From Gemmatimonas groenlandica (lineage in GTDB: Bacteria; Gemmatimonadota; Gemmatimonadetes; Gemmatimonadales; Gemmatimonadaceae): a stretch of 64,000 nt of DNA. Shown piece by piece: positions 1 through 64,000 of this stretch; positions within the stretch are counted from its first letter, which is position 1; every line of letters starts with the position of its first letter. Below the pieces are notes generated by a model. It was not told where the DNA came from. It was given only the letters and a program-made list of their open reading frames with translations, and made no database searches. Location: positions 992,001 through 1,056,000 of the forward strand of contig NZ_CP053085.1 in the NCBI RefSeq assembly GCF_013004105.1, read 5' to 3'. The translations under genes and the position numbers were made by a program.

Positions 1-2
1 GC

Positions 3-932
3 ACGGCGCTCGACCTCGCGCTCGTTCGGGCGACGAAGGTCAATCGCAGCGCCGTCGAACGCCGCGTCGCCTCGCTGGGTGGCCGGCGCACGGTCAAGAA
101 GGAGTGGCAGGCCGCCTGGCTGTTGCGCGCCATCACCTGCATGGACCTGACCACGCTCGCTGGCGATGACACGCCCGGCAATGTGCAGCGGCTCTGCGCG
201 AAGGCGCGCCATCCGTTGCGTGGCGATATCGTTGATGCGCTCGGTGTGCGCGACCTCGGACTGACGGTCGGTGCGGTCTGCGTGTATCACCAATACGTCG
301 CCACCGCCGCTGAGGCCCTGAAAGGCTCGGGCGTCCCCGTGGCAGCCGTCTCCACGGGCTTTCCGGCCGGCCTCTCGCCGTTCGAACAGCGACTCGCCGA
401 GATCCATGCGTCGGTGGCGGCCGGGGCGACGGAAATCGACATCGTTATAACACGCGCCCACGTGCTGACCGGCAATTGGCAGGCGCTCTACGACGAAGTG
501 CGCGCCTTCCGCGACGCCTGTGGTGAAGCGCACCTGAAGACGATTCTCGGCGTCGGTGAACTTGCCACGCTCACCAACGTCGCCCGGGCTAGTCAGGTCG
601 CGATGATGGCCGGCTCCGACTTCATCAAGACCAGCACCGGCAAGGAAACCAGCAACGCCACGCTGCCTGTTGGGCTGGTAATGACACGCATGATCCGCGA
701 CTTCGGATCGCGTACTGGCTTTGAGGTAGGGTTCAAGCCCGCCGGCGGTATCCGTACGGCGAAGCAGGCGCTGGACTGGCTGATCCTCATGAAGGAGGAA
801 CTCGGTGATCGCTGGCTGCGACCGCATCTGTTTCGCTTCGGTGCGAGCGGCCTGCTCACCGACGTCGAGCGACAGCTCGAGCATTTCGTGACGGGCCGCT
901 ACGCTGCGGCTTATCGCCAACCCATGGTGTGA
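3..932 (+). CDS. deoC: Deoxyribose-phosphate aldolase (5' end cut by the window)
   Basis: Class I aldolase splitting 2-deoxyribose-5-phosphate into glyceraldehyde-3-phosphate and acetaldehyde in the cytosol. The reading frame is open from the left edge, and the residues upstream of the first in-window start codon (TTG at 123) match the family N-terminus, including RRTVKKEWQAAWLL, so the true start lies outside the window. The Schiff-base lysine sits in FIKTSTGKE, the second active-site lysine in VGFKPAGGIRT, and EIDIVI carries the acidic residue. The long N-terminal extension resembles the longer DERA-type proteins rather than the short E. coli form. The stop lies 5 nt before the ATG of the aldehyde dehydrogenase that follows, suggesting co-transcription and disposal of acetaldehyde. 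Identity is firm; only the start is missing. Confidence 0.95.
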   Translation, partial: TALDLALVRATKVNRSAVERRVASLGGRRTVKKEWQAAWLLRAITCMDLTTLAGDDTPGNVQRLCAKARHPLRGDIVDALGVRDLGLTVGAVCVYHQYVATAAEALKGSGVPVAAVSTGFPAGLSPFEQRLAEIHASVAAGATEIDIVITRAHVLTGNWQALYDEVRAFRDACGEAHLKTILGVGELATLTNVARASQVAMMAGSDFIKTSTGKETSNATLPVGLVMTRMIRDFGSRTGFEVGFKPAGGIRTAKQALDWLILMKEELGDRWLRPHLFRFGASGLLTDVERQLEHFVTGRYAAAYRQPMV

Positions 933-937
933 TCCGC

Positions 938-3376
938 ATGGCTACCACAACGACACCGACGGGCGGCACCGTCCGCGAGATCTTCGATGCGATGAGCTAC
1001 GGTCCTGCGCCTGAAGGCGACGCGATCGTGCGAGCGTGGCTGGCGGGTCACAGCAACCGCTTTGGACACTACATCGGCGGGGCCTTCACCCACCCGGTTG
1101 CGGACCAGTCGTTCGAAGTACACGACCCGTCCACCGGCGCCCTCCTCGCCCACGTCGCGCAAGGGAGTGCGCAGGATGTCGATGCCGCCGTGGCGGCCGC
1201 GCGTGCGGCGTTGCCGGCGTGGCAGGCGCTCGACGACCACGCCCGCGCCCGGTGGATGTATGCCATCGCCCGCGGTATTCAGAAGCATGCGCGGCACTTC
1301 GCGGTGCTGGAGTCGATCGACAACGGGAAGCCGATTCGCGAAACGCGTGACATCGACATCCCGCTCGTCGCGCGGCACTTCTCCTACCACGCCGGTTGGG
1401 CGCAATTGCTGTCCGCGGAGTTCCCCGGCCAGCACGCGTACGGCGTCGTGGGACAGGTGATCCCTTGGAATTTCCCGCTGCTGATGCTGGCGTGGAAAGT
1501 CGCGCCGGCGCTCGCGGCGGGAAACACCGTCGTGCTCAAACCCGCCGAGTTCACGCCGCTCACCGCGTTGCGCTTCGCGGAGCTGATGCAGGAAATCGGC
1601 TTGCCTCCGGGCGTTTTCAATCTGGTCACTGGTGACGGCCGTACCGGTGCGGCGATTGTCGATCATCCCGATGTCGACAAGATCGCCTTCACGGGCAGCA
1701 CCGAGGTCGGTCGCGCCATTCGCGTGGCCACGGCCGGCTCCGGCAAGGGCCTTTCCCTTGAATTGGGTGGGAAGAGCCCGTTCGTCGTGTTTGAAGACGC
1801 CGACCTGGATAGTGTCGTCGAAGGGGTGGTCGATGCGATCTGGTTCAATCAGGGCCAGGTGTGCTGCGCCGGATCGCGCCTGCTCGTGCAGGAGGGCGTG
1901 GCCGATCAGCTCATCGCGAAGCTGCGCGATCGTATGGAACGCCTCCGAATCGGATCGCCGCTCGACAAGACCGTCGACATGGGCGCGATCGTCGCCCCCG
2001 TGCAGCTCGCGCGCATCAAGCAATTGTGCGCGCAAGGTGTCGAAGAAGGCGCCACCTGCTGGCAGCCCTCGTGGGCCACGCCCGCCGAGGGCTCGTTCCA
2101 TCCGCCCACGCTGTTTACGAACGTCGCGCCGTCGGCGACCATCGCGCAGGTCGAGATCTTTGGCCCGGTGCTGGTCAGCATGACGTTTCGTACGCCAGAA
2201 GAAGCCGTCGCGCTGGCGAACAACACGCCGTTCGGTCTCGCCGCAAGCGTTTGGAGTGAGAATATCAACCTCGCGCTCGACATTGCACCGAAGCTCAAGT
2301 CTGGCGTGGTGTGGATCAACAGCACCAATCTGTTCGACGCAGGGGCCGGCTTCGGCGGGTATCGCGAGTCTGGGTTTGGTCGCGAAGGTGGACGCGAGGG
2401 ACTCGGCGAGTATCTGAAGCCGGTACGCTCGCACGAGCCCGCACCGTCGCCGGTCGATGCCGGCGCCGAGCCGGTGGTGCACGCCGCGAGCGACAATGCC
2501 GCTGACACTGCGCTGACGACATCAACACTACCCGCGATGGATCGGACGCCGAAGCTGTTCATTGGCGGCAAGCAGGCGCGAAGCGATTCGGGCTACTCGC
2601 GTCGAGTGCTCGGCGCCCACGGTCGCGTGGTTGGCGAGGTCGGCGACGGCAATCGCAAGGATGTGCGCAATGCAGTCGAGGCGGCGCACGCCGGCGCCGG
2701 ATGGTCCAAGCTGTCCGGGCACCAGCGGTCGCAGATTCTGTTCTACATCGCAGAAAACTTGTCGGCCCGCGAACTCGAATTCGCCGCACGGCTCTCGGCG
2801 ATGACGGGCGCGTCCCACTTGGACGCAACTCGCGAGGTCGAGGCGTCGATCTCCCGGTTGTTCACGTACGGTGCATGGGCCGACAAGCACGATGGCGCGG
2901 TGCATGACGTGCCACTGCGCGGCGTAGCGTTAGCGATGCACGAACCAATCGGCGTCGTCGGCGTGGCCTGTCCCGACCCATATCCGTTGCTCGGTCTCGT
3001 GTCGCTGATCGCCCCGCTGCTCGCTACCGGCAATCGCGTGGTCGTAGTACCGTCCGAGCGGTACCCGCTCTCCGCGACCGATTTTTACAGCGTGCTCGAA
3101 ACCTCGGATGTGCCCGCTGGCGTGGTCAATATCGTCACCGGTCCGCGCGACGCGCTTGCCAAAGTGCTGGCAGAGCATGACGATGTGGATGCGCTGTGGT
3201 ACGTTGGATCACGGGCCGGTGCGACCGCTGTGGAAAAGGCGTCGGCCGCCAATCTGAAACGCACCTGGACCGAATGGGACGGGCGCGAATGGCTCGATCC
3301 GCGGGTGGGCGAAGGACGTGAGTTCCTGCGGCGTGCCGTGCAGGTCAAGAACATCTGGATTCCATACGGCGAATAA
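938..3376 (+). CDS. Two-domain aldehyde dehydrogenase, ALDH16-like
   Basis: NAD(P)-dependent aldehyde dehydrogenase of about 812 aa, much longer than the usual 480-500. The first ALDH domain (about residues 40-500) is complete: PWNFP, KPAEFTPL, the general-base Glu in LELGGKSP and the nucleophile Cys in FNQGQVCCAGSR. A second ALDH-like domain (about 530-812) keeps the Rossmann part (VVGVACPDPYPLLGL, VNIVTG) but lacks the Glu and Cys motifs and ends in VKNIWIPYGE. This is the architecture of the ALDH16 family, in which the second domain is noncatalytic. The ATG at 938 is preferred over a GTG at 929 that overlaps the deoC stop. Next to deoC the likely substrate is acetaldehyde; that is inference from position. 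Confidence 0.88.
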   Translation: MATTTTPTGGTVREIFDAMSYGPAPEGDAIVRAWLAGHSNRFGHYIGGAFTHPVADQSFEVHDPSTGALLAHVAQGSAQDVDAAVAAARAALPAWQALDDHARARWMYAIARGIQKHARHFAVLESIDNGKPIRETRDIDIPLVARHFSYHAGWAQLLSAEFPGQHAYGVVGQVIPWNFPLLMLAWKVAPALAAGNTVVLKPAEFTPLTALRFAELMQEIGLPPGVFNLVTGDGRTGAAIVDHPDVDKIAFTGSTEVGRAIRVATAGSGKGLSLELGGKSPFVVFEDADLDSVVEGVVDAIWFNQGQVCCAGSRLLVQEGVADQLIAKLRDRMERLRIGSPLDKTVDMGAIVAPVQLARIKQLCAQGVEEGATCWQPSWATPAEGSFHPPTLFTNVAPSATIAQVEIFGPVLVSMTFRTPEEAVALANNTPFGLAASVWSENINLALDIAPKLKSGVVWINSTNLFDAGAGFGGYRESGFGREGGREGLGEYLKPVRSHEPAPSPVDAGAEPVVHAASDNAADTALTTSTLPAMDRTPKLFIGGKQARSDSGYSRRVLGAHGRVVGEVGDGNRKDVRNAVEAAHAGAGWSKLSGHQRSQILFYIAENLSARELEFAARLSAMTGASHLDATREVEASISRLFTYGAWADKHDGAVHDVPLRGVALAMHEPIGVVGVACPDPYPLLGLVSLIAPLLATGNRVVVVPSERYPLSATDFYSVLETSDVPAGVVNIVTGPRDALAKVLAEHDDVDALWYVGSRAGATAVEKASAANLKRTWTEWDGREWLDPRVGEGREFLRRAVQVKNIWIPYGE

Positions 3377-3393
3377 CGCTGCGTCGTCACGCA

Positions 3394-3417
3394 GGAGCGC
3401 GCACTTCGACGCGCTCC
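3394..3417 (+). terminator. Possible stem-loop after the deoC-ALDH pair
   Basis: An 8-bp inverted repeat, GGAGCGCG at 3394-3401 and CGCGCTCC at 3410-3417 with an 8-nt loop, lies 18 nt after the aldehyde dehydrogenase stop. A smaller hairpin (CTGCGT/ACGCAG) lies just before it. There is no T-tract, so if it ends transcription it is not a classic intrinsic terminator. Confidence 0.3.
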
Positions 3418-3443
3418 GCTGACGCGGTGGAAACGCCATGACG

Positions 3444-3449
3444 TAGTGT
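3444..3449 (+). promoter_or_regulatory. Candidate -10 box (TAGTGT) giving a near-leaderless start
   Basis: TAGTGT ends 7 nt before the ATG at 3457, and no Shine-Dalgarno is visible in between. If it is a -10 hexamer, transcription would begin at or next to the start codon. No convincing -35 was found. The same arrangement recurs before speA (16216) and the GH38 gene (21248). Confidence 0.3.
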
Positions 3450-3456
3450 GTAGTTC

Positions 3457-5211
3457 ATGCGACCCAACTCCAACATCATGATCGAACTCCCGGCCTCTCC
3501 GGAGGCTTTCCGCGACGCTGCGTGGGACGACATCCTGCCGTATTACGAGCAGCTGGCCACGATCCACGTCGACGCAACGACGCCCGTCGTCGAGTCGTGG
3601 CTGAGCACGTGGTCGCGCCTCGATACGCTGGTTGGCGAGGCCGGCACGCTCGCGATGATTGCGTATACGGGGAACACCGCCGACACCGCCGCCGAGACGG
3701 CGTATCTGCGGTTCTCCATGGAGATCTTCCCGAAGCTGGAAGAGCAGGGGGTGCGCCTCGCCAAGCGGCTGCTCGATCTCGGTTGGTCGCGAGACGATTT
3801 GGCAACCACGATTCGGCGCTTCCGCACGGACATCGAGATTTTCCGCGAAGCCAATGTCGCGCGGTTCTCGCAGATCGAGGAACTGTCCGCTGGCTACCAA
3901 AAGATCACTGGAGGCTTGAGCGTCGACTGGGACGGCACGCCGAAAACGATTCCGCAGCTGCAGCCATTTCTCAAGTCGGCCGATCGCGAGGAGCGTGAAC
4001 GAGCGTTTCGCCTCGGCGCTGAGGCGTACATGGTCAAGCGCGACGAATTCGCCGATCTGTTCGACAACATGTATGTGCTGCGCGATGCCGTCGCCAAAGA
4101 GGCCGGATTCGCCGACTATCAGCGATACTGCTTCGCTGCCAAGCATCGCTTTGACTACACGCCCGAAGACACCGCTCGCTTCCACGACGCGGTGAAGAAG
4201 ACCGTCACACCGGCCGTCGCGCGCCTGATGGAACATCGTCGCGCATCGCTCGGCGTCGACGTGCTACGGCCGTGGGATGTCACCGTCGACCTCAATGCCG
4301 ACGAGCCGCTCAAGCCATTCGGTGACGTCGAAACGTTCATCGATCGAGCCAAGACTATTTTTCATCGCGTCGATCCCGAACTCGGGACCCAGTTCCGGAT
4401 CATGGCCGATGAGCAACTCCTCGATCTTGAGAGTCGGCCCGGCAAAGCACCGGGTGGCTACTGCACCGATCTCTCGTTCCGCGGTCGCCCCTTCATCTTC
4501 ATGAATGCCGTTGGCGTGCCCGACGACGTCCAGACGCTCGTGCATGAAGCCGGACATTGCTTCCACGACTTCGCCACGCACTCGTTGCCGTTCACGTGGC
4601 AGCGGCGTACTGGACACGAGGCCGCCGAGCTCGCGTCGATGAGTATGGAGCTGCTGGCCATGCCCTACTTCGTGGCACCCGATGGGTACTACACGCCAGA
4701 TCAGGCGCGAGTGGCGTGGCTGGAGCATCTCGAAGATGTGCTGGGAAGTCTGGTACACATCGCGAGCGTCGACGCCTTTCAGGCGTGGATCTACACCGAC
4801 CCGGCGGGTGCCGACCGCGACGCGCGCGACGCGAAGTGGCTAGAGATCCGCAAGGAGTTCGAATCGGGGGTGGAGTGGTCTGGCCTGGAGCGTGAACGTG
4901 TGGGTCGTTGGTATCGTCAGCTCCACATCTTCGAGCTGCCGTTCTACTACATCGAGTACGGGCTGGCCCAGCTCGGTGCGCTTCAGGTGTTCCGCAACGC
5001 CGTGGCCGACGCCGGTGATGCCGTGGCGGCGTACAAGCGTTTCCTCAAGCTCGGCGGCACGCGACCACTGCCCGAGCTCTACGCCGCGGCCGGCGTGAAG
5101 CTCGTATTCGATGCCGAAACGATGGCAGAACTTGTGGCCTTTGCTGAGGAGCGAATCGCCGCATTGCGGGCTGGTGCCGATGCTCCGTTTCGTGGGGTGG
5201 TGCCTGTCTGA
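3457..5211 (+). CDS. M3 family oligoendopeptidase
   Basis: Zinc metallopeptidase of 584 aa that cleaves short peptides, related to PepF/thimet oligopeptidase. The zinc site HEAGH is at residues 363-367 within LVHEAGHCFHDF, and the third ligand is a Glu in the following ELASMSMELL helix. Length and the C-terminal LPFYYIEYGLAQLGA segment fit M3 oligoendopeptidases. No signal peptide is seen, so it should be cytosolic. The ATG at 3457 and an in-frame ATG at 3478 are both possible; neither has a Shine-Dalgarno, and the upstream one is kept because of the TAGTGT hexamer before it. It appears to be a single-gene unit. Confidence 0.92.
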   Translation: MRPNSNIMIELPASPEAFRDAAWDDILPYYEQLATIHVDATTPVVESWLSTWSRLDTLVGEAGTLAMIAYTGNTADTAAETAYLRFSMEIFPKLEEQGVRLAKRLLDLGWSRDDLATTIRRFRTDIEIFREANVARFSQIEELSAGYQKITGGLSVDWDGTPKTIPQLQPFLKSADREERERAFRLGAEAYMVKRDEFADLFDNMYVLRDAVAKEAGFADYQRYCFAAKHRFDYTPEDTARFHDAVKKTVTPAVARLMEHRRASLGVDVLRPWDVTVDLNADEPLKPFGDVETFIDRAKTIFHRVDPELGTQFRIMADEQLLDLESRPGKAPGGYCTDLSFRGRPFIFMNAVGVPDDVQTLVHEAGHCFHDFATHSLPFTWQRRTGHEAAELASMSMELLAMPYFVAPDGYYTPDQARVAWLEHLEDVLGSLVHIASVDAFQAWIYTDPAGADRDARDAKWLEIRKEFESGVEWSGLERERVGRWYRQLHIFELPFYYIEYGLAQLGALQVFRNAVADAGDAVAAYKRFLKLGGTRPLPELYAAAGVKLVFDAETMAELVAFAEERIAALRAGADAPFRGVVPV

Positions 5212-5283
5212 TCAGGCTGGCTCCACGAAACTTTTGTAGCTGATAGTCGTATCCGAGACATGACCTTCACTCTCGGAGCTTCA

Positions 5284-6003
5284 ATGCGATTCGCACGACA
5301 CATCGGCGTGGCGGCACTGGTCCTCAGCGCGGTGTCCGCGCGCGCCGAGGCGCAGCTGCCTACGGTTCAGCAGGTGTTCGACAAGTTCGCGACGGCCGTC
5401 GGTGGTCGCGAGGCATGGACGAAGGTGCAGGGCCGTAGCGACAAGGGCACGGCCGACATCACGTTCGCCGGCATCTCCGGCACCTACGAACGGTACAGTG
5501 GTGCGCCCAACAAGATGCGCATGATCATCGATCTCGGTATGGCCAAGGTCGATCAGGGCTTCGACGGCACCATCGGCTGGGCGGTGCAGCCCATGGGCCA
5601 GGCGCAGCGTATGCCCGCCGAACAGGAGAAGTCACTCGGCGAGTCCATTCAGGTGGGGGCGGCGTTCCTTGATGTCAGCCGTTTCGCGAAAGCGTCGGTC
5701 GACGCCAAGGAAGTGTTCGACGGCGTCGAATGCTACAAGCTTTCGATCACGTCGAAACTGGGCGAAGAGCGCACCGAGTATTTCGAGGTGGCGACCGGTC
5801 TTCGCCGCGGTGCGGTCACGAAGACGCCTATGGGTGAGCAGAAGTCGATGTTCCGCGACTACAAGGCGTTCGAAGGCAAGCAGATTCCGACCAAGGTCGT
5901 GCAGTCCACGCCTCAGGGCGACGTGATTCTCACCACCACCGAAGTGTCCTTCACGCCCCCGGATCCGACGCTGTTCAAGGCACCGGACGGGATCGCGAAG
6001 TAG
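5284..6003 (+). CDS. Exported hypothetical protein, LolA/outer-membrane-lipoprotein-sorting-like
   Basis: A 239-aa protein with a clear signal peptide (MRFARHIGVAALVLSAVSARAEA, likely cut before QLPTV), so periplasmic. The body contains short beta-strand-like stretches (KGTADITFAG, YERYSGAPNKMRM, EYFEVATGL, TTTEVSFTPPD) that recall LolA/LppX-type folds in which a lipid-binding half-barrel is formed, but no catalytic motif is visible and the assignment is only by texture. The ATG at 5284 is chosen because GGAG lies 7 nt upstream and the signal peptide begins there; an ATG at 5260 would add eight residues before it. The 3' end overlaps the convergent photolyase-fusion gene by 29 bp. Confidence 0.75.
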   Translation: MRFARHIGVAALVLSAVSARAEAQLPTVQQVFDKFATAVGGREAWTKVQGRSDKGTADITFAGISGTYERYSGAPNKMRMIIDLGMAKVDQGFDGTIGWAVQPMGQAQRMPAEQEKSLGESIQVGAAFLDVSRFAKASVDAKEVFDGVECYKLSITSKLGEERTEYFEVATGLRRGAVTKTPMGEQKSMFRDYKAFEGKQIPTKVVQSTPQGDVILTTTEVSFTPPDPTLFKAPDGIAK

Positions 6004-8389
6004 CGCGACCGAGCACACGCCCCGCCAGCGCAATTCCGCTTAGCCACGCGCGCTCCACCGACGGGTGAGAGCGTGTTGTGGCGCCGGCGGCGCCCCAATC
6101 CCCGCACGCGCCGATGCCGTTCGCGGCGTCGAACAGACAGAGGTCGTCGAGTCCGGTTTGTACGCGCGCGTAGCGCCAGCGGTGCGCCGCGGCATGACGT
6201 ACGGTCCCCGCAATCTGCAATTGCGCGAGTAACGCGTCCGCGACGAGTGTCGCGACAACCGCCGGTTCGGCCTCCACGTTCTCGGCACTCCAGTTGCCTT
6301 CGCTGTGCACTACCCAGGCTTCGTCGCTGCTTCGCCCTGGACGCGACGACTGACGCCACGCGCGGTGCACGACGGGCGAGTCCGTGCGCAGTTCGCCACC
6401 CACGAGTGCTTCGCTCACGATCGTGGGCGGTGGCCCATCGAATACCACCATGGTGCTCCAGCAGGGGAGCATGCTCACGCTGGCGAGAGACGCGGCGAGT
6501 GCCCCCATGGCTCCGTTCGCGTGCTCGACGGTACTCAGCAGTGCGGCCGCTTGCGGTGCCGGCGTCGCCACCAAGACGATGTCAGCGTCGTGCTGGCCCC
6601 CTTCGCGGTCGGCGATGGCCCATCCTGAGCCCGCACGGGACATCGACGCCACGTGCACGCCGGTACGGACGTGCAGATCGCGCGCCAGATGCTTGGCCAA
6701 CGCATTCATTCCGCGCACCCCGACCAGCGCTCCCGCAGCGACCTCACGCAGCACGTCGTCCTCGATCCATGACTCCACGAAGCGCAACAGTCGAGAATCG
6801 TCGAGTCGGATGGATGGCGCACCGTGGTCGAACTGCCAAGTTCCTTCGCGCCGCGTACTCATCCGCCCGCCCACGCCCCGACTCTTATCCAGCACGGTCA
6901 CGGCGATGCCGTGATCATGCAACGTGCGCGCACAAGCGAGCCCGGAGATGCCCGCGCCGATCACCGTGACGCGTGGTGACAGGCCAGCCGACCGGCTCAC
7001 GTGTGCACGATACGCCGGAAAGCTCATGCGCTGCTGGTGCTCGTCCGATCGCCGCGGTCGAACCGTGCCAAGCACCGCGACTTCAGGCGAGAACGGTCGG
7101 TCGAATTGTCCAAGGCACCAGAGCAGTCCGCCGTAACTGGCAGGATCGCGCCCGTCCAGCGCATAGCGATGGTTCAGATCGATCAGGCGTTCCAGCGACT
7201 CCGACGCATTTGACGACCACATCGGAATCGCCTTGCCCCACGTCATACGCACGTTGTTGTGCAACTCGCCGTGGACGCGTAGCGATTGCTGTGCCGTGTC
7301 CCACAACTCGTCGCCTGTGCAGCTGCGCGCAAGCGTCTCCCACGAGTGCCGCGTGCGGGTGTCCGGCTCGTGTCGTGCCAGCGTCTCCCGCGCCCAGGCG
7401 GGAACGGCGTCGAGCGTATCCGGTGCATCGTGCCAATAGCAGAAGGCGTAGGCGAGTTCGCGCCACACGAGCAGCTCATCGAGGTACTTGTCGGCTCCTT
7501 GCCCCCCACGCGCGGCACACTCCCGCACGATGCGGAACGTGGACACCATGCCGTAGTGGAAGTACGCCGACATGCGACTCACGCCGTCGATGCTGGCGTC
7601 GTTGCGCTTGGCCGCGTAGCGGTCGAGACGACCCGTGCGCACGAACTCACGCCAGCGCGCGTAGCCGGCCTCGGTGCCACCCGCCGTATGCGGCACCGGC
7701 CCGATGCCGTGGTCGATCTCGCAGTGCGCAACCATGGCGGCGATGTCGGCGTCGGCCAATCGGAGTGGCTCGAAGGGCAGGTCGTCCGGTACGAACGCGG
7801 GCGTGTGCGGAGTCACATCGGTCCAGTCGGCGGATACCCGTGCCGTGCGCAGTGCCGCGGTCGCGTCGCGAAACGCAAACGCGCGCGTGTGCGCTTTGCC
7901 CACGAGCGGCATTGGTACCACGCAGGCCGTATCTACGCTCCACACCGGACACGTCGTGGCCTCGGCGAGCGCATCGGTGAGCCAGTCCAAGGGAGCCACC
8001 GGCAACGTCTCCGTCACCACCAGCGCAGCGCGAGCGGCCAATGTGCGGAGGGCCGGCCCCCGATGTCCGGGGCGTTCCAGGTGAAAGGCGTAGCCGATAT
8101 CGCGTGCCGCACACTCCGCCTCGACGTCACGCGCACCTTCGAGAATGAACGTATGGTGTCGGTCCGACGCGTAAGGATACTTCTCCGAGAGCGCGTGATA
8201 CACGAAGACCGGCACGCCGAGTTGTTGGCCGGCGGCCAGCGCGACATCCAGCGCCGGGTTCTCGTGGGCGCGCACGGCCGTGCGCATCCAGTAGATCACG
8301 AAGCGACCGCTGGAGGCGGAGGCAGAGGGAGCCGAGTGGTCGGTAATCCGCTCGGCGAGGTGGCTGGGAAAAGAGTCGGGTCGGAGCAC
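5975..8389 (-). CDS. Class II CPD photolyase fused to a renalase-like FAD oxidoreductase
   Basis: One uninterrupted frame encodes two enzymes. From the GTG start, about residues 25-460 are a class II cyclobutane pyrimidine dimer photolyase: VIYWMRTAVRAHENPAL at the N-terminus, DELLVWRELAYAF, WGKAIPMW and RYALDGRDPASYGGLLWCLG, with the DRPF segment that closes the family. After a short linker, about residues 470-804 form an FAD/NAD(P)-binding amine-oxidase-type protein (VTVIGAGISGLACARTL, then GVGGRMSTRR), the signature of renalase-like COG3380 proteins. The start is uncertain: an upstream in-frame start at 8497 would give 840 aa but overlaps the small transporter subunit by 56 bp, and similarity to photolyases begins only near the GTG. 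Both halves look intact. Confidence 0.85.
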   Translation of the reverse strand: MLRPDSFPSHLAERITDHSAPSASASSGRFVIYWMRTAVRAHENPALDVALAAGQQLGVPVFVYHALSEKYPYASDRHHTFILEGARDVEAECAARDIGYAFHLERPGHRGPALRTLAARAALVVTETLPVAPLDWLTDALAEATTCPVWSVDTACVVPMPLVGKAHTRAFAFRDATAALRTARVSADWTDVTPHTPAFVPDDLPFEPLRLADADIAAMVAHCEIDHGIGPVPHTAGGTEAGYARWREFVRTGRLDRYAAKRNDASIDGVSRMSAYFHYGMVSTFRIVRECAARGGQGADKYLDELLVWRELAYAFCYWHDAPDTLDAVPAWARETLARHEPDTRTRHSWETLARSCTGDELWDTAQQSLRVHGELHNNVRMTWGKAIPMWSSNASESLERLIDLNHRYALDGRDPASYGGLLWCLGQFDRPFSPEVAVLGTVRPRRSDEHQQRMSFPAYRAHVSRSAGLSPRVTVIGAGISGLACARTLHDHGIAVTVLDKSRGVGGRMSTRREGTWQFDHGAPSIRLDDSRLLRFVESWIEDDVLREVAAGALVGVRGMNALAKHLARDLHVRTGVHVASMSRAGSGWAIADREGGQHDADIVLVATPAPQAAALLSTVEHANGAMGALAASLASVSMLPCWSTMVVFDGPPPTIVSEALVGGELRTDSPVVHRAWRQSSRPGRSSDEAWVVHSEGNWSAENVEAEPAVVATLVADALLAQLQIAGTVRHAAAHRWRYARVQTGLDDLCLFDAANGIGACGDWGAAGATTRSHPSVERAWLSGIALAGRVLGRATSRSRPVP

Positions 8390-8441
8390 GCTGAACAACG
8401 CGCTCCGACCCGATCTCGTGCCAACAAACAGCTGGTGCCGC

Positions 8442-8606
8442 CTATCCTCGCTTCTTAGCGTGCGGCGGCTCAGGCGGGGATTCGGGTCCGATGCCATCCG
8501 GATCGAAGTGCTTCTGGTCCGTCAACAACTTCGCGAACGACCAGGCCGTCAGGCCGAGCACGAAGGTCCAGCTGACCGCCATAAAGGCAATGGCTCCAAC
8601 AGACAT
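8442..8606 (-). CDS. Small subunit of NSS transporter, MetS-like
   Basis: A 54-aa protein with one membrane segment (AIAFMAVSWTFVLGLTAWSFA) and a charged, proline-rich C-terminus (GPESPPEPPHAKKRG). Its ATG shares a base with the TGA of the NSS symporter upstream (TGATG), so it is very likely translated by coupling. Small proteins in this position are known as MetS in the MetPS methionine/alanine transporter, where both parts are needed for uptake. The identification relies on position, size and the single-helix pattern; the amino acid substrate is not shown by the sequence. Confidence 0.8.
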   Translation of the reverse strand: MSVGAIAFMAVSWTFVLGLTAWSFAKLLTDQKHFDPDGIGPESPPEPPHAKKRG

Positions 8607-10240
8607 CAGGACTCCGCTCGGTTGGTGTCGATCTCGACGAAGCCCTTGCGGTCGTCGTAGCCGTTCTTCTTCCACGCCGTGCGGATGAAGAACAGGAAGA
8701 CGATCACGAAGAGCACCAGGATGCCACGCGAGATCGTGATGTACGGCATGTCGACGTCCGAGACCGGGCTCGAACTACCCGCCGAGCGCTGGTTCAACAA
8801 GATCGGCAGCGCCTCGTCCTTCCCCCACCACGTAAGAATGACGAGCAGGTAAATCGGCGTCACGTAGGTCATGATGAACTTGAAGATCTTCGGGATGTTG
8901 ATATCCGCGCCCATGTGGATCGATTTCCACGCGTTTTCGGGCTTGAATATCCACACGAAGATGATGACTTCGGTGATGGCCACAAGCACCAAGCCGAACG
9001 TACCGACCCAGTAGTCCCACTCGTCCAGGAAGCCGTGCCCGAGCCAGTGCACGTGCAGCATACCGATGCAGAAGCAAATGGCACCAAGGGTCCATGCCAC
9101 CTTCTCGCGCGCGATGCCGAACTCTTCGCGGAAGAAGGCCGTGATTGGTGTCAGCATCGACACCGACGACGTGATGCCGGCGAAGAACAGCAGTCCGAAC
9201 CACATCACGCCGAGCAGATTGCCGATCGGGAGTGTCTTGTCGATCTGCTGAAACACCACCGGCATCGTGGCGAAGCCGAGGTCGAACGAACCGCCCTGCG
9301 CGATCTGCATCGCACCCGCCACACCGAAGAACGTCACGGCCGCGGGAATCGCGATCGAACCGCCCAGCACGACTTCTGCCGTCTCATTCGTTGCCGCAGT
9401 CGCAATACCGTTCAGCGCGATGTCATCCTTGGTCGAGAGATACGACGCGTACGCCTGCAGCGAACCCATACCCACTGACAGGGTGAAGAAAATCTGTCCC
9501 GCGGCGGCCAGCCAGATGCCCGGCGAACCGAGGCGCGAGAAGTCCGGCGCATAGATGAACTCGAGGCCTTGCGCCGGTGTGGCACCGACTCCGGGCTGCG
9601 CCGGCAACGTCAACACCACGCCCGCCAACACGATCGCAAACAGAAACAATATCGGCATGCCGATCTTAGCCAGCTTCTCGATCCCGCCCGAGATGCCCTT
9701 CGACAGGACGTAGATGTTGATCAGCATCGTGAACGCGAAAAACGCGTACGGCGTATACGACGCGTGATACTCCGTGCCGCCCGCCGGCGTAAGCCCTTGG
9801 AACGAGCGCAGGTAGCCGATCATGCCTTCCTGCGAAGTGATCCCCCAATAGTCTTTCGTTGCCGAGAAGATGGCGAACGCCAGTGTCCAACTTTCGATGT
9901 ACGTGTAATAGATCATGACGCCGAGCGGCACGACCATGCCCACGACGCCCACGTACTTTGCCGCTGGATGTTTCCACAGCGCGGCGAACATGCCAGGTAG
10001 ATGACCCTTGCGGTACCGTCCGCCATTCCGCCCAACGCCCCACTCGATCCACATGAGCGGGATGCCAAGCAGCAGCAACGCGATGAAGTACGCGATCATG
10101 TACGAACCGCCGCCATTGGCGGCAGCCTGACGCGGAAAGCGCAGGAAGTTGCCGAGGCCGACCGCATTACCCGCCATGGCGAGAATGAGACCGATACGAC
10201 TGCCCCAGGCTTCGTTCGAGCCGGAGTTGGATGACGACAA
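8606..10240 (-). CDS. Sodium-dependent NSS family symporter (MetP-like)
   Basis: Twelve-helix sodium-coupled symporter of the neurotransmitter:sodium symporter family, 544 aa, in the cytoplasmic membrane. The TM1 signature is unmistakable: LAMAGNAVGLGNFLRFP with the unwound sodium/substrate-binding turn, followed by GGGSYMIAYF and WIEWGVGR. TM6 has FFTLSVGMGSLQAYASY. No ATG fits: the frame opens with TTG at 10240, which has GGAG five nt upstream (complement of 10246-10249). It is followed without a gap by its MetS-like subunit. Bacterial members carry methionine, alanine, tryptophan, tyrosine or leucine; with a MetS partner a neutral amino acid such as methionine or alanine is likely, but this is inference. 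Confidence 0.93.
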   Translation of the reverse strand: MSSSNSGSNEAWGSRIGLILAMAGNAVGLGNFLRFPRQAAANGGGSYMIAYFIALLLLGIPLMWIEWGVGRNGGRYRKGHLPGMFAALWKHPAAKYVGVVGMVVPLGVMIYYTYIESWTLAFAIFSATKDYWGITSQEGMIGYLRSFQGLTPAGGTEYHASYTPYAFFAFTMLINIYVLSKGISGGIEKLAKIGMPILFLFAIVLAGVVLTLPAQPGVGATPAQGLEFIYAPDFSRLGSPGIWLAAAGQIFFTLSVGMGSLQAYASYLSTKDDIALNGIATAATNETAEVVLGGSIAIPAAVTFFGVAGAMQIAQGGSFDLGFATMPVVFQQIDKTLPIGNLLGVMWFGLLFFAGITSSVSMLTPITAFFREEFGIAREKVAWTLGAICFCIGMLHVHWLGHGFLDEWDYWVGTFGLVLVAITEVIIFVWIFKPENAWKSIHMGADINIPKIFKFIMTYVTPIYLLVILTWWGKDEALPILLNQRSAGSSSPVSDVDMPYITISRGILVLFVIVFLFFIRTAWKKNGYDDRKGFVEIDTNRAES

Positions 10241-10245
10241 GCGAG

Positions 10246-10249
10246 CTCC
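10246..10249 (-). promoter_or_regulatory. Shine-Dalgarno GGAG fixing a TTG start
   Basis: On the minus strand GGAG is followed by CTCGC and then TTG. This places the ribosome at the TTG at 10240 and explains how the NSS symporter can lack an ATG or GTG at its conserved N-terminus. Confidence 0.55.
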
Positions 10250-10306
10250 GAGCGGGAGGGAAGGGATGCGGACAACACGAAAGCGGTTCGCGCGGTCCCG
10301 GGAAGC

Positions 10307-11632
10307 TTAGCGACGAACGACGACTCCGTTCTTCATGACAAGCTGCACCGCACGGAGCGCCTGGATGTTCTTGCTGGGGTCGCCGGTTACGGCAATGAGG
10401 TCGGCCAGCAGTCCCGGCGCCACACGGCCGAAGTCGTTTTCACGATGCATAATGCGGGCGTTCACACTCGTCGCGGCCTTGAGCGCGGCCAGCGGAGACA
10501 TGCCGTACTCCACCATGAGCTCGAGCTCGAGCGCGTTCGTGCCATGCGAGAAGACGCCGACGTCACTGCCGTTGCAGATCGTTACGCCCGACGCCAGGGC
10601 GGCTTTGAACATCGCCTTCTTCTGTACGATGCCGGCGGGATCCGGATCCACGCCCTTCTTCCACCCGCGATAGCGCGTCGTGCTTTCCGTGGCCGACAGC
10701 GTGGGGCAGAACGCGACATTGCGTTGCTTCATGAGTGCGAACACTTCGGGAGTCGCCATGTCGCCGTGCTCGATGTCTTCCACGCCCGCCATAATGGCGC
10801 GGGTCATGCCTTCCACCGTGCTGGCGTGCGCCACGACCGGACGTCCGCTCGACATCGACGTGCGCACGATGGCAGCCCACTCTTCGTTGGTGAACGTGGG
10901 GCGTGCCTCGCCGCGCGGTCCCCACCGATAGTCGGCGTAGATCTTGATCCAGTCCGCACCGTGGCCGATCTGATCGCGTACGACACGCGTCACGCCGTCG
11001 ATACCATCGGCCTCTTCGGCGCCCTGCGGCACGCCGATCTCGACGCCGAATCCTTTGGGTCCGTACGAGCCCGTCGCCACAATCGCCTTTGTCGTCACGA
11101 AAAGGCGCGGTCCGGGAATGATGCCCTGATCCACCGCCTCCTTCAGTCCCACATCGGCATACTCGGCGCCTTCGGTGCCGAGATCGCGTAGCACCGTGAA
11201 GCCCGCGTCGAGCGTGGCCTTGAGATGATTGACCGCGCGTGCGGTGCGCAAGGCCAGCGACTCCCGCAACACCTGATCATTCCAGGGCGTTTCGTCGTAG
11301 GGGTGGAGCAGGACATGACTGTGGAGATCGCTCATCCCCGGCATCAGCGTGGTGCCCGCCAACGGAATGCGCTCGACATCGGCCGGTACCGAGACACTCG
11401 CCGCCGGGCCTACGGCCGCGATCCGGGCGCCGCGCACGAGGACCACCCAACCGCGCTGGACAGCGTCGCTCGCGCCATCGAACACCCCGTCAGGGACGAG
11501 AAGGATCGGTCTTGCCGGCGGGGCCGGTGCGGACGCCGGCTGTGCACCCGCCCGGTGGGCGGACAGGGTAAGGGCGCTCAGGGTCGACGCGAGCATCAGC
11601 GTTGCCCGCGTTGCGCGATTTCGGTGACGCAT
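10307..11632 (-). CDS. Exported metal-dependent amidohydrolase
   Basis: Amidohydrolase-superfamily TIM-barrel enzyme, 441 aa, with a signal peptide ending near SAHRAGA|QPASAP, so probably periplasmic. Metal ligands are visible in order: HSH in DLHSHVLLH, the carboxylated lysine in WIKIYADY, a His in VVAHAST, a His in IEHGDMA, and the catalytic Asp in NGSDVGVFSH. The order resembles imidazolonepropionase-like and Xaa-Pro (prolidase-type) amidohydrolases common as secreted peptidases in this kind of genome; the substrate is unknown. The ATG at 11632 overlaps the TGA of the DUF502 gene (TGATG), so the two are translationally coupled. Confidence 0.88.
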   Translation of the reverse strand: MRHRNRATRATLMLASTLSALTLSAHRAGAQPASAPAPPARPILLVPDGVFDGASDAVQRGWVVLVRGARIAAVGPAASVSVPADVERIPLAGTTLMPGMSDLHSHVLLHPYDETPWNDQVLRESLALRTARAVNHLKATLDAGFTVLRDLGTEGAEYADVGLKEAVDQGIIPGPRLFVTTKAIVATGSYGPKGFGVEIGVPQGAEEADGIDGVTRVVRDQIGHGADWIKIYADYRWGPRGEARPTFTNEEWAAIVRTSMSSGRPVVAHASTVEGMTRAIMAGVEDIEHGDMATPEVFALMKQRNVAFCPTLSATESTTRYRGWKKGVDPDPAGIVQKKAMFKAALASGVTICNGSDVGVFSHGTNALELELMVEYGMSPLAALKAATSVNARIMHRENDFGRVAPGLLADLIAVTGDPSKNIQALRAVQLVMKNGVVVRR

Positions 11633-12222
11633 CAAGAAGTCCGGACAGTGGCGTATTCGCCGGTGGAAAGGGCCGCGGGGACGAGTCCGGACACGCCGCC
11701 GGACACCACGAAAGCCATTGCATCGGCGCTCGCCACGTCGAGTGCGCGCACCCGCGTCGCCAGCACGAGATGCAATTGGCCGGAAAAATTGTACGAGTGC
11801 GGGCAGTACACGGCCACGTACTCCGACATGCCGAGGTGTGCCAACGACTCCTGCGTCACGAATCCTACTAACCGCACACCGCCATCAGGCGCGAGGTCCA
11901 GCGAGACCGGCTTGTCGAAGCGGCGCTTCTCGCCCACGAACGCGTTCAACAGGTCCTTCGTTGACCCGTAGAGCAGGCGCACGAAGGGCAGGCGCCCCAT
12001 GAGCCCCTCCAGCAGGTTCACGGCCGATCGCGTAAGCAGGTTGGACCCGAGGAACCCGACCACGGTGATCAGCACGATCGTCGCCACAAATCCAGCGCCC
12101 GGAATGGGCAAGCCAAGCCAGCCGTCCACGTTCGTGAACACCAGCCAGCAGACCCAGACCGTCACGACCAGAGGGGCCAGCAGCACAAGTCCACGGGCAA
12201 AGTAGCCGAGCAACCGTCTCAT
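11632..12222 (-). CDS. DUF502 family membrane protein
   Basis: A 196-aa protein with two N-terminal membrane helices (YFARGLVLLAPLVVTVWVCW and GFVATIVLITVVGFLGSNLL) and a soluble domain containing GRLPFVRLLYGSTKDLL and HLVLATRVRALDV, matching the DUF502 family of unknown function. The ATG at 12222 is chosen because GAGGA lies five nt upstream; an in-frame GTG at 12234 would overlap that Shine-Dalgarno. First gene of a two-gene unit with the exported amidohydrolase. No function can be assigned. Confidence 0.85.
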   Translation of the reverse strand: MRRLLGYFARGLVLLAPLVVTVWVCWLVFTNVDGWLGLPIPGAGFVATIVLITVVGFLGSNLLTRSAVNLLEGLMGRLPFVRLLYGSTKDLLNAFVGEKRRFDKPVSLDLAPDGGVRLVGFVTQESLAHLGMSEYVAVYCPHSYNFSGQLHLVLATRVRALDVASADAMAFVVSGGVSGLVPAALSTGEYATVRTS

Positions 12223-12335
12223 CGAATTCCTCACGCGGTCAGAGCCGCGCCGTTAAGCTTTTCCCCAACAGGTGCTGGCCCAAGTTGGGGCTCCGTGCCC
12301 CGAACGACCAGCCCGTCTCACGTCTCGCCCCCCAG

Positions 12336-15300
12336 ATGATGCGATCGCCAGTGATTCATTCGTCCCGCGGTACGACGCACCGCACGTCGCGTGCAGCCTT
12401 GGCGACCGCCATCGTCGCCGGCCTCGTTGGCGCGTCGGTACTCGAAGCGCAGTCGGCGACTTCGGGCCAGGCGCCGGTGCCGGCCAATCCGTACACCAGC
12501 GTGTCGCGCTGGACGCCGCCGCCCCTCCCGGCTGGCAAGAAGCCGATCACGCAGGACACCTACGACGAATGGCGTACCATCTCCGGGTCGTCGCTCTCGA
12601 ACGACGGCAAGTGGGCGGCATATACGCTCAGTCCCGTCGTGGGCGAAGGCGAACTCGTGGTGCGCGCCACCGTTGCCGCCACCGAGTATCGTGCACCGCG
12701 CGGATTCACCGGCCGGCCGCAGCTGCAGCCCGCCGCCGATTCGGCCGCACAGTTCTCGGCCCAGCCCGCGCAGTTCAGCGCCGACGGCAAGTTCGTCGCC
12801 TTCACGATCTATCCGTCGCGTGCCGACGTGGAACGGGCGCGCGTCCGCCGCGGGACGCCGGCGCCGCGGAACGGGCTCGGCATCATGAACCTGGCCGACG
12901 GCACCCTGACGCGTGTCGGCGCCGTGCGTTCCTATCGGTTGGCTCGTAACGGTGGCCGTTTCCTGGCCTATCTGTTGGAAGACACTACGTCGGCGCCGCG
13001 CAACGGCGCAGGCGCGCCGCCGTCCGCGCCCGTCGCTCCGGTGGCACCGCGTCGGGAGAACGGTGTCACGCTCGTGCTGCGTGATCTCGCGGCGGGCACC
13101 GAGCAGCGCATCGAAGGCGTGACGGCATTCACGTTCGATGATGATGAGCAGTGGCTCGGGTACACTGTGACCACGCGCGACGGTGCCGGCAATGGTGCCT
13201 TCGTTCGCGCGCTGGCGTCGGGCGCGGTGACGCCGCTCCTCACGGGGCAGGCCACCTATCGCGGGATGACATTCGACCGGAAGGGCACACAGGTTGCGCT
13301 GATTTCCGATGTCGGCGATTCCACGCCGAAGCCGAAGATGGCGGTGTATCATGCCTCGCTCATGCCGGTGAAGGGCAAGCCGGTCGCCGCGCGTAAGATC
13401 GTCGCCGCTTCGGACGCACACGCGGGCCTGCTGATCGCCGAGCGTGGCGCCGTGAGCTTCACGCGTGAAGGCAACGGCGTGATCTTCTCCCTTGGCAACG
13501 TGCCGATGGACTCGATCCCTGCCGATTCGCTGGTCGACAAGGCTGGCTACGACCTGTGGCACTGGAAGGACACACAGATCCAGCCGCAACAGAGAGTCAC
13601 GGCGAATCGTGATCGCAACCGCACGTACACCGCGCTCTACACCATCGCCAGCGGCAAGTGGACGCAGCTCGCCAATGACAGCCTCCGCGTCACGGTGAGC
13701 AATGACGGACGTCGCGTGCTCGGCGTCAACGCGGTGGAGTACGCGATTCCGCAGTTCTGGGGAGAGGGCGCCAGCGACGCCTATCTGATCGATCCGATCA
13801 CGGGCGCGCGCACGCTCATCGCCAAAGGACTCGACGGCAACGCGCAGCTTTCACCCGGCGGCAACTACGTCACGTGGTTCGAGAAGGGACAGTGGGTGTC
13901 CTACGCCGTGGCCACCGGCAAGAAGTCCATCCTCACGGACAAGCTACCGGTGAAGTTCCAGGACGAAGAATTCGATTCGCCCGATGTGCCGCCGCCCTAC
14001 GGACTCGGTGGTTGGAGCACCGCCGACAAGCGCGTGCTGGTCTACGACCGCTTCGACATCTGGGAAGTCGACCCCGCTGGCGTCGTAGCCGCCAAGAACC
14101 TTACCGATGGAGAAGGGCGTCGTGCCGGCGTGACGTTCCGCGTCGTCGACCTCGATCGCGAAGATCCGTTCCTCGACACGAACACGCCGATGCTGCTGCG
14201 CGCCGTCGATTCGCTCACGAAGGCCTCCGGCTTCTGGCGCGATCGCATCGGCGTCGATGGAAAGCCCGAGAAGATCGTGATGGCCGACCGCAACTTGAAC
14301 GGATTGCAGAAGGCGCGGAACGCCGAGCAGTATCTTCTCACGCAGAGCACCTATCGCGATTTTCCGGACCTCTACACCGGCACGACGATCGCGAGCACCG
14401 TGAAGATCTCCAATGCCAATCCGCAGGACTCGCAATATCCGCGCGGGACGGTGGAGTTGGTGTCGTGGCTCAACGGCGACGGCATTCCGCTGCGTGGTCT
14501 GCTGCACAAGCCCGAGAACTTCGATCCGTCGAAGCAGTACCCGATGATCGTGTATTTCTACGAGAAGCTCACCGACGGGTTGCACAACTACGTTGCGCCG
14601 TCGGGACGGAATACGGTCAATCCGTTGGTGTACAACAGCCTCGGGTACATCGTGTTCCAGCCCGATATCATCTACACCGATGGGCAGCCGGGACCGAGCG
14701 CCGCCAAGTCGATCATTCCCGGTGTACAGGCCCTGATCGCCAAGGGCTTCGTCGATCCCAAGCGTGTTGGTATCACCGGACAGTCGTGGGGCGGTTACCA
14801 GTCGGCGTATCTCATCACGGTGACCAACATGTTCGCCGCTGCCGTGCCCAATGCGACCGTGGTGAACATGACCAGCGCCTACGGCGGCATCCGCTGGCAG
14901 TCCGGACTGGCCCGTGCATTTCAGTACGAGCACACGCAGAGCCGCATCGGTGGGTCGCTCTGGCAATACCCGGAGCGCTTCGTGGAGAACTCGCCGCTGT
15001 TCAAGCTCGATCGCGTGACCACGCCGGTGCTGTTCATGGCCAACGACAACGATGGCTCCGTGCCTTGGTATCAGGGGATCGAGTTCTACGTCGCCATGCG
15101 TCGCCTGCAGAAGGAGGCGTACATGGTCGTGTACAACGGCGATGAGCACAATCCGACCAAGCGGGCCAACCAGAAGGACATCGATAAGAAGATGATCGAG
15201 TTCTTCGCCGTGAAACTTCAGGGGGCCGATGCCCCGTCGTGGATGGTGCGCGGAATCCCGTTCCTTGAAAAGGGACGCGATCAGGTGAAGATGACCAACA

Positions 15301-15347
15301 CGACGGCGGGCGGCGCGACGCCGGTTCGCCCCAACGGAGGAAAGTGA
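12336..15347 (+). CDS. Exported S9 family (prolyl-oligopeptidase type) peptidase
   Basis: Serine peptidase of 1003 aa from the ATG at 12336. A signal sequence (RAALATAIVAGLVGASVLEA) precedes a seven-bladed beta-propeller region (about 60-690) and a C-terminal alpha/beta hydrolase domain. The catalytic triad is visible: Ser817 in TGQSWGGYQ, Asp906 in NDNDGSVPW and His938 in GDEHNPTK. The protein is longer than typical S9C enzymes (650-700 aa), mainly through an extended propeller. The last seven codons overlap nothing, but the TGA shares a base with the ATG of the AIM24-like gene (TGATG). Role: degradation of proline-containing or other oligopeptides outside the cytosol. The exact start is uncertain because the frame is open further upstream to 12285. 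Confidence 0.9.
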   Translation: MMRSPVIHSSRGTTHRTSRAALATAIVAGLVGASVLEAQSATSGQAPVPANPYTSVSRWTPPPLPAGKKPITQDTYDEWRTISGSSLSNDGKWAAYTLSPVVGEGELVVRATVAATEYRAPRGFTGRPQLQPAADSAAQFSAQPAQFSADGKFVAFTIYPSRADVERARVRRGTPAPRNGLGIMNLADGTLTRVGAVRSYRLARNGGRFLAYLLEDTTSAPRNGAGAPPSAPVAPVAPRRENGVTLVLRDLAAGTEQRIEGVTAFTFDDDEQWLGYTVTTRDGAGNGAFVRALASGAVTPLLTGQATYRGMTFDRKGTQVALISDVGDSTPKPKMAVYHASLMPVKGKPVAARKIVAASDAHAGLLIAERGAVSFTREGNGVIFSLGNVPMDSIPADSLVDKAGYDLWHWKDTQIQPQQRVTANRDRNRTYTALYTIASGKWTQLANDSLRVTVSNDGRRVLGVNAVEYAIPQFWGEGASDAYLIDPITGARTLIAKGLDGNAQLSPGGNYVTWFEKGQWVSYAVATGKKSILTDKLPVKFQDEEFDSPDVPPPYGLGGWSTADKRVLVYDRFDIWEVDPAGVVAAKNLTDGEGRRAGVTFRVVDLDREDPFLDTNTPMLLRAVDSLTKASGFWRDRIGVDGKPEKIVMADRNLNGLQKARNAEQYLLTQSTYRDFPDLYTGTTIASTVKISNANPQDSQYPRGTVELVSWLNGDGIPLRGLLHKPENFDPSKQYPMIVYFYEKLTDGLHNYVAPSGRNTVNPLVYNSLGYIVFQPDIIYTDGQPGPSAAKSIIPGVQALIAKGFVDPKRVGITGQSWGGYQSAYLITVTNMFAAAVPNATVVNMTSAYGGIRWQSGLARAFQYEHTQSRIGGSLWQYPERFVENSPLFKLDRVTTPVLFMANDNDGSVPWYQGIEFYVAMRRLQKEAYMVVYNGDEHNPTKRANQKDIDKKMIEFFAVKLQGADAPSWMVRGIPFLEKGRDQVKMTNTTAGGATPVRPNGGK

Positions 15348-16138
15348 TGGCAGCGGACGAAATCGATTACCAGATCATCGGCGACGACCTGCAGGCGGTG
15401 ATCATCACGCTCGACCCCGGCGAAGCGGTCTTCGCCGAGGCCGGCGGGATGATGTTCATGCGCGAGGGCATCACGATGGCGACCACCCTCGATCCCAATT
15501 CGAAGGGCGGCGGGCTGTTCGACAAATTGGTCGGCGCCGGCAAGCGTGTGCTCTCCGGTGACTCGTTTTTCGTGACGTTGTTCGGCAACAGCGGCGCGCG
15601 GCGCGCCGACGTGGCGTTCGCGGCGCCATTCCCGGGAAAGATCGTGCCGCTCAACCTCCGTGACTGGGGCGGCACGGTCCTCGCGCAAAAGGACAGCTTC
15701 CTCTGCGCCGCGCGCGGCATCGACATTTCCGTCGCGTTCACGCGCAAGATCGGCGCTGGCTTCTTCGGCGGGGAAGGCTTCATCCTCCAGAAGCTGCAGG
15801 GCGATGGACTCGCCTTCCTGCACGCGTCGGGGACGTTGCACGCGATCGATCTGGCGCCGGGCGAGAAGCTGCGCGTGGATACCGGCTGCCTCGTGGCATT
15901 CCAGCCGACGGTGGATTACGACATCCAGCGCGTACCTGGCATTAAAACGGCATTGTTCGGTGGCGAAGGATTGTTCTTCGTCCAACTCACCGGGCCAGGT
16001 CGCGTCATTCTGCAGACGTTGCCCTTCTCTCGCTTGGCGGACCGCATTATCGCGGCGGCGCCGCGTGCCGGCGGTAAGCGCGTCGGCGAAGGCTCGATCC
16101 TCGGCGGGCTCGGCGGTCTCCTCGACGGCGACAACTAG
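15347..16138 (+). CDS. AIM24 / TIGR00266 family protein
   Basis: A 263-aa soluble protein with the repeated beta-rich pattern of TIGR00266/AIM24 proteins: VIITLDPGEAVFAEAGGMM near the start, GEGFILQKLQGDGLAFL in the middle and GGEGLFFVQLTGPGRVILQTLP late in the chain. The glycine-rich C-terminus (GEGSILGGLGGLLDGDN) is also usual for the family. The function of bacterial members is unknown; the yeast namesake is mitochondrial. GGAGG seven nt upstream and the TGATG junction with the S9 peptidase gene fix the ATG at 15347. Confidence 0.87.
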   Translation: MAADEIDYQIIGDDLQAVIITLDPGEAVFAEAGGMMFMREGITMATTLDPNSKGGGLFDKLVGAGKRVLSGDSFFVTLFGNSGARRADVAFAAPFPGKIVPLNLRDWGGTVLAQKDSFLCAARGIDISVAFTRKIGAGFFGGEGFILQKLQGDGLAFLHASGTLHAIDLAPGEKLRVDTGCLVAFQPTVDYDIQRVPGIKTALFGGEGLFFVQLTGPGRVILQTLPFSRLADRIIAAAPRAGGKRVGEGSILGGLGGLLDGDN

Positions 16139-16215
16139 TCGCTCGCCAGGGTGGTCGCCGCGGCCGGCGACGAATGAATTCGCGGCGGCGGCTCCCTCCG
16201 CCGCCGCGAACCCTC

Positions 16216-16221
16216 TAGCTT
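16216..16221 (+). promoter_or_regulatory. Candidate -10 box (TAGCTT) before speA
   Basis: TAGCTT ends 9 nt before the speA ATG, with no Shine-Dalgarno in between. It has the TANNNT form of a housekeeping -10 and would give a leader of only a few bases. No clear -35 is seen. The same hexamer stands before the GH38 gene. Confidence 0.3.
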
Positions 16222-16230
16222 TGCACCCTT

Positions 16231-18189
16231 ATGGCCACTCGTACTCAGCCCACCACCGAGGCGCCGACTCCGGCTGCCTGGTCCATCGAATCGGCGCGCG
16301 CTCTCTACAACGTAGAGGGCTGGGGCGCCGGCTACTTCGACATCAACGAGCGCGGACGCGTCATCGTCCGTCCGAATCCGGACCGGCCGGATCTCACCGC
16401 CGATCTGCGCGACCTCGCGCATGATCTCGAGGGCCAGGGCATCGCCTTGCCGGTGTTGCTGCGATTCTCTGATATCCTGAAGTCGCGCATCGAAACGCTG
16501 AGCGAGCGATTCGACGGCGCGATGAAGGAGTTCGAGTACTCGGGTGGCTACACCACCGTGTATCCGATCAAGGTCAATCAGCAGCGCCACGTGGTCGAGG
16601 AGATCGTCAAATTCGGGAAGACGCATGGCGTCGGTCTCGAATGCGGCTCCAAGCCCGAACTGCAGGCCGTGCTTGGCCTATCGGAGAGCACTGAGCATCT
16701 CATCGTCTGTAACGGGTACAAGGATCACGAGTTCATGCGACTGGCCCTCATGGGACAGAAGCTTGGGCACAAGGTGTTCATCGTGCTCGAGCAGGTCAGT
16801 GAACTCGATGTGTTGCTGGAGGTGGCCGAAGAACTCGGCGTCACGCCCACCTGTGGCGTGCGCATCAAGCTGGCCAGCGAAGGCGCCGGCCGTTGGGCCC
16901 AGAGCGGTGGCGAAAAGAGCAAGTTCGGACTCAGCTCGGCCGAACTGATCAAGCTGATCGACAAGCTGCAGGCCCTCGGCAAGCTCGACATCTTGAAGCT
17001 GATTCACTTCCATCTCGGCAGTCAGATCACCGACATCCGCTTCATCAAGTCGGGACTGCAGGAAGTGGCGCGCTTCTATCTCGAGCTGCGGGCCATCGGC
17101 GTGGACATCACGCATGTCGACGTCGGCGGCGGACTCGGCATCGACTACGACGGGACCAACTCCACGAACAACGCGAGCGTCAACTACTCACTGCAGGAGT
17201 ACGCCAACGACGTGATCTACACGATCGCTGAGGCCTGCCGTGATGCCGAACTGCCGATGCCGCATATCATCAGCGAGTCGGGCCGTGCGCTGACCGCGCA
17301 CCATGCGCTGTTGCTGGTGAAGGTCATCGACGTCGAGTCGCAGGCCGAGCAGCCGATCCCGGTGCTCGACGACGAAGAACATTCGTTGCTGCATGAGATG
17401 TACGAAGACTGGCGCACCCTCACCGAACGTGGCGCCAAGCCACGCAAGGTGCTTGAAGTGTTCCACGACGCGTCCTTCGACAAGGATCGTGCCCGCAACT
17501 ACTTCAACAGCGGCGTGCTGAATCTGCGTGGACTGGCCAAGGCCGAAGTCCTGTGGCTCGGTACCATGAACGCGATCTATCGCATCGCCAAGGCCGACCA
17601 GGACACGTACGCGGATATCCTTCCGGAACTCGAGTCGGCGCTCGTTGACCGCTACTTCTGCAATTTCTCGCTATTCCAGTCGTTGCCCGACAGCTGGGCC
17701 ATCGATCAGCTCTTCCCGATCATGCCGATTCACCGGCTCGACGAGGAGCCCGTGCGGCGCGGGACGCTGCAGGACGTGACGTGCGACTCCGACGGCAAGA
17801 TCGACCGCTTTGTGGGCGACAAGAAGGGTCGTCCCAGCCTCGAGCTCCACGAGTTCCGCGACGGCGAGGACTACATCCTCGGCATTTTCCTGACCGGCGC
17901 GTATCAGGAGATCCTCGGCGATCTGCACAACCTCTTCGGCGATACCAACGCCGTGCACGTGCGCCTGAACGATCAGGGCGCCTACGAGATCACCGACCTG
18001 GTGGAAGGCGATACGGTCACCGAGGTGCTGAACTACGTGCAGTTCGGGGCGTCGCAACTTCTCGCCACGTTCCGTCGTAAGGTGAATTCCGCGACATCCC
18101 TGACGCGCGAGGAGGCCAATGCCTTCATCGCGGATTACGTCGCTGGGCTTGAGGGATACACCTATCTCGAAGGAGAGGCCGCTCGATGA
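16231..18189 (+). CDS. speA: Biosynthetic arginine decarboxylase
   Basis: PLP-dependent decarboxylase converting arginine to agmatine for polyamine synthesis, 652 aa. It begins the catalytic barrel with the family segment SARALYNVEGWGAGYFDIN; the PLP lysine is Lys114 in VYPIKVNQ. Further signatures are GLECGSKPEL, HFHLGSQI, DVGGGLGIDYDG and the substrate-binding Cys region replaced by the SpeA-type TCDSDGKIDRF near the C-terminus. Length matches SpeA (about 630-660 aa), not the shorter DAP or ornithine decarboxylases of the same fold. A YIP1-type membrane protein overlaps its stop by 4 bp. Agmatinase or agmatine deiminase genes are not in this window. Confidence 0.95.
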   Translation: MATRTQPTTEAPTPAAWSIESARALYNVEGWGAGYFDINERGRVIVRPNPDRPDLTADLRDLAHDLEGQGIALPVLLRFSDILKSRIETLSERFDGAMKEFEYSGGYTTVYPIKVNQQRHVVEEIVKFGKTHGVGLECGSKPELQAVLGLSESTEHLIVCNGYKDHEFMRLALMGQKLGHKVFIVLEQVSELDVLLEVAEELGVTPTCGVRIKLASEGAGRWAQSGGEKSKFGLSSAELIKLIDKLQALGKLDILKLIHFHLGSQITDIRFIKSGLQEVARFYLELRAIGVDITHVDVGGGLGIDYDGTNSTNNASVNYSLQEYANDVIYTIAEACRDAELPMPHIISESGRALTAHHALLLVKVIDVESQAEQPIPVLDDEEHSLLHEMYEDWRTLTERGAKPRKVLEVFHDASFDKDRARNYFNSGVLNLRGLAKAEVLWLGTMNAIYRIAKADQDTYADILPELESALVDRYFCNFSLFQSLPDSWAIDQLFPIMPIHRLDEEPVRRGTLQDVTCDSDGKIDRFVGDKKGRPSLELHEFRDGEDYILGIFLTGAYQEILGDLHNLFGDTNAVHVRLNDQGAYEITDLVEGDTVTEVLNYVQFGASQLLATFRRKVNSATSLTREEANAFIADYVAGLEGYTYLEGEAAR

Positions 18190-18905
18190 ACGACGTTTCG
18201 GCTGCAACATCCAAGGGCAGTGTGTTCGAGGACGTGCTGGAAGTGCTGTGGGCGCCCGCCAAAGTGTTCGATCGCTCGCGAGCGAAGGGAGTCGGGATGT
18301 ACATCCTGGTGCTCACGGCCGTCACGCTGGTCATTGTGCTCGCCACCAAGGGACTGATTCAGCCGTACGTCGACGCGAACTTCGATGTGCAGATGCAGCA
18401 GATGGCCGCTCGTGGGAAGCCGATGCCGCCCGAAGCGGTAGCGGCTGCACAGAAGTTTGCCGGCTATGGGTTCATCGCGACGGGTGTGCTGCTCATACCG
18501 CTCGGCGCGGTGCTCACTGGCCTGCTGGTGTGGATCGGTGGTAAGATCGCGTCGGCTAGGTTCTCGTACGGTCAGGCCATGCTGATTGCGACGCTGGCGT
18601 CGGTGCCGCGCGTGCTCAGCTTCATCGCCACGGCAGTGCAGGGCGCCATCACCGATCCCCAGTCGATTCGTTCGTTCTCCGACGCCGCATTGGGTGCCGC
18701 CCGTTTTGTCGATCCGGTCAGCACCTCGCCGGCGCTGATGGCCATGCTGGCGAACCTTGACGTGTTCAACATCTGGCAGCTGGTGATCATTGCCGTCGGT
18801 ATTAGCGTGATCGGTCGCGTTGAACGGAGTGCTGGCTTCGTCGGGGCGCTCGTCGCCTGGGGACTTGGCGTGGCCTTGACGGTCATTCCGGCATTGCTCG
18901 CGTAG
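18186..18905 (+). CDS. YIP1 family membrane protein
   Basis: A 239-aa protein with about five membrane helices (for example YILVLTAVTLVIVLAT, GFIATGVLLIPLGAVLTGLL, QLVIIAVGISVIG and GALVAWGLGVALTVIPAL). The N-terminal FEDVLEVLWAPAKVFDR motif and the spacing of helices match bacterial YIP1-domain proteins. Function unknown. Its ATG overlaps the speA stop (ATGA), so the two are co-translated, a pairing for which no functional reason is evident from the sequence. Confidence 0.8.
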   Translation: MNDVSAATSKGSVFEDVLEVLWAPAKVFDRSRAKGVGMYILVLTAVTLVIVLATKGLIQPYVDANFDVQMQQMAARGKPMPPEAVAAAQKFAGYGFIATGVLLIPLGAVLTGLLVWIGGKIASARFSYGQAMLIATLASVPRVLSFIATAVQGAITDPQSIRSFSDAALGAARFVDPVSTSPALMAMLANLDVFNIWQLVIIAVGISVIGRVERSAGFVGALVAWGLGVALTVIPALLA

Positions 18906-18954
18906 TCTTCGCAGCCGGCCTTCGGGCATCGTTTTTCACCTCCCTCCGCTCTAC

Positions 18955-19836
18955 ATGAACTTCGACGCCAAGCGCCTCTTGCTTGCGGGCCTCGCGCTCG
19001 TGGCCATTTATCACGTGGTCACCCTCGTGCGAGGCTTGCCGAAGCTCGGCTCCGTGCGTCCGACCGCCGGGTTCATCCTCACCGGCGTGTTCACCGATTT
19101 TCTCGACACCCTTGGCATCGGATCGTTCGCGACCACCACGACGATCTATCGCGCCACCAAGTGGGTGAAGGATGCGTTGATTCCGGGTACGCTGAACGCG
19201 GGGCACACGCTCGCCACGCTGGCGCAGGCGTTCGTCTACACGCAGGTGGTCGAGGTCGAACCGATCACGTTGGTGGGCATGATCATCGCCGCCGTGTTCG
19301 GCTCGTGGGTTGGTGCTGGACTCGTCGCCAAGTGGCCCACCCAGCGCATTCAGTTGGGCATGGGACTGTGCCTGGCCGCCGCTGCGGCGCTCACCTTCGC
19401 TCAGGCAGCGGGGGCGATCCCGGGCGGCGGTGACGCGATCGGCGTCACCGGCGTGAAGCTCGGCATTGCGCTGTTCGGCAACTTCGTGCTTGGCGTGCTC
19501 ATGACCATCGGTATCGGCCTCTACGGACCGTGCCTGTTGCTCGTCAGCGCGCTCGGCATGAGTCCGACGGCTGCCTTCCCGATCATGATGGGTTCGTGCG
19601 CGTTCCTGATGCCCTTTGCCAGCGCGCGGTTCATCCGCTTGGGCAAGGTTGACCCGAAAGCGGTCGTCGGGAACATCATTGGTGGAGTTCCCGCCGTGCT
19701 GGTCGCGGCCTACATCGTGAAGTCGCTGCCGCTCACCGCCATGCGATGGTTGGTCGCCGTCGTGGTCGCCTACACCGCCGTCACGTTGATCATGAGCGCC
19801 CGCCGCAACACAGCGGCGGACGCGGTCACGACCTGA
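18955..19836 (+). CDS. TSUP family (TauE/SafE-like) membrane transporter
   Basis: Membrane protein of 293 aa with eight or so hydrophobic segments in the two-repeat arrangement of the TSUP family. The repeats are marked by GFILTGVFTDFLDTLGIGSF and GVLMTIGIGLYGPCLLLV, each with the glycine-rich turn usual for the family. Family members export sulfite, sulfoacetate and other organosulfur anions; the substrate is not evident here. It follows the YIP1 gene by 49 bp and runs head-on into the superoxide dismutase gene, whose stop directly abuts its own. Confidence 0.87.
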   Translation: MNFDAKRLLLAGLALVAIYHVVTLVRGLPKLGSVRPTAGFILTGVFTDFLDTLGIGSFATTTTIYRATKWVKDALIPGTLNAGHTLATLAQAFVYTQVVEVEPITLVGMIIAAVFGSWVGAGLVAKWPTQRIQLGMGLCLAAAAALTFAQAAGAIPGGGDAIGVTGVKLGIALFGNFVLGVLMTIGIGLYGPCLLLVSALGMSPTAAFPIMMGSCAFLMPFASARFIRLGKVDPKAVVGNIIGGVPAVLVAAYIVKSLPLTAMRWLVAVVVAYTAVTLIMSARRNTAADAVTT

Positions 19837-20436
19837 TCAGCCCAGACGCTTCGAGACTTCGGCCCAGTTCACCACATTCCAGTAAGCCGCGAGATAATCG
19901 GCGCGACGGTTCTGGTACTTCAGGTAGTACGCATGCTCCCACACGTCGCAGCCCAGCAGCGCGTGCTTGCCTTCCATGAGCGGGTTGTCCTGGTTCGGCG
20001 TGCTCATGATCGAGAGTGCGCCGTTCGTGGACACCAGCCACGCCCAGCCCGAGCCAAAGCGGCCAATGCCGGCGGCCTGAAACTGCTCCTTGAACGTCGC
20101 GAATGAACCGAAGGCTTTCGTGATGGCCTCGGCCAGCGCGCCCGTGGGCTCCCCACCGGCATTCGGCGCCATCGTCTGCCAGAACAGCGAGTGATTCCAG
20201 TGGCCGCCACCGTTGTTGCGCACCGCGGTGCGAACGGTCTCAGGCACTTCGTTGATCTTGCTACACAGCTCGTCGATCGACCACGACGCCAGCTCAGGCG
20301 CCTTTTCGATCGCGGCATTCAGGTTGGTGACGTACGCCTGATGATGCTTGCCATGATGAATGTTCATGGTCTGCGCATCGATGTGCGGCTCGAGCGCCTC
20401 GGGCGCGTAGGGAAGCGGCGGAAGAACGTGGGCCAT
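19837..20436 (-). CDS. sodA: Superoxide dismutase, Mn-type of the Fe/Mn family
   Basis: Dismutes superoxide to oxygen and peroxide. The 199-aa chain has all four metal ligands: His27 (MNIHHGKHH), His82 (HWNHSLFW), Asp164 and His168 ([12 protein letters not shown]). The GGGHWNH sequence, instead of the AQ-type motif of iron enzymes, points to manganese or to cambialistic use. No signal peptide, so cytosolic. GGAG lies about nine nt upstream of the ATG. Monocistronic and convergent with the TSUP gene. Confidence 0.94.
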
Positions 20437-20514
20437 GACAACGACTCCTTCAGTGTGACGTGAGGACGAATGGACTGCGAACGTTTACGACGCGGTAGTT
20501 CTGGCCAATCACCC

Positions 20515-21150
20515 TCAGGCGTTCGCCTTTTCCCCGCGATTGCGCCACCAGGCAATGATGCCAGGCAAGATCGACAAGAACACCACGACCAGAATCACCT
20601 TCTCTACGTGCTGTGCCACCCCAGGCACCGTCTTGGCCAGTACGTAGCCCGTGATGAGCATGCTCCAGATCCACAGCACGCCTCCGACCACGTTGTACGC
20701 AAGAAACGACGCGTACCGCATCTGGCCGACGCCGGCGACCACCGGCGCGAACGTCCGCACGATCGGCATGAAGCGCGCGATGATGATCGTCTTGCCGCCG
20801 TGCTTCTCGTAGAACGCCTGCGCCTTGAGTAGGTGGCTCTTGTTGAAAAAGAGCGAATTCTCGCGGGTAAAGATACGCGGTCCCGTGGCCTTGCCCACGT
20901 GATAGCCCACGGTGTCACCCACGATCGCGGCCACGGTCAGGATCAACCCCAGCAGCCACACATTCAGCCCGAAGGCCGGGTCCGCCGCGAGCAGGCCGGC
21001 GGTGACCAGTAGGGAATCTCCCGGCAGAAAAAAGCCGACCAACAGCCCCGTCTCCGCGAAGATGATGATCGTCAGTCCAACGTACCCGGCCCACTGCACC
21101 AATGCAGGGAGGTCACGGAGCCTATGGTAGAACTCGGTCAGAAGATCCAA
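20515..21150 (-). CDS. DedA family membrane protein
   Basis: A 211-aa integral membrane protein of the DedA/VTT family, members of which act as lipid (undecaprenyl phosphate or phospholipid) flippases. Diagnostic segments are FAETGLLVGFFLPGDSLL near the N-terminus and ARFMPIVRTFAPVVAGVG, including the conserved arginines. No ATG or GTG precedes the conserved region; the TTG at 21150 gives LDLLTEFYHRLRDLP, which matches the family N-terminus. The frame is open further up to a TTG at 21234 but that extension is unlike the family. Divergent from the GH38 gene. Confidence 0.88.
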   Translation of the reverse strand: MDLLTEFYHRLRDLPALVQWAGYVGLTIIIFAETGLLVGFFLPGDSLLVTAGLLAADPAFGLNVWLLGLILTVAAIVGDTVGYHVGKATGPRIFTRENSLFFNKSHLLKAQAFYEKHGGKTIIIARFMPIVRTFAPVVAGVGQMRYASFLAYNVVGGVLWIWSMLITGYVLAKTVPGVAQHVEKVILVVVFLSILPGIIAWWRNRGEKANA

Positions 21151-21247
21151 GCAGATATCCGGATACAGACGAGAACGAAAACGGAGTAAGTCATTCGGAA
21201 GCCGAAAGGTCGATGGCGGTGCCCCTGCGGTCAACCGTTACGCGACG

Positions 21248-21253
21248 TAGCTT
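21248..21253 (+). promoter_or_regulatory. Candidate -10 box (TAGCTT) before the GH38 gene
   Basis: TAGCTT ends 6 nt before the GTG at 21260, so the predicted transcription start falls on the first base of the start codon (leaderless). No Shine-Dalgarno is present. No good -35 was found. Confidence 0.3.
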
Positions 21254-21259
21254 CCCGCC

Positions 21260-23980
21260 GTGCACTCCATATCCGTCGAGCGGCCGAACGTGTCCCCGAT
21301 CCACCTGTCAGTGGTGTCCCACACCCATTGGGACCGGGAGTGGTACCATACGGCGGCGCGTTTCCGTCAGCGTCTCGTGGCGCTGCTCGATGCCGTACTC
21401 GGGCGCCAGCACACCGGCGAGACGTTTCTGCTCGACGGGCAGGCCATTACGCTGCTGGACTATCTGGCGGTGCGCCCCGAGCGGGAAGCTGAGATCGGCG
21501 CGCGTTTGCAGGCTGGCACGCTCGAGGCGGGGCCATGGTACGTGCTGGCCGACAACCTGATCCCGTCCGGAGAGGCGATCCTCCGTAATCTCGAAGCGGG
21601 GCACCGCGTCATGCGTGGGCTCGGAGCGGCGCCGCCACCCGTTCTCTACTGCCCCGACACGTTCGGGCACCCGGCTGCACTGCCGAGTATCGCGGCCGGC
21701 TATGGGTTCGGCACGGCCATCGTCTGGCGCGGTGCCGGCGGCGCGGCGCATCCCGCCTCCGACGCCTTTCGCTGGCACGCCGCCGACGGCGCGTCGGTCG
21801 CGACGCATCATCTGCCGCCCGATGGCTACGAGTACGGCAGTGCGCTCCCGGTCGAGGCCGATGCCGCCGCAGCGCGTTGGCAACGCATGTACTCCGTCCT
21901 CACGGCGCGCAATCGCACCGGCGTGCTGCTGCTCCTGAACGGCGCCGATCATCACGCGCTGCAGCCCGATATCATCGACGCCGTGGCTGCCCTCCGCGAC
22001 GCGGCCGTAGCAGACGCCGTCGTGCAGCGGGCGTCACTGACGGCGTTCGCCGACCGCTTCGTCGCCGCGTGCCGCGACGTCGCGCTGCCCGTGGTGCAGG
22101 GTGAACTGCGCGATTCCTACGGCTACACCTGGACGCTGGGAGGAACGCTCGGCACACGCGCCCAGCAGAAGCGCCGCAACGCGCTTCTGGAGCGTGCATT
22201 GCTTCGGGACGTCGAGCCGTGGCTGGCCTTGTCGTGGTTGCATCACGCGACGGCCCGTGCGCGCGGGATTGCGTCCGATGGCACGGTGACACTCGCGCAA
22301 CTACCCGCGCTGCTGAACATCGCGTGGCAGGAACTGCTGGAAACGCATCCGCACGACACGCTCTGCGGCTGCTCGATCGACCACGTGGCCCGCGCGATGG
22401 ATGCACGACAGGAGAGTGTACAGTCTCAGGCGTGGGAGCTGCGCCGCGCCGCGCTCAACCTCGCGTTGCCGCACGACGTGGTGACAGCGCGGTTGCGACC
22501 CATCAGTCTCGATACGCCGCAGGCGCTCGTCGTGCGCAACCGCGCGGCGACGGCACGCGGTGGAATCGCGGAGCTTCGTCTCATCGAAACGCTCGCCGAC
22601 GTCGCAGTCGGTCCGGGTAGCACTCTTGCGGCGCCGGTCGATGCGCGGAGTGATGCACCGCCCCCGCAGGTGTCAGGCGTGTTGGTACAGCCGCTGGACG
22701 CACGCGTGGGGCATCAACGACGCGAGAGTCCGCAGCACTATCCCGACAACGATTTGGTGCGCGTGCACCGCGTCGTGGCGTGGGTACCCGAAGTGCCCGC
22801 CCTCGGCCTTCGCGTCTTCGCGTCGGCACCGGGCGACGAGGCTGACACCGATCTCCCCAACACGGTGCCCGCTGTTCGTATCGTCGAATCGGCGACGGCC
22901 GTCATGCTCGACAACGAGCGCCTTCGCGTCACGGTCTGCGATGGGCGCGTCGATATCGAGCAAGGCGCACGTCGTCTCGAGAGCGCGCTGTCGATCGAGA
23001 GCTTCGCAGATCTCGGGGACAGTTACACGCCGTCATTGCGCGGTGAGCCGGAGCGCTTGACCTGCGTGGAGACTGTCGTGCGACATCGCGGTCCGCTACG
23101 CGCTGCGGTGCGGCTCACGTGGGAGTCCGTCGATCGCGACATTCGTGTTCAGACGACGCTCATACTCGACGCGGCCGCCGATCTGCTTCGCTGCGATGTG
23201 AGCGGAATGAATCGTCGGCGCAATCACCGGCTACAGCTGAAGTGGCGCACTGGCTTTTCGGACCCCGTTACGGTAGCCGACGCCGCGTTCGGTCCCGTTG
23301 AACGCCACGTGGCGCGCGCACCGGTCGACTCGCGTGAGGCGGTGGTGCCGACCATGCCGATGCACCGCTGGGTCACACAAGCACAGCTCGGCGATTGCGT
23401 GACGCTCTTCGCCGACGGCCTCGCCGAGGCGGAGTCATCGCCCGGCGCGCTGTCGATCACGCTGCTGCGTGCCATCGGCGAACTCTCCCGCGCTGCTCTC
23501 CCCGAACGTCCCGGTCACGCCGGATGGCCGTCGCCTACGCCGGACGCACAGAGTCTCGGTCGCTTCCGGGCGCGCGTGGGTTGCATGCTGCATGCCGATG
23601 ATGCCGATCGACTCGGGATGGTCAGTCGCGCCGCCGACGCGCTGCTTGTCCCGCTCTGCGGTGAGACATGGCGCGATCTCGATCCAGCATCGACGACGAC
23701 GCAGATCGCCGGGCCGCAGTTGCACGGCGCTGCGCTCGAGGCGTCCGCCGTCACGCTCGCGCAGCGCGGCGACGGCATCATCCTGCGTGCCGTTAACCTC
23801 TCAGCTGCGGTGGTGCAGGGGCACTGGCAGCTTCCTCACGATGGACCGTGGATGGTGACCCGTTGTCGACTCGATGAAACGCCGCTGGATTCACCCGTGC
23901 GGCGGGATGCTCGCGTCGCCTTCACGGCTGGGCCACGCGAGATCGTCACGTTGCACCTCACGGTCGCGCGGCTAGCGTAA
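21260..23980 (+). CDS. Glycoside hydrolase family 38 alpha-mannosidase-like protein
   Basis: A 906-aa enzyme of the GH38 family, zinc-dependent alpha-mannosidases acting by retention. The zinc-site signature SHTHWDREW is at residues 20-28 (His21, His23, Asp25) and the nucleophile Asp133 lies in YCPDTFGHPAA. HPHDTLCGCSIDHV later in the catalytic part is also typical. The C-terminal half is the usual beta-rich domain. No signal peptide is seen, implying a cytosolic enzyme that works on imported oligosaccharides. It starts with GTG at 21260; an in-frame GTG at 21290 is possible. Its 3' end overlaps the convergent ABC permease gene by 9 bp. Neighbouring ABC and heparinase genes support glycan use. 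Confidence 0.87.
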   Translation: MHSISVERPNVSPIHLSVVSHTHWDREWYHTAARFRQRLVALLDAVLGRQHTGETFLLDGQAITLLDYLAVRPEREAEIGARLQAGTLEAGPWYVLADNLIPSGEAILRNLEAGHRVMRGLGAAPPPVLYCPDTFGHPAALPSIAAGYGFGTAIVWRGAGGAAHPASDAFRWHAADGASVATHHLPPDGYEYGSALPVEADAAAARWQRMYSVLTARNRTGVLLLLNGADHHALQPDIIDAVAALRDAAVADAVVQRASLTAFADRFVAACRDVALPVVQGELRDSYGYTWTLGGTLGTRAQQKRRNALLERALLRDVEPWLALSWLHHATARARGIASDGTVTLAQLPALLNIAWQELLETHPHDTLCGCSIDHVARAMDARQESVQSQAWELRRAALNLALPHDVVTARLRPISLDTPQALVVRNRAATARGGIAELRLIETLADVAVGPGSTLAAPVDARSDAPPPQVSGVLVQPLDARVGHQRRESPQHYPDNDLVRVHRVVAWVPEVPALGLRVFASAPGDEADTDLPNTVPAVRIVESATAVMLDNERLRVTVCDGRVDIEQGARRLESALSIESFADLGDSYTPSLRGEPERLTCVETVVRHRGPLRAAVRLTWESVDRDIRVQTTLILDAAADLLRCDVSGMNRRRNHRLQLKWRTGFSDPVTVADAAFGPVERHVARAPVDSREAVVPTMPMHRWVTQAQLGDCVTLFADGLAEAESSPGALSITLLRAIGELSRAALPERPGHAGWPSPTPDAQSLGRFRARVGCMLHADDADRLGMVSRAADALLVPLCGETWRDLDPASTTTQIAGPQLHGAALEASAVTLAQRGDGIILRAVNLSAAVVQGHWQLPHDGPWMVTRCRLDETPLDSPVRRDARVAFTAGPREIVTLHLTVARLA

Positions 23981-24820
23981 GTTGCCTCGTGCGCCGCGGT
24001 CGCCGAGGGCATCACCCACGACCGTACACGCCACCACCGTAGCTACCAGCGCCACGCCCGGCACCAGGGCGATCCAAGGTGCGACGAGGAGCCACTCCCG
24101 TCCGCCCGCGATCATGTTGCCCCAGCTCGACGCCGGTGGCTGGATCCCCAGTCCAAGAAACGACAGGCCGCTTTCGAGCAAGATGGCGTTGCCAACGCCG
24201 AGGGTGATCGCCACCAGCGCGCTGCTCAACGCGTTCGGCAGCACGTGGCGTCGCAGCACGCGCCAGGATGGTACACCGAGCGCCTGCGCCCCCTCGACGA
24301 AAGCGAGGACGCGAACGCCTTGTACATCTGCCCGCACCAGTCGCATCACCGACATCCATCCGGTAAGTCCAAGTACGGAAATCACGACGCCGAGTCCCGG
24401 CCCCCACAGCGACGCGATCACCAGCAGCAGCACCAAGCGGGGGATCGCCAGCAACGCGTCACCGAGCGCGACGATCGCCCGATCGACGATCCCGCCGCGC
24501 CACCCCGCAATCGCGCCGAGCAGGATACCCAGTGCGCCGCTGAGGGCCGAGCCGGCGACGCCAACGCCCAGTGAGATGCGCGCGCCCGTCCAGAGACGCA
24601 CCACGAGGTCGCGGCCGAACGCATCGGTACCCAGGAAATGCCACACGCCGTGGCCATCCCGCGAAAACGGCGCAACCAGACGCGTCGCCAGCACGTCGCC
24701 GATGTCGCGTGCGCCATCAGACGCAAACGCCGGCACCAGCACCGCCGCGATCGTCATGGTGACCAGCACGCCCGCGGCCCAACGCGGCGCGGCCTCGCGC
24801 CGGATGCGGTTGGTCGTCAC
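23972..24820 (-). CDS. ABC transporter permease, DppC/OppC-like
   Basis: Inner-membrane permease of the peptide/nickel/opine ABC family, 282 aa. An N-terminal helix (WAAGVLVTMTIAAVLVPAF) is followed by the DppC-type periplasmic loop GTDAFGRDLVVRLWTGARISL and the transport core with an EAA-like loop around VEGAQALGVPSWRVLRRHVLPN. The last helices follow LSFLGLGIQPPASSWGNMI, which is highly characteristic. The start codon overlaps the stop of the DppB-like gene by 4 bp. No ATP-binding subunit is in the cluster. Confidence 0.92.
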   Translation of the reverse strand: MTTNRIRREAAPRWAAGVLVTMTIAAVLVPAFASDGARDIGDVLATRLVAPFSRDGHGVWHFLGTDAFGRDLVVRLWTGARISLGVGVAGSALSGALGILLGAIAGWRGGIVDRAIVALGDALLAIPRLVLLLVIASLWGPGLGVVISVLGLTGWMSVMRLVRADVQGVRVLAFVEGAQALGVPSWRVLRRHVLPNALSSALVAITLGVGNAILLESGLSFLGLGIQPPASSWGNMIAGGREWLLVAPWIALVPGVALVATVVACTVVGDALGDRGARGNLR

Positions 24821-25797
24821 GTCGTACGCCGCCGCGGATCGAGCCGCAAAAGGATCAGGTCGGCCAGCAGATTGGCCGACACGACGCCGCCGGCGTACAC
24901 CAGCGTGAGACCGAGCACGACGGGATAGTCACGCGCCGCGATCGCGGACAGCATGGCGCGCCCCAGACCGGGCCACGCGAAGACCTGCTCCACGAACACC
25001 GAGCCGGCGATCACGCCGGGCAGCGTCAGTCCGAAGAGCACCACCAACGGCGTCAGCGCGTTGCGCAATATGTGCGCGCGCTCCACCTCACCTCGGGTCA
25101 GCCCGCGCGCGTAGGCGGCTTGCACGTGCGGGGCGCCAGCGGCCTCCAACAAGGCGCGGCGTGCGAAACGCGACACGCCGGCCGCGCCAGGCAACGACAG
25201 CACGAGCAGCGGAAGCACGGCGTGCCGCCAGCGGTCTGCCCAGCCGAAGGCCGCCGGATCCGCCGCCGGGTCTTGCATGCCGAACGCCGGCAATCGCATC
25301 GACGCCGGAAGTCCAAGCCACACCACGCCCGACGTGAACAGCGTCACCATCGCGAGCGCCAGCCAGAAACTCGGCGCGGCATAAATCGTGGTCATGAGGG
25401 CCGTGATCACGCGGTCCGCCCGTTGCGACGTGCGCAACGCCTGCAGCATGCCCAGCATCGTGCCGAGTACGAAGCTGGCCAGGAGCGACACGCCACCGAG
25501 GAAGAGCGACACCGGCAGCGCGTCGGCAATGACGCGCGTGACCGGTTCCGCTCGGACGAGACTCTCACCAAGCTCCCCGCGCAGCACGCCACCGATCCAC
25601 CGCGCATATTGCAACGCCAGTGGGGCATCGAGCCCCAGTGCGGTCCGCTGTCGGGCCGCCTCTTCGGCGGACGCCGTCGGGGAGATCAACAACGTCGCCG
25701 GATCACCCGGTGCCAGATGGATCAGCGCGAAGGTGATGGTGGAGACGAGCCAGAGCAGCAGGAACGCGTCGAGCACGCGTGTTGAGAGACGATGCAC
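24817..25797 (-). CDS. ABC transporter permease, DppB/OppB-like
   Basis: Partner permease of 326 aa. The N-terminus LLLWLVSTITFALIHLAPGDPATLL is diagnostic for DppB-type subunits, followed by the LGLDAPLALQYARWIGGVLRGELGESL segment and six membrane helices; the EAA-like coupling loop is YARGLTRGEVERAHILRNAL. It starts with GTG at 25797, which lies inside the 5' end of the divergent substrate-binding protein gene if that gene starts at 25792. It pairs with the downstream DppC-like subunit. Confidence 0.92.
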   Translation of the reverse strand: MHRLSTRVLDAFLLLWLVSTITFALIHLAPGDPATLLISPTASAEEAARQRTALGLDAPLALQYARWIGGVLRGELGESLVRAEPVTRVIADALPVSLFLGGVSLLASFVLGTMLGMLQALRTSQRADRVITALMTTIYAAPSFWLALAMVTLFTSGVVWLGLPASMRLPAFGMQDPAADPAAFGWADRWRHAVLPLLVLSLPGAAGVSRFARRALLEAAGAPHVQAAYARGLTRGEVERAHILRNALTPLVVLFGLTLPGVIAGSVFVEQVFAWPGLGRAMLSAIAARDYPVVLGLTLVYAGGVVSANLLADLILLRLDPRRRTT

Positions 25798-27411
25798 GTG
25801 AGGATGATGCCTCGTGGCGCGAGGACGTCAACCCGCGCGCGGCCTTGGATTGTGGCCGGCATCGCCGCGCTGTCGATGCTGGGCGCCGTGGGGTGTGGTC
25901 GCCCTGCTCGACCCGCCGGCACGATTGTAATGGCGTCCGGAGCTGACCTCGAGTCGGGAAATCCTTTGGTCACGGTGCACCCGCTCTCACGGCAGCTGCA
26001 GCGTCACGCGCTCTTCGTGACCCTGGTGAAGCTCGATAGCGCCCTACAACCCGAGCCCTATCTCGCACGCGCGTGGCAGTGGGATCCCTCCCGTCGCGCC
26101 GTCACGTTCAGGCTTTTCGTCGGCCTGAAGTGGCATGACGGCACGCCGACGACCGCCGCCGACGTTGCCTTCACCATGGCGGCCGCACGCGACACCATGT
26201 TGGGCTCTCCGCGTGCGGGAGATGTCGCCGTGATGGATAGCGTGCTGGCGCTGAATGACAGCACCGTGCGCATCGTGTTTCGTGACCCGCGCGCCGCCCT
26301 GCCCACCGTGCTCGCGGAATTGCCCATCGTGCCGCGGCATCTGCTCGACAGCGTGCCGCGGGCCCGCTGGCGCGCGCACCCCTATTCGACGGCGCCGGTG
26401 GGCAACGGCCCCTTCCGCTTCGTGTCCCGCACCGCCGGTCGCCAGTGGCGCTTCGCGCGCAACGCGGAGTTTCCGGCCGCACTTGGCGGCCCGCCGCACA
26501 CGCCGCACATCGTCGTCGCGGTCGTCGACGAAGCGGCCACGAAATTCGCCGGCCTCGTGAGCGGCGAACTCGATGTGGCTGGCGTGTCACCGACCATGGC
26601 CCATCTCGTGGAGCGCGATCCGTCGCTGCTGCTGATGACGCCACCATCGCTCTTCTCCACAGTCCTGGCCTTCAACACCACGCGCGCGCCGTTTGATGAT
26701 GCCCGGGTGCGGCGCGCCCTGAGTCTCTCCATCGATCGTGTGCGTCTTGTGCGTGCCGCCGTCGCGGGCTTTGCCACGCCCGCCGCCGGCGCGATTCCGC
26801 CCGGCTTGCCCTACTCGACCGCGGGAGCTCCGGCGCTCGATACAATACAGGCTGATTCGTTGCTCGATGCCGCCGGCTGGACGCGCGTTCGCGCTGGCGC
26901 TGCACGAACGCGCCGTGGTACGGCGCTCGAAGTCACGCTGCTCACCGTCGGAGGCGGCGACATGGCGGTCGAGCAGCTCGTGCAGGCTGACCTCGCCGCG
27001 CGTGGCGTCGCGCTCACGCTGCGCGTGATGGAACTCTCCTCGTTCCTCGCGACCGTCCGCGCGCCGGTCAAGCACTTCGATGTGGTGCTCACCGGTATTC
27101 CCGGTGACATCGCCCTCGGTCACGTATCGGCGATGTTCGCCACGGCGCAGCGTGGTGGTGCCCTCGATTACACCGGCCTGCACACCGCCCTGCTCGACAG
27201 CAAGCTTGCCGCCGCACGCGGTGCCACTCCCGCCGCGGCGGCCGCCGCCTGGCAGGCCGTAGCGGCGGAACTCGATGCAACCATGCCGGTCGCGTGGCTG
27301 TTCCACGCCCGTGGAGTGCAGGGGCGTTCGCGAAGACTCAAGGGAGTGACAATGGACCTGCGTGGGGAGCTGGTGTCCGTCGCGCGGTGGACGCGTGAGG
27401 ATACGCCGTGA
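25792..27411 (+). CDS. ABC transporter substrate-binding lipoprotein (SBP family 5)
   Basis: A 539-aa extracytoplasmic solute-binding protein of the DppA/OppA type. The signal peptide ends in a lipobox-like MLGAVGC, with Cys35 the likely lipidated residue. Family signatures are TVTFRLFVGLKWHDGTP-like sequence around residues 100-118 (the W-H-D-G-T-P turn) and GNGPFRFV. The ATG at 25792 overlaps the divergent permease start by six bases; ATGs at 25804 or 25807 would avoid this. A heparinase-like gene overlaps its stop by 4 bp. Cluster 5 proteins bind peptides but also oligosaccharides, and the neighbours favour an oligosaccharide, which is inference. Confidence 0.88.
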   Translation: MHVRMMPRGARTSTRARPWIVAGIAALSMLGAVGCGRPARPAGTIVMASGADLESGNPLVTVHPLSRQLQRHALFVTLVKLDSALQPEPYLARAWQWDPSRRAVTFRLFVGLKWHDGTPTTAADVAFTMAAARDTMLGSPRAGDVAVMDSVLALNDSTVRIVFRDPRAALPTVLAELPIVPRHLLDSVPRARWRAHPYSTAPVGNGPFRFVSRTAGRQWRFARNAEFPAALGGPPHTPHIVVAVVDEAATKFAGLVSGELDVAGVSPTMAHLVERDPSLLLMTPPSLFSTVLAFNTTRAPFDDARVRRALSLSIDRVRLVRAAVAGFATPAAGAIPPGLPYSTAGAPALDTIQADSLLDAAGWTRVRAGAARTRRGTALEVTLLTVGGGDMAVEQLVQADLAARGVALTLRVMELSSFLATVRAPVKHFDVVLTGIPGDIALGHVSAMFATAQRGGALDYTGLHTALLDSKLAAARGATPAAAAAAWQAVAAELDATMPVAWLFHARGVQGRSRRLKGVTMDLRGELVSVARWTREDTP

Positions 27412-30245
27412 AGCGACTGCGATTGCTCCCGCTCGATCTCGACGCCCGACGGCTCGTGACCGCCGAAGGGTCATCGCTTGCCCCCACCCTCAGCGGCCTC
27501 GCGCGGGAGCTCGAGCCGCTCATGCAGCGCGAACTACCGATCCCTCGGCGGAAAGCCCGGCTCACACGCGTCGGTGGGCGGTGCCCAGTCCACGGCGGGC
27601 TCCTCGAGTTCGATCCGTGGGTGCCACTCGCGCATTATTGCGAGCGATGCGCACACGCCTACACCGGCGTCGAGCACCACGACTGGTGGGCGATGGGGGC
27701 GCAGCTCTATACCGCCGAACGCGCGGTGCATGCCGCCACGCTGTACGCCCTGCGTGGCGACCTCCGTCACGCCGAGCTCGCCGTACGCATCCTCGCGGAG
27801 TTTGCCGATCGCTACGAGGAGTGGCCGAATCGCGACAATGTGCTCGGACCCACGCGCCCCTTCTTCAGCACGTACCTCGAGTCGATCTGGCTGTTGAATC
27901 TCTGTCACGCCCTCGACCTGCTCGATGTGTCGCTGGCACCGGGAGCCGATCGCGTCGGTGCGCAACTGCGAGACCGCGTGATCGCGCCGAGTGCCTCGCT
28001 CATCGCCTCGTATCACGAGGGCACCTCCAACCGGCAAGTGTGGAATGAAGTCGCCGTGTTGTCAGCTTTCCGCGTGCTCGACGACCAGCGCGCCTTCCAA
28101 CGTCGCCTCGACGCCGACCAAGGACTGCTCACGTTGGTGGAGCGGGGACTGCTGGCCGACGGCACCTGGTACGAGGGGGAGAACTACCACCTCTTTGCGC
28201 ATCGTGGACTCTGGTACGGCATGCAGCTGCTCACCGCCGCCGGGTTATCACTTCCCCCGTCGCTTGGCGATCGCTACGCCGCCGGCTTCATCACGCCCTT
28301 TCTCGGGCTGCTTCCCGACGAAACACTCCCGTCGCGTCGCGACTCGCAGTACGCCGTGTCCATTCGCCAGTGGCGATTCGCCGAGTGGTGCGAACTCGGC
28401 TTCGCTCATCGCGCCGATTCTCGACTCGCCGGACTGCTGTCGCGCCTCTATGACGGTTCGATCGCCCGACATTCCTCCGCGCGTGCGCGTTCCACCGCCG
28501 ACGCCGAACGCAACGAAGCCCCGTCGTCGCTCTCGCGCGCGGATCTGTCCTGGCGTTCGGTCCTGATGGCGTCGGCGCAGCCGGTGGATGCCGGGCGCTG
28601 GGCGCCTGCCAGCACAGTACTGCCGTCACAAGGACTCGCCGTGCTACGGCGCGAACAGGGAAGCGTGTATGTCGCACTCGAGGGCGGTCACTCCGGCAGC
28701 GGACACGGACATCCCGATCGATTGGGCGTGTCGCTGCAGACGGGTGACGAGCGATGGTTGCAGGATCCAGGCACCGGCAGCTACGTCGAGCGCACACTCC
28801 ATTGGTATCGCAGCACGCTGGCGCATCATGCGCCGCTCGTGAACGGCGCATCGCAGCCGACTGCAGCGGCGACCCTGCTGGCGTTCGAAGAGCGCGGTGG
28901 CATGGGCTGGATGCGGAAACGCGCCATGATCGGGCATGACATACACGCGACGCGTACCGTTGTCGTGTGCGAGGGCTACTGCATCGACGTCCTCGACTGG
29001 GAGCCTGACGCGAGCGCGAATGCGGCCACCGACGACATCACGATCACACTGTCGCTGTGCGGTGACGCGAGCGCTGTCACACCAGACGGGTTTGCGCCCG
29101 CGACGCGCCCCGGAGCGGGCCGACTCGAAGACGGTTTCGATTTCCTCCAGCAGGTGGAGTCGGTCGAAGTCGACGGAACGGCGATGATCGACGCGGTGGC
29201 GATCAACGCCAGGGGTGTGCCCAGCCAACGCGCTCGCGCGCGGCTGGTACTCGCAGCGAACGTGCCGGCCACGCTCATCAAAGCGCGTGTGCCAGGTGCC
29301 CCGGGTTGCCGGGAGACCATGCGGCACGTGCTTGAGCTCCAAGGCGCAGCGGGTCGACTGGTTTCGGTGTGGTATTGGCAGCCGTCGGACGCGTTGCCCG
29401 CGGTCGAGCGAGTCGTACTCAACGCGATGGATGTCGATGCGCCACTCGCTCGCGTGACCAGCGCCGATGGCACCACCGCCGTGCACGGACCGGCGCCGCA
29501 TGGCTGGCATATCGAGCTGCTGGCACGCCATGCGCGGAGCAGTGTCGACCTCGAAGGGCTTATTGACATGCCGACGGCAACAGCGGACGCGGAGCCCGAT
29601 CCCGCCGCATCGAGAGCTGCCGCTCGTGCGCTGCCCCTTCGGGAGGTGCTCGCCGAATCCGACTATCTGCGCACCGAACAGGACTGGCGAGAGAGCGGTA
29701 GCCCCACGGCGACGGTGGCGGTCGAGGCCGATGGGCCGCGCGTGGTCGTCGACGTCGTGGCGTACACCGGTGTCGTCGTGCCCCCCGACGGCGCCGACAA
29801 TCCGCTCGACAACGAGCGGGCGCAGGTGAACGCCGATGGCGTGCAGTGGTACTGGGGCGCCTCGAATGGCGGGTGGGCCCAGGCCGCGCTCTGCACGCCG
29901 TCCGACGACATGGTGCTGATGACGCGTCTGCTCCCCGGCAGTTGGCCACTTCCTGAGGCGACCTGGATGGCGCTTCCCGACGACGGAGGATGGCGCGCGC
30001 GCTTCGAGTGGCGTCTCGCCGATCTTCCCGTAGCGCCCGACGGCACCATCACGTTTGGTCTGGTGGTAAACGAGCGTCCGCCCGAACGTGTCCGCCGACG
30101 TGGTCAGCTCGTGCTCAACGGGAATCGTGCCGATCCACCATCCGCCGCCGCGTACGCGTATCTGCGCGGCGATCGGCAGTCCCCGTCGCACGCCCTGCGC
30201 CTGCGGCTCCGTCCTGAACGCGGGCCTCAACTCTCCGGCCCCTGA
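27408..30245 (+). CDS. Heparinase II/III family polysaccharide lyase-like protein
   Basis: A 945-aa protein with an N-terminal (alpha/alpha) toroid part and a C-terminal beta-sandwich. The toroid shows YEEWPNRDNVLGPTRPFFSTY, the SYHEGTSNRQVWNE stretch with the catalytic-type Asn/Tyr/His neighbourhood, and YEGENYHLFAHRGLWY. The heparinase II/III domain begins about residue 410 with ALEGGHSGSGHGHPDRLGV and DPGTGSYVERTLHWYRST. A CPVHGG ... HYCERC pair near residues 58-82 could bind zinc. No signal peptide is seen, so it probably acts inside the cell on imported acidic oligosaccharides such as uronides. The gene is coupled (ATGA) to the binding protein, which supports joint import and breakdown. 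Substrate not determined. Confidence 0.83.
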   Translation: MKRLRLLPLDLDARRLVTAEGSSLAPTLSGLARELEPLMQRELPIPRRKARLTRVGGRCPVHGGLLEFDPWVPLAHYCERCAHAYTGVEHHDWWAMGAQLYTAERAVHAATLYALRGDLRHAELAVRILAEFADRYEEWPNRDNVLGPTRPFFSTYLESIWLLNLCHALDLLDVSLAPGADRVGAQLRDRVIAPSASLIASYHEGTSNRQVWNEVAVLSAFRVLDDQRAFQRRLDADQGLLTLVERGLLADGTWYEGENYHLFAHRGLWYGMQLLTAAGLSLPPSLGDRYAAGFITPFLGLLPDETLPSRRDSQYAVSIRQWRFAEWCELGFAHRADSRLAGLLSRLYDGSIARHSSARARSTADAERNEAPSSLSRADLSWRSVLMASAQPVDAGRWAPASTVLPSQGLAVLRREQGSVYVALEGGHSGSGHGHPDRLGVSLQTGDERWLQDPGTGSYVERTLHWYRSTLAHHAPLVNGASQPTAAATLLAFEERGGMGWMRKRAMIGHDIHATRTVVVCEGYCIDVLDWEPDASANAATDDITITLSLCGDASAVTPDGFAPATRPGAGRLEDGFDFLQQVESVEVDGTAMIDAVAINARGVPSQRARARLVLAANVPATLIKARVPGAPGCRETMRHVLELQGAAGRLVSVWYWQPSDALPAVERVVLNAMDVDAPLARVTSADGTTAVHGPAPHGWHIELLARHARSSVDLEGLIDMPTATADAEPDPAASRAAARALPLREVLAESDYLRTEQDWRESGSPTATVAVEADGPRVVVDVVAYTGVVVPPDGADNPLDNERAQVNADGVQWYWGASNGGWAQAALCTPSDDMVLMTRLLPGSWPLPEATWMALPDDGGWRARFEWRLADLPVAPDGTITFGLVVNERPPERVRRRGQLVLNGNRADPPSAAAYAYLRGDRQSPSHALRLRLRPERGPQLSGP

Positions 30246-30333
30246 GCCGCTATCTTCGACCAAGCGGGACAGGTCGTCTCGCAAGTTTCCGTCACCTCCG
30301 CACCGGGGGCGACGGTCCTCGAATTCCCGTCGG

Positions 30334-31182
30334 ATGTCCGAATCTGTAATGACCGCCGTCACGGTGGTCCTGTACGAATCGCAGGATCCTATCAACATCG
30401 GCGCCGTGGTGCGTGCGATGAAGAACATGGGCGCGGTGGATCTGCGCCTGATCCGTCCGTGCCCCTACGACCTCAATCGTATCGAGCAGATCGCGCACGA
30501 TACGCGCGATGTCGTGGCCCGAATCCGTCACTTCGATACCATCGACGACGCACTCGCCGATTGCCGCTATGTGGTCGCCTACTCGGGACGGCGTCGCGCC
30601 GCCAAGTGGGCGCGACACACACCGCGCACCGCCGCCGTGGACCTGCTCGCGCATGCGCAACACGGCCGCGTCGCCATCATGTTCGGTCGCGAAGATCATG
30701 GGCTTCCCAACGACGCCCTCGATCGGGCACACGCCGTCGCGACGATCCCGACCACGGAGCACTTCTCCCTCAACGTCGCGCAGGCCTGTCTCCTCGCGCT
30801 GTACGAGTGTCATCTGCTCGCCGGCGACGCCACGAAGAAGCTCGCCGGTCCGAAGCACGCCAAGGGCGCGCCGACGATGGCGGAGTTCGAACTCACGTTT
30901 CGCGACGCCGAGAAGGCGCTCGACGCGCTGTCGTACTTCAAGACGCGCAGTCCCGAGCTGATCATGCGCGCGATGCGCGCGCTGCTGTTTCGGGCCGAAC
31001 CGGACGCCCGCGAGCTGTTGCTCGTACGCACAGCCAGCATCGAAGTGTTGCGCACGGTAGAGCGCGAGTCACGGCTCGCCGTCGAGCGCGCCCTCGCCAA
31101 TCGTGACGTTGCTCGGCAAGCCGCGGAACGGTTCGACCCGCCACCGGCTGACGCACAGCACGAGGCTGGGACCGAGCCGTGA
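30334..31182 (+). CDS. TrmJ-like RNA 2'-O-methyltransferase (SpoU/TrmH family)
   Basis: SAM-dependent ribose methyltransferase of 282 aa with the SPOUT knot. The three family motifs are present: NIGAVVRAMKNMG near the N-terminus, IMFGREDHGLPNDAL in the middle, and FSLNVAQACLLALYE at the end of the knot. The C-terminal extension (about 85 residues, helical) fits TrmJ, which methylates position 32 of tRNAs, better than TrmL or TrmH. The frame is open upstream, but conserved sequence begins just after the ATG at 30334; an ATG at 30349 is an alternative. The stop overlaps the GTG of the aminotransferase. Confidence 0.86.
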   Translation: MSESVMTAVTVVLYESQDPINIGAVVRAMKNMGAVDLRLIRPCPYDLNRIEQIAHDTRDVVARIRHFDTIDDALADCRYVVAYSGRRRAAKWARHTPRTAAVDLLAHAQHGRVAIMFGREDHGLPNDALDRAHAVATIPTTEHFSLNVAQACLLALYECHLLAGDATKKLAGPKHAKGAPTMAEFELTFRDAEKALDALSYFKTRSPELIMRAMRALLFRAEPDARELLLVRTASIEVLRTVERESRLAVERALANRDVARQAAERFDPPPADAQHEAGTEP

Positions 31183-32420
31183 ACCGGGGCATTCCCTTCG
31201 CTGGCGTGCCGGACGACGAGTGGCGTTCACGCGCTGCCGACGTGATCCCTGGAGGGAGTTCGACCGGAAGCCGCCGTCCGGAGGTGCTCTACGGATCACG
31301 AGCGTTCGACCCGGCGGTCCCCACGCACTTCGAACGCGCGGAGGGGTGCACGCTGTGGTCGCCCGACGGGCGGCGTTTCATCGACTGCGGTATGGCGCTG
31401 GGGGCGGTTGGCATCGGGTACGCCGACCCGTCCGTCACGCGCGCCGTCATCGACGCCGCGTCCAATGGCAACATCTCCGCGCTCCCGCATCGCCTCGAAG
31501 TCGAAGTGGCCGAACGGCTCGTGCAGGTCATTCCGTCAGCGGAGCAGGTTCGCTTCCTGCGCACCGGCGCCGAAGCGAATGCCGCCGCCATCCGGCTCGC
31601 ACGTGCACTGACTGGTCGCGAGCATATTCTCGCCTGTGGCTACTTCGGATGGCTGGACTGGTGCAGCGACGCCGCCGGCGTGCCCGCGTCGGTGCAGCAA
31701 GACGTCTCGTGGGTGCCGTTCAACGACATCGACGCCCTCGATCACGCGGCGTCGCAACTCCAGGTGCCACTCGCGGCGATCATCATCGAGCCGCTCGTGC
31801 ATGACATCGCGCACGTGTCCTGGCTCGAAGCGGCTCGGCGACTCGCCGATCGCACTGGGGCCGTGCTCATCTTCGACGAGGTGAAGACGGCGTTTCGCGT
31901 GCGCACCGGCGGCGTCCAGGAGCTCACGGGGGTCACACCCGATCTCACGACGCTCGGCAAGGCGATGGCGAACGGCTATCCATTGGCGGCCGTGGTCGGG
32001 CGCGCCGGCGTGATGGAGGTCGCGCAACGCAGCTGGATCTCGTCGACCGCGGCGACTGAGAGCACGGGACTCGCCGCCGCGAAGGCGGTGCTGGAATGGC
32101 ACGAGCGCATCGACGTGCCCGATCGCATGACGAGCGCCGGCGGCATGCTGTTGCAGATCATCGGTACGGCGCTGGCCGAATCGCCCTGGGTCGGCGTGCG
32201 AGCCGACGGCCCGCCGATGATGTGGCGGTTGCTTGCCGACGTGCCCGATCAGCTCGACGCACTCGTGGCGGTGGCCGCTCGCCACGGACTGCTGCTCAAG
32301 CGCGGCGCCTACCAATTCGGCGCGGTCGCGCACGATGAGGCGATGCTCTCGCAGGTCGCCGACCTCATGCCGCCCATTATGCAAGCGCTGCTGCCCGGAC
32401 CACGACGCGTCGAGGACTGA
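31179..32420 (+). CDS. Class III aminotransferase, glutamate-1-semialdehyde aminomutase-like
   Basis: PLP enzyme of 413 aa related to HemL. The PLP lysine is Lys261 in TTLGKAMANGYPLAAV; Asp233 in LIFDEVKTAFR contacts the cofactor ring. VIPGGSSTGSRRP near the start is HemL-like, as is FLRTGAEANAAAIRLAR. It differs from true HemL in the region around the catalytic lysine and has no heme genes nearby, so it is more likely an aminotransferase or aminomutase for another substrate. It starts with a GTG that overlaps the methyltransferase stop, and is followed within two bases by two amidohydrolase-fold genes, which suggests a catabolic route of unknown substrate. Confidence 0.82.
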   Translation: MNRGIPFAGVPDDEWRSRAADVIPGGSSTGSRRPEVLYGSRAFDPAVPTHFERAEGCTLWSPDGRRFIDCGMALGAVGIGYADPSVTRAVIDAASNGNISALPHRLEVEVAERLVQVIPSAEQVRFLRTGAEANAAAIRLARALTGREHILACGYFGWLDWCSDAAGVPASVQQDVSWVPFNDIDALDHAASQLQVPLAAIIIEPLVHDIAHVSWLEAARRLADRTGAVLIFDEVKTAFRVRTGGVQELTGVTPDLTTLGKAMANGYPLAAVVGRAGVMEVAQRSWISSTAATESTGLAAAKAVLEWHERIDVPDRMTSAGGMLLQIIGTALAESPWVGVRADGPPMMWRLLADVPDQLDALVAVAARHGLLLKRGAYQFGAVAHDEAMLSQVADLMPPIMQALLPGPRRVED

Positions 32421-32421
32421 A

Positions 32422-33270
32422 ATGACAACCACGGTGATCGACGTACATGCCCACTTTCACACGCCGTACACGAACCGCGGCGACTGGGCGCGATACAATG
32501 CCTCCCGGCTCGGTGCCGGCGATCGCATCGGCGTCGTGTGCCACGTCGCTTCGGTCCTCGGTTCATGGGGGGCTACATCGCCGACGTACTTCGCCTCGCC
32601 CGACGACCAGACACGCGCCAACGACTGGATGCTCGATTTTGCCCACGAGCAGTCGCCGCGCGTGAAGGCGTGGGTCGCCGTGAATCCGAACTTCACGGCG
32701 CATGCGCTCGCAGAGATCGAGCGCGGCATGGAGCGCGGCGCGATCGGCATCAAACTCGCCGCCGGCCGTCGCGCCGATGATGTGCTGCTCGATGATATCG
32801 CGGCCGCGGCCGCGCAGTACGGTGTACCGGTGCTACAACACGTTTGGCAGCATCGGCGACGCGACTGGCCGAATCAGGACGCGTCCGATGGCATCGAGTT
32901 GGCGAGGCTCGCGGCACGTCATCCGCGAACAAACTTTTTGTTGGCGCATATCGGCGGGGGCGGCGATTGGGCGCACACCAATCCCGCGGTACGCGATGTC
33001 GAGAACATCGTGATGGATCTGTCGGGCAGCGGGATCGATCGTGGCATGATCGACGAGGCCATGCGCTGGGTTGGAGCGCGTCGATTGCTGTGGGCGGCCG
33101 ACCTGACGTTGTGTACCGGGCTCACGAAGTTGCGCGCGTTGCCGTATACCGGCGCGTCGGAGGATGATGTGGCGGACATGTGCTGGCGAAACGCCGTGCG
33201 AATTTTTCCCGAGGGCGTCTTCACCGAGGCGCTGTCACGTGGCGGCGCAACGCCGGGAGCAACCCGATGA
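32422..33270 (+). CDS. Amidohydrolase (COG2159-like)
   Basis: A 282-aa TIM-barrel hydrolase with the metal motif DVHAHFHT at the N-terminus, a later His in LLAHIGGGGDWAH and an Asp in LLWAADLTLC, in the order expected for amidohydrolase-2 enzymes such as ACMSD-type decarboxylases or lactonases. No signal peptide. Start at ATG 32422, one base after the aminotransferase stop. It overlaps the next gene by 4 bp. Substrate unknown; a decarboxylase is as likely as a hydrolase. Confidence 0.82.
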   Translation: MTTTVIDVHAHFHTPYTNRGDWARYNASRLGAGDRIGVVCHVASVLGSWGATSPTYFASPDDQTRANDWMLDFAHEQSPRVKAWVAVNPNFTAHALAEIERGMERGAIGIKLAAGRRADDVLLDDIAAAAAQYGVPVLQHVWQHRRRDWPNQDASDGIELARLAARHPRTNFLLAHIGGGGDWAHTNPAVRDVENIVMDLSGSGIDRGMIDEAMRWVGARRLLWAADLTLCTGLTKLRALPYTGASEDDVADMCWRNAVRIFPEGVFTEALSRGGATPGATR

Positions 33271-34145
33271 CGACCGCTTCTCTCCCGGATCTCCGGCCGA
33301 TCGACGTGACCAGCTGGATCGGCGGGTATCCGTTCCGCGATGTGCCGCATCCGGACCCGGAGGTGCTGGTGCGCGTCCTCGACCGCGAAGGCTTCGCCGG
33401 AGCGTGGGTCGGGCATCTGCCCGGTGCGTTCTTCCGCGATCCCGTGCCGTCCAATCGCGCGCTGTACGCTGCCTTGAAGCCGTACGCCGGAGTCTTGCAT
33501 CCGACACCGATCGTGCGCCCAGATTGGCCCGGATGGACGGCGATGCTGCGTGACGCGGTGAATGCGGGAGCGCCGGCGGTGCGGGTGTATCCGGCCCAGT
33601 GGGGTCTCGGGCCGGGTCATCCGGCGATGGCGGAGCTGGCCTTGGCCTGCGGGGAGGCCGGGGTGGCCCTGCACGTCACGGTCCGTTTCGAGGATCTGCG
33701 CCAGCGTCATCCGATGGACTCGGCTGGAGACGTCCCGGCGGCGACCCTCCGGGCGATCGCACGGCTGAGCGGATCCCGCTGCCAACTCGTGGTCGCCGGT
33801 GCCGGTCGCGACCTCATCGAAGAAACCCACTGGGGGCTTACCCCCGCTGAGCAGCAGCGCGTGTTCTACGACTTCGGATGGGTCTGGGGGCCGCCGGAAG
33901 ATCACTTCGCGCACGTGGTGGCGACCATCGGCGCCCAGCGACTCGCTTGGAGCAGCTGGTGGCCCTTGCGCCTGACGCAGCAATCACGCGCGCTGATCGA
34001 CCTGTTGCCGCGTCACGGTCCGTCCCCGCTTTCCGAGGCGATTTTCGCTGATGGCCGCGCAATTTTGGAGGCTGCGCAGCGGGTCGCTCAGTCCAGACTC
34101 GAGCCTCAAAACGGCGCGGGAACCACGTTGCGAACAAATCGTTGA
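33267..34145 (+). CDS. Amidohydrolase-fold protein lacking the N-terminal HxH motif
   Basis: A 292-aa protein that follows the preceding amidohydrolase by a 4-bp overlap. Its N-terminus DVTSWIGGYPFRDVP occupies the position where the neighbour has DVHAHFH, so the usual metal-binding HxH is absent; DxNxxxGxxPFR-type starts are known in a subgroup of amidohydrolase-like proteins. The rest (RVYPAQWGLGPGHPAMAELALA, LHVTVRFEDLRQRHP, LAWSSWWPLRL) keeps the barrel pattern, with Ser where the usual catalytic Asp would be. It may bind metal differently or be a non-catalytic partner. Function unknown. Confidence 0.7.
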   Translation: MTTASLPDLRPIDVTSWIGGYPFRDVPHPDPEVLVRVLDREGFAGAWVGHLPGAFFRDPVPSNRALYAALKPYAGVLHPTPIVRPDWPGWTAMLRDAVNAGAPAVRVYPAQWGLGPGHPAMAELALACGEAGVALHVTVRFEDLRQRHPMDSAGDVPAATLRAIARLSGSRCQLVVAGAGRDLIEETHWGLTPAEQQRVFYDFGWVWGPPEDHFAHVVATIGAQRLAWSSWWPLRLTQQSRALIDLLPRHGPSPLSEAIFADGRAILEAAQRVAQSRLEPQNGAGTTLRTNR

Positions 34146-34245
34146 TGGTGCAAGCGGAAAGTTCCAGCAAACCGTCGCGTTATAGTATGCGAACACTTGC
34201 GTACAAATACGGTGACGGGCATACTTCCCGCTTGCAAAAATCGGG

Positions 34246-34251
34246 TTGACA
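34246..34251 (+). promoter_or_regulatory. Candidate -35 box (TTGACA) upstream of the act operon
   Basis: The 225-bp gap before the first act gene contains a perfect TTGACA at 34246-34251. Eighteen bases on lies TACGGC, a poor -10. The stretch upstream is AT-richer than its surroundings (GTTATAGTATGCG near 34180). A promoter for the operon must lie in this gap, but the exact element is not secure. Nothing else is seen in the gap. Confidence 0.3.
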
Positions 34252-34370
34252 CAGACTTACACGCATGACTACGGCTACGGTTCGTCACCGGAAAATCGGG
34301 GCGACACCGCTGTTGGGGTCGTGCGTGACGCGTGTCTTCCGCATCCAACGCCTTCCCGGCCCAAAAGTCG

Positions 34371-34988
34371 ATGACGGTCAAGAAGAAGTGGACGGTGATT
34401 CCTGCGTTTCTCGCGCTTGCGGCAGCGGCCACGCTGCTGTCGGCCTACAGCGGCGCGTCGTCGTCGCAGGGCCTGCGCGTCGAACAACCCGTCAAGTTCG
34501 TTCATGCGCCGCACGTGGCGAAAGCAGGTATGAACTGCTTGTACTGCCACAGCGCTGCAAACAAGTCGCCCGATCCGGGCAACGCCGCGGTCTCGACGTG
34601 CATGGGCTGTCACTTGATCGTGAAGCCACAGGCGCCCGAGATCAAGAAGATCGCCGCGTACTACCAGAAGGGTCAGCCGATCCCCTGGAACCGCGTGCAC
34701 AAAGTGCCTGACTATGTGCAGTTCCCGCACATGCGTCACGTCAACGCTGGTGTGACCTGCCAAACCTGCCATGGCCAGATCCAGAAGCAGGGTGCTCAGG
34801 GACCGGACACCAACTACGTACCCGTGCAGCAGGTGAACTCGCTCAACATGGGCTGGTGCATCAACTGTCACGTGCAGGGCTACAAGCCTGCCGAAGGTGC
34901 TCGCCTGGCCGGAATGCCGGTGACGCCCGAGCTGCTCGCAGCGCCGCCCAAGAAGGCGCGCTACGATTGTGCGACCTGCCACTACTGA
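34371..34988 (+). CDS. actA: Alternative complex III subunit A, pentaheme cytochrome c
   Basis: Periplasmic multiheme cytochrome of the quinol:cytochrome c oxidoreductase (alternative complex III), 205 aa. After one N-terminal membrane segment (TVIPAFLALAAAATLLSAYS), five CxxCH heme-binding motifs are at residues 56-60, 77-81, 130-134, 163-167 and 200-204, the last just before the C-terminus. Five hemes match ActA. The ATG at 34371 is preferred; an in-frame GTG at 34332 would add 13 residues. First gene of actABCDEF. Confidence 0.93.
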   Translation: MTVKKKWTVIPAFLALAAAATLLSAYSGASSSQGLRVEQPVKFVHAPHVAKAGMNCLYCHSAANKSPDPGNAAVSTCMGCHLIVKPQAPEIKKIAAYYQKGQPIPWNRVHKVPDYVQFPHMRHVNAGVTCQTCHGQIQKQGAQGPDTNYVPVQQVNSLNMGWCINCHVQGYKPAEGARLAGMPVTPELLAAPPKKARYDCATCHY

Positions 34989-35074
34989 TCGTCATCTGAC
35001 CCTCGACCACGGGGCCACGGCGCGTAGTGTGCGCGCCGCATGCCCTGTGCAGCCGCCCGGAGCGGAGTGACTGC

Positions 35075-38000
35075 ATGAGCACTGAAGCGGGGACCGGCGT
35101 CAAGCGCCGAGAATTCCTCAAGATCCTTGGCGCCACGGGTGCGACGACCGCGGTAGTGGGCTGCTCCTCCGAAAAAGTGGGGAAGCTCATTCCGTACGTT
35201 GCGTCACCTGACAACACCGTGCCGGGTGTGTCGCAGTATTACGCGACCACCTGCCGCGAGTGCGCTACTGCCTGCGGTGTGATGGCCGAAGTCCGCGACG
35301 GCCGCCCCATCAAGCTGGATGGCAATCCCGACCACCCCATGAGCCGCGGCGCGATCTGCTCCGTCGGTCTCTCGGCGGTGCAGGGGTTGTACAATCCCGA
35401 TCGCTATCGCACGCCGATGGTTCGCGAAGGCAATGCCCTCAAGGCCACCACGTGGGACAAGGCGTACGAGCTGCTCGCCCAGAAGATCGGCGAGGTCAAG
35501 AGCCGTACGCAGGCGTCTAACGTCGTGTTCGTGAACCAGCATGAGTCGGGCACCTTCCCGGGCTTCCTCGATCAGTGGCTCTCGGCGCAGGGCATGCCGA
35601 CGCATCTGAGCGTCGACTCGGCGGCGCCCATAGCGACGATCGCCTCCAACCAGAAGGCGTATGGCGCCTCCTGGCCGGCCCTCGACTTCAATGCCGCGAA
35701 GCTGGTGATCAGTTTCGGCGCCGACTTCCTCGACGGCTGGGGGCACAGCGTGCCGCAGCAGCTCGAGTGGGCCGATGCGCGCGCCAAACTGGAAGGTGCG
35801 CCGCGTCTCGTCTATGTCGGCGCCCGCCGCTCGCTCACCGGTTTGAACGCCGACCAGTGGATCGCCGCGAAGCCGGGCAGCGAGATGGACATCTGTGCCG
35901 CCCTTACGGGTTCGGCCGCGATGGCGGCCGCGTCCGACGCGTCGGGGGTGCCCGTCGCGACGCTCGAAGCGCTCGCCAAGGCCATCGCCACCGCTGGTAG
36001 CGGCGTCATGGCGATCTCCGGCGTCACCACCGCGAATGCCGTTGACTGCGGTGTCATGGTGGCCGAGATCAACAAGAAGGCCGGTGCGGTCGGCGTCACG
36101 ATCAAGCCGGCCGCCGGCCATGCCGGGTACAACGGCCTCGCCTCGTACGCCGATCTCGCGGGCGCGGTGGCCAAGATGGCTGCTGGGACTGTGCCTCTCG
36201 CCTTCGTGCGCGGTGCCAACCCGGCGTACACCATGCCCAAGTCCGCTGGCTTCGCCGCTGCCTTCGCCAAGGTGCCGTTCAAGGTGTCGTTCTCGTCGGT
36301 CCCTGACGAAACGGCGCAGCTCTGCGATCTGATTCTGCCCGACAATCACTGGCTCGAGAGCTGGGGCGACGCGGTCACCATGCAAGGCCAGATCGGCTTG
36401 CAGCAGCCCACGCTCGAACCGGTGTTCGACACGAAGGCCACCGCCGACGTGCTCATCGCGCTCGCCAAGAAGGATCAGGCGCTGGCCGCCAAGTACACGG
36501 CCGCGGATTACCGCGGCTGGTTCATCGGTCAGTTCCCCGGGGGCGCCTCGGCGTTCACCACCGCGCTCACAAAGGCCACCATCAGCGGTTCGCCACTGAT
36601 CGCCACCGCCACACGCACGCTGACCGCCACCGCTACGCCGGTCGATGCCGGCGCCGGTGACTACTTCGTGCACGTGTTCCCGTCGCCCACGCTGGGCGAT
36701 GGCCGAGGTGCGAACAAGCCGTGGCTGCAGGAACTCCCCGATCCTGTCACCAAGATCGCGTGGCAGTCGTGGGTTGAAGTGCACCCCACCACGTTCAAGA
36801 AGCTCGGTCTGGTGGAAGGACAGCATCTCACCGTCGAAACGTCTGCCGGCAAGATCACCGCGCCGGCCTACCGCTACATGGGTGTGCGTCCTGATACGGT
36901 CGCTATCTCGCTCGGCCTCGGCCACACCGCGTACGGTCGTTTCGCGCAAAACGTCGGCGTAAACGCGTACGATCTGGTGAAGAGTGGCTGGGATGCGTCC
37001 GGTACCCTCGCGCTCTCGGGCACCAAGGGCAAAGTCACCGTGCTGGCGGAAACGTCGCAGCTGGTCACCACTGAAGGCTCCGCCCGTCAGCACGGCCGTG
37101 GCATCGGTCAGGCCATGACTCTGGCGGCCCTTCTGGGTCAGGAAGCCGAAGACGGTGAACACGAGGAGCACGCGATCCCGGGCCTGCCGTCGCAGGACTT
37201 CAAGGCCGGGCTCAAGTCGCCGATCGCTGCCGACGCGCAGGGTGAGCTCGCCAACCCGAACGCGAAGGACCTCGGGATGTATGCCCCCGATCACGTGCAG
37301 AAGATGGAGAAGCGCCGTTGGGCGATGACCATCGATCTCGCGCGTTGCACCGGTTGCTCGGCGTGCGTGACCGCCTGCTACAGCGAGAACAACATTCCGA
37401 CGGTCGGCGCGCCCTATCAGGGTCGTGCACTCAGCCCGACGGTGTGGGATGAGCGTCCGGGTGCGAACATCATCAAGGGCCGTGAAATGGCCTGGATTCG
37501 CCTCGAGCGTTACTACGAAGGCAACGAGAACACGGAAAACGAGTTCTCGCCCGACTTCGACACGCGCTTCGTACCGATGATGTGTCAGCACTGCGGCAAC
37601 GCGCCGTGCGAGCCGGTGTGCCCCGTGTACGCCACGTATCACTCGCCCGACGGCCTGAACGTGCAGGTATACAACCGTTGCGTCGGTACCCGCTACTGCA
37701 GCAACAACTGCCCGTACAAGGTCCGCTACTTCAATTGGTTCGGCTACGGAGAAGTGAATCGCAAGCAGTACGCTTGGCCGGAACCGATGCACTGGGCCCT
37801 CAATCCCGACGTCACCGTGCGTGGCAAGGGCGTCATGGAAAAGTGCACGTTTTGCGTGCAGCGCATCCGTGAGGCCGAGCACCGCGCCAAGGCAGAAGGC
37901 CGTGAGGTCAAGCCCGACGAGTTTACGACGGCCTGCTCGCAGGCGTGTCCGTCGCGCGCCATCATCTTCGGCGACGCGGCCGACGAAAACTGGACCGTAG

Positions 38001-38119
38001 CGAAGCTCGCCTATGACCGTCGCGCCTACCACGTGTTCGAAGAGCTGAATACGTACACCGCCGTGGTCTATCTCAAGAAGGTCAACTATCCGGCGCCGGC
38101 TTCCCCGGCGCAGGCCTGA
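35075..38119 (+). CDS. actB: Alternative complex III subunit B, molybdopterin-fold plus Fe-S protein
   Basis: Largest subunit of the complex, 1014 aa. It starts with a Tat-type signal (KRREFLK, twin Arg 11-12). Residues about 50-700 have the fold of the molybdopterin oxidoreductase family but, as in other ActB proteins, no obvious cofactor-ligating motif is expected; residues about 745-1010 are a ferredoxin-like domain with four cysteine clusters, CTGCSACVTAC from 758, CQHCGNAPCEPVCP, CVGTRYCSNNCP and CTFCVQR with CSQACPSRA. GGAG seven nt upstream sets the ATG at 35075. The reversed-strand frame covering the same region is a GC artefact. Confidence 0.93.
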   Translation: MSTEAGTGVKRREFLKILGATGATTAVVGCSSEKVGKLIPYVASPDNTVPGVSQYYATTCRECATACGVMAEVRDGRPIKLDGNPDHPMSRGAICSVGLSAVQGLYNPDRYRTPMVREGNALKATTWDKAYELLAQKIGEVKSRTQASNVVFVNQHESGTFPGFLDQWLSAQGMPTHLSVDSAAPIATIASNQKAYGASWPALDFNAAKLVISFGADFLDGWGHSVPQQLEWADARAKLEGAPRLVYVGARRSLTGLNADQWIAAKPGSEMDICAALTGSAAMAAASDASGVPVATLEALAKAIATAGSGVMAISGVTTANAVDCGVMVAEINKKAGAVGVTIKPAAGHAGYNGLASYADLAGAVAKMAAGTVPLAFVRGANPAYTMPKSAGFAAAFAKVPFKVSFSSVPDETAQLCDLILPDNHWLESWGDAVTMQGQIGLQQPTLEPVFDTKATADVLIALAKKDQALAAKYTAADYRGWFIGQFPGGASAFTTALTKATISGSPLIATATRTLTATATPVDAGAGDYFVHVFPSPTLGDGRGANKPWLQELPDPVTKIAWQSWVEVHPTTFKKLGLVEGQHLTVETSAGKITAPAYRYMGVRPDTVAISLGLGHTAYGRFAQNVGVNAYDLVKSGWDASGTLALSGTKGKVTVLAETSQLVTTEGSARQHGRGIGQAMTLAALLGQEAEDGEHEEHAIPGLPSQDFKAGLKSPIAADAQGELANPNAKDLGMYAPDHVQKMEKRRWAMTIDLARCTGCSACVTACYSENNIPTVGAPYQGRALSPTVWDERPGANIIKGREMAWIRLERYYEGNENTENEFSPDFDTRFVPMMCQHCGNAPCEPVCPVYATYHSPDGLNVQVYNRCVGTRYCSNNCPYKVRYFNWFGYGEVNRKQYAWPEPMHWALNPDVTVRGKGVMEKCTFCVQRIREAEHRAKAEGREVKPDEFTTACSQACPSRAIIFGDAADENWTVAKLAYDRRAYHVFEELNTYTAVVYLKKVNYPAPASPAQA

Positions 38120-38130
38120 GGGCATCGCAC

Positions 38131-39533
<1,403 letters not shown>

Positions 39534-39534
<1 letters not shown>

Positions 39535-40034
39535 TGCAAGGTGTCGTCGGAGCATTCCATGAGATCGACACGACGGTTGCGGCCATCGAAGATCTCAAGA
39601 AGAAGAAGCTTGGCGAGGTCACAGTCTACTCGCCGACCATTCGCCATGAACTCGAGCACGCGATCGACGCCCCGCAAAGCGTCGTTCGCCGGTTCACCCT
39701 GATCGGCGGCCTCCTCGGCGTCAGCTTCGGCTACTGGGTGGCCATCTGGTCGTCTACCTACTGGCCGCTTGTGGTCGGTGGTAAGGCGATCGCCTCGTGG
39801 ATCCCGTATACCATCATCGGATTCGAAGTGATGGTGCTCGTCGGCGCGCTCTCCACGGTTGCCGGCATGTTCATCAATTCGCGCATCCCGCGCCTTAGCA
39901 CCACGTCGGGCTACGACACCCGCTTCTCGGGTGGGTACTTCGGCATCTTCATCGCTTGCGACGCCAATAAGGCGGGACAAGCGGAAGAACTGCTGCGCCA
40001 GCACGGTGCAGTGGAGGTGCGGCGTGAAGCCTGA
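39534..40034 (+). CDS. actD: Alternative complex III subunit D (DUF3341)
   Basis: A 166-aa membrane protein with two helices (FTLIGGLLGVSFGYWVAIW and SWIPYTIIGFEVMVLVGALS), preceded by a soluble part beginning MQGVVGAFHEIDTTVAAI, and followed by GYDTRFSGGYFGIFIACD. This is the DUF3341/ActD layout. The gene overlaps actC by one base and actE by 11 bp. Confidence 0.9.
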
Positions 40035-40881
40035 GCCTACGTCCTTCATGACTTCTGTCGTCGCGCGTTCGTCGCGCCTCGCGGTCGCCGTCGTGCTCCC
40101 CTTTGCGTTCGGGGCGTGCACGTGGTTCACCGACTTCAAGAATCAGCCCCGCATCGAGCCGTGGGAGCCGCTGTCGCAGAACGACGCCGACTCGCTCGTG
40201 CCGCCGCGCGGCAACCCGCAGTTCAGCGTGCCCGTGCAGGGAACTGCCGTCGCCGGTTATCAGATCTCGTACGCGCCGCTGCCGCCGGTGATCGACTCGT
40301 TCTCGGCTATTCCCAATCCGCATCCCGTCACGGAAGCGTCGTTGGAGAATGGACGGAAGAACTATCAAATCAACTGCTCGGTGTGCCACGGATTGGCGGG
40401 CAACGCGAACGGCGGTCTCAAGAAGGTCAATCCGGCATATGGATTTGCGCCGAGCCTGCTCACAGAGTCGGCCCTTGGGCGTACCGACGGCTACATCTAT
40501 GGCATGCTTCGCAACGGCCGTGGCCTGATGGGCAGCTACAACCGTATCGAAGAGCCGGATCGTTGGGACGTGATCAATTACGTGCGGGCGCTCCAGGGAA
40601 AAACGACGATCAAAGCGGATACCACGCTGGTCGGCTACCCTGGTCAGAACGGCACCACCGTGCCAGGACCGTCGCTCACGGCGCCGAACGTCCCCTCGCG
40701 GTACCTACACCCCACGCAGCAGCCGACGCCCGGTTCGTCCGGCATCAACTCGGCCACTTACAAGGGCAACAACGATAACGACACCATGCGCAAGCTGCAT
40801 GGCGCTCCGCACTCGGAAAAAGCTCCTGCGGGTGAGACGTCCAAGGCCGGTACGCCGGCCGCGAGCCAGGAGAAGCACTAG
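40024..40881 (+). CDS. actE: Alternative complex III subunit E, monoheme cytochrome c lipoprotein
   Basis: Periplasmic lipoprotein of 285 aa with one heme site (CSVCH, residues 118-122) and the lipobox FAFGAC with Cys32. The C-terminal half is low-complexity and Pro/Thr/Gly-rich. The GTG at 40024 has GGAGG six nt upstream and overlaps actD by 11 bp; the ATG at 40048 has a cleaner signal peptide (MTSVVARSSRLAVAVV) but no Shine-Dalgarno. Role: electron exit from ActA-B toward a soluble cytochrome or an oxidase. Confidence 0.88.
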   Translation: MKPEPTSFMTSVVARSSRLAVAVVLPFAFGACTWFTDFKNQPRIEPWEPLSQNDADSLVPPRGNPQFSVPVQGTAVAGYQISYAPLPPVIDSFSAIPNPHPVTEASLENGRKNYQINCSVCHGLAGNANGGLKKVNPAYGFAPSLLTESALGRTDGYIYGMLRNGRGLMGSYNRIEEPDRWDVINYVRALQGKTTIKADTTLVGYPGQNGTTVPGPSLTAPNVPSRYLHPTQQPTPGSSGINSATYKGNNDNDTMRKLHGAPHSEKAPAGETSKAGTPAASQEKH

Positions 40882-42209
40882 TGAGCCAGCATTACCACTA
40901 CCCGGCGCGCGCAGAATTCGCGAAGCGTCTGGCCGCCAAGCCGGTACCGGGCGGAATCAAGACGGCCGCGCTGGGCGCGGCCGTGGTCGGCATCGCGGTG
41001 TTCGTCTTCGGCCTGTTCAGCAACGCGGATCGCGCGTGGCAGGCGCTGCATTTCAACTGGCTGTTCTTCGCCACGATCTCATCGGCCGGTGCGGCATTCG
41101 CTGCTGTGCAGCGTATCGTGACGGCGCGTTGGTCACGTCCGGTCGTGCGCTTCGCGGAAGGCTACGTGGCGTTCCTGCCGGTGGCGTTCGTGATCCTGCT
41201 GCTCATTCTCTTCCCGGGACGCGAGCACATCTTCACGTGGGCTGGTCGCGAAACGATTTCGGTCGCAGAGAAGGCGCGCTACCTGCAGCCGGGTTGGTTC
41301 GTGCTGCGTGGCATCTTCTTCTTCGGCGCCATGATGGTGCTGCAGTTGCTGTTCGTGTACCACTCCATTCGGATGGACGTCGCCGTCCTACCGGAGTACG
41401 GCGCCAAGTGGGCGGCCGGTCTGCGCGCCAAGATGCGCGCCGGATTCGGCGATGAACGCCGTGAGCTGCACACGCAGCACTCGCTGCAGGGCAAGCTCGG
41501 CGTCGCGGTGTGCATCTCGTTCGTGGTCGGCTGGTGTTTCATGGCGTGGGACTACTCCATGAGCATCTCGCTGCACTTCCAGCAGACGATGTACGCTTGG
41601 ATCGTGTTCATGGGCGCGTGGCTCAACATGATCATGTCGCTGTCGCTCCTCGCCATGTGGTGGCGGAAGCACCTGCAGGCGGACGACCTCGTGACCATCG
41701 ATCACTTCTGGGACCTTGGTAAGCTCGGCTTCGCGTTCACCGCGTTCTTCGGCTACATCAGCTTCAGCCAGTACCTGGTGATCTGGTACGGCAACATGCC
41801 CGAAGAAACGCACTTCTATCGCCTGCGTTTGTCGGGCGTGTGGAAGACGGTCACCTTGATGGTGCCGGTGCTGGTCTTCGTGCTGCCGTTCTTCGGCCTC
41901 ATCTCGAAGGCCGCCAAGGTGTACCTGCCCACGTTCGTGCTCTTCGCGGTGTGCAGCCTCCTCGGCATCTATCTCCATCGCTACATCGAGATCTATCCGT
42001 CGATCTACGGTGAGGCCACGAGCCTGCCGTTTGGACTCCAGGAAATCGGCACCACGGTCGGATTCCTCGGTCTGTGGGCGTTCTGCTACTTCTCATTCAT
42101 GGACGCGTTCCCCGTCATGCGTGTGTTCATGATGACGACGCCGGCCAAGGACGAAGTGCAGGTCCCGGTCGATGCCCGCACCATGGAGCCGCTCCCCGCG
42201 CACGAGTAG
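40881..42209 (+). CDS. actF: Alternative complex III subunit F, NrfD-like membrane protein
   Basis: Second NrfD-type subunit of the complex, 442 aa, about ten helices. Signatures include FNWLFFATISSAGAAFAAVQ, the SMSISLHFQQTMYAWIVFMG region and the LVIWYGNMPEETHFY motif typical of ActF. The GTG start at 40881 shares a base with the actE stop (TAGTG). It is the last gene of the operon and is followed by a terminator; no oxidase genes follow. Confidence 0.93.
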   Translation: MSQHYHYPARAEFAKRLAAKPVPGGIKTAALGAAVVGIAVFVFGLFSNADRAWQALHFNWLFFATISSAGAAFAAVQRIVTARWSRPVVRFAEGYVAFLPVAFVILLLILFPGREHIFTWAGRETISVAEKARYLQPGWFVLRGIFFFGAMMVLQLLFVYHSIRMDVAVLPEYGAKWAAGLRAKMRAGFGDERRELHTQHSLQGKLGVAVCISFVVGWCFMAWDYSMSISLHFQQTMYAWIVFMGAWLNMIMSLSLLAMWWRKHLQADDLVTIDHFWDLGKLGFAFTAFFGYISFSQYLVIWYGNMPEETHFYRLRLSGVWKTVTLMVPVLVFVLPFFGLISKAAKVYLPTFVLFAVCSLLGIYLHRYIEIYPSIYGEATSLPFGLQEIGTTVGFLGLWAFCYFSFMDAFPVMRVFMMTTPAKDEVQVPVDARTMEPLPAHE

Positions 42210-42243
42210 TCGTCGCGAGGTTGCTTGGGATCACGCAGGAAAG

Positions 42244-42285
42244 AAGCGGGCGCGCACCCACTGGTGAGCGCCCGCTTTCGTTTTT
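42244..42285 (+). terminator. Intrinsic terminator of the act operon
   Basis: A 10-bp perfect stem (AAGCGGGCGC at 42244-42253, GCGCCCGCTT at 42268-42277) with a 14-nt loop is followed by TTTCGTTTTT. It lies 35 bp after the actF stop and 60 bp before the tRNA gene, and is a textbook intrinsic terminator. Confidence 0.9.
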
Positions 42286-42347
42286 CGCTCCGAAGAGATT
42301 TGCTCCGGGCGGTCAATCGATTATCCTTGTGGTGTTGGTGTGGCTTC

Positions 42348-42420
42348 GGGGCGTTAGCTCAGCTGGGAGAGCGCGCGCTTTGCAAGCGTGAGGTCATCGG
42401 TTCGATCCCGATACGCTCCA
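42348..42420 (+). tRNA. tRNA-Ala (anticodon TGC)
   Basis: A complete 73-nt cloverleaf. The acceptor stem GGGGCGT/ACGCTCC pairs throughout with a G3:U70 wobble, the identity element for alanine. The D-arm GCTC/GAGC, the anticodon stem CGCGC/GCGTG with loop TTTGCAA (anticodon at 42381-42383), and the T-loop GGTTCGATCCC are all present. The discriminator is A at 42420. CCA is not encoded (CTC follows). It reads GCA and other alanine codons by wobble. Confidence 0.98.
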
Positions 42421-42443
42421 CTCTGAAGCAACTTGCGTGGTAA

Positions 42444-42483
42444 ACAAAGCGGGGGCGACCAGGAATGGTCGCCCCCGCTTTGT
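42444..42483. terminator. Perfect 18-bp hairpin between tRNA-Ala and the convergent cyanophycinase-like gene
   Basis: The arms 42444-42461 (beginning ACAAAGCGGGGG) and 42466-42483 are exactly complementary over 18 bp around a GGAA tetraloop. The arms themselves end in short A/T stretches on both sides (ACAAAG ... CTTTGT), so it could stop transcription from either strand. It lies 23 bp past the tRNA and 24 bp past the stop of the minus-strand gene, so a bidirectional terminator is likely. Confidence 0.75.
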
Positions 42484-42507
42484 CGTGAATACTCGAGAAC
42501 AATCCGC

Positions 42508-43569
42508 TCAATAAATCGTGCCGACACTCGATGACAGGACGCCGGCGTTTGCACTCAGCACGTACGACACCGACGACGTCGTCCACGCCGTCAGATTGAA
42601 CTGGGCACCGACCGGCACGCGAACGGTCGTCACCGGCGTGAAGGTGAGTGGCGTGTTGGCGGAGCACACGCGCGTCGTATTGCTCGGAACGCTCAGGAGG
42701 TATGCGCCATTGCCCGCCCCGAAGGCGGTCGCCGCGCCAGTCGCCGATACGCCGATCGCCGACTGCTCGTCAACGCCGATGCCGCGCGGCGCCGAGGAAC
42801 GACCGTCCTGCTGCAGGCGCGCGAGGAATGTCACGAGACGGCCCATGCGATCACGCGTGACAAAATGCGAGTCCGTAATGAGGTTCTGCAGCACCGGCAC
42901 GTTGAATAACGCATTCGTAATCGTCACCGAGGCGTCGTACGGATTCGCGAGCACAATGGCCGAGGTCGACGACACGTTGAACGCCGCATACACGAAGGGA
43001 CTCAGTACAGCGAGTCCCGCACTGGTGCCGCCAATCGGATAGCCCGCTGCTACCCGTGCGTTCACCGCCGACTGCAGTGCGGTTCCCGTCCACAGATTGA
43101 CGTACGTGGATTGATCGCCGCCGGCGATGAACACGACTTCGGCCTTCGCGATCGCGTCTCTGACGTAGTCACTGTTCGCGCCGGCCACGGTGGAGATCAC
43201 AATACTCGTGACCGAGTTCGCCCCGAAGTTCACCAGGTACCGGTTATACCCATTCGTACCGCTCGTCCGCAGTACCACGACGTCGCCGTATTTCCCAGCG
43301 CTCCGCGCGCCGCCCTGCGCCAGCAGCCACTGCATGCCAGCGTCGCTGTCCGTGCCACCGCCCGCGAGCAGCGCGCCACCAGCTGGTGTGGTCTGCACGT
43401 CGGTCGTGCTTCCCGAGACATACGCCGTGTAGCCTGGATCGACCTTGGCTTTGCCTTGCGTCGCCGTGATGCCATCGAGCCCCGACGGCGCGGTCGGTGA
43501 GTTGGTGTGGCTACTGCACGCGGCCAGCGCGAGAGCGAGTAGCAGGGCAGAGCGCGCTCGAGTGGTCAT
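42508..43569 (-). CDS. Cyanophycinase-like lipoprotein (peptidase S51)
   Basis: A 353-aa exported lipoprotein; the signal peptide ends in LALALAAC with Cys18. The body has the S51 pattern: VFIAGGDQSTYVN, then the nucleophile Ser183 in PIGGTSAGLAVLS, and later LITDSHFVTRDRMGRLVTF with a family His. Related enzymes are cyanophycinase and dipeptidase E (alpha-aspartyl). Secreted cyanophycinase-like proteins occur in bacteria that use cyanophycin from others; no synthetase gene is seen here. The C-terminal ~90 residues are beta-rich. Start at ATG 43569 is set by the signal peptide. Confidence 0.85.
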   Translation of the reverse strand: MTTRARSALLLALALAACSSHTNSPTAPSGLDGITATQGKAKVDPGYTAYVSGSTTDVQTTPAGGALLAGGGTDSDAGMQWLLAQGGARSAGKYGDVVVLRTSGTNGYNRYLVNFGANSVTSIVISTVAGANSDYVRDAIAKAEVVFIAGGDQSTYVNLWTGTALQSAVNARVAAGYPIGGTSAGLAVLSPFVYAAFNVSSTSAIVLANPYDASVTITNALFNVPVLQNLITDSHFVTRDRMGRLVTFLARLQQDGRSSAPRGIGVDEQSAIGVSATGAATAFGAGNGAYLLSVPSNTTRVCSANTPLTFTPVTTVRVPVGAQFNLTAWTTSSVSYVLSANAGVLSSSVGTIY

Positions 43570-43638
43570 GATCGTGGTGGCAGGAGAGGCATTCAAACTG
43601 GCGGCGGGGTCGCCGTGCTCTCGCCAATATACGAGAAT

Positions 43639-43671
43639 CCCCGCGCCGCACGATGCTCGTGCGACGCGGGG
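43639..43671 (-). terminator. Stem-loop between DUF4394 and cyanophycinase-like genes
   Basis: CCCCGCG-C-CGCACGA, loop TGC, TCGTGCG-A-CGCGGGG: a 14-bp stem with one C/A mismatch, 38 bp after the DUF4394 stop. There is no T-tract on the minus strand. It may end or attenuate the upstream gene. Confidence 0.45.
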
Positions 43672-43708
43672 GCATACTCGTACCTCCGGACAGGATCTCC
43701 GGGCGGTC

Positions 43709-44662
43709 TTACGGTGCGATCGCGATACCGCGCAGCGGTGCCGCATTGGCTATGCCGCCCACGGGGAACAGCGCGCCGTTGGCGAGGTTTATCGAGTACA
43801 GCGTAGAACCGCTGAATCCGCCACCGACCGTCAGCGTGACGTAGGCAGTGCCATTGTTGCCGGCGATGTCGAAGCCCACGTCACCGGTCGTGTTCACGCC
43901 GAGTGTGCCGACCGTCGTCATGATACCGTCATTCGGGTTGGCCAGCGTCACCAGCACATCGCGCGCGAAGTCAATCGCATACAACACCGTCGAGGTCGCG
44001 CCGCTCACGCTGTTCGTATACGCCGTGCCGCCGATCGACGGAATCTGCAGCATGCCAGCATCACCGATCGCGTACGTCAGCGCGCCGTCTACCGCGGCTA
44101 CCGTTCCGTCGGTGGCACCATTCAGCTGAGGAACCAGGCGCAGGTTCTGATTGGTGTTGCCGTGCACACGAATGCGATTGGGCACCGGATTGAAGTCGAA
44201 ACCGAAGTTCGTCCCGGCCAACAAGGGCGTGAAGGCGGTCGTGCCGACCAACGTCGCCGCGCCCGTGAGCGTGTCGAGGGTGTACAAACGGCTGGTCGAT
44301 CCGAGTGCATAGAGGCGTCCGTCCACCGGCCCGAAATCGATACCCTGCAGTGTCTCACCAGCCTGCAGCCCCGACACGGTCACACGCCGCAGCACGACGT
44401 CCGGACGAATGGCGCCGAACGTGATCAAGGAGTTGTTGCCGTCCACCGCGTAGATGGTTCGCCCGTTCGCCGAGCCGGTGGGACCGGTCGGACCCGTGGG
44501 GCCCGTCGGACCGGTTGGGCCAGTCGGACCCGCAGGGCCGTTCGGACCTTGCGCCCCGGCGGGTCCGGTCGGACCCACATCGCCCTGACAGGCGGAGAGG
44601 GCAGCCACGCCCAACGCCAGGAGCGGGCGAACGAAGAAAGACTGCAGAGTGATACGCGGCAT
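43709..44662 (-). CDS. DUF4394 lipoprotein with a collagen-like Gly-X-Y stretch
   Basis: A 317-aa lipoprotein: signal peptide with lipobox ALSAC (Cys25), then about 12 Gly-X-Y triplets (residues 27-63, mostly GPT) and a DUF4394 domain with repeated beta segments ([47 protein letters not shown]). DUF4394 is found in exported proteins of unknown function, often with a beta-propeller-like appearance. The triplets may form a rigid trimeric stalk holding the domain away from the membrane. The DNA behind them (44474-44584) is repetitive but not exact. The ATG at 44662 has GAGG ten nt upstream. Confidence 0.83.
44474..44584 (-). repeat. Imperfect 9-bp tandem repeat coding GPT triplets
   Basis: About 12 codon triplets for Gly-X-Y in the DUF4394 lipoprotein gene. 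The bases vary at wobble positions (for example GGACCGGTCGG and GGGCCCGTCGG), so the amino acid repeat is more regular than the DNA and is under protein-level selection. Length changes by slippage are possible. Confidence 0.8.
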
Positions 44663-44801
44663 CGCGGGAGTTCCTCGCCGAATTCGGCTCGGGTGAACGG
44701 GACGATCGGTCCGCACGCGCACGAGCGACGTCGGAGATCGGAGTTCTTCCGCTACGCCGCGCGACCGCCGCTGGATCTCTCAGACGGTCGCGCCGTTTCC
44801 G

Positions 44802-46640
44802 CTACGCTCCCAATGCCTCCGGACGGCGCACCCGCCAGGCGCGCAGGCTGTTCAGCGTGGCGCGTGAGCGCGAAGCGAGTAAAGACTCGAGCTCGAACGC
44901 CGGAAGCGCTTCGCCGAAGTGTCGTCCTTGCTGCTCGAAGCATTGGAGACGCGCGAGTCGCTGCGATTGCTCAGCATTCTCGACGCCTTCGGCGACGACA
45001 TCGAGTCCGAGACCACGCGCCAGTCGCACCATCGAGGACACGATCGCCTGATCACGCTGATCCACCAGCAACTGCGACACGAACCGTCGGTCGATCTTGA
45101 TGCCGTCCACGGGCGCCTCCCGCAGGAAGGTGAGCGACGCGTGCCCGACGCCGAAGTCGTCGACTACGAGGCGCAGCCCAAGCCCTTTGAGCGCGCGTAG
45201 CGTCTCCATGATCATCTCGCCGTCGACCATTGTGCTGTTCTCGGTGACCTCGAGCGTCAGGGCCTCAGGAGGGCAACCCGTTTCTTCGAGAATGGCGGCG
45301 ACGCGCTGCTCAAAGCCGTGCTCGCGAAGCTGCACCGCCGAAAGATTCACCGATACGCGCAGCGCGCCGACATCATGATCCCGCCGCCAGGCCACGATGG
45401 CGGTGCACGCATCGCGTAACACCTGCTCGCCAATCGGCACGATCAGTCCAGTGTCCTCGGCCAGAGCCATGAACCCCGACGGAGACAGCAGACCACGATC
45501 GGGGTCGCGCCAACGAAGCAACGCTTCTGCCGCGACGATGCGGTCGGCGACGACGTCCAGAATCGGTTGGTAAAACACTTCGAACTCGCCTTGCGCCAAC
45601 GCGGCGCGGAGGCGGGACTCCCGGCGGTGCGACACGGAGTCCGCCTTCTCCAACCCGTCCTCGTCATCGCTTCCAACCGCGGCCATGCCGGCCATCGGCG
45701 TCATCATGCGACCGCGGCGACGCTCGTATTTCTCGCGGTACATGTCCGAGTCCGCCGCGTCCAGAAGGTCCTTGGCCGTGACACCGTCGAGGGGGGACAT
45801 GGCGCTCCCGATGCTGGCCTCGATGATCATGGGCTCGGCGCCGCTGAGATTGACGGCGGCCTGCAACGATTCGAGGATCGTGTCCTTCACGTGCGAGACG
45901 TCACGACGGCTTGTCACGTCCGGCAAGAGAATGACGAACTCGTCGCCGCCCAATCGTGCCACGGCATCGGATCGGCGGACACAGGCCAGGAGGCGGGCCG
46001 ACACGGCTTTCAGCAGCGCGTCGCCCTTGGCATGACCCATCGTGTCGTTAATGGCCTTGAAGCCGTCGAGATCGACGAAGAGCAGTCCCGTTTTGCGATT
46101 GTAACGGGACCCGAACGCTAGCGCGCGGTCGAGTTGATCCAGAAACAGCTCGCGGTTGGCCAGGCCGGTGAGCGGATCGTGCGTGGCCCGATGGGCCGCC
46201 TCCACGCGGGCGGCCTCGAGCGTAGCCAGCCGTCGCTGACGCTCAATGGCGAAGCCAAGCATGCGCGCAAGCGCGTCGGCCGGCACGTCAGCTTTGCCGA
46301 GGCACTCGTGTGCACCAGCTCGCAGGGCGCGGATCGCGGTGGCGTCATCGAGATCGCGCGTGTACACCACGATCGGCACCGCCGGCGCTGCGCCGCGGAC
46401 TCCGGCCAAGGTGGCGATGCCACTGGAGTCAGGCATCGCAAGTTCAACCACGACCGCGTCGAACGCGCTCTCCATCAACTCGCGGATCGACTGCGCCAGC
46501 GATTGGACGCGGGTGATGTGCACCCGATCGCCGAGTCGCTGCCGAAGACACGTTTCGGAATGATTCGCTTCCAGCTCGTCGCCATCGATCAGCAGGACGC
46601 GCAAGACAGCATCCGTGACTACCCGCGTTTGATGATTCAT
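44802..46640 (-). CDS. REC-GGDEF-EAL protein with a Glu-substituted receiver
   Basis: A 612-aa cytosolic c-di-GMP enzyme. The receiver domain (about 12-135) keeps Asp19/Asp21 (IDGDE), Thr94 and Lys116 but has Glu66 where the phosphoacceptor Asp is expected (DAVVVELAMPDSSG). The GGDEF domain (about 150-310) has an intact GGDEF at 231-235 and an I-site RxxD at 222-225. The EAL domain (about 345-590) has Glu372 in AEALLRW, VNLSAVQL, TENST, DDFGVG and AEGVEN; the DDFGTG loop is DDFGVG and the C-terminal QGYxFSxPxP motif reads QGRHFGEALP. Both cyclase and phosphodiesterase could be active. A likely constitutively active state is inferred from Glu66. Confidence 0.9.
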   Translation of the reverse strand: MNHQTRVVTDAVLRVLLIDGDELEANHSETCLRQRLGDRVHITRVQSLAQSIRELMESAFDAVVVELAMPDSSGIATLAGVRGAAPAVPIVVYTRDLDDATAIRALRAGAHECLGKADVPADALARMLGFAIERQRRLATLEAARVEAAHRATHDPLTGLANRELFLDQLDRALAFGSRYNRKTGLLFVDLDGFKAINDTMGHAKGDALLKAVSARLLACVRRSDAVARLGGDEFVILLPDVTSRRDVSHVKDTILESLQAAVNLSGAEPMIIEASIGSAMSPLDGVTAKDLLDAADSDMYREKYERRRGRMMTPMAGMAAVGSDDEDGLEKADSVSHRRESRLRAALAQGEFEVFYQPILDVVADRIVAAEALLRWRDPDRGLLSPSGFMALAEDTGLIVPIGEQVLRDACTAIVAWRRDHDVGALRVSVNLSAVQLREHGFEQRVAAILEETGCPPEALTLEVTENSTMVDGEMIMETLRALKGLGLRLVVDDFGVGHASLTFLREAPVDGIKIDRRFVSQLLVDQRDQAIVSSMVRLARGLGLDVVAEGVENAEQSQRLARLQCFEQQGRHFGEALPAFELESLLASRSRATLNSLRAWRVRRPEALGA

Positions 46641-47414
46641 GTCTGATCCATCACGGCGTTCGGGGCGACGAGCTCAAGAGAAGGAACACGCTCAACTCAA
46701 CGATACCAACGTTTTCAACATCTGCTAGTAGATGGCGAATATGTGACGTAGCCGATGCAATTTCGGCAAGGCCTTCACAAGCGCACGCACGGGCTCCACC
46801 TGACTGCGTTCGCGACAGAAGATAGAAAATAGCAGAAACTTCGCATTCGAATTCGCTCAAGATGCTTCTGAATAACGAGATGCGCTGTTCTATCTAATGT
46901 ACTTTCTCAGAAAGCGTCGGCTGAAGGTCGCGAACAGATCCGGACGGCAACCCGAGCAATCGTCTTCTATTGCAACCTGTGGGCCATGGGTTGACCTCGC
47001 TATAGGTCATTCGGCGCGCGCGTTTTCGTACCGCACGCCATCACGTCGAACCAATATGGCGGCGAACGATGTTTCAGTCGGCCACCGCAGTACGTCCGTC
47101 GATTTCTGGTGGATCTCACGGTCCAGCTTGGCCGTCTCAGGGTCGAGAATCGGCTCGCTGTTTCGACAGCGGGGTGGCAGCGCCAGAGTACCGGCACCGT
47201 GCGCGGTGCCACCGGTCTGCTGCACCCGTAGCCCGCGTGGCGAGGTCGCCCGGCGCCGCGCGAGATTTTAAGGACCGCCTGCTGAATTGACGCGTGCCCT
47301 GTAATTAAGGCAGAGTGCGCTGCAGCGCGTAACGACACGTTCGATCGGTCAGCTTGTCCGATGGTACCACGGGTCCTACCTTGCACGTGTGACTTCGCAC
47401 CCCGCACCTCTCCG
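46641..47414. other. Gene-poor gap with lower GC
   Basis: This 774-bp stretch between the divergent c-di-GMP and PAS-kinase genes holds no recognisable gene. It is visibly AT-richer (46680-47000) than its surroundings. A small minus-strand frame at 47007-47225 (72 aa, GTG start) has codon use like the neighbours and ends RRDGVRYENARAE, but no family is recognised. A plus-strand frame at 46897-47271 (124 aa, arginine/serine-rich) looks random. A candidate promoter for the PAS kinase lies at the right end. Confidence 0.5.
47354..47382 (+). promoter_or_regulatory. Candidate promoter of the PAS-kinase operon
   Basis: TTGTCC at 47354-47359, 17-bp spacer, TACCTT at 47377-47382. Transcription would start near 47389, 26 bp before the ATG at 47415. 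Good spacing and fair match to the housekeeping consensus. Confidence 0.35.
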
Positions 47415-48896
47415 ATGAACGCCGCGGCGCTGCCAACCCTTCCTGAGGTGCTTGGCTTACTGGCGCGCGCGCCCAACGTCACCGATGGGGTGACGTCCGT
47501 GTTCGACCGTATTGGCCCGTCCATCGAATCGGCTCGCCTGGCGCTCGAATTCGCCGATGGGTCGAAGCTCCCGATCGTCTGGCGCGATCCCACGAGCGTC
47601 GGAGCGGCGTTGCCGAGCACACCCGGTCAGCTGCCGGTGGTCACCGCGGCGGGCGTCGTGGCGACGCTCGTGGTGCACCGCGAGCAGCCGTTCAGTCCGA
47701 CCGAGCATCATCAGTTGGCCGCGGTCGCAGACCTCTTCGCCGTCGCGCTTGCTCGGGACGCCCAGCTGGAGGATCTCCAACGGGAGTTGACGGCGCGGGT
47801 GCAGGAGGTCGCGCACCAGCGCGCCTTCATGGAATGTGTCGTGGACTCGCTTCCCGACGGACTGCACGTGGTCGACCGCGACTACCGTATTCACGCCTGG
47901 AACCACAAGCGTGAGACTGGTCTGCAGGGCGTGGCGCGTACGGCAGCGATCGGACGCACCATTTTCGAGGTCTTGCATCGACAGCCGGCCGCGCTGCTGA
48001 AGCGGGAGTTCGACGAGGTCTTCGCCTCCGGACGTCTGCAGCAGTTTCAGATGGAGAGCAGCGCCTTCGGCGAGCCCCGCACCTTTCGCATTTCCAAGAT
48101 TCCCATGCGCATGGGAGGCGGTCCGGTCACACACGTCATCACCATCGGCGAAGACATCACAGACTGGAAGGCCGCACTCGATCGCACGGCCCAGTCGGAA
48201 AAGCTGGCCGCGTTGGGCCAGTTGGCCGCGGGGGTGATGCATGAGATCAACAACCCGCTGGCCACGATCGCTGCCTGTGCCGAGTCGCTCGCGCTGCAGC
48301 AGGAACTTGGTGCGCCGGCGACGCCGCCTACGGAGTTGCTGCGCATCATCGATCTCGAGGTGCAGCGCTGCAAGAAGATCGTGAACGGCCTCCTCGACTT
48401 CGCGCGCCCGAAGCCGGCGCATCGCGAACTCTTCGATCTCGATGAGGTGGTGCAGCAATCCCTGTTTCTCTTGCAGCATCATCCGCGCTTCAAGCGGGTA
48501 AAGCTGGTGATGGAGCTCGCGGGGAGCGGTCAGGCCATGGTGCACGGCGACGCCGATCAGCTGGTGCAGGTGTTGATCGCACTCGCCATGAATGCGTTGG
48601 ACGCCACGCCCGAAGGGGGACGTGTCGTCATCCGCACGTCTACCGCGCGGGCCGACGACGGCCGGTCGCTCGCCCAGCTGGACGTCGAGGACGACGGTCC
48701 CGGCATCCCGCGCACCTTGCAGGCGAAGGTGTTCGAACCCTTTTTCACCACCAAGCCGCCGGGGCAGGGCACCGGGCTGGGACTGGCGATTTGCTATGGC
48801 ATCGTGAACGACCACGGAGGACAACTGGAACTCGTCTCTCCCGAAGGCGCAGGCGCGGTCTTCCGCGTGTCACTGCCAACCAGCACCGCGCCATGA
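47415..48896 (+). CDS. PAS-domain sensor histidine kinase (NtrB-like)
   Basis: A 493-aa soluble kinase without membrane segments. An N-terminal GAF-like region (about 20-115) and a coiled-coil connector (115-135) precede a PAS domain (about 140-250, ending ITIGEDITDWK), the dimerisation domain with phosphorylated His276 in GVMHEINNPL, and an ATPase domain with N-box MNALDATP, DDGPGIP and GTGLGLAICYGI. The ATG at 47415 is preferred to an upstream start at 47361. Its stop overlaps the ATG of the sigma54-type regulator, its probable partner. Confidence 0.9.
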   Translation: MNAAALPTLPEVLGLLARAPNVTDGVTSVFDRIGPSIESARLALEFADGSKLPIVWRDPTSVGAALPSTPGQLPVVTAAGVVATLVVHREQPFSPTEHHQLAAVADLFAVALARDAQLEDLQRELTARVQEVAHQRAFMECVVDSLPDGLHVVDRDYRIHAWNHKRETGLQGVARTAAIGRTIFEVLHRQPAALLKREFDEVFASGRLQQFQMESSAFGEPRTFRISKIPMRMGGGPVTHVITIGEDITDWKAALDRTAQSEKLAALGQLAAGVMHEINNPLATIAACAESLALQQELGAPATPPTELLRIIDLEVQRCKKIVNGLLDFARPKPAHRELFDLDEVVQQSLFLLQHHPRFKRVKLVMELAGSGQAMVHGDADQLVQVLIALAMNALDATPEGGRVVIRTSTARADDGRSLAQLDVEDDGPGIPRTLQAKVFEPFFTTKPPGQGTGLGLAICYGIVNDHGGQLELVSPEGAGAVFRVSLPTSTAP

Positions 48897-50377
48897 GCGC
48901 GGCGCCGTTCCGCGCCATCGATCCCGCTTCGCCGATTCGCGTGCTCATCGCGGAAGACGAGCCGAATCTTGGCATGATCCTCGAACAGTTCATGTCGGCG
49001 CGCGGTTTCGCCGTGACGATCGTGCGCGACGGGCGCGCGGCGCTCGAGACGCTGCGCGCCGAAAGCTTCGACGTGGCGCTGCTGGATGTCGTGATGCCCG
49101 AAGTCGACGGCCTGGAAGTGCTGCGGCAGATCCGCGAGGAGCCGATGCCTCCAGAGGTCATCGTCATCACCGGCAACGGAACCATCGAGACCGCGATCGC
49201 CGCGCTGAAGCTCGGCGCCTACGACTTCCTGTCGAAGCCCTATCGCATGGCGGAGATCGAGGTGCTGGTGAAGCGCGCGTGGGAGAAGCGCATGCTTGCG
49301 CGCGACAACTTTCATCTGCAGTCTCGACTCCGCCGCACCACGGCGGATCCGCAGTTCCTGACCCAGTTTGCCCCACTACGTGCGGTGTTGTCGCTGATCG
49401 ATCGGGTGGCGCCAAGTGCATCGACCGTGCTGATCAGCGGTGAGTCTGGCACCGGCAAGGATCTCGTGGCGCGTCTGCTGCACGCTCGGAGCGATCATCC
49501 TGACGGCCCGTTCGTGGATTTGAACTGTGCCGCCCTCGCCGAGGCCCTGCTCGAGACAGAACTGTTCGGCGTCGAGCGGGGAGCCTTTCCCGGCGCCGAT
49601 CAACGAAAAGTCGGATTGGTCGAACTGGCCGCGGGCGGCACGCTCTATCTCGACAACGTGGGGGAGTTGGATCTCAAGTTGCAGGCAAAGCTTCTGCGTG
49701 CCCTGGAGACCGGCAGCTTCTATCGGGTTGGCGGCACGCAAAAGGTGCAGGTGAACGTCCGTGTGATCGCCTCGAGCACGCGTGATCTCTCGCGCATGGT
49801 GCAGGACGGCACGTTCCGCGACGACTTTCTGCATCGCATCAACACGATCCGTGTTGCGTTGCCCCCGCTACGCGATCGCATCGTCGACGTCCCGTTGCTC
49901 GCCATGCATTTCCTGGCGCATTTCGGCGAACAGTTCGGCCAGCGCTCGCTGCGGCTCAGCGCCGACGCGACGTCGGTGCTCGAGCGATATCGTTGGCCCG
50001 GGAATGTGCGCGAACTGCGCAACGTCATGGAGCGCGCCGCGCTCTTGGCCACTGACGGTCTGGTAAGCGCACTCGATCTGCCGCTGGGCGTGGACGTCGG
50101 CGGCGCGGCGCGACCGACGCCCGTCTTGGCGATGGAGTCGGTGCCGGAATCGCGGCGCGACGATGCACGTGACGCCGGAGCCTCGTTCGTCGACCCGCTG
50201 TCCACCGACGGACTCACGCTCGAGGAGCTCGAGCGGCGGCATATTGCCGGCGTTCTCGATCACACCCACTGGCATCAGGGACGGGCGGCCGACATGCTCG
50301 GCATTTCGGCGAAGACCTTGTATCGAAAGATTCGCGAGTATGGCTTCAAGCGCCCCGCGGGCGGAGCACGCACATGA
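48893..50377 (+). CDS. NtrC-type response regulator with a degenerate AAA+ domain
   Basis: A 494-aa regulator: receiver (Asp65 in LLDVVMP, intact), sigma54-activator AAA+ domain (about 145-380) and a C-terminal FIS-type helix-turn-helix (HWHQGRAADMLGISAKTLYRKI). Walker A is intact (GESGTGKD), but the sigma54-contact loop GAFTGA reads GAFPGA (230-235) and Walker B ends in Asp254-Asn255 (LYLDNVGE) instead of Asp-Glu. The arginine-rich FRDDFLHRIN and PPLRDR motifs remain. Its ATG overlaps the PAS-kinase stop and its own stop overlaps the OmpR-type gene. It may not activate sigma54 promoters in the usual way. Confidence 0.9.
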   Translation: MSAAPFRAIDPASPIRVLIAEDEPNLGMILEQFMSARGFAVTIVRDGRAALETLRAESFDVALLDVVMPEVDGLEVLRQIREEPMPPEVIVITGNGTIETAIAALKLGAYDFLSKPYRMAEIEVLVKRAWEKRMLARDNFHLQSRLRRTTADPQFLTQFAPLRAVLSLIDRVAPSASTVLISGESGTGKDLVARLLHARSDHPDGPFVDLNCAALAEALLETELFGVERGAFPGADQRKVGLVELAAGGTLYLDNVGELDLKLQAKLLRALETGSFYRVGGTQKVQVNVRVIASSTRDLSRMVQDGTFRDDFLHRINTIRVALPPLRDRIVDVPLLAMHFLAHFGEQFGQRSLRLSADATSVLERYRWPGNVRELRNVMERAALLATDGLVSALDLPLGVDVGGAARPTPVLAMESVPESRRDDARDAGASFVDPLSTDGLTLEELERRHIAGVLDHTHWHQGRAADMLGISAKTLYRKIREYGFKRPAGGART

Positions 50378-51042
50378 AGATTCTCGTGATCGAGGACGAT
50401 CCCACCGTCGGCGAGTTCGTGCGGCGTGGGCTCGAGGAGCAGCGGTGGCAGGCAGATCTGGTGAACAACGGGCTGGAAGGCGAGCGGATGGCGGTGTCAC
50501 AGCCGTACGATCTCGTCATTCTCGATATGCGGCTGCCCGGTCGGAACGGGCTCGATGTCCTCCGCACGCTTCGTTCGCGCGGCTTCGAGCGGCCCGTTCT
50601 CGTACTCACCGCGCAGGACGCGGTCGACGCCAAGGTCGAGACGCTGCGAGCCGGTGCCGACGACTATGTCACCAAGCCGTTCGCCTTCGAGGAGCTGCTC
50701 GCCCGCGTCGAAGCGCTGCTGCGCCGACCGCGCGCCATGGCATCGCCACAGCTGCGCGTGGCTGACCTCGAGCTCGATCAGGGCACGCGCGACGTGCGCC
50801 GTGGTGAGGAATCGATCGAGCTCACGCCGAAGGAGTTCGCGGTGCTGGAGTATCTGATGCGCCATGCCGGTCGCGTCATGAGCCGCACGCTCATCACCGA
50901 GTATGCCTGGGGCTATCACTTCGATCCTGGCACGAACATCGTCGACGTGGTGATCAATCATTTGCGAAAAAAGATCGACGCCAAGTTCGAGAAGAAGCTG
51001 ATCACGACGGTGCGTGGTGTCGGTTACATGATTCGCGGCTAG
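50374..51042 (+). CDS. OmpR/PhoB-family response regulator
   Basis: A 222-aa regulator with a canonical receiver (Asp51 in VILDMRLPG, VLTAQD, TKPFAFEE) and a winged-helix DNA-binding domain (LTPKEFAVLEYLMRHAGRV, DVVINHLRKKID, TVRGVGYMIRG). Its ATG overlaps the preceding regulator's stop by 4 bp, so it is part of the same transcript. It pairs with the HAMP kinase 12 bp downstream. Confidence 0.93.
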   Translation: MKILVIEDDPTVGEFVRRGLEEQRWQADLVNNGLEGERMAVSQPYDLVILDMRLPGRNGLDVLRTLRSRGFERPVLVLTAQDAVDAKVETLRAGADDYVTKPFAFEELLARVEALLRRPRAMASPQLRVADLELDQGTRDVRRGEESIELTPKEFAVLEYLMRHAGRVMSRTLITEYAWGYHFDPGTNIVDVVINHLRKKIDAKFEKKLITTVRGVGYMIRG

Positions 51043-51054
51043 GGGAGCGCGCGC

Positions 51055-52584
51055 GTGGGATCGATCCGGGCACGCCTCACGGCCGCCTATACCGCGGCTT
51101 TCCTCGGCACCCTCCTGATCTTCTCGATCGCGATGCTCGCCGTACGCCGCGAGATCCTTTTCCGCGAGCTCGAGGCGCGCGTGCAGTCGGAAGCGGATCA
51201 GGTCGTGCGCGCGATCAATCTGGCGCGCAACACCGGCACCGATCCCATCGTCGCCCAGAAGGATCCGCTGGCCGGTCCGAGTGTGTCCTTTCGCATGCAG
51301 GCATTCCTGTCGCTGCTCGAAGGCTACGTGCTCGTGCAGGACAGCAGCCAGTACGACATTTATGCGTCGCCCGTTGTGCAGCAGCTGTCGTCGTCCGACC
51401 GCGATGTCTTCAGCACGGCCGCCCGCGTCTCGACACCCTCGCCTGCCGTCCGGCGCGTGGCGATGCGCTCCGACGACGTGCTGCTCGCCACGCGCGTCGT
51501 GCCGTTGAGCGAGAACGCGCGATATCGCGTGTATGCGGCCCTGAGCACGACGGGCATCAGCTACACGCCCCGGGAGCTCGTCGGCACCATGCTGGTCATC
51601 GCGCCGTTCCTGCTCGTGATGTCGATGACCGTTGCATACATCATCGCGGGACGCGCCTTCCGGCCCATCGATCGCATCATTGATCAAGTCGAGGCAATCA
51701 CCGACGGGCGCTCGCTGCATCGGCGACTGGCCATCGGTGCCGCCGGCGATGAACTGGCCCGCCTCTCGTCCACGCTCAACGCGATGATCGAGCGACTCGA
51801 AACCTCGTTCGGTGCGTTGCGTCGCTTCACCGCCGACGCGAGCCACGAGCTCAAGACGCCGCTCGCGGTGATGCGGGCGGATATTGAACGCTCGTTGTCG
51901 CCCACCTCGACGCCGACCGAACAGGCGATCGCGATCGAGGAGGCGTTGCAACAGGTCACGCGCATGGCCGATCTCGTCGACTCGCTGCTCACACTGGCGC
52001 GCGCTGATGAAGGACGCTTCGATCTGTACCGTGAACCGGTGGAGCTCGGGCCGCTCATGCGCGAAGTGGTGGAAACGGCGCGACTGCTCGGTGAGGACGC
52101 GGGGTTGACCATCGACGCGCCGTTGATGGAAAACGCCGAGGTGCTGGCCGATCTCACGCGGTTGCGGCAGCTGTACTTGAACCTCGTGACCAATGCGATC
52201 AAGTACACGCCGCGCGGGGGACGCGTCGAGATGACGCTCACGCGCGGCGAGGCCGACGTCACGTTCGCGGTGAAAGACACGGGCATCGGCATTGCGGCGG
52301 CCGACTTGCCGTACATCTTCGAACGCTTCTGGCGCGCCGACCGCGTACGTTCGCGCGCCTCGGAGCGCGGCGGATTCGGCCTGGGGCTGGCGATCTGTCA
52401 GTGGATCGCGCAAGCCCACGGTGGCAGCCTGACCGTTCAGTCGCGCCTGGGGCGGGGGAGCACATTTACGGTGGTGTTGCCGCTGGCCGGTTCACCGGGC
52501 TCGGGCATGACTGGTGAGTACGAGTCGATTGTCAACAGTCACAACCATGAAGATTCCGCCAGCGGAATGCTAACTGCGGATTAA
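51055..52584 (+). CDS. HAMP-domain sensor histidine kinase
   Basis: Membrane kinase of 509 aa with helices at about 8-30 and 175-200, a periplasmic sensor domain of about 140 residues between them, a HAMP domain, dimerisation domain with His264 in [11 protein letters not shown], and an ATPase domain ([26 protein letters not shown]). The GTG at 51055 has GGGGAG seven nt upstream. Partner of the OmpR-type regulator. The periplasmic ligand is not evident. Confidence 0.92.
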
Positions 52585-52606
52585 TCCGATCCTAATGTTC
52601 TTTCCA

Positions 52607-52634
52607 TTGCTCGATCATCTTCGCGACGTAGAAT
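52607..52634 (+). promoter_or_regulatory. Candidate promoter of the TonB/ExbBD locus
   Basis: TTGCTC at 52607-52612, 16-bp spacer, TAGAAT at 52629-52634, in the 119-bp gap before the first TonB gene. The start would be near 52641, about 63 bp before the ATG. Confidence 0.35.
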
Positions 52635-52703
52635 CGCCGTAGTCAGTTCCCGGGCCTCTTGTCCGGGCGCTGCGATCCGTAGCCCGCACCCCGGACAAGC
52701 GAG

Positions 52704-53420
52704 ATGTTCAACAATCTGATTGAGTCTCAGGCTCAGAAGCAGAAGCGCTTGGGTGGGTCCATCACCTCGATCATCGTCCACACGGCGATCGTTGTTGCCC
52801 TCGTGATCGTTACGAAGAATTCGGGCATCATCAACGAGAAGCCGAAGGAAGAAAAGGTCGATTTCGTCGAGGTGAAGAAGGACGAGCCCAAGCCACCTGA
52901 GCCGGAAAAGGCCCCGCCGCCGCCCGACGCCGTGGTTGCCCCACCGCCGCCCAAGGGTTTCCAGGTGCTTTCGGCCCCGATCGAAATCCCCAACGTCATC
53001 CCCGACATCGATTTGTCCAAGAAGGTCACGGACGAAGCCGACTTCTCGGGTAAGGGTGTCGCCGGTGGTATCGCCAAGGGTGTCGAAGGCGGCAAGGGTC
53101 CGGTCCCCCAAGGTGACCAGCCCTACTTCGACTTCCAGGTCGAAAAGCCCGTCGTCATGGCGCCGGGCGCTCAAGGTCCCGCGTATCCCGACATGCTCCG
53201 CACCGCGGGCATCGAAGGCACAGTGCTGGCGCAGTTCGTGGTCGATACCACGGGACGTGCGGAAATGAACACGTTCAAGGTGCTTAAGTCCGACAACGAC
53301 CTGTTCTCCAACGCCGTGAAGAATGCGCTGCAGCGCATGCGCTTCCTCCCCGCCGAAGTGGGTGGACGCAAGGTCAAGCAGCTCGTGCAGCAGCCGTTCC
53401 AGTTCTCGTTGAACCGCTAA
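52704..53420 (+). CDS. TonB family energy transducer
   Basis: A 238-aa protein with one N-terminal membrane helix (SITSIIVHTAIVVALVIVT), a Pro/Lys/Glu-rich spacer (KKDEPKPPEPEKAPPPPDAV) and a C-terminal TonB domain (YPDMLRTAGIEGTVLAQFVV, MRFLPAEVGGRKVKQLVQQP). It spans the periplasm and passes proton-motive force to outer-membrane receptors. First gene of the locus tonB-exbB-exbD-exbD-tonB; ExbB follows at 33 bp. Confidence 0.9.
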   Translation: MFNNLIESQAQKQKRLGGSITSIIVHTAIVVALVIVTKNSGIINEKPKEEKVDFVEVKKDEPKPPEPEKAPPPPDAVVAPPPPKGFQVLSAPIEIPNVIPDIDLSKKVTDEADFSGKGVAGGIAKGVEGGKGPVPQGDQPYFDFQVEKPVVMAPGAQGPAYPDMLRTAGIEGTVLAQFVVDTTGRAEMNTFKVLKSDNDLFSNAVKNALQRMRFLPAEVGGRKVKQLVQQPFQFSLNR

Positions 53421-53453
53421 GGTTTCCCCCCTCGCTCTGCGGAGATTTTTGTC

Positions 53454-54185
53454 ATGAACATGTCGTTGATGGAGCTGTACTCGTCGATGGGCTGGTTTGC
53501 CAAGGGCATCGTGTTCACGCTCCTTGGTATGTCTGCCTTCTCGTTCACCGTGCTCATCCAGAAGTGGTGGAGCATGCGGAAGGCGCAGGCCGAAACGCGC
53601 AAGTTCGCCCCCGAGTTCTCGCAGTTCCTCGAAGAAGACAACCTCATCGAGGCGATCAAGCTCGCCGAAGGCTACAAGAAGTCGCATGTCGCTCGCGTGC
53701 TCGGTGGTGCCCTCGCCGAAATCCGCCCGCTCATCCAGGATGGCTCGGTGACGGTGTCGGACATCAACACGTCGGAGCGCGCCGTCGAGCGTGAAATGCT
53801 CATGACGATCGTCGACCTCAAGCGTGGTCTCGGCGTGCTCGCGACCGTCGGCGCCACCGCGCCGTTCGTCGGTCTGCTCGGCACCACGATGGGTATCGTC
53901 AACTCGTTCACGGGTATGGCCTCGTCGGGCGCCGGCGGTATCTCCGCCATCGCCGCCGGTGTTGCCGAAGCCCTCATCACCACCGCCATCGGTATCGGCG
54001 TCGCCATTCCCGCCGTGTGGGCGTTCAACTTCTTCCAGACGAAGATTGACAACCTCACGGCTGAAATGACCTACACGTCGAAGGAAATGATCGACTATCT
54101 CATCAAGGGTGTCTCGGGTGAGTTCGGTCGGTCGCGCTTCACGCGTGAGTTCAACACCGCTGGTCAGCAGTCGATCTCGCAGTAA
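53454..54185 (+). CDS. exbB: MotA/TolQ/ExbB proton channel protein
   Basis: Inner-membrane proton channel subunit, 243 aa, with three helices: near 15-35 (GWFAKGIVFTLLGMSAFSFT), and a pair in the C-terminal half (GLGVLATVGATAPFVGLLGT and AGVAEALITTAIGIGVAIPA). The latter two are the TolQ/ExbB signature with the conserved Thr and Pro. GGAG lies nine nt upstream of the ATG. It works with the two ExbD proteins downstream. Confidence 0.92.
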   Translation: MNMSLMELYSSMGWFAKGIVFTLLGMSAFSFTVLIQKWWSMRKAQAETRKFAPEFSQFLEEDNLIEAIKLAEGYKKSHVARVLGGALAEIRPLIQDGSVTVSDINTSERAVEREMLMTIVDLKRGLGVLATVGATAPFVGLLGTTMGIVNSFTGMASSGAGGISAIAAGVAEALITTAIGIGVAIPAVWAFNFFQTKIDNLTAEMTYTSKEMIDYLIKGVSGEFGRSRFTREFNTAGQQSISQ

Positions 54186-54257
54186 TCACGATCGGTCCTC
54201 TGGTGGGCGCTCCGTACGGGGCGCCGCACTGGAAGGCTCAACGCCAGGAGTCGCGCG

Positions 54258-54719
54258 ATGGGAATGAGTGTCAGCAGCGGGGGCGGCGTAAAGGCCGAAC
54301 CCAACGTGACCCCCATGATCGACGTGATGCTTGTATTGCTCATCATCTTCATGATCACGATCCCGCAGATCAACGCGGGCTTCACTGCGGTCCCGCCGGA
54401 AGGGCAGAACCTCAAGCCCCACCCGGAAGAAGATGGTGATCAGGTGCTCGGCATCGACGATCAGGGTCGGTACTATCTCAACAAGAATCGGATTCGCAAC
54501 GAGGACCTCGAAGCCCTCGTCGGCGAGATCTATCTGAAGGAGCGCGAGGATTACATCATGTACGTCAAGGCCCACAAGGACCTCGAGTACGTGAAGGTCG
54601 TCGATGCTCTTGATCGCCTCTCGCGGTCTGGTGTGCGCGTCGCCGCGCTCATCACGGATCAGTCTCCGAATACGGAATCGCTCGTCGAGAGCGACCGCAT
54701 CATGCCAGGGAGCAAATAA
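54258..54719 (+). CDS. exbD: ExbD/TolR family protein, first copy
   Basis: A 153-aa ExbD/TolR protein: short cytoplasmic N-terminus, one helix in NVTPMIDVMLVLLIIFMI with the conserved proton-binding Asp, and a periplasmic domain (DQVLGIDDQGRYYLNKNRI ... RVAALITD). Longer than the second copy and differing from it in the periplasmic part. AGGAG upstream of the ATG. Confidence 0.92.
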   Translation: MGMSVSSGGGVKAEPNVTPMIDVMLVLLIIFMITIPQINAGFTAVPPEGQNLKPHPEEDGDQVLGIDDQGRYYLNKNRIRNEDLEALVGEIYLKEREDYIMYVKAHKDLEYVKVVDALDRLSRSGVRVAALITDQSPNTESLVESDRIMPGSK

Positions 54720-54721
54720 CC

Positions 54722-55129
54722 ATGGGCATGTCCGCACCGAGCGGTGGCTCGAATCTGAACAACGACATGAACGTCACGCCGATGATCGACGTGCTGCTTG
54801 TGTTGCTGATCATCTTCATGATGATCATTCCGATGAGCCGCAAGGCGATCGACACGCAGCTGCCTGATCCGACACCGCAGCCGCCGTCGACGCAGGTGAA
54901 TCCCGACCAGATCGTGCTCGAAGTCCTCCCGGACGACAAGTACGCGGTCAACAAGGAGCCGATCGAGAAGTCCAAGCTCCTCGAGAAGTTGACGTCGATC
55001 TACGCGCCCCGTCCCGAAAAGATCATCTTCGTGAAGGGCGACACCACGGTGAAGTACTCCGCTGTGATCTGGGCTATGGACCAGGCTCGCGGCGCCGGGG
55101 TAAAGGTCATCGGCGTTCCGCCGAAGTGA
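54722..55129 (+). CDS. exbD: ExbD/TolR family protein, second copy
   Basis: A 135-aa ExbD/TolR protein two bases after the first copy. The helix NVTPMIDVLLVLLIIFMMI again carries the functional Asp; the periplasmic part (IVLEVLPDDKYAVNKEPI ... GAGVKVIGVPPK) is shorter. ExbD acts as a dimer, so two paralogues could form a heterodimer or serve different receptors. Confidence 0.92.
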   Translation: MGMSAPSGGSNLNNDMNVTPMIDVLLVLLIIFMMIIPMSRKAIDTQLPDPTPQPPSTQVNPDQIVLEVLPDDKYAVNKEPIEKSKLLEKLTSIYAPRPEKIIFVKGDTTVKYSAVIWAMDQARGAGVKVIGVPPK

Positions 55130-55184
55130 TGTGTGGCGCGGACCCGGCATCGGGAACGCGCCCACCCACGAGATCCACGTCGTG

Positions 55185-55223
55185 ACTACGGCGGGCGAAC
55201 CCATAGGGATCGTCCGCCGTAGT
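55185..55223 (+). terminator. Possible hairpin attenuator before the second TonB gene
   Basis: ACTACGGCGGGCGA (55185-55198) and TCGTCCGCCGTAGT (55210-55223) form a 14-bp stem with one G:T pair and an 11-nt loop. No T-tract follows, so partial read-through into the second TonB gene is possible. Confidence 0.4.
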
Positions 55224-55254
55224 ACGTTGTATAGGTCTCACCCCTCTATCCCTA

Positions 55255-56097
55255 ATGACACCTACGCCTCCGTCGCTTCCAGATACCGCCGATCTCCCGC
55301 CGCCGGAACGCCCGCGGTACCGACCGCCTATCGGCGTGCCGGTGGGCAACCAGCGTCGTGTCCGCAGTCTGCTGATCAGCATCGGGATTCACCTGCTGAT
55401 CATCCTGCTCCTGATCGTGCCGTTCACTTCGCCTGAGATGATTCGCGAAGTGCTGGGGGCGGGCGGCTTGGGCCCGGCCGGTGGTGGTGGCGGTGGCAAC
55501 CGCGGGACAGGTGGGATTGCCAAGGACGAGCGGCTCCAGTTCGTTCGCGTAGCTCCCGCGCCGACGCCGCCGCCGCCAACGGTGAAGCCGCCCACGATCA
55601 ATCCCATCGTGCCGCCGCCACCCCCGCCGCCGGTGGTCAAACCGCAGCAACAGCCAGCAGCCCCCACGCAACCGTCCGCCACGGACGCCGCCGACGCCAA
55701 GTCGGCGGTCACGGGCACGGGCGGAGGCTCCGGAACCGACGGAAGTGCGGGGGCAGGCCCAGGTAGTGGTGGAGGGGTCGGATCCGGCGTAGGCACCGGC
55801 AAGGGCACCAGTGTCGGTCCCGGAACCGGTGGCGGTCCGGGCACCGTGTATCCACCGGCGCCGACGGAGCTGTTCCTGCCACCGCTCCCCGTGCCCAACA
55901 AAGCCAAGGGCACGGTTATTGTCGTCTTCGAAGTCGATTCGACCGGCAAAGTGCTCGATCTCCAGTTCACGCCGACCAAAGACGGCGCGTACAATCGAAA
56001 GCTGCGCGAGGCGCTGGTCGCCATCCGCTTTCGCCCCGCCGTCAATGCGCAGGGCGTCCCTGTCCGCGGCAAAGCCGAAATCACGTACTCGCTGTAG
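55255..56097 (+). CDS. TonB family energy transducer, glycine-rich spacer type
   Basis: A 280-aa TonB-like protein with one helix (SLLISIGIHLLIILLLIVPF), a very long Gly/Pro-rich spacer (runs of PPPPPP and GTGGGPGT-like sequence) and a C-terminal TonB domain (KAKGTVIVVFEVDSTGKVLD, AIRFRPAVNAQGVPVRGKAE). The spacer differs from that of the first TonB, suggesting a different periplasmic reach. No Shine-Dalgarno is seen before the ATG. Last gene of the locus. Confidence 0.85.
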   Translation: MTPTPPSLPDTADLPPPERPRYRPPIGVPVGNQRRVRSLLISIGIHLLIILLLIVPFTSPEMIREVLGAGGLGPAGGGGGGNRGTGGIAKDERLQFVRVAPAPTPPPPTVKPPTINPIVPPPPPPPVVKPQQQPAAPTQPSATDAADAKSAVTGTGGGSGTDGSAGAGPGSGGGVGSGVGTGKGTSVGPGTGGGPGTVYPPAPTELFLPPLPVPNKAKGTVIVVFEVDSTGKVLDLQFTPTKDGAYNRKLREALVAIRFRPAVNAQGVPVRGKAEITYSL

Positions 56098-56201
56098 GCT
56101 CGCAGTACGCGTCACCCGACAGTAGCTTGCGCGCACGATATACCTGCGCGTCGACCACCGTACTCCCCACACGTCGCGCTCCTCCCCCGATCCGAGGGCC
56201 C

Positions 56202-57695
56202 ATGGGGCTGTTTGATCGTAAACCGATCGCCACCGCCGACGAAAGCGGTACTGGCATGCGCCGAACGCTCGGCGCTGGCGACCTTATCATGCTGGCCATC
56301 GGTGCGGTTATCGGCGCCGGAATATTCTCGTCGCTCGGCACCGCCGCGGCGGGAGAAACGCTCGCCGATGGCACCGTCATCCGATACGGCGCCGGACCCG
56401 CGCTCGTGCTCTCGTTCGTGTTGCTCGGTGCCGTCTGCGGACTCGCGGCGCTCTGCTATGCCGAACTCGCCGCCATGATCCCACAAGCCGGCAGCGCGTA
56501 CGCCTATTCGTACGCGACGCTCGGCGAAATCGTCGCGTGGATTGTCGGCTGGGCGCTCATCCTCGAATACGCGGTCGGCAATGTGGCCGTGGCGATCGGA
56601 TGGTCCGGGTACTTCACCTCGCTGCTCTCGGGATTCGGCGTCAACCTGCCCGGATGGCTCACGCACGGCTACTGGAATGTGAAAGCCAGTGGCGACCCGG
56701 CCATCCGCGCGTTGATGGATTCGGCGCCACACATCGGCAACATCCCCGTGCTGGTGAATCTGCCGGCGTTCGGCATCGTCGTCGCTATCACGATGCTGTT
56801 GCTCAAGGGCGTCAAGGAAAGCACGCGCGCGAACAACATCATGGTCGTGATCAAGCTGCTGGTGCTCGCGCTCTTCGTGATCGTGGGCGGCATGCACATC
56901 GACCCGGCCAACTACAAGCCGTTCGCGCCGAACGGATTCCGCGGCATCCATCAGGGTGCGGCCATCGTGTTCTTTGCCTACATCGGTTTCGACGCGATCT
57001 CCACTGCCGCTGAAGAAACCAAGAATCCGCAGCGGAATCTGCCCATCGGTATTCTCGGCGGCTTGGCCATTTGCACGCTGATCTACGTGATCGTCGGTTT
57101 CGTCGCCACCGGCCTCGTACCCTACGAACAGCTGCGCAGCAGCGACCCGCTGGCCAAGGCGCTGTCCATTGCCGGTCTCTCCACGGCGAGCTGGATCGTC
57201 GCCGCCGGTGCCGTCGTGTCGATGTCCGCCGTGTTGCTCGTGTTTCAGTACGGTCAGCCGCGGATCTTCTACGCCATGGCGCGCGACGGGTTGCTGCCGA
57301 AGTTTGCCGCCAAGCTGCATCCGAAGACGCGTACACCCCACGTCACCACGATCATCACCGGTGTCGCGGTGGCACTCGGCTCGCTGCTCGCCGATGACGC
57401 CGCGACGTATGACCTGACCAACATCGGCACGCTCGCCGCGTTTTCCGTGGTGTGCATCGGTGTGCTCGTGCTGCGCATTCGCGAACCTGAGCGGCATCGT
57501 CCGTTCCGCGTCCCCTTCGTATGGCTCGTGACGCTCGGCGGCGCCGCCGCCTGCGTCTTTGTCATGCGCGGGCTCCCGTCCAGCGCCTGGAAGGCGTTCG
57601 CCGTGTGGATGGTCATCGGACTGTCCGTGTATTTCCTCTACGGGTACAAGAACTCGGTGCTGCGTCGCGGGAACGCACCGGTCTCTCCCGAATAA
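56202..57695 (+). CDS. APC superfamily amino acid permease (CAT-like)
   Basis: Amino acid permease of 497 aa with about twelve to fourteen helices. TM1 contains IGAVIGAGIFSSLG, the glycine turn that binds the amino acid backbone, and TM6 contains FFAYIGFDAISTAAEETKNP, typical of cationic amino acid transporter-like members (YfnA). The ATG at 56202 gives MGLFDRKPI; the frame is open upstream to a TTG at 56127, which is unlikely. Substrate could be a cationic or other amino acid. Confidence 0.9.
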   Translation: MGLFDRKPIATADESGTGMRRTLGAGDLIMLAIGAVIGAGIFSSLGTAAAGETLADGTVIRYGAGPALVLSFVLLGAVCGLAALCYAELAAMIPQAGSAYAYSYATLGEIVAWIVGWALILEYAVGNVAVAIGWSGYFTSLLSGFGVNLPGWLTHGYWNVKASGDPAIRALMDSAPHIGNIPVLVNLPAFGIVVAITMLLLKGVKESTRANNIMVVIKLLVLALFVIVGGMHIDPANYKPFAPNGFRGIHQGAAIVFFAYIGFDAISTAAEETKNPQRNLPIGILGGLAICTLIYVIVGFVATGLVPYEQLRSSDPLAKALSIAGLSTASWIVAAGAVVSMSAVLLVFQYGQPRIFYAMARDGLLPKFAAKLHPKTRTPHVTTIITGVAVALGSLLADDAATYDLTNIGTLAAFSVVCIGVLVLRIREPERHRPFRVPFVWLVTLGGAAACVFVMRGLPSSAWKAFAVWMVIGLSVYFLYGYKNSVLRRGNAPVSPE

Positions 57696-57731
57696 GTCAT
57701 CAGCCGTACCACGACTCCTCAAACCAGCATC

Positions 57732-59018
57732 ATGGCTCATCAGTCATCCAGCGCGTCGCCTGCGGCAACGAGCAAGGGCTTCCTCGGGATCGGATTTTCG
57801 GCGTGGATCGTCATCTCGATGATCGTCGGCATCCTGATCGGCTGGCTCGCGCCCGATTTCGCGCCGAACCTCAAGCCGTTCGCGAACATCTTCCTGCGCA
57901 TGATCAAGTCGTTGATCGTGCCGCTGCTGTTCAGCACCTTGGTGGTCGGCATTGCCGGTCACGGTGATGACATGAAGAAGGTCGGCAAGCTCGCGCTCCG
58001 CTCGATCATCTATTTCGAAGTCGTCACGACAGCGGCGCTCGCGATCGGCCTCATCGCCGTCAACTTCGTGAAGCCGGGTCTCGGCCTCTCGATCGCCCCC
58101 GCCGCCGGCAGCACGGAAGAGTTCAAGGCGCTGGCCGCCAAGACGCCGACGTTCGCGTCGGTCCTCGAGCACACCGTTCCGCAGAGCTTCTTCGAAGCGG
58201 CCGCGCAGAACGAAGTGCTGCAGATCGTCTTCTTCGCGATCATCTTTGCCGTTGCACTCTCGCGAGTGGAGGGCCCGTCCAAGAAGATCATGCTCGACGG
58301 CCTGCAGGCGCTCAGCGAAGTGATGTTCAAGTTCGTCGGCATCGTGATGACCTATGCGCCCATCGGTATCGGCGCCGCCATCGGTGTCACCGTCGGCAAG
58401 AGCGGTCTCGGCGTATTGCTCAGCCTCGGCAAACTCGTGGCCACGCTGTATGTGTCGCTCATCGTGTTTGTGCTGCTGGTGCTCGTGCCCGTCGCGCTCA
58501 TGGCCCGCATCCCGATTATGCGCTTCTGGCGCACGGTGAAGGAACCGTGGCTCATCGCATTCTCCACCGCCTCCAGCGAGGCAGCCTTCCCGCAGGCCAT
58601 GCAGGCCATGGAGAAGTTCGGTGTGCCGCGCCGTATCGTCTCCTTCGTGCTGCCCACGGGCTACTCCTTCAACCTTGATGGCAGCACGCTCTACCTCGCC
58701 ATCGCCTCGGTCTTCGTGGCGCAGGCCGCCGGCATCGACATGCCGATCGGTACGCAGCTACTGATGATGCTCACCCTCATGCTCACGTCCAAGGGCGTGG
58801 CAGCCGTTCCGCGCGCCTCGCTCGTGATCCTGTCGGGCGCCCTCGCGCAGTTCAATTTGCCTCTCGAGGGCATCGCACTCATTCTAGGCGTCGATGCTAT
58901 AATGGACATGGCACGCACGTCGGTGAATCTGCTCGGCAACTGCCTGGCCACGGCGGTCATGGCGCGATGGGAAGGCGAGCTGAATATCCCGGCCGAGGAA
59001 GCCGTCGTTCACGCCTGA
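57732..59018 (+). CDS. Dicarboxylate/amino acid:cation symporter (DAACS family)
   Basis: Sodium- or proton-coupled glutamate/aspartate or C4-dicarboxylate symporter, 428 aa. HP1 carries FSTASSEAAFPQAMQAM with the serine-rich tip; TM7 has GYSFNLDGSTLYLAIASVF (NMDGT-type sodium site as NLDGS); HP2 has LTSKGVAAVPRASLVIL; TM8 has DAIMDMARTSVNLLGN, with Asp and Arg/Thr/Asn contacting substrate. The arrangement DAxxDxxRTxxNxxGN favours glutamate/aspartate over C4-dicarboxylates. Follows the APC permease by 36 bp. Confidence 0.93.
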   Translation: MAHQSSSASPAATSKGFLGIGFSAWIVISMIVGILIGWLAPDFAPNLKPFANIFLRMIKSLIVPLLFSTLVVGIAGHGDDMKKVGKLALRSIIYFEVVTTAALAIGLIAVNFVKPGLGLSIAPAAGSTEEFKALAAKTPTFASVLEHTVPQSFFEAAAQNEVLQIVFFAIIFAVALSRVEGPSKKIMLDGLQALSEVMFKFVGIVMTYAPIGIGAAIGVTVGKSGLGVLLSLGKLVATLYVSLIVFVLLVLVPVALMARIPIMRFWRTVKEPWLIAFSTASSEAAFPQAMQAMEKFGVPRRIVSFVLPTGYSFNLDGSTLYLAIASVFVAQAAGIDMPIGTQLLMMLTLMLTSKGVAAVPRASLVILSGALAQFNLPLEGIALILGVDAIMDMARTSVNLLGNCLATAVMARWEGELNIPAEEAVVHA

Positions 59019-59040
59019 TCGCGTTGGCGGTTGTCTCTTT

Positions 59041-59078
59041 GAAAAACGGCCGAGTTGCGCGATCGCAACTCGGCCGTT
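59041..59078 (-). terminator. Intrinsic terminator of the amino-sugar operon
   Basis: A 15-bp perfect stem (59045-59059 and 59064-59078, loop CGAT). Read on the minus strand it is followed by TTTTTC, so it ends the BadF-type kinase transcript, whose stop is at 59085; on the plus strand only TTGTGT follows. It may also stop transcription of the DAACS gene. Confidence 0.85.
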
Positions 59079-59084
59079 GTGTCG

Positions 59085-60035
59085 CTAAACCTCGACGCCC
59101 AGCAAACGCCGCGCCCGTCGAACCGCGCCGCGCGCGGCGTCAACGTCTTCCGCGCGCACCGTAGCGCCGGGAACGGCGCTCTTCAAACGCTGCTCGAGTC
59201 GCTTCCGCACCAGCGACCCCTTCGAGAGAAGGCCACCTGCGAACGCCACCGGAATGGCGGCGCGTTCGTCCATGAAGCACCGACGCGCCAACGTGCGAAT
59301 GTGGAGCGAGAGCTCTTCGACACAGAAACTGATCAGCGCATTCGCGCGCAGATCGCCGGTGGAGGCCACTTTCGCGACCACCGGAGCGAGCGTCGCGTAG
59401 TGTCCCGGTGTGGCCTCCGCGGCCCAGGGAATCAGGTCATCAAGCGACTCCAACTCCAACGCCGTGAGAACGGCCCCGGTGAGCGACGTATCGGGCTCGC
59501 GCCCATCGTGCGCCGCGGTGATGACGCTCAGGGCGCGGCGCCCGAGCCACGCACCACTGCCTTCGTCACCGATATTCGGACCCCAGCCCCCGCAACGCTC
59601 GAGACGCCCGTCCGGCGCACGGGAGTAGGCTACGGAACCCGTTCCCGAGATCAGCAGAACACCGGCCGAGTCGCCGAACGCGTCGTCCATCGCGATCGTG
59701 GCGTCCGCCTGCACCGAGACATCGTCGGCGACACGACGCGACGCGAGAGCTGACCACAGGGCCTGTGCAGCGCGCTCCTGTCCGGCTCCGGCCACGCCCA
59801 CGACGCACACGGCCGGACGCGTCTCGGTGCGATCGACCGTTGCCAGCGCATCGGCGATCAGCGACTTGATGATGTCGGCTGCCACACCTTCATGTCCCGG
59901 CGTCAGCGCCGTCCCGGCGCCTTCCACGCGCGCCAGCGTGTTGCCGGCAGCGTCGGCGAGGATGACGCGGGTACGGCTTCCGCCGCCGTCCACACCGACA
60001 ACGAGTGGCGTCGGGTCGAGAGGTCCGGCACTCAT
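59085..60035 (-). CDS. BadF/BadG-type sugar kinase, probable N-acetylglucosamine kinase
   Basis: A 316-aa ASKHA-fold kinase. The phosphate-binding signatures are VGVDGGGSRTRVILAD near the N-terminus, LISGTGSVAYS in the middle and NIGDEGSGAWLGRRAL, as in GlcNAc kinases of the BadF/BadG/BcrA/BcrD group. The ATG at 60035 overlaps the symporter stop (ATGA), and the frame is open further upstream but reads into the symporter. Position behind an SSS symporter and a NagB fusion supports an amino-sugar substrate. Confidence 0.87.
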   Translation of the reverse strand: MSAGPLDPTPLVVGVDGGGSRTRVILADAAGNTLARVEGAGTALTPGHEGVAADIIKSLIADALATVDRTETRPAVCVVGVAGAGQERAAQALWSALASRRVADDVSVQADATIAMDDAFGDSAGVLLISGTGSVAYSRAPDGRLERCGGWGPNIGDEGSGAWLGRRALSVITAAHDGREPDTSLTGAVLTALELESLDDLIPWAAEATPGHYATLAPVVAKVASTGDLRANALISFCVEELSLHIRTLARRCFMDERAAIPVAFAGGLLSKGSLVRKRLEQRLKSAVPGATVRAEDVDAARGAVRRARRLLGVEV

Positions 60036-61564
60036 GAACGATTCCCCTGAATAGCGCGAGGCGCTGCGGGCGCCGGGTGAGTGAAAGAAGACAAAACGCC
60101 CGTCACGAAGGTGATAGAAAGTCCGATCAGCACATACCACGGCCACGCAATCGACGCCACGCCGTGCAGCGTGGGTTCCATCGACGGGTACGCCGCCACG
60201 ATCTGCTTTGCGAACACGATAAATGCCATGCAGCTGATCCCGACGCTCATGCCAAGAATCGCATCCCGTTGAATCGCGCGCGACCAGAAGATTCCGAGGA
60301 AGAATCCGCCGAGCAGTCCGCCCTGTGTAAACGAAGCGATCGATAGTGCGATGACGACCACTGGCGTGCCCTGTTCCTTGAACATGAGCGCGCCCGCGGT
60401 CAGCGCGACACCCCACGCCAAGGCGAACAGTTTGCTCACGCGGAGCGTCCGTGGATCATCCGCCGAGCGGCCGGTGAACGGTAGATAAATATCGTACGTG
60501 GACGACGCCGCCAATGCGTTGATGGCACCCGAATGCGTGCTCATGGTGGCGGCAATGATCGCCGCGACGATGAGCCCGATCAGTCCGTGCGGCATCCGCT
60601 CGATGATGAAGGTCGGAAAGATCTGATCGGCCGTGGCGAACGTCTGCCCACCGTACACGACCCACAGTCCGAGCCCGACCATGAGGAACAGGGCCATCTG
60701 CGCAAACACCGCGAATCCGCTGCCGATGATCGCCACCTGCGCCTGCTTCAGCGAACGGCTCGACAGCAATCGCTGCACGATGATCTGATCGGTGCCGTGC
60801 GACGCCATCGCGAGGAACGCGCCGCCGATGATGCCGGCGAACATCGTGTGTGGACGGTCGAAGCCGGTGTACCAGTCGATCCCCTGCAGCTTGCCCGCCG
60901 CTCCCGCTTGCGCGAGGATCGTCGTCCAGCCACCGTCGACAGCTTGGCCGATCAGCACGATCGCCGAAATGCCGCCCATCAGGTAGATGCTCGCTTGGAG
61001 GAGTTCGGTCCACACCACCGCCTTCATGCCACCGCGATACGTGTAGATCACGGTGAGCACGCCGAGCACCACGATCGCAGCCGGCATCGTGTATTCTTTT
61101 GGCATGACAGGGCCGATGATCAGCGCCACAGGAATCGCCGTGGCGAAAACGCGCACCGCGTCGGCCATCGCTCTCGTGATCATGAACACGATCGACGTGA
61201 AGCGGCGCGTGCCAAGACCGAACCGTGTTTCGAGGAGCGCGTACGCGGTGACCAGGTTGCCGGCGAAATAGCGCGGCAAGAGCGTGTAGGCCACCACGAT
61301 GCGCCCCACGATGTAACCGGCCACGACTTCCAGAAAGCCCAGGTTCCCGGTGTACGCCAGCCCCGGAATGCTGATGAATGTGAGGGCCGATGTCTCACTC
61401 GCTACAATCGAGAACATCACCGCCCACCACGGAATCGCCCGATCCGCGACGAAGTAGTCACTGGTTGATCGCTGCGTTCGACCGATCCACATCCCCAATG
61501 CCGTGGTGCCGCCGAGATACAGCAGCAGCACGAGCAGATCGAGCAAATTGAAGCGGCCGGTCAC
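60032..61564 (-). CDS. Sodium:solute symporter (SSS family)
   Basis: Sodium-coupled symporter of 510 aa with about 13 helices. The SSS signatures TSALTFISIPGLAYTGN, GGMKAVVWTELLQASIYLMG and LGIFWSRAIQRDAILGMSVG are clear; the closest SSS relatives carry sugars, sialic acid or proline. It starts with GTG at 61564, 16 bp after the NagB fusion stop, and overlaps the kinase start. Between a kinase and a deaminase for amino sugars it probably imports GlcNAc or a related sugar, an inference from context. Confidence 0.92.
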   Translation of the reverse strand: MTGRFNLLDLLVLLLYLGGTTALGMWIGRTQRSTSDYFVADRAIPWWAVMFSIVASETSALTFISIPGLAYTGNLGFLEVVAGYIVGRIVVAYTLLPRYFAGNLVTAYALLETRFGLGTRRFTSIVFMITRAMADAVRVFATAIPVALIIGPVMPKEYTMPAAIVVLGVLTVIYTYRGGMKAVVWTELLQASIYLMGGISAIVLIGQAVDGGWTTILAQAGAAGKLQGIDWYTGFDRPHTMFAGIIGGAFLAMASHGTDQIIVQRLLSSRSLKQAQVAIIGSGFAVFAQMALFLMVGLGLWVVYGGQTFATADQIFPTFIIERMPHGLIGLIVAAIIAATMSTHSGAINALAASSTYDIYLPFTGRSADDPRTLRVSKLFALAWGVALTAGALMFKEQGTPVVVIALSIASFTQGGLLGGFFLGIFWSRAIQRDAILGMSVGISCMAFIVFAKQIVAAYPSMEPTLHGVASIAWPWYVLIGLSITFVTGVLSSFTHPAPAAPRAIQGNRS

Positions 61565-61579
61565 GAGGTCACACCGGCG

Positions 61580-63544
61580 TCACGCGATGACATACGCCTC
61601 CATGGCGAAATACTCGGCGAGGCCGAGCTGGTCCAACTGCGCCGAGGTGGCCTTGTTGCGCTGCTCCACGCGTTGCCAGAATTCGCGGGCATCCTGTCCG
61701 GGAAACGGCGCCGAATCCTTCTGCGATTGATGCTTGAAGATCGCCTGGATCTTGAGCGTCAGCTCTTCCTGCGACAACGGGACGAGCACCGTGGCCTCGG
61801 TGACCGGCCACTCTTGCCACGCGCCACGATACAGCCAGACCTGCGGGGCCGTCGGCGCATCGGGGCCACTGTACACCTCGAGCACGGCGCGGTCGATCGC
61901 TTCCTTGCACATGCGATGCGTGCCGTGCGGATCGGACAAGTCGCCCGCCACGAAGATGATCTCGGGCTGCAACTCGCGCAGCAGCTCCGCCACAATCGCC
62001 ACATCGGCGGGACCGATCGGATCCTTGCGAACCTTTCCGGTCTGATAGAAGGGCAGGTTGAGGAAGCGCGCGTGCTCGCGCGTGAGCCCCATCACTTCGA
62101 TACCGCTCACGGCTTCGGATTCGCGGATGACGCGCTTGATGTCCTGCACTTCGGCGATATCCACCTGGCCGGCATGCTTGGCCTCGAGGAACTGATGCAC
62201 CGTGTCGGCCAGGGTGCGAACCGCCGTCCCCTCGCCGATCCGCTCCTGGTCCAGTCGCACCAGAAAGTCCATGTAGCGGCGAACGTCGTGATCGAACACC
62301 GCGATGTTGCCGCTGGTCATGTACGCCACCGTCATCTCATTCTCGTTCTCCACGAACTTGCGGAGAATGCCACCCATCGAGATCACATCGTCATCGGGAT
62401 GTGGCGAGAAGCACAGGGTCTTCATGCCGCGCGGCAGCTTGCTCTTTCCGCGGATTTTCGCGCCGAGGACATTGAACACGAGGCCGTTCACCGCGCCCGG
62501 AGACCCATGCCGCGCGACCAGCGACGACATCGAGTGCTCATCGTAGTCGTGTTGTGTGAGCTTGAGGATCGCCTTTTGGCAGCGTCCGGCTAACCACGTC
62601 ACCGCGCGCACGGCGAGGGCATCGTCCCAGCGGACTTCATCGATCAGCCAGGGCGTCGCCACACGCGTGAGATCTGCCGCGGCCGCATCGTCCACGTAGA
62701 ACGTCGTGTTCGGATGTCGCTGCAGGAACGTCGCCGCGACGGCCCGATCGATCTCCCCTTCGACGGATCGGCGGACCACACCTGATTTGTGTTCGCCCGT
62801 GGCGAGAATCGCGATCTCGCGCGCCTGCAGGATCGTCGCGATGCCCATGGTGATCGCTTCGCGTGGCACGTTTTCTTCACCGAAGAAATCCGCCGCGGCG
62901 TCGCGTCGCGTGACCGAATCGAGGTGCACGATGCGCGTCCGGCTGTGCTCACCGGATCCCGGTTCGTTGAAGCCGATATGCCCGGTCTTGCCGATGCCGA
63001 GCAGCTGAAAATCCACACCACCCGCCGCTAGAATCGCCGCCTCGTACCGCCCGCAAGCGTCATCGATCGCGGAGCGCTCCAGCGCGCCGTCCGGGATGTG
63101 CACATTGCCCGGATCGATGTCGACGTGCGAGAACAGGTTCTCCCACATGAACCGGTGATACGAGTGGATGCTGTCCGGCGACATCGGGTAGTACTCATCC
63201 AGATTGAACGAGATCACGTGGCTGAAGCTCAGCCCTTCCTCGCGATGCAGGCGAATGAGTTCCCGATACACACCGATCGGTGTCGAACCCGTCGCCAGCC
63301 CGAGCACGATCGACCGGCCGGCCGCTGCGCGCTCGCGCATCAGCGTCGCAATGCGCCCGGCCACCAGCCGCGCCATCGCTTCGTGCTCATCGATGATGAT
63401 CGTGGGAATGCGCTCGCGCACAGTGCCGTTGATGTCGGGGTGCACGAAGATGGTGCCACTGACGCGCACAGGCCCGCCGCTCGACTCGAGCGTGCGGGCC
63501 TGCGAACCTTCAGTGGCCACCGGAGAACCGGAGGCCATGGTCAT
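61580..63544 (-). CDS. nagB: Glucosamine-6-phosphate deaminase fused to a PIG-L/LmbE deacetylase domain
   Basis: A 654-aa fusion. Residues about 45-330 are NagB-like: ATGSTP, FNLDEYYPM with Asp116, GIGKTGHIGFNEPGS with His189 and Glu194. In the single-domain enzyme GIGxDGHI has Asp where here Thr187 stands; the fused class appears to share this change. Residues about 373-600 are PIG-L/LmbE-like, starting FSPHPDDDVISMG (HPDDD at 382-386) and carrying SDPHGTHRMC, the zinc site of GlcNAc deacetylases. The protein could deacetylate GlcNAc-6-P and deaminate the product. Start at ATG 63544; an ATG at 63538 is possible. Head of the amino-sugar operon. Confidence 0.9.
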   Translation of the reverse strand: MTMASGSPVATEGSQARTLESSGGPVRVSGTIFVHPDINGTVRERIPTIIIDEHEAMARLVAGRIATLMRERAAAGRSIVLGLATGSTPIGVYRELIRLHREEGLSFSHVISFNLDEYYPMSPDSIHSYHRFMWENLFSHVDIDPGNVHIPDGALERSAIDDACGRYEAAILAAGGVDFQLLGIGKTGHIGFNEPGSGEHSRTRIVHLDSVTRRDAAADFFGEENVPREAITMGIATILQAREIAILATGEHKSGVVRRSVEGEIDRAVAATFLQRHPNTTFYVDDAAAADLTRVATPWLIDEVRWDDALAVRAVTWLAGRCQKAILKLTQHDYDEHSMSSLVARHGSPGAVNGLVFNVLGAKIRGKSKLPRGMKTLCFSPHPDDDVISMGGILRKFVENENEMTVAYMTSGNIAVFDHDVRRYMDFLVRLDQERIGEGTAVRTLADTVHQFLEAKHAGQVDIAEVQDIKRVIRESEAVSGIEVMGLTREHARFLNLPFYQTGKVRKDPIGPADVAIVAELLRELQPEIIFVAGDLSDPHGTHRMCKEAIDRAVLEVYSGPDAPTAPQVWLYRGAWQEWPVTEATVLVPLSQEELTLKIQAIFKHQSQKDSAPFPGQDAREFWQRVEQRNKATSAQLDQLGLAEYFAMEAYVIA

Positions 63545-63568
63545 TGGAGTAGGTGTCGAGTCGTCGGC

Positions 63569-63925
63569 TCAGGCCGAGAAAGAACTGCCACAACCGCAAC
63601 CGCCGGTTGAGTTCGGATTCTTGAACGTAAAGCCAGACCCCTGCATCGACGTGACGTAGTCGATCGTGGTGCCGCTGAGGTACTGCGCCGAAAACGGATC
63701 GACGAACAGCTTGATGCCCTCGAGCTCGAAGATCGTATCGTCTTCCGCGTTCTTGTCCTCGATCACCAACCCGTACTTGAAGCCGCTGCATCCGCCCGGC
63801 ATCACGGACACGCGAAGACCACCCTGCTCGGGCGTGACGCCTTCCGCTTCCATGAACTTGCGGACTTCCGTCGCGGCCGTGGGCGTGAGAACCACCATGA
63901 CATCCGGCTGCTGCATCGTGCTCAT
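63569..63925 (-). CDS. HesB/IscA-type Fe-S cluster assembly protein (ErpA-like)
   Basis: A-type Fe-S carrier, 118 aa. The three cluster ligands are Cys46 (PGGCSGFKYG), Cys110 and Cys112 (GGCGCGSSF), and the FVDPFSAQYLSGTTIDYV segment is typical. GGAGGA lies five nt upstream of the ATG (complement of 63931-63936). It lies 24 bp upstream of the NagB fusion on the same strand, but the functional link is probably only position. Confidence 0.93.
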   Translation of the reverse strand: MSTMQQPDVMVVLTPTAATEVRKFMEAEGVTPEQGGLRVSVMPGGCSGFKYGLVIEDKNAEDDTIFELEGIKLFVDPFSAQYLSGTTIDYVTSMQGSGFTFKNPNSTGGCGCGSSFSA

Positions 63926-64000
63926 TGCTGTCCTCCGAAGCGGCCGGCTGACACCCCGGCCTGATGGAGCGCGCCGCCCGCACCCGATCGCACCCGCGAT

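Follow-up and report, generated by a model that had tools for sequence, protein, structure and literature searches.

Why should a DNA photolyase and a renalase-like flavoenzyme be carried on one polypeptide, and does such a polypeptide exist beyond a single genome? The question is raised by a gene on the minus strand of the window, by which we mean the whole 64,000-nucleotide stretch of Gemmatimonas groenlandica DNA analyzed here. A protein that joins renalase and photolyase, with pairs of free genes in agreement, makes two questions testable in one purified enzyme: the cellular role of bacterial renalases and the means by which the photolyase flavin is kept reduced. Within the open PMC literature searched, no paper dealt with renalase and photolyase together; the fusion seems to be undescribed, although both of its parts are known. 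New in comparison to this literature are a widespread fusion forming a single clade, its counterpart in neighboring genes, and a remodeling of the second half in Gemmatimonas.

The minus-strand frame is open over positions 5975-8497 and would encode 840 amino acids if counted from an ATG. The GTG at 8389, the start taken in the original prediction, is likely the better start, because relatives conserve the sequence from its Val on and not the part upstream. Counted from this GTG, the fusion gene spans 5975-8389 and encodes about 804 amino acids. Its first part, residues 1-465 (6995-8389; structured from about residue 26), is a class II-type photolyase half. The best profile match of residues 26-465 was TIGR00591 (E-value = 6e-83), with 279.6 bits against a curated cut-off of 550 that may be narrower than the family, and class II photolyases in the PDB matched the same half (E-value = 2e-52). 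Residues 472-799 (5993-6976) matched the bacterial renalase 4zcc (E-value = 3.5e-33). Between them lies a short junction of about residues 466-471 (6977-6994), placed where most photolyase matches end (465) and the renalase match starts (472). Pfam returned the same two parts, DNA_photolyase and NAD_binding_8/Amino_oxidase, less sharply delimited. These PDB and profile matches bear out the original prediction, made from the sequence, that one frame encodes a class II-type photolyase followed by a renalase-type FAD domain, and the homology rejects a chance open reading frame.

The junction was predicted to be neither frameshifted nor decayed, and this held: there is no indel around 6977-6994, and the two halves share one frame in 103 full-length fusions, a set in which some genomes appear under two locus ids and so count double. 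An artefact or frameshift at the junction is thereby rejected. From a DRP[FY] motif to the GxGxxG of the second half, the spacing hardly varies (median 49 residues). The two-domain order proved to be conserved: a collection of one genome per species (84,980 species) yielded 274 relatives, and the best 80 of these were all single-frame fusions. According to the record titles, these 80 belong to Planctomycetota (43), Gemmatimonadota (20), Myxococcota (8), Pseudomonadota (6), and others; Alphaproteobacteria are among the carriers. Within the genus of the window, the fusion is present in most of 30 genomes. Binning is ruled out as the source of the fusion, because the carriers include closed genomes (L088, L123, and that of the window). 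Fusions were also recorded in L135, labeled Klebsiella pneumoniae, which looks like a mislabeled MAG, and in L105, labeled Desulfobacteraceae, whose fusion groups with Planctomycetota in the photolyase tree.

In that tree, which includes few stand-alone relatives, the photolyase halves of the fusions group together in a single clade (SH-aLRT = 99), separate from the phylum's stand-alone class II relatives. On this basis the fusion is probably ancient and of single origin. The renalase tree is poorly resolved and does not require more than one origin. One congener, G022, carries the photolyase half only, with its own stop and no renalase remnant downstream. Its photolyase was placed within the Gemmatimonas clade, indicating that the renalase half was probably lost in G022.

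The photolyase half has the class II fold, with Z-scores of 42 to 45 to MmCPDII (PDB 2xry) and the rice enzyme (3umv) over 400 to 434 residues; superposition of the AlphaFold2 model on the M. mazei class II photolyase gave Z = 44 and an rmsd of 2.1 to 2.4 Å. Identity to the MmCPDII and rice enzymes is about 29%, and, unlike them, the fusion bears a C-terminal renalase-fold domain. Equivalents of R256, E301, W305, N403, and W421 (MmCPDII numbering), which we take to be catalytic and lesion-binding residues of class II photolyase, are shared with these enzymes and present in 35 of 35 fusions. The Trp triad, W381-W360-W388 in class II photolyase (PMC5885780), is also shared and intact in the window protein: W384 (7238-7240; W381, proximal) and W363 (7301-7303; W360) are conserved in all 35 fusions, and W391 (7217-7219; W388, distal) in 34. 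Judged by these residues, the photolyase half should still photoreduce its own FAD. In contrast, the equivalents of Tyr345, Tyr380, Lys384, and Glu387 of MmCPDII are mostly replaced. Tyr345 is almost strictly conserved across class II photolyases (PMC5885780); its equivalent is His in the window protein, and Tyr occupies the position in just 7 of the 35 fusions, versus 6 of 8 stand-alone or photolyase-only relatives. Further photolyase genes occur elsewhere in the same genome: two more members of the family lie on contig C1 at about 174481-175929 and 1836219-1836602, and one of these two encodes a stand-alone class II enzyme, 38% identical to the fused half.

The second half has the renalase fold (Z = 40 to 4zcc, rmsd 1.6 Å over 308 residues; Z = 33 to human renalase). 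With the bacterial renalases 4zcc, 4zcd, and 5krq and the Pseudomonas syringae enzyme 3kkj, it shares this fold (Z = 39 to 40, rmsd 1.6 to 1.7 Å), the FAD-binding motifs, and the C-terminal GDW...E..SG region. Its dinucleotide-binding motif, GAGISG (6941-6958), corresponds to a GxGxxG present in 103 of 103 fusions. The second half differs from these renalases in being fused to a photolyase and, within the window's genus, in lacking a set of conserved renalase residues. We compared 29 free Pseudomonadota renalases with 20 fusions from outside the genus and 6 from within it. The Q and Y of a GAQY motif were found in 27 and 26 of the 29 free renalases, respectively, and in none of the 6 genus sequences. 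The window protein has GAPS (6812-6823) in place of the GAQY of free renalases and most other fusions, and GAQY was absent from all 30 genus sequences. A loop Trp that was invariant in free renalases (29/29) and the other fusions (20/20) was missing from the genus (0/6), where a deletion at 6728-6748 leaves the loop about 20 residues shorter. Two further residues are gone, a Trp close to the LxW region and an Arg close to the C-terminal motif. Most fusions outside the genus retain all four features, with exceptions; in L078, L083, and L107 the putative pocket is intact.

This conservation pattern and general knowledge of renalase suggest that the residues missing in the genus lie along the substrate pocket. 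The expectation that both halves keep their signature motifs therefore stood for the photolyase half and, in the second half, for the FAD-binding motifs; it failed for these conserved, probably pocket-lining renalase residues. Because the whole set is lost in the window and its genus, we class the second half of the window protein as renalase-fold, not as renalase. The median dN/dS was 0.33 for the renalase half and 0.16 for the photolyase half. These values reflect purifying selection, indicating that the renalase half is remodeled and not dead; together with the conserved FAD motifs, they reject a decaying second half. Judging from its motifs, the Gemmatimonas renalase half would still bind FAD, and its substrate probably differs from that elsewhere.

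The AlphaFold2 prediction of the window protein, made with 52 fusions, had a mean pLDDT of 92 and a pTM of 0.92, and a second fusion, from an alphaproteobacterial MAG, reached 94 and 0.93. The junction residues had a pLDDT of about 90 or more and are thus predicted to be ordered. The models are consistent with two domains in fixed relative placement.

The two enzymes are also linked as separate genes. In 12 of 40 Pseudomonadota genomes, a free renalase gene precedes, by 19 to 2393 bp, the photolyase domain of another gene on the same strand. About half of these cases form one related cluster in the renalase tree, so the 12 correspond to roughly six or seven independent lineages. Like the fusion, these pairs bring the same two enzyme families close together on one strand; unlike the fusion, they are separate genes, with the renalase first. 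We conclude that the link between the renalase and photolyase halves is real. In several Planctomycetota, a photolyase-related DPRP gene (4 to 8 nt away at two loci) and SDR genes are found close to the fusion. Genes for a squalene/phytoene synthase and an amine-oxidase-type protein were observed upstream of the fusion in L107, L116, L133, and L138.

Within the phylum, presence of the fusion goes with photosynthetic reaction-center genes. Using PF00124 to identify reaction-center genes, we found them in 22 of 23 genus genomes with the fusion or the photolyase-only ortholog, a count that includes G022 with its photolyase half only, and in 1 of 7 without (30 genomes: 22 with both, 6 with neither, 1 + 1 discordant, the latter incomplete genomes). 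In the rest of the Gemmatimonadota, reaction-center genes occurred in 7 of 12 genomes with the fusion versus 19 of 359 others (Fisher P = 2e-6, without correction for relatedness). On an rpoB tree of the genus, the two traits change jointly four times, three of them on well-supported branches; three to four independent concordant changes (sign test P = 0.25) are suggestive and do not suffice for a test. That phototrophy alone explains the fusion is rejected, since no reaction center was found in the Planctomycetota fusion genomes tested and 20 reaction-center genomes of the phylum lack the fusion. Neither the operon nor the phototrophy correlations show mechanism. A shift to high light switches on two photolyases in G. 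phototrophica (PMC11406998), and one congener, perhaps of that species, has three photolyase genes, the fusion included.

What, then, might the second half do? Renalase oxidizes the 1,2- and 1,6-isomers of NAD(P)H, which arise by nonspecific, including photochemical, reduction; 1,4-NAD(P)H is not a substrate, as shown for the human enzyme (PMC7660482). Given this substrate preference and the photochemical source of the isomers, co-deployed cofactor repair fits light-stressed cells better than a reductase fed by NAD(P)H. We therefore tentatively favor, at somewhat less than even confidence, a two-enzyme protein for light stress that combines DNA photorepair with a flavin oxidase whose ancestral substrates would be damaged nicotinamide cofactors. 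Going by homology and conserved residues, the N-terminal class II-type CPD photolyase would repair UV dimers and reduce its own FAD through the Trp triad, and the C-terminal renalase-fold FAD enzyme would keep a constant placement relative to it. In most fusions, the second half would probably be a working renalase-type oxidase that clears photochemically formed, inhibitory 1,2- and 1,6-NAD(P)H, and would thus act as a metabolite-repair partner of the DNA-repair half and not as an electron source. This isomer-oxidase reading does not simply transfer to the window protein, because the probable pocket residues are gone in its genus. There, the second half appears to bind FAD and to be under selection, its probable pocket is remodeled, and another substrate is probable.

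Possible, with perhaps one chance in a few, is that in Gemmatimonas the second half now serves as a structural or regulatory FAD module, for example one that stabilizes the photolyase, without turnover of its own. The loss of the renalase motifs and of the loop while the FAD motifs stay, a dN/dS about twice that of the photolyase half, and the absence of the second half in G022 all agree with such a module. On the other side, many other residues are conserved across the genus, dN/dS is well below 1, and a change of substrate would account for this pattern too.

The original prediction had gone further and proposed that the tethered second domain supplies the photolyase FAD with electrons drawn from NAD(P)H, so that this FAD stays fully reduced and repair-competent. 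This part found no support, human renalase being inactive on the 1,4 form. Even when widened to electrons from the isomers, we regard it as unlikely: the intact Trp triad, the congener that keeps the photolyase half alone, and the loss of conserved renalase residues in the window's genus all speak against it, while the high pTM of the models of two fusions, which predicts a fixed geometry, the linkage of the same enzyme pair as separate genes, and the rarity of Tyr at the position of the Tyr345 donor in fusions would suit it. A variant in which the renalase-fold flavin would pass electrons from a donor other than 1,4-NAD(P)H to the photolyase FAD, giving a self-powered photolyase with a new donor in Gemmatimonas, seems less probable still.

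Least probable of all, at long odds, is that two proteins of a light-stress regulon were joined once by chance for co-expression and inherited without functional coupling, a view to which the separate neighboring genes of Pseudomonadota and the membership of PhrB in the core RpoE-ChrR singlet-oxygen regulon (PMC5507510) lend themselves, and against which stand the persistence of the fusion over several phyla with a near-constant junction length and the confident relative placement of the predicted domains. A fixed interface with a linker of about six residues would exceed what co-expression needs; this favors some physical coupling of the two halves and counts against the two-enzyme reading for light stress as well.

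The genes flanking the fusion in the window gave no hint of its function. Adjoining it is an SNF transporter gene (8609-10240, minus strand; its lower end was also given as 8606), which a search of seven congeners, run without positive control, did not recover; the flank may thus be specific to the lineage. Just downstream of the transporter gene, a 54-aa membrane-like open reading frame (8442-8606, minus strand) weakly resembles the MetS small subunit of NSS transporters (E-value = 0.13, below the cut-off). Further away in the window, a single open reading frame on the plus strand (929-3376) contains two aldehyde dehydrogenase stretches in tandem.
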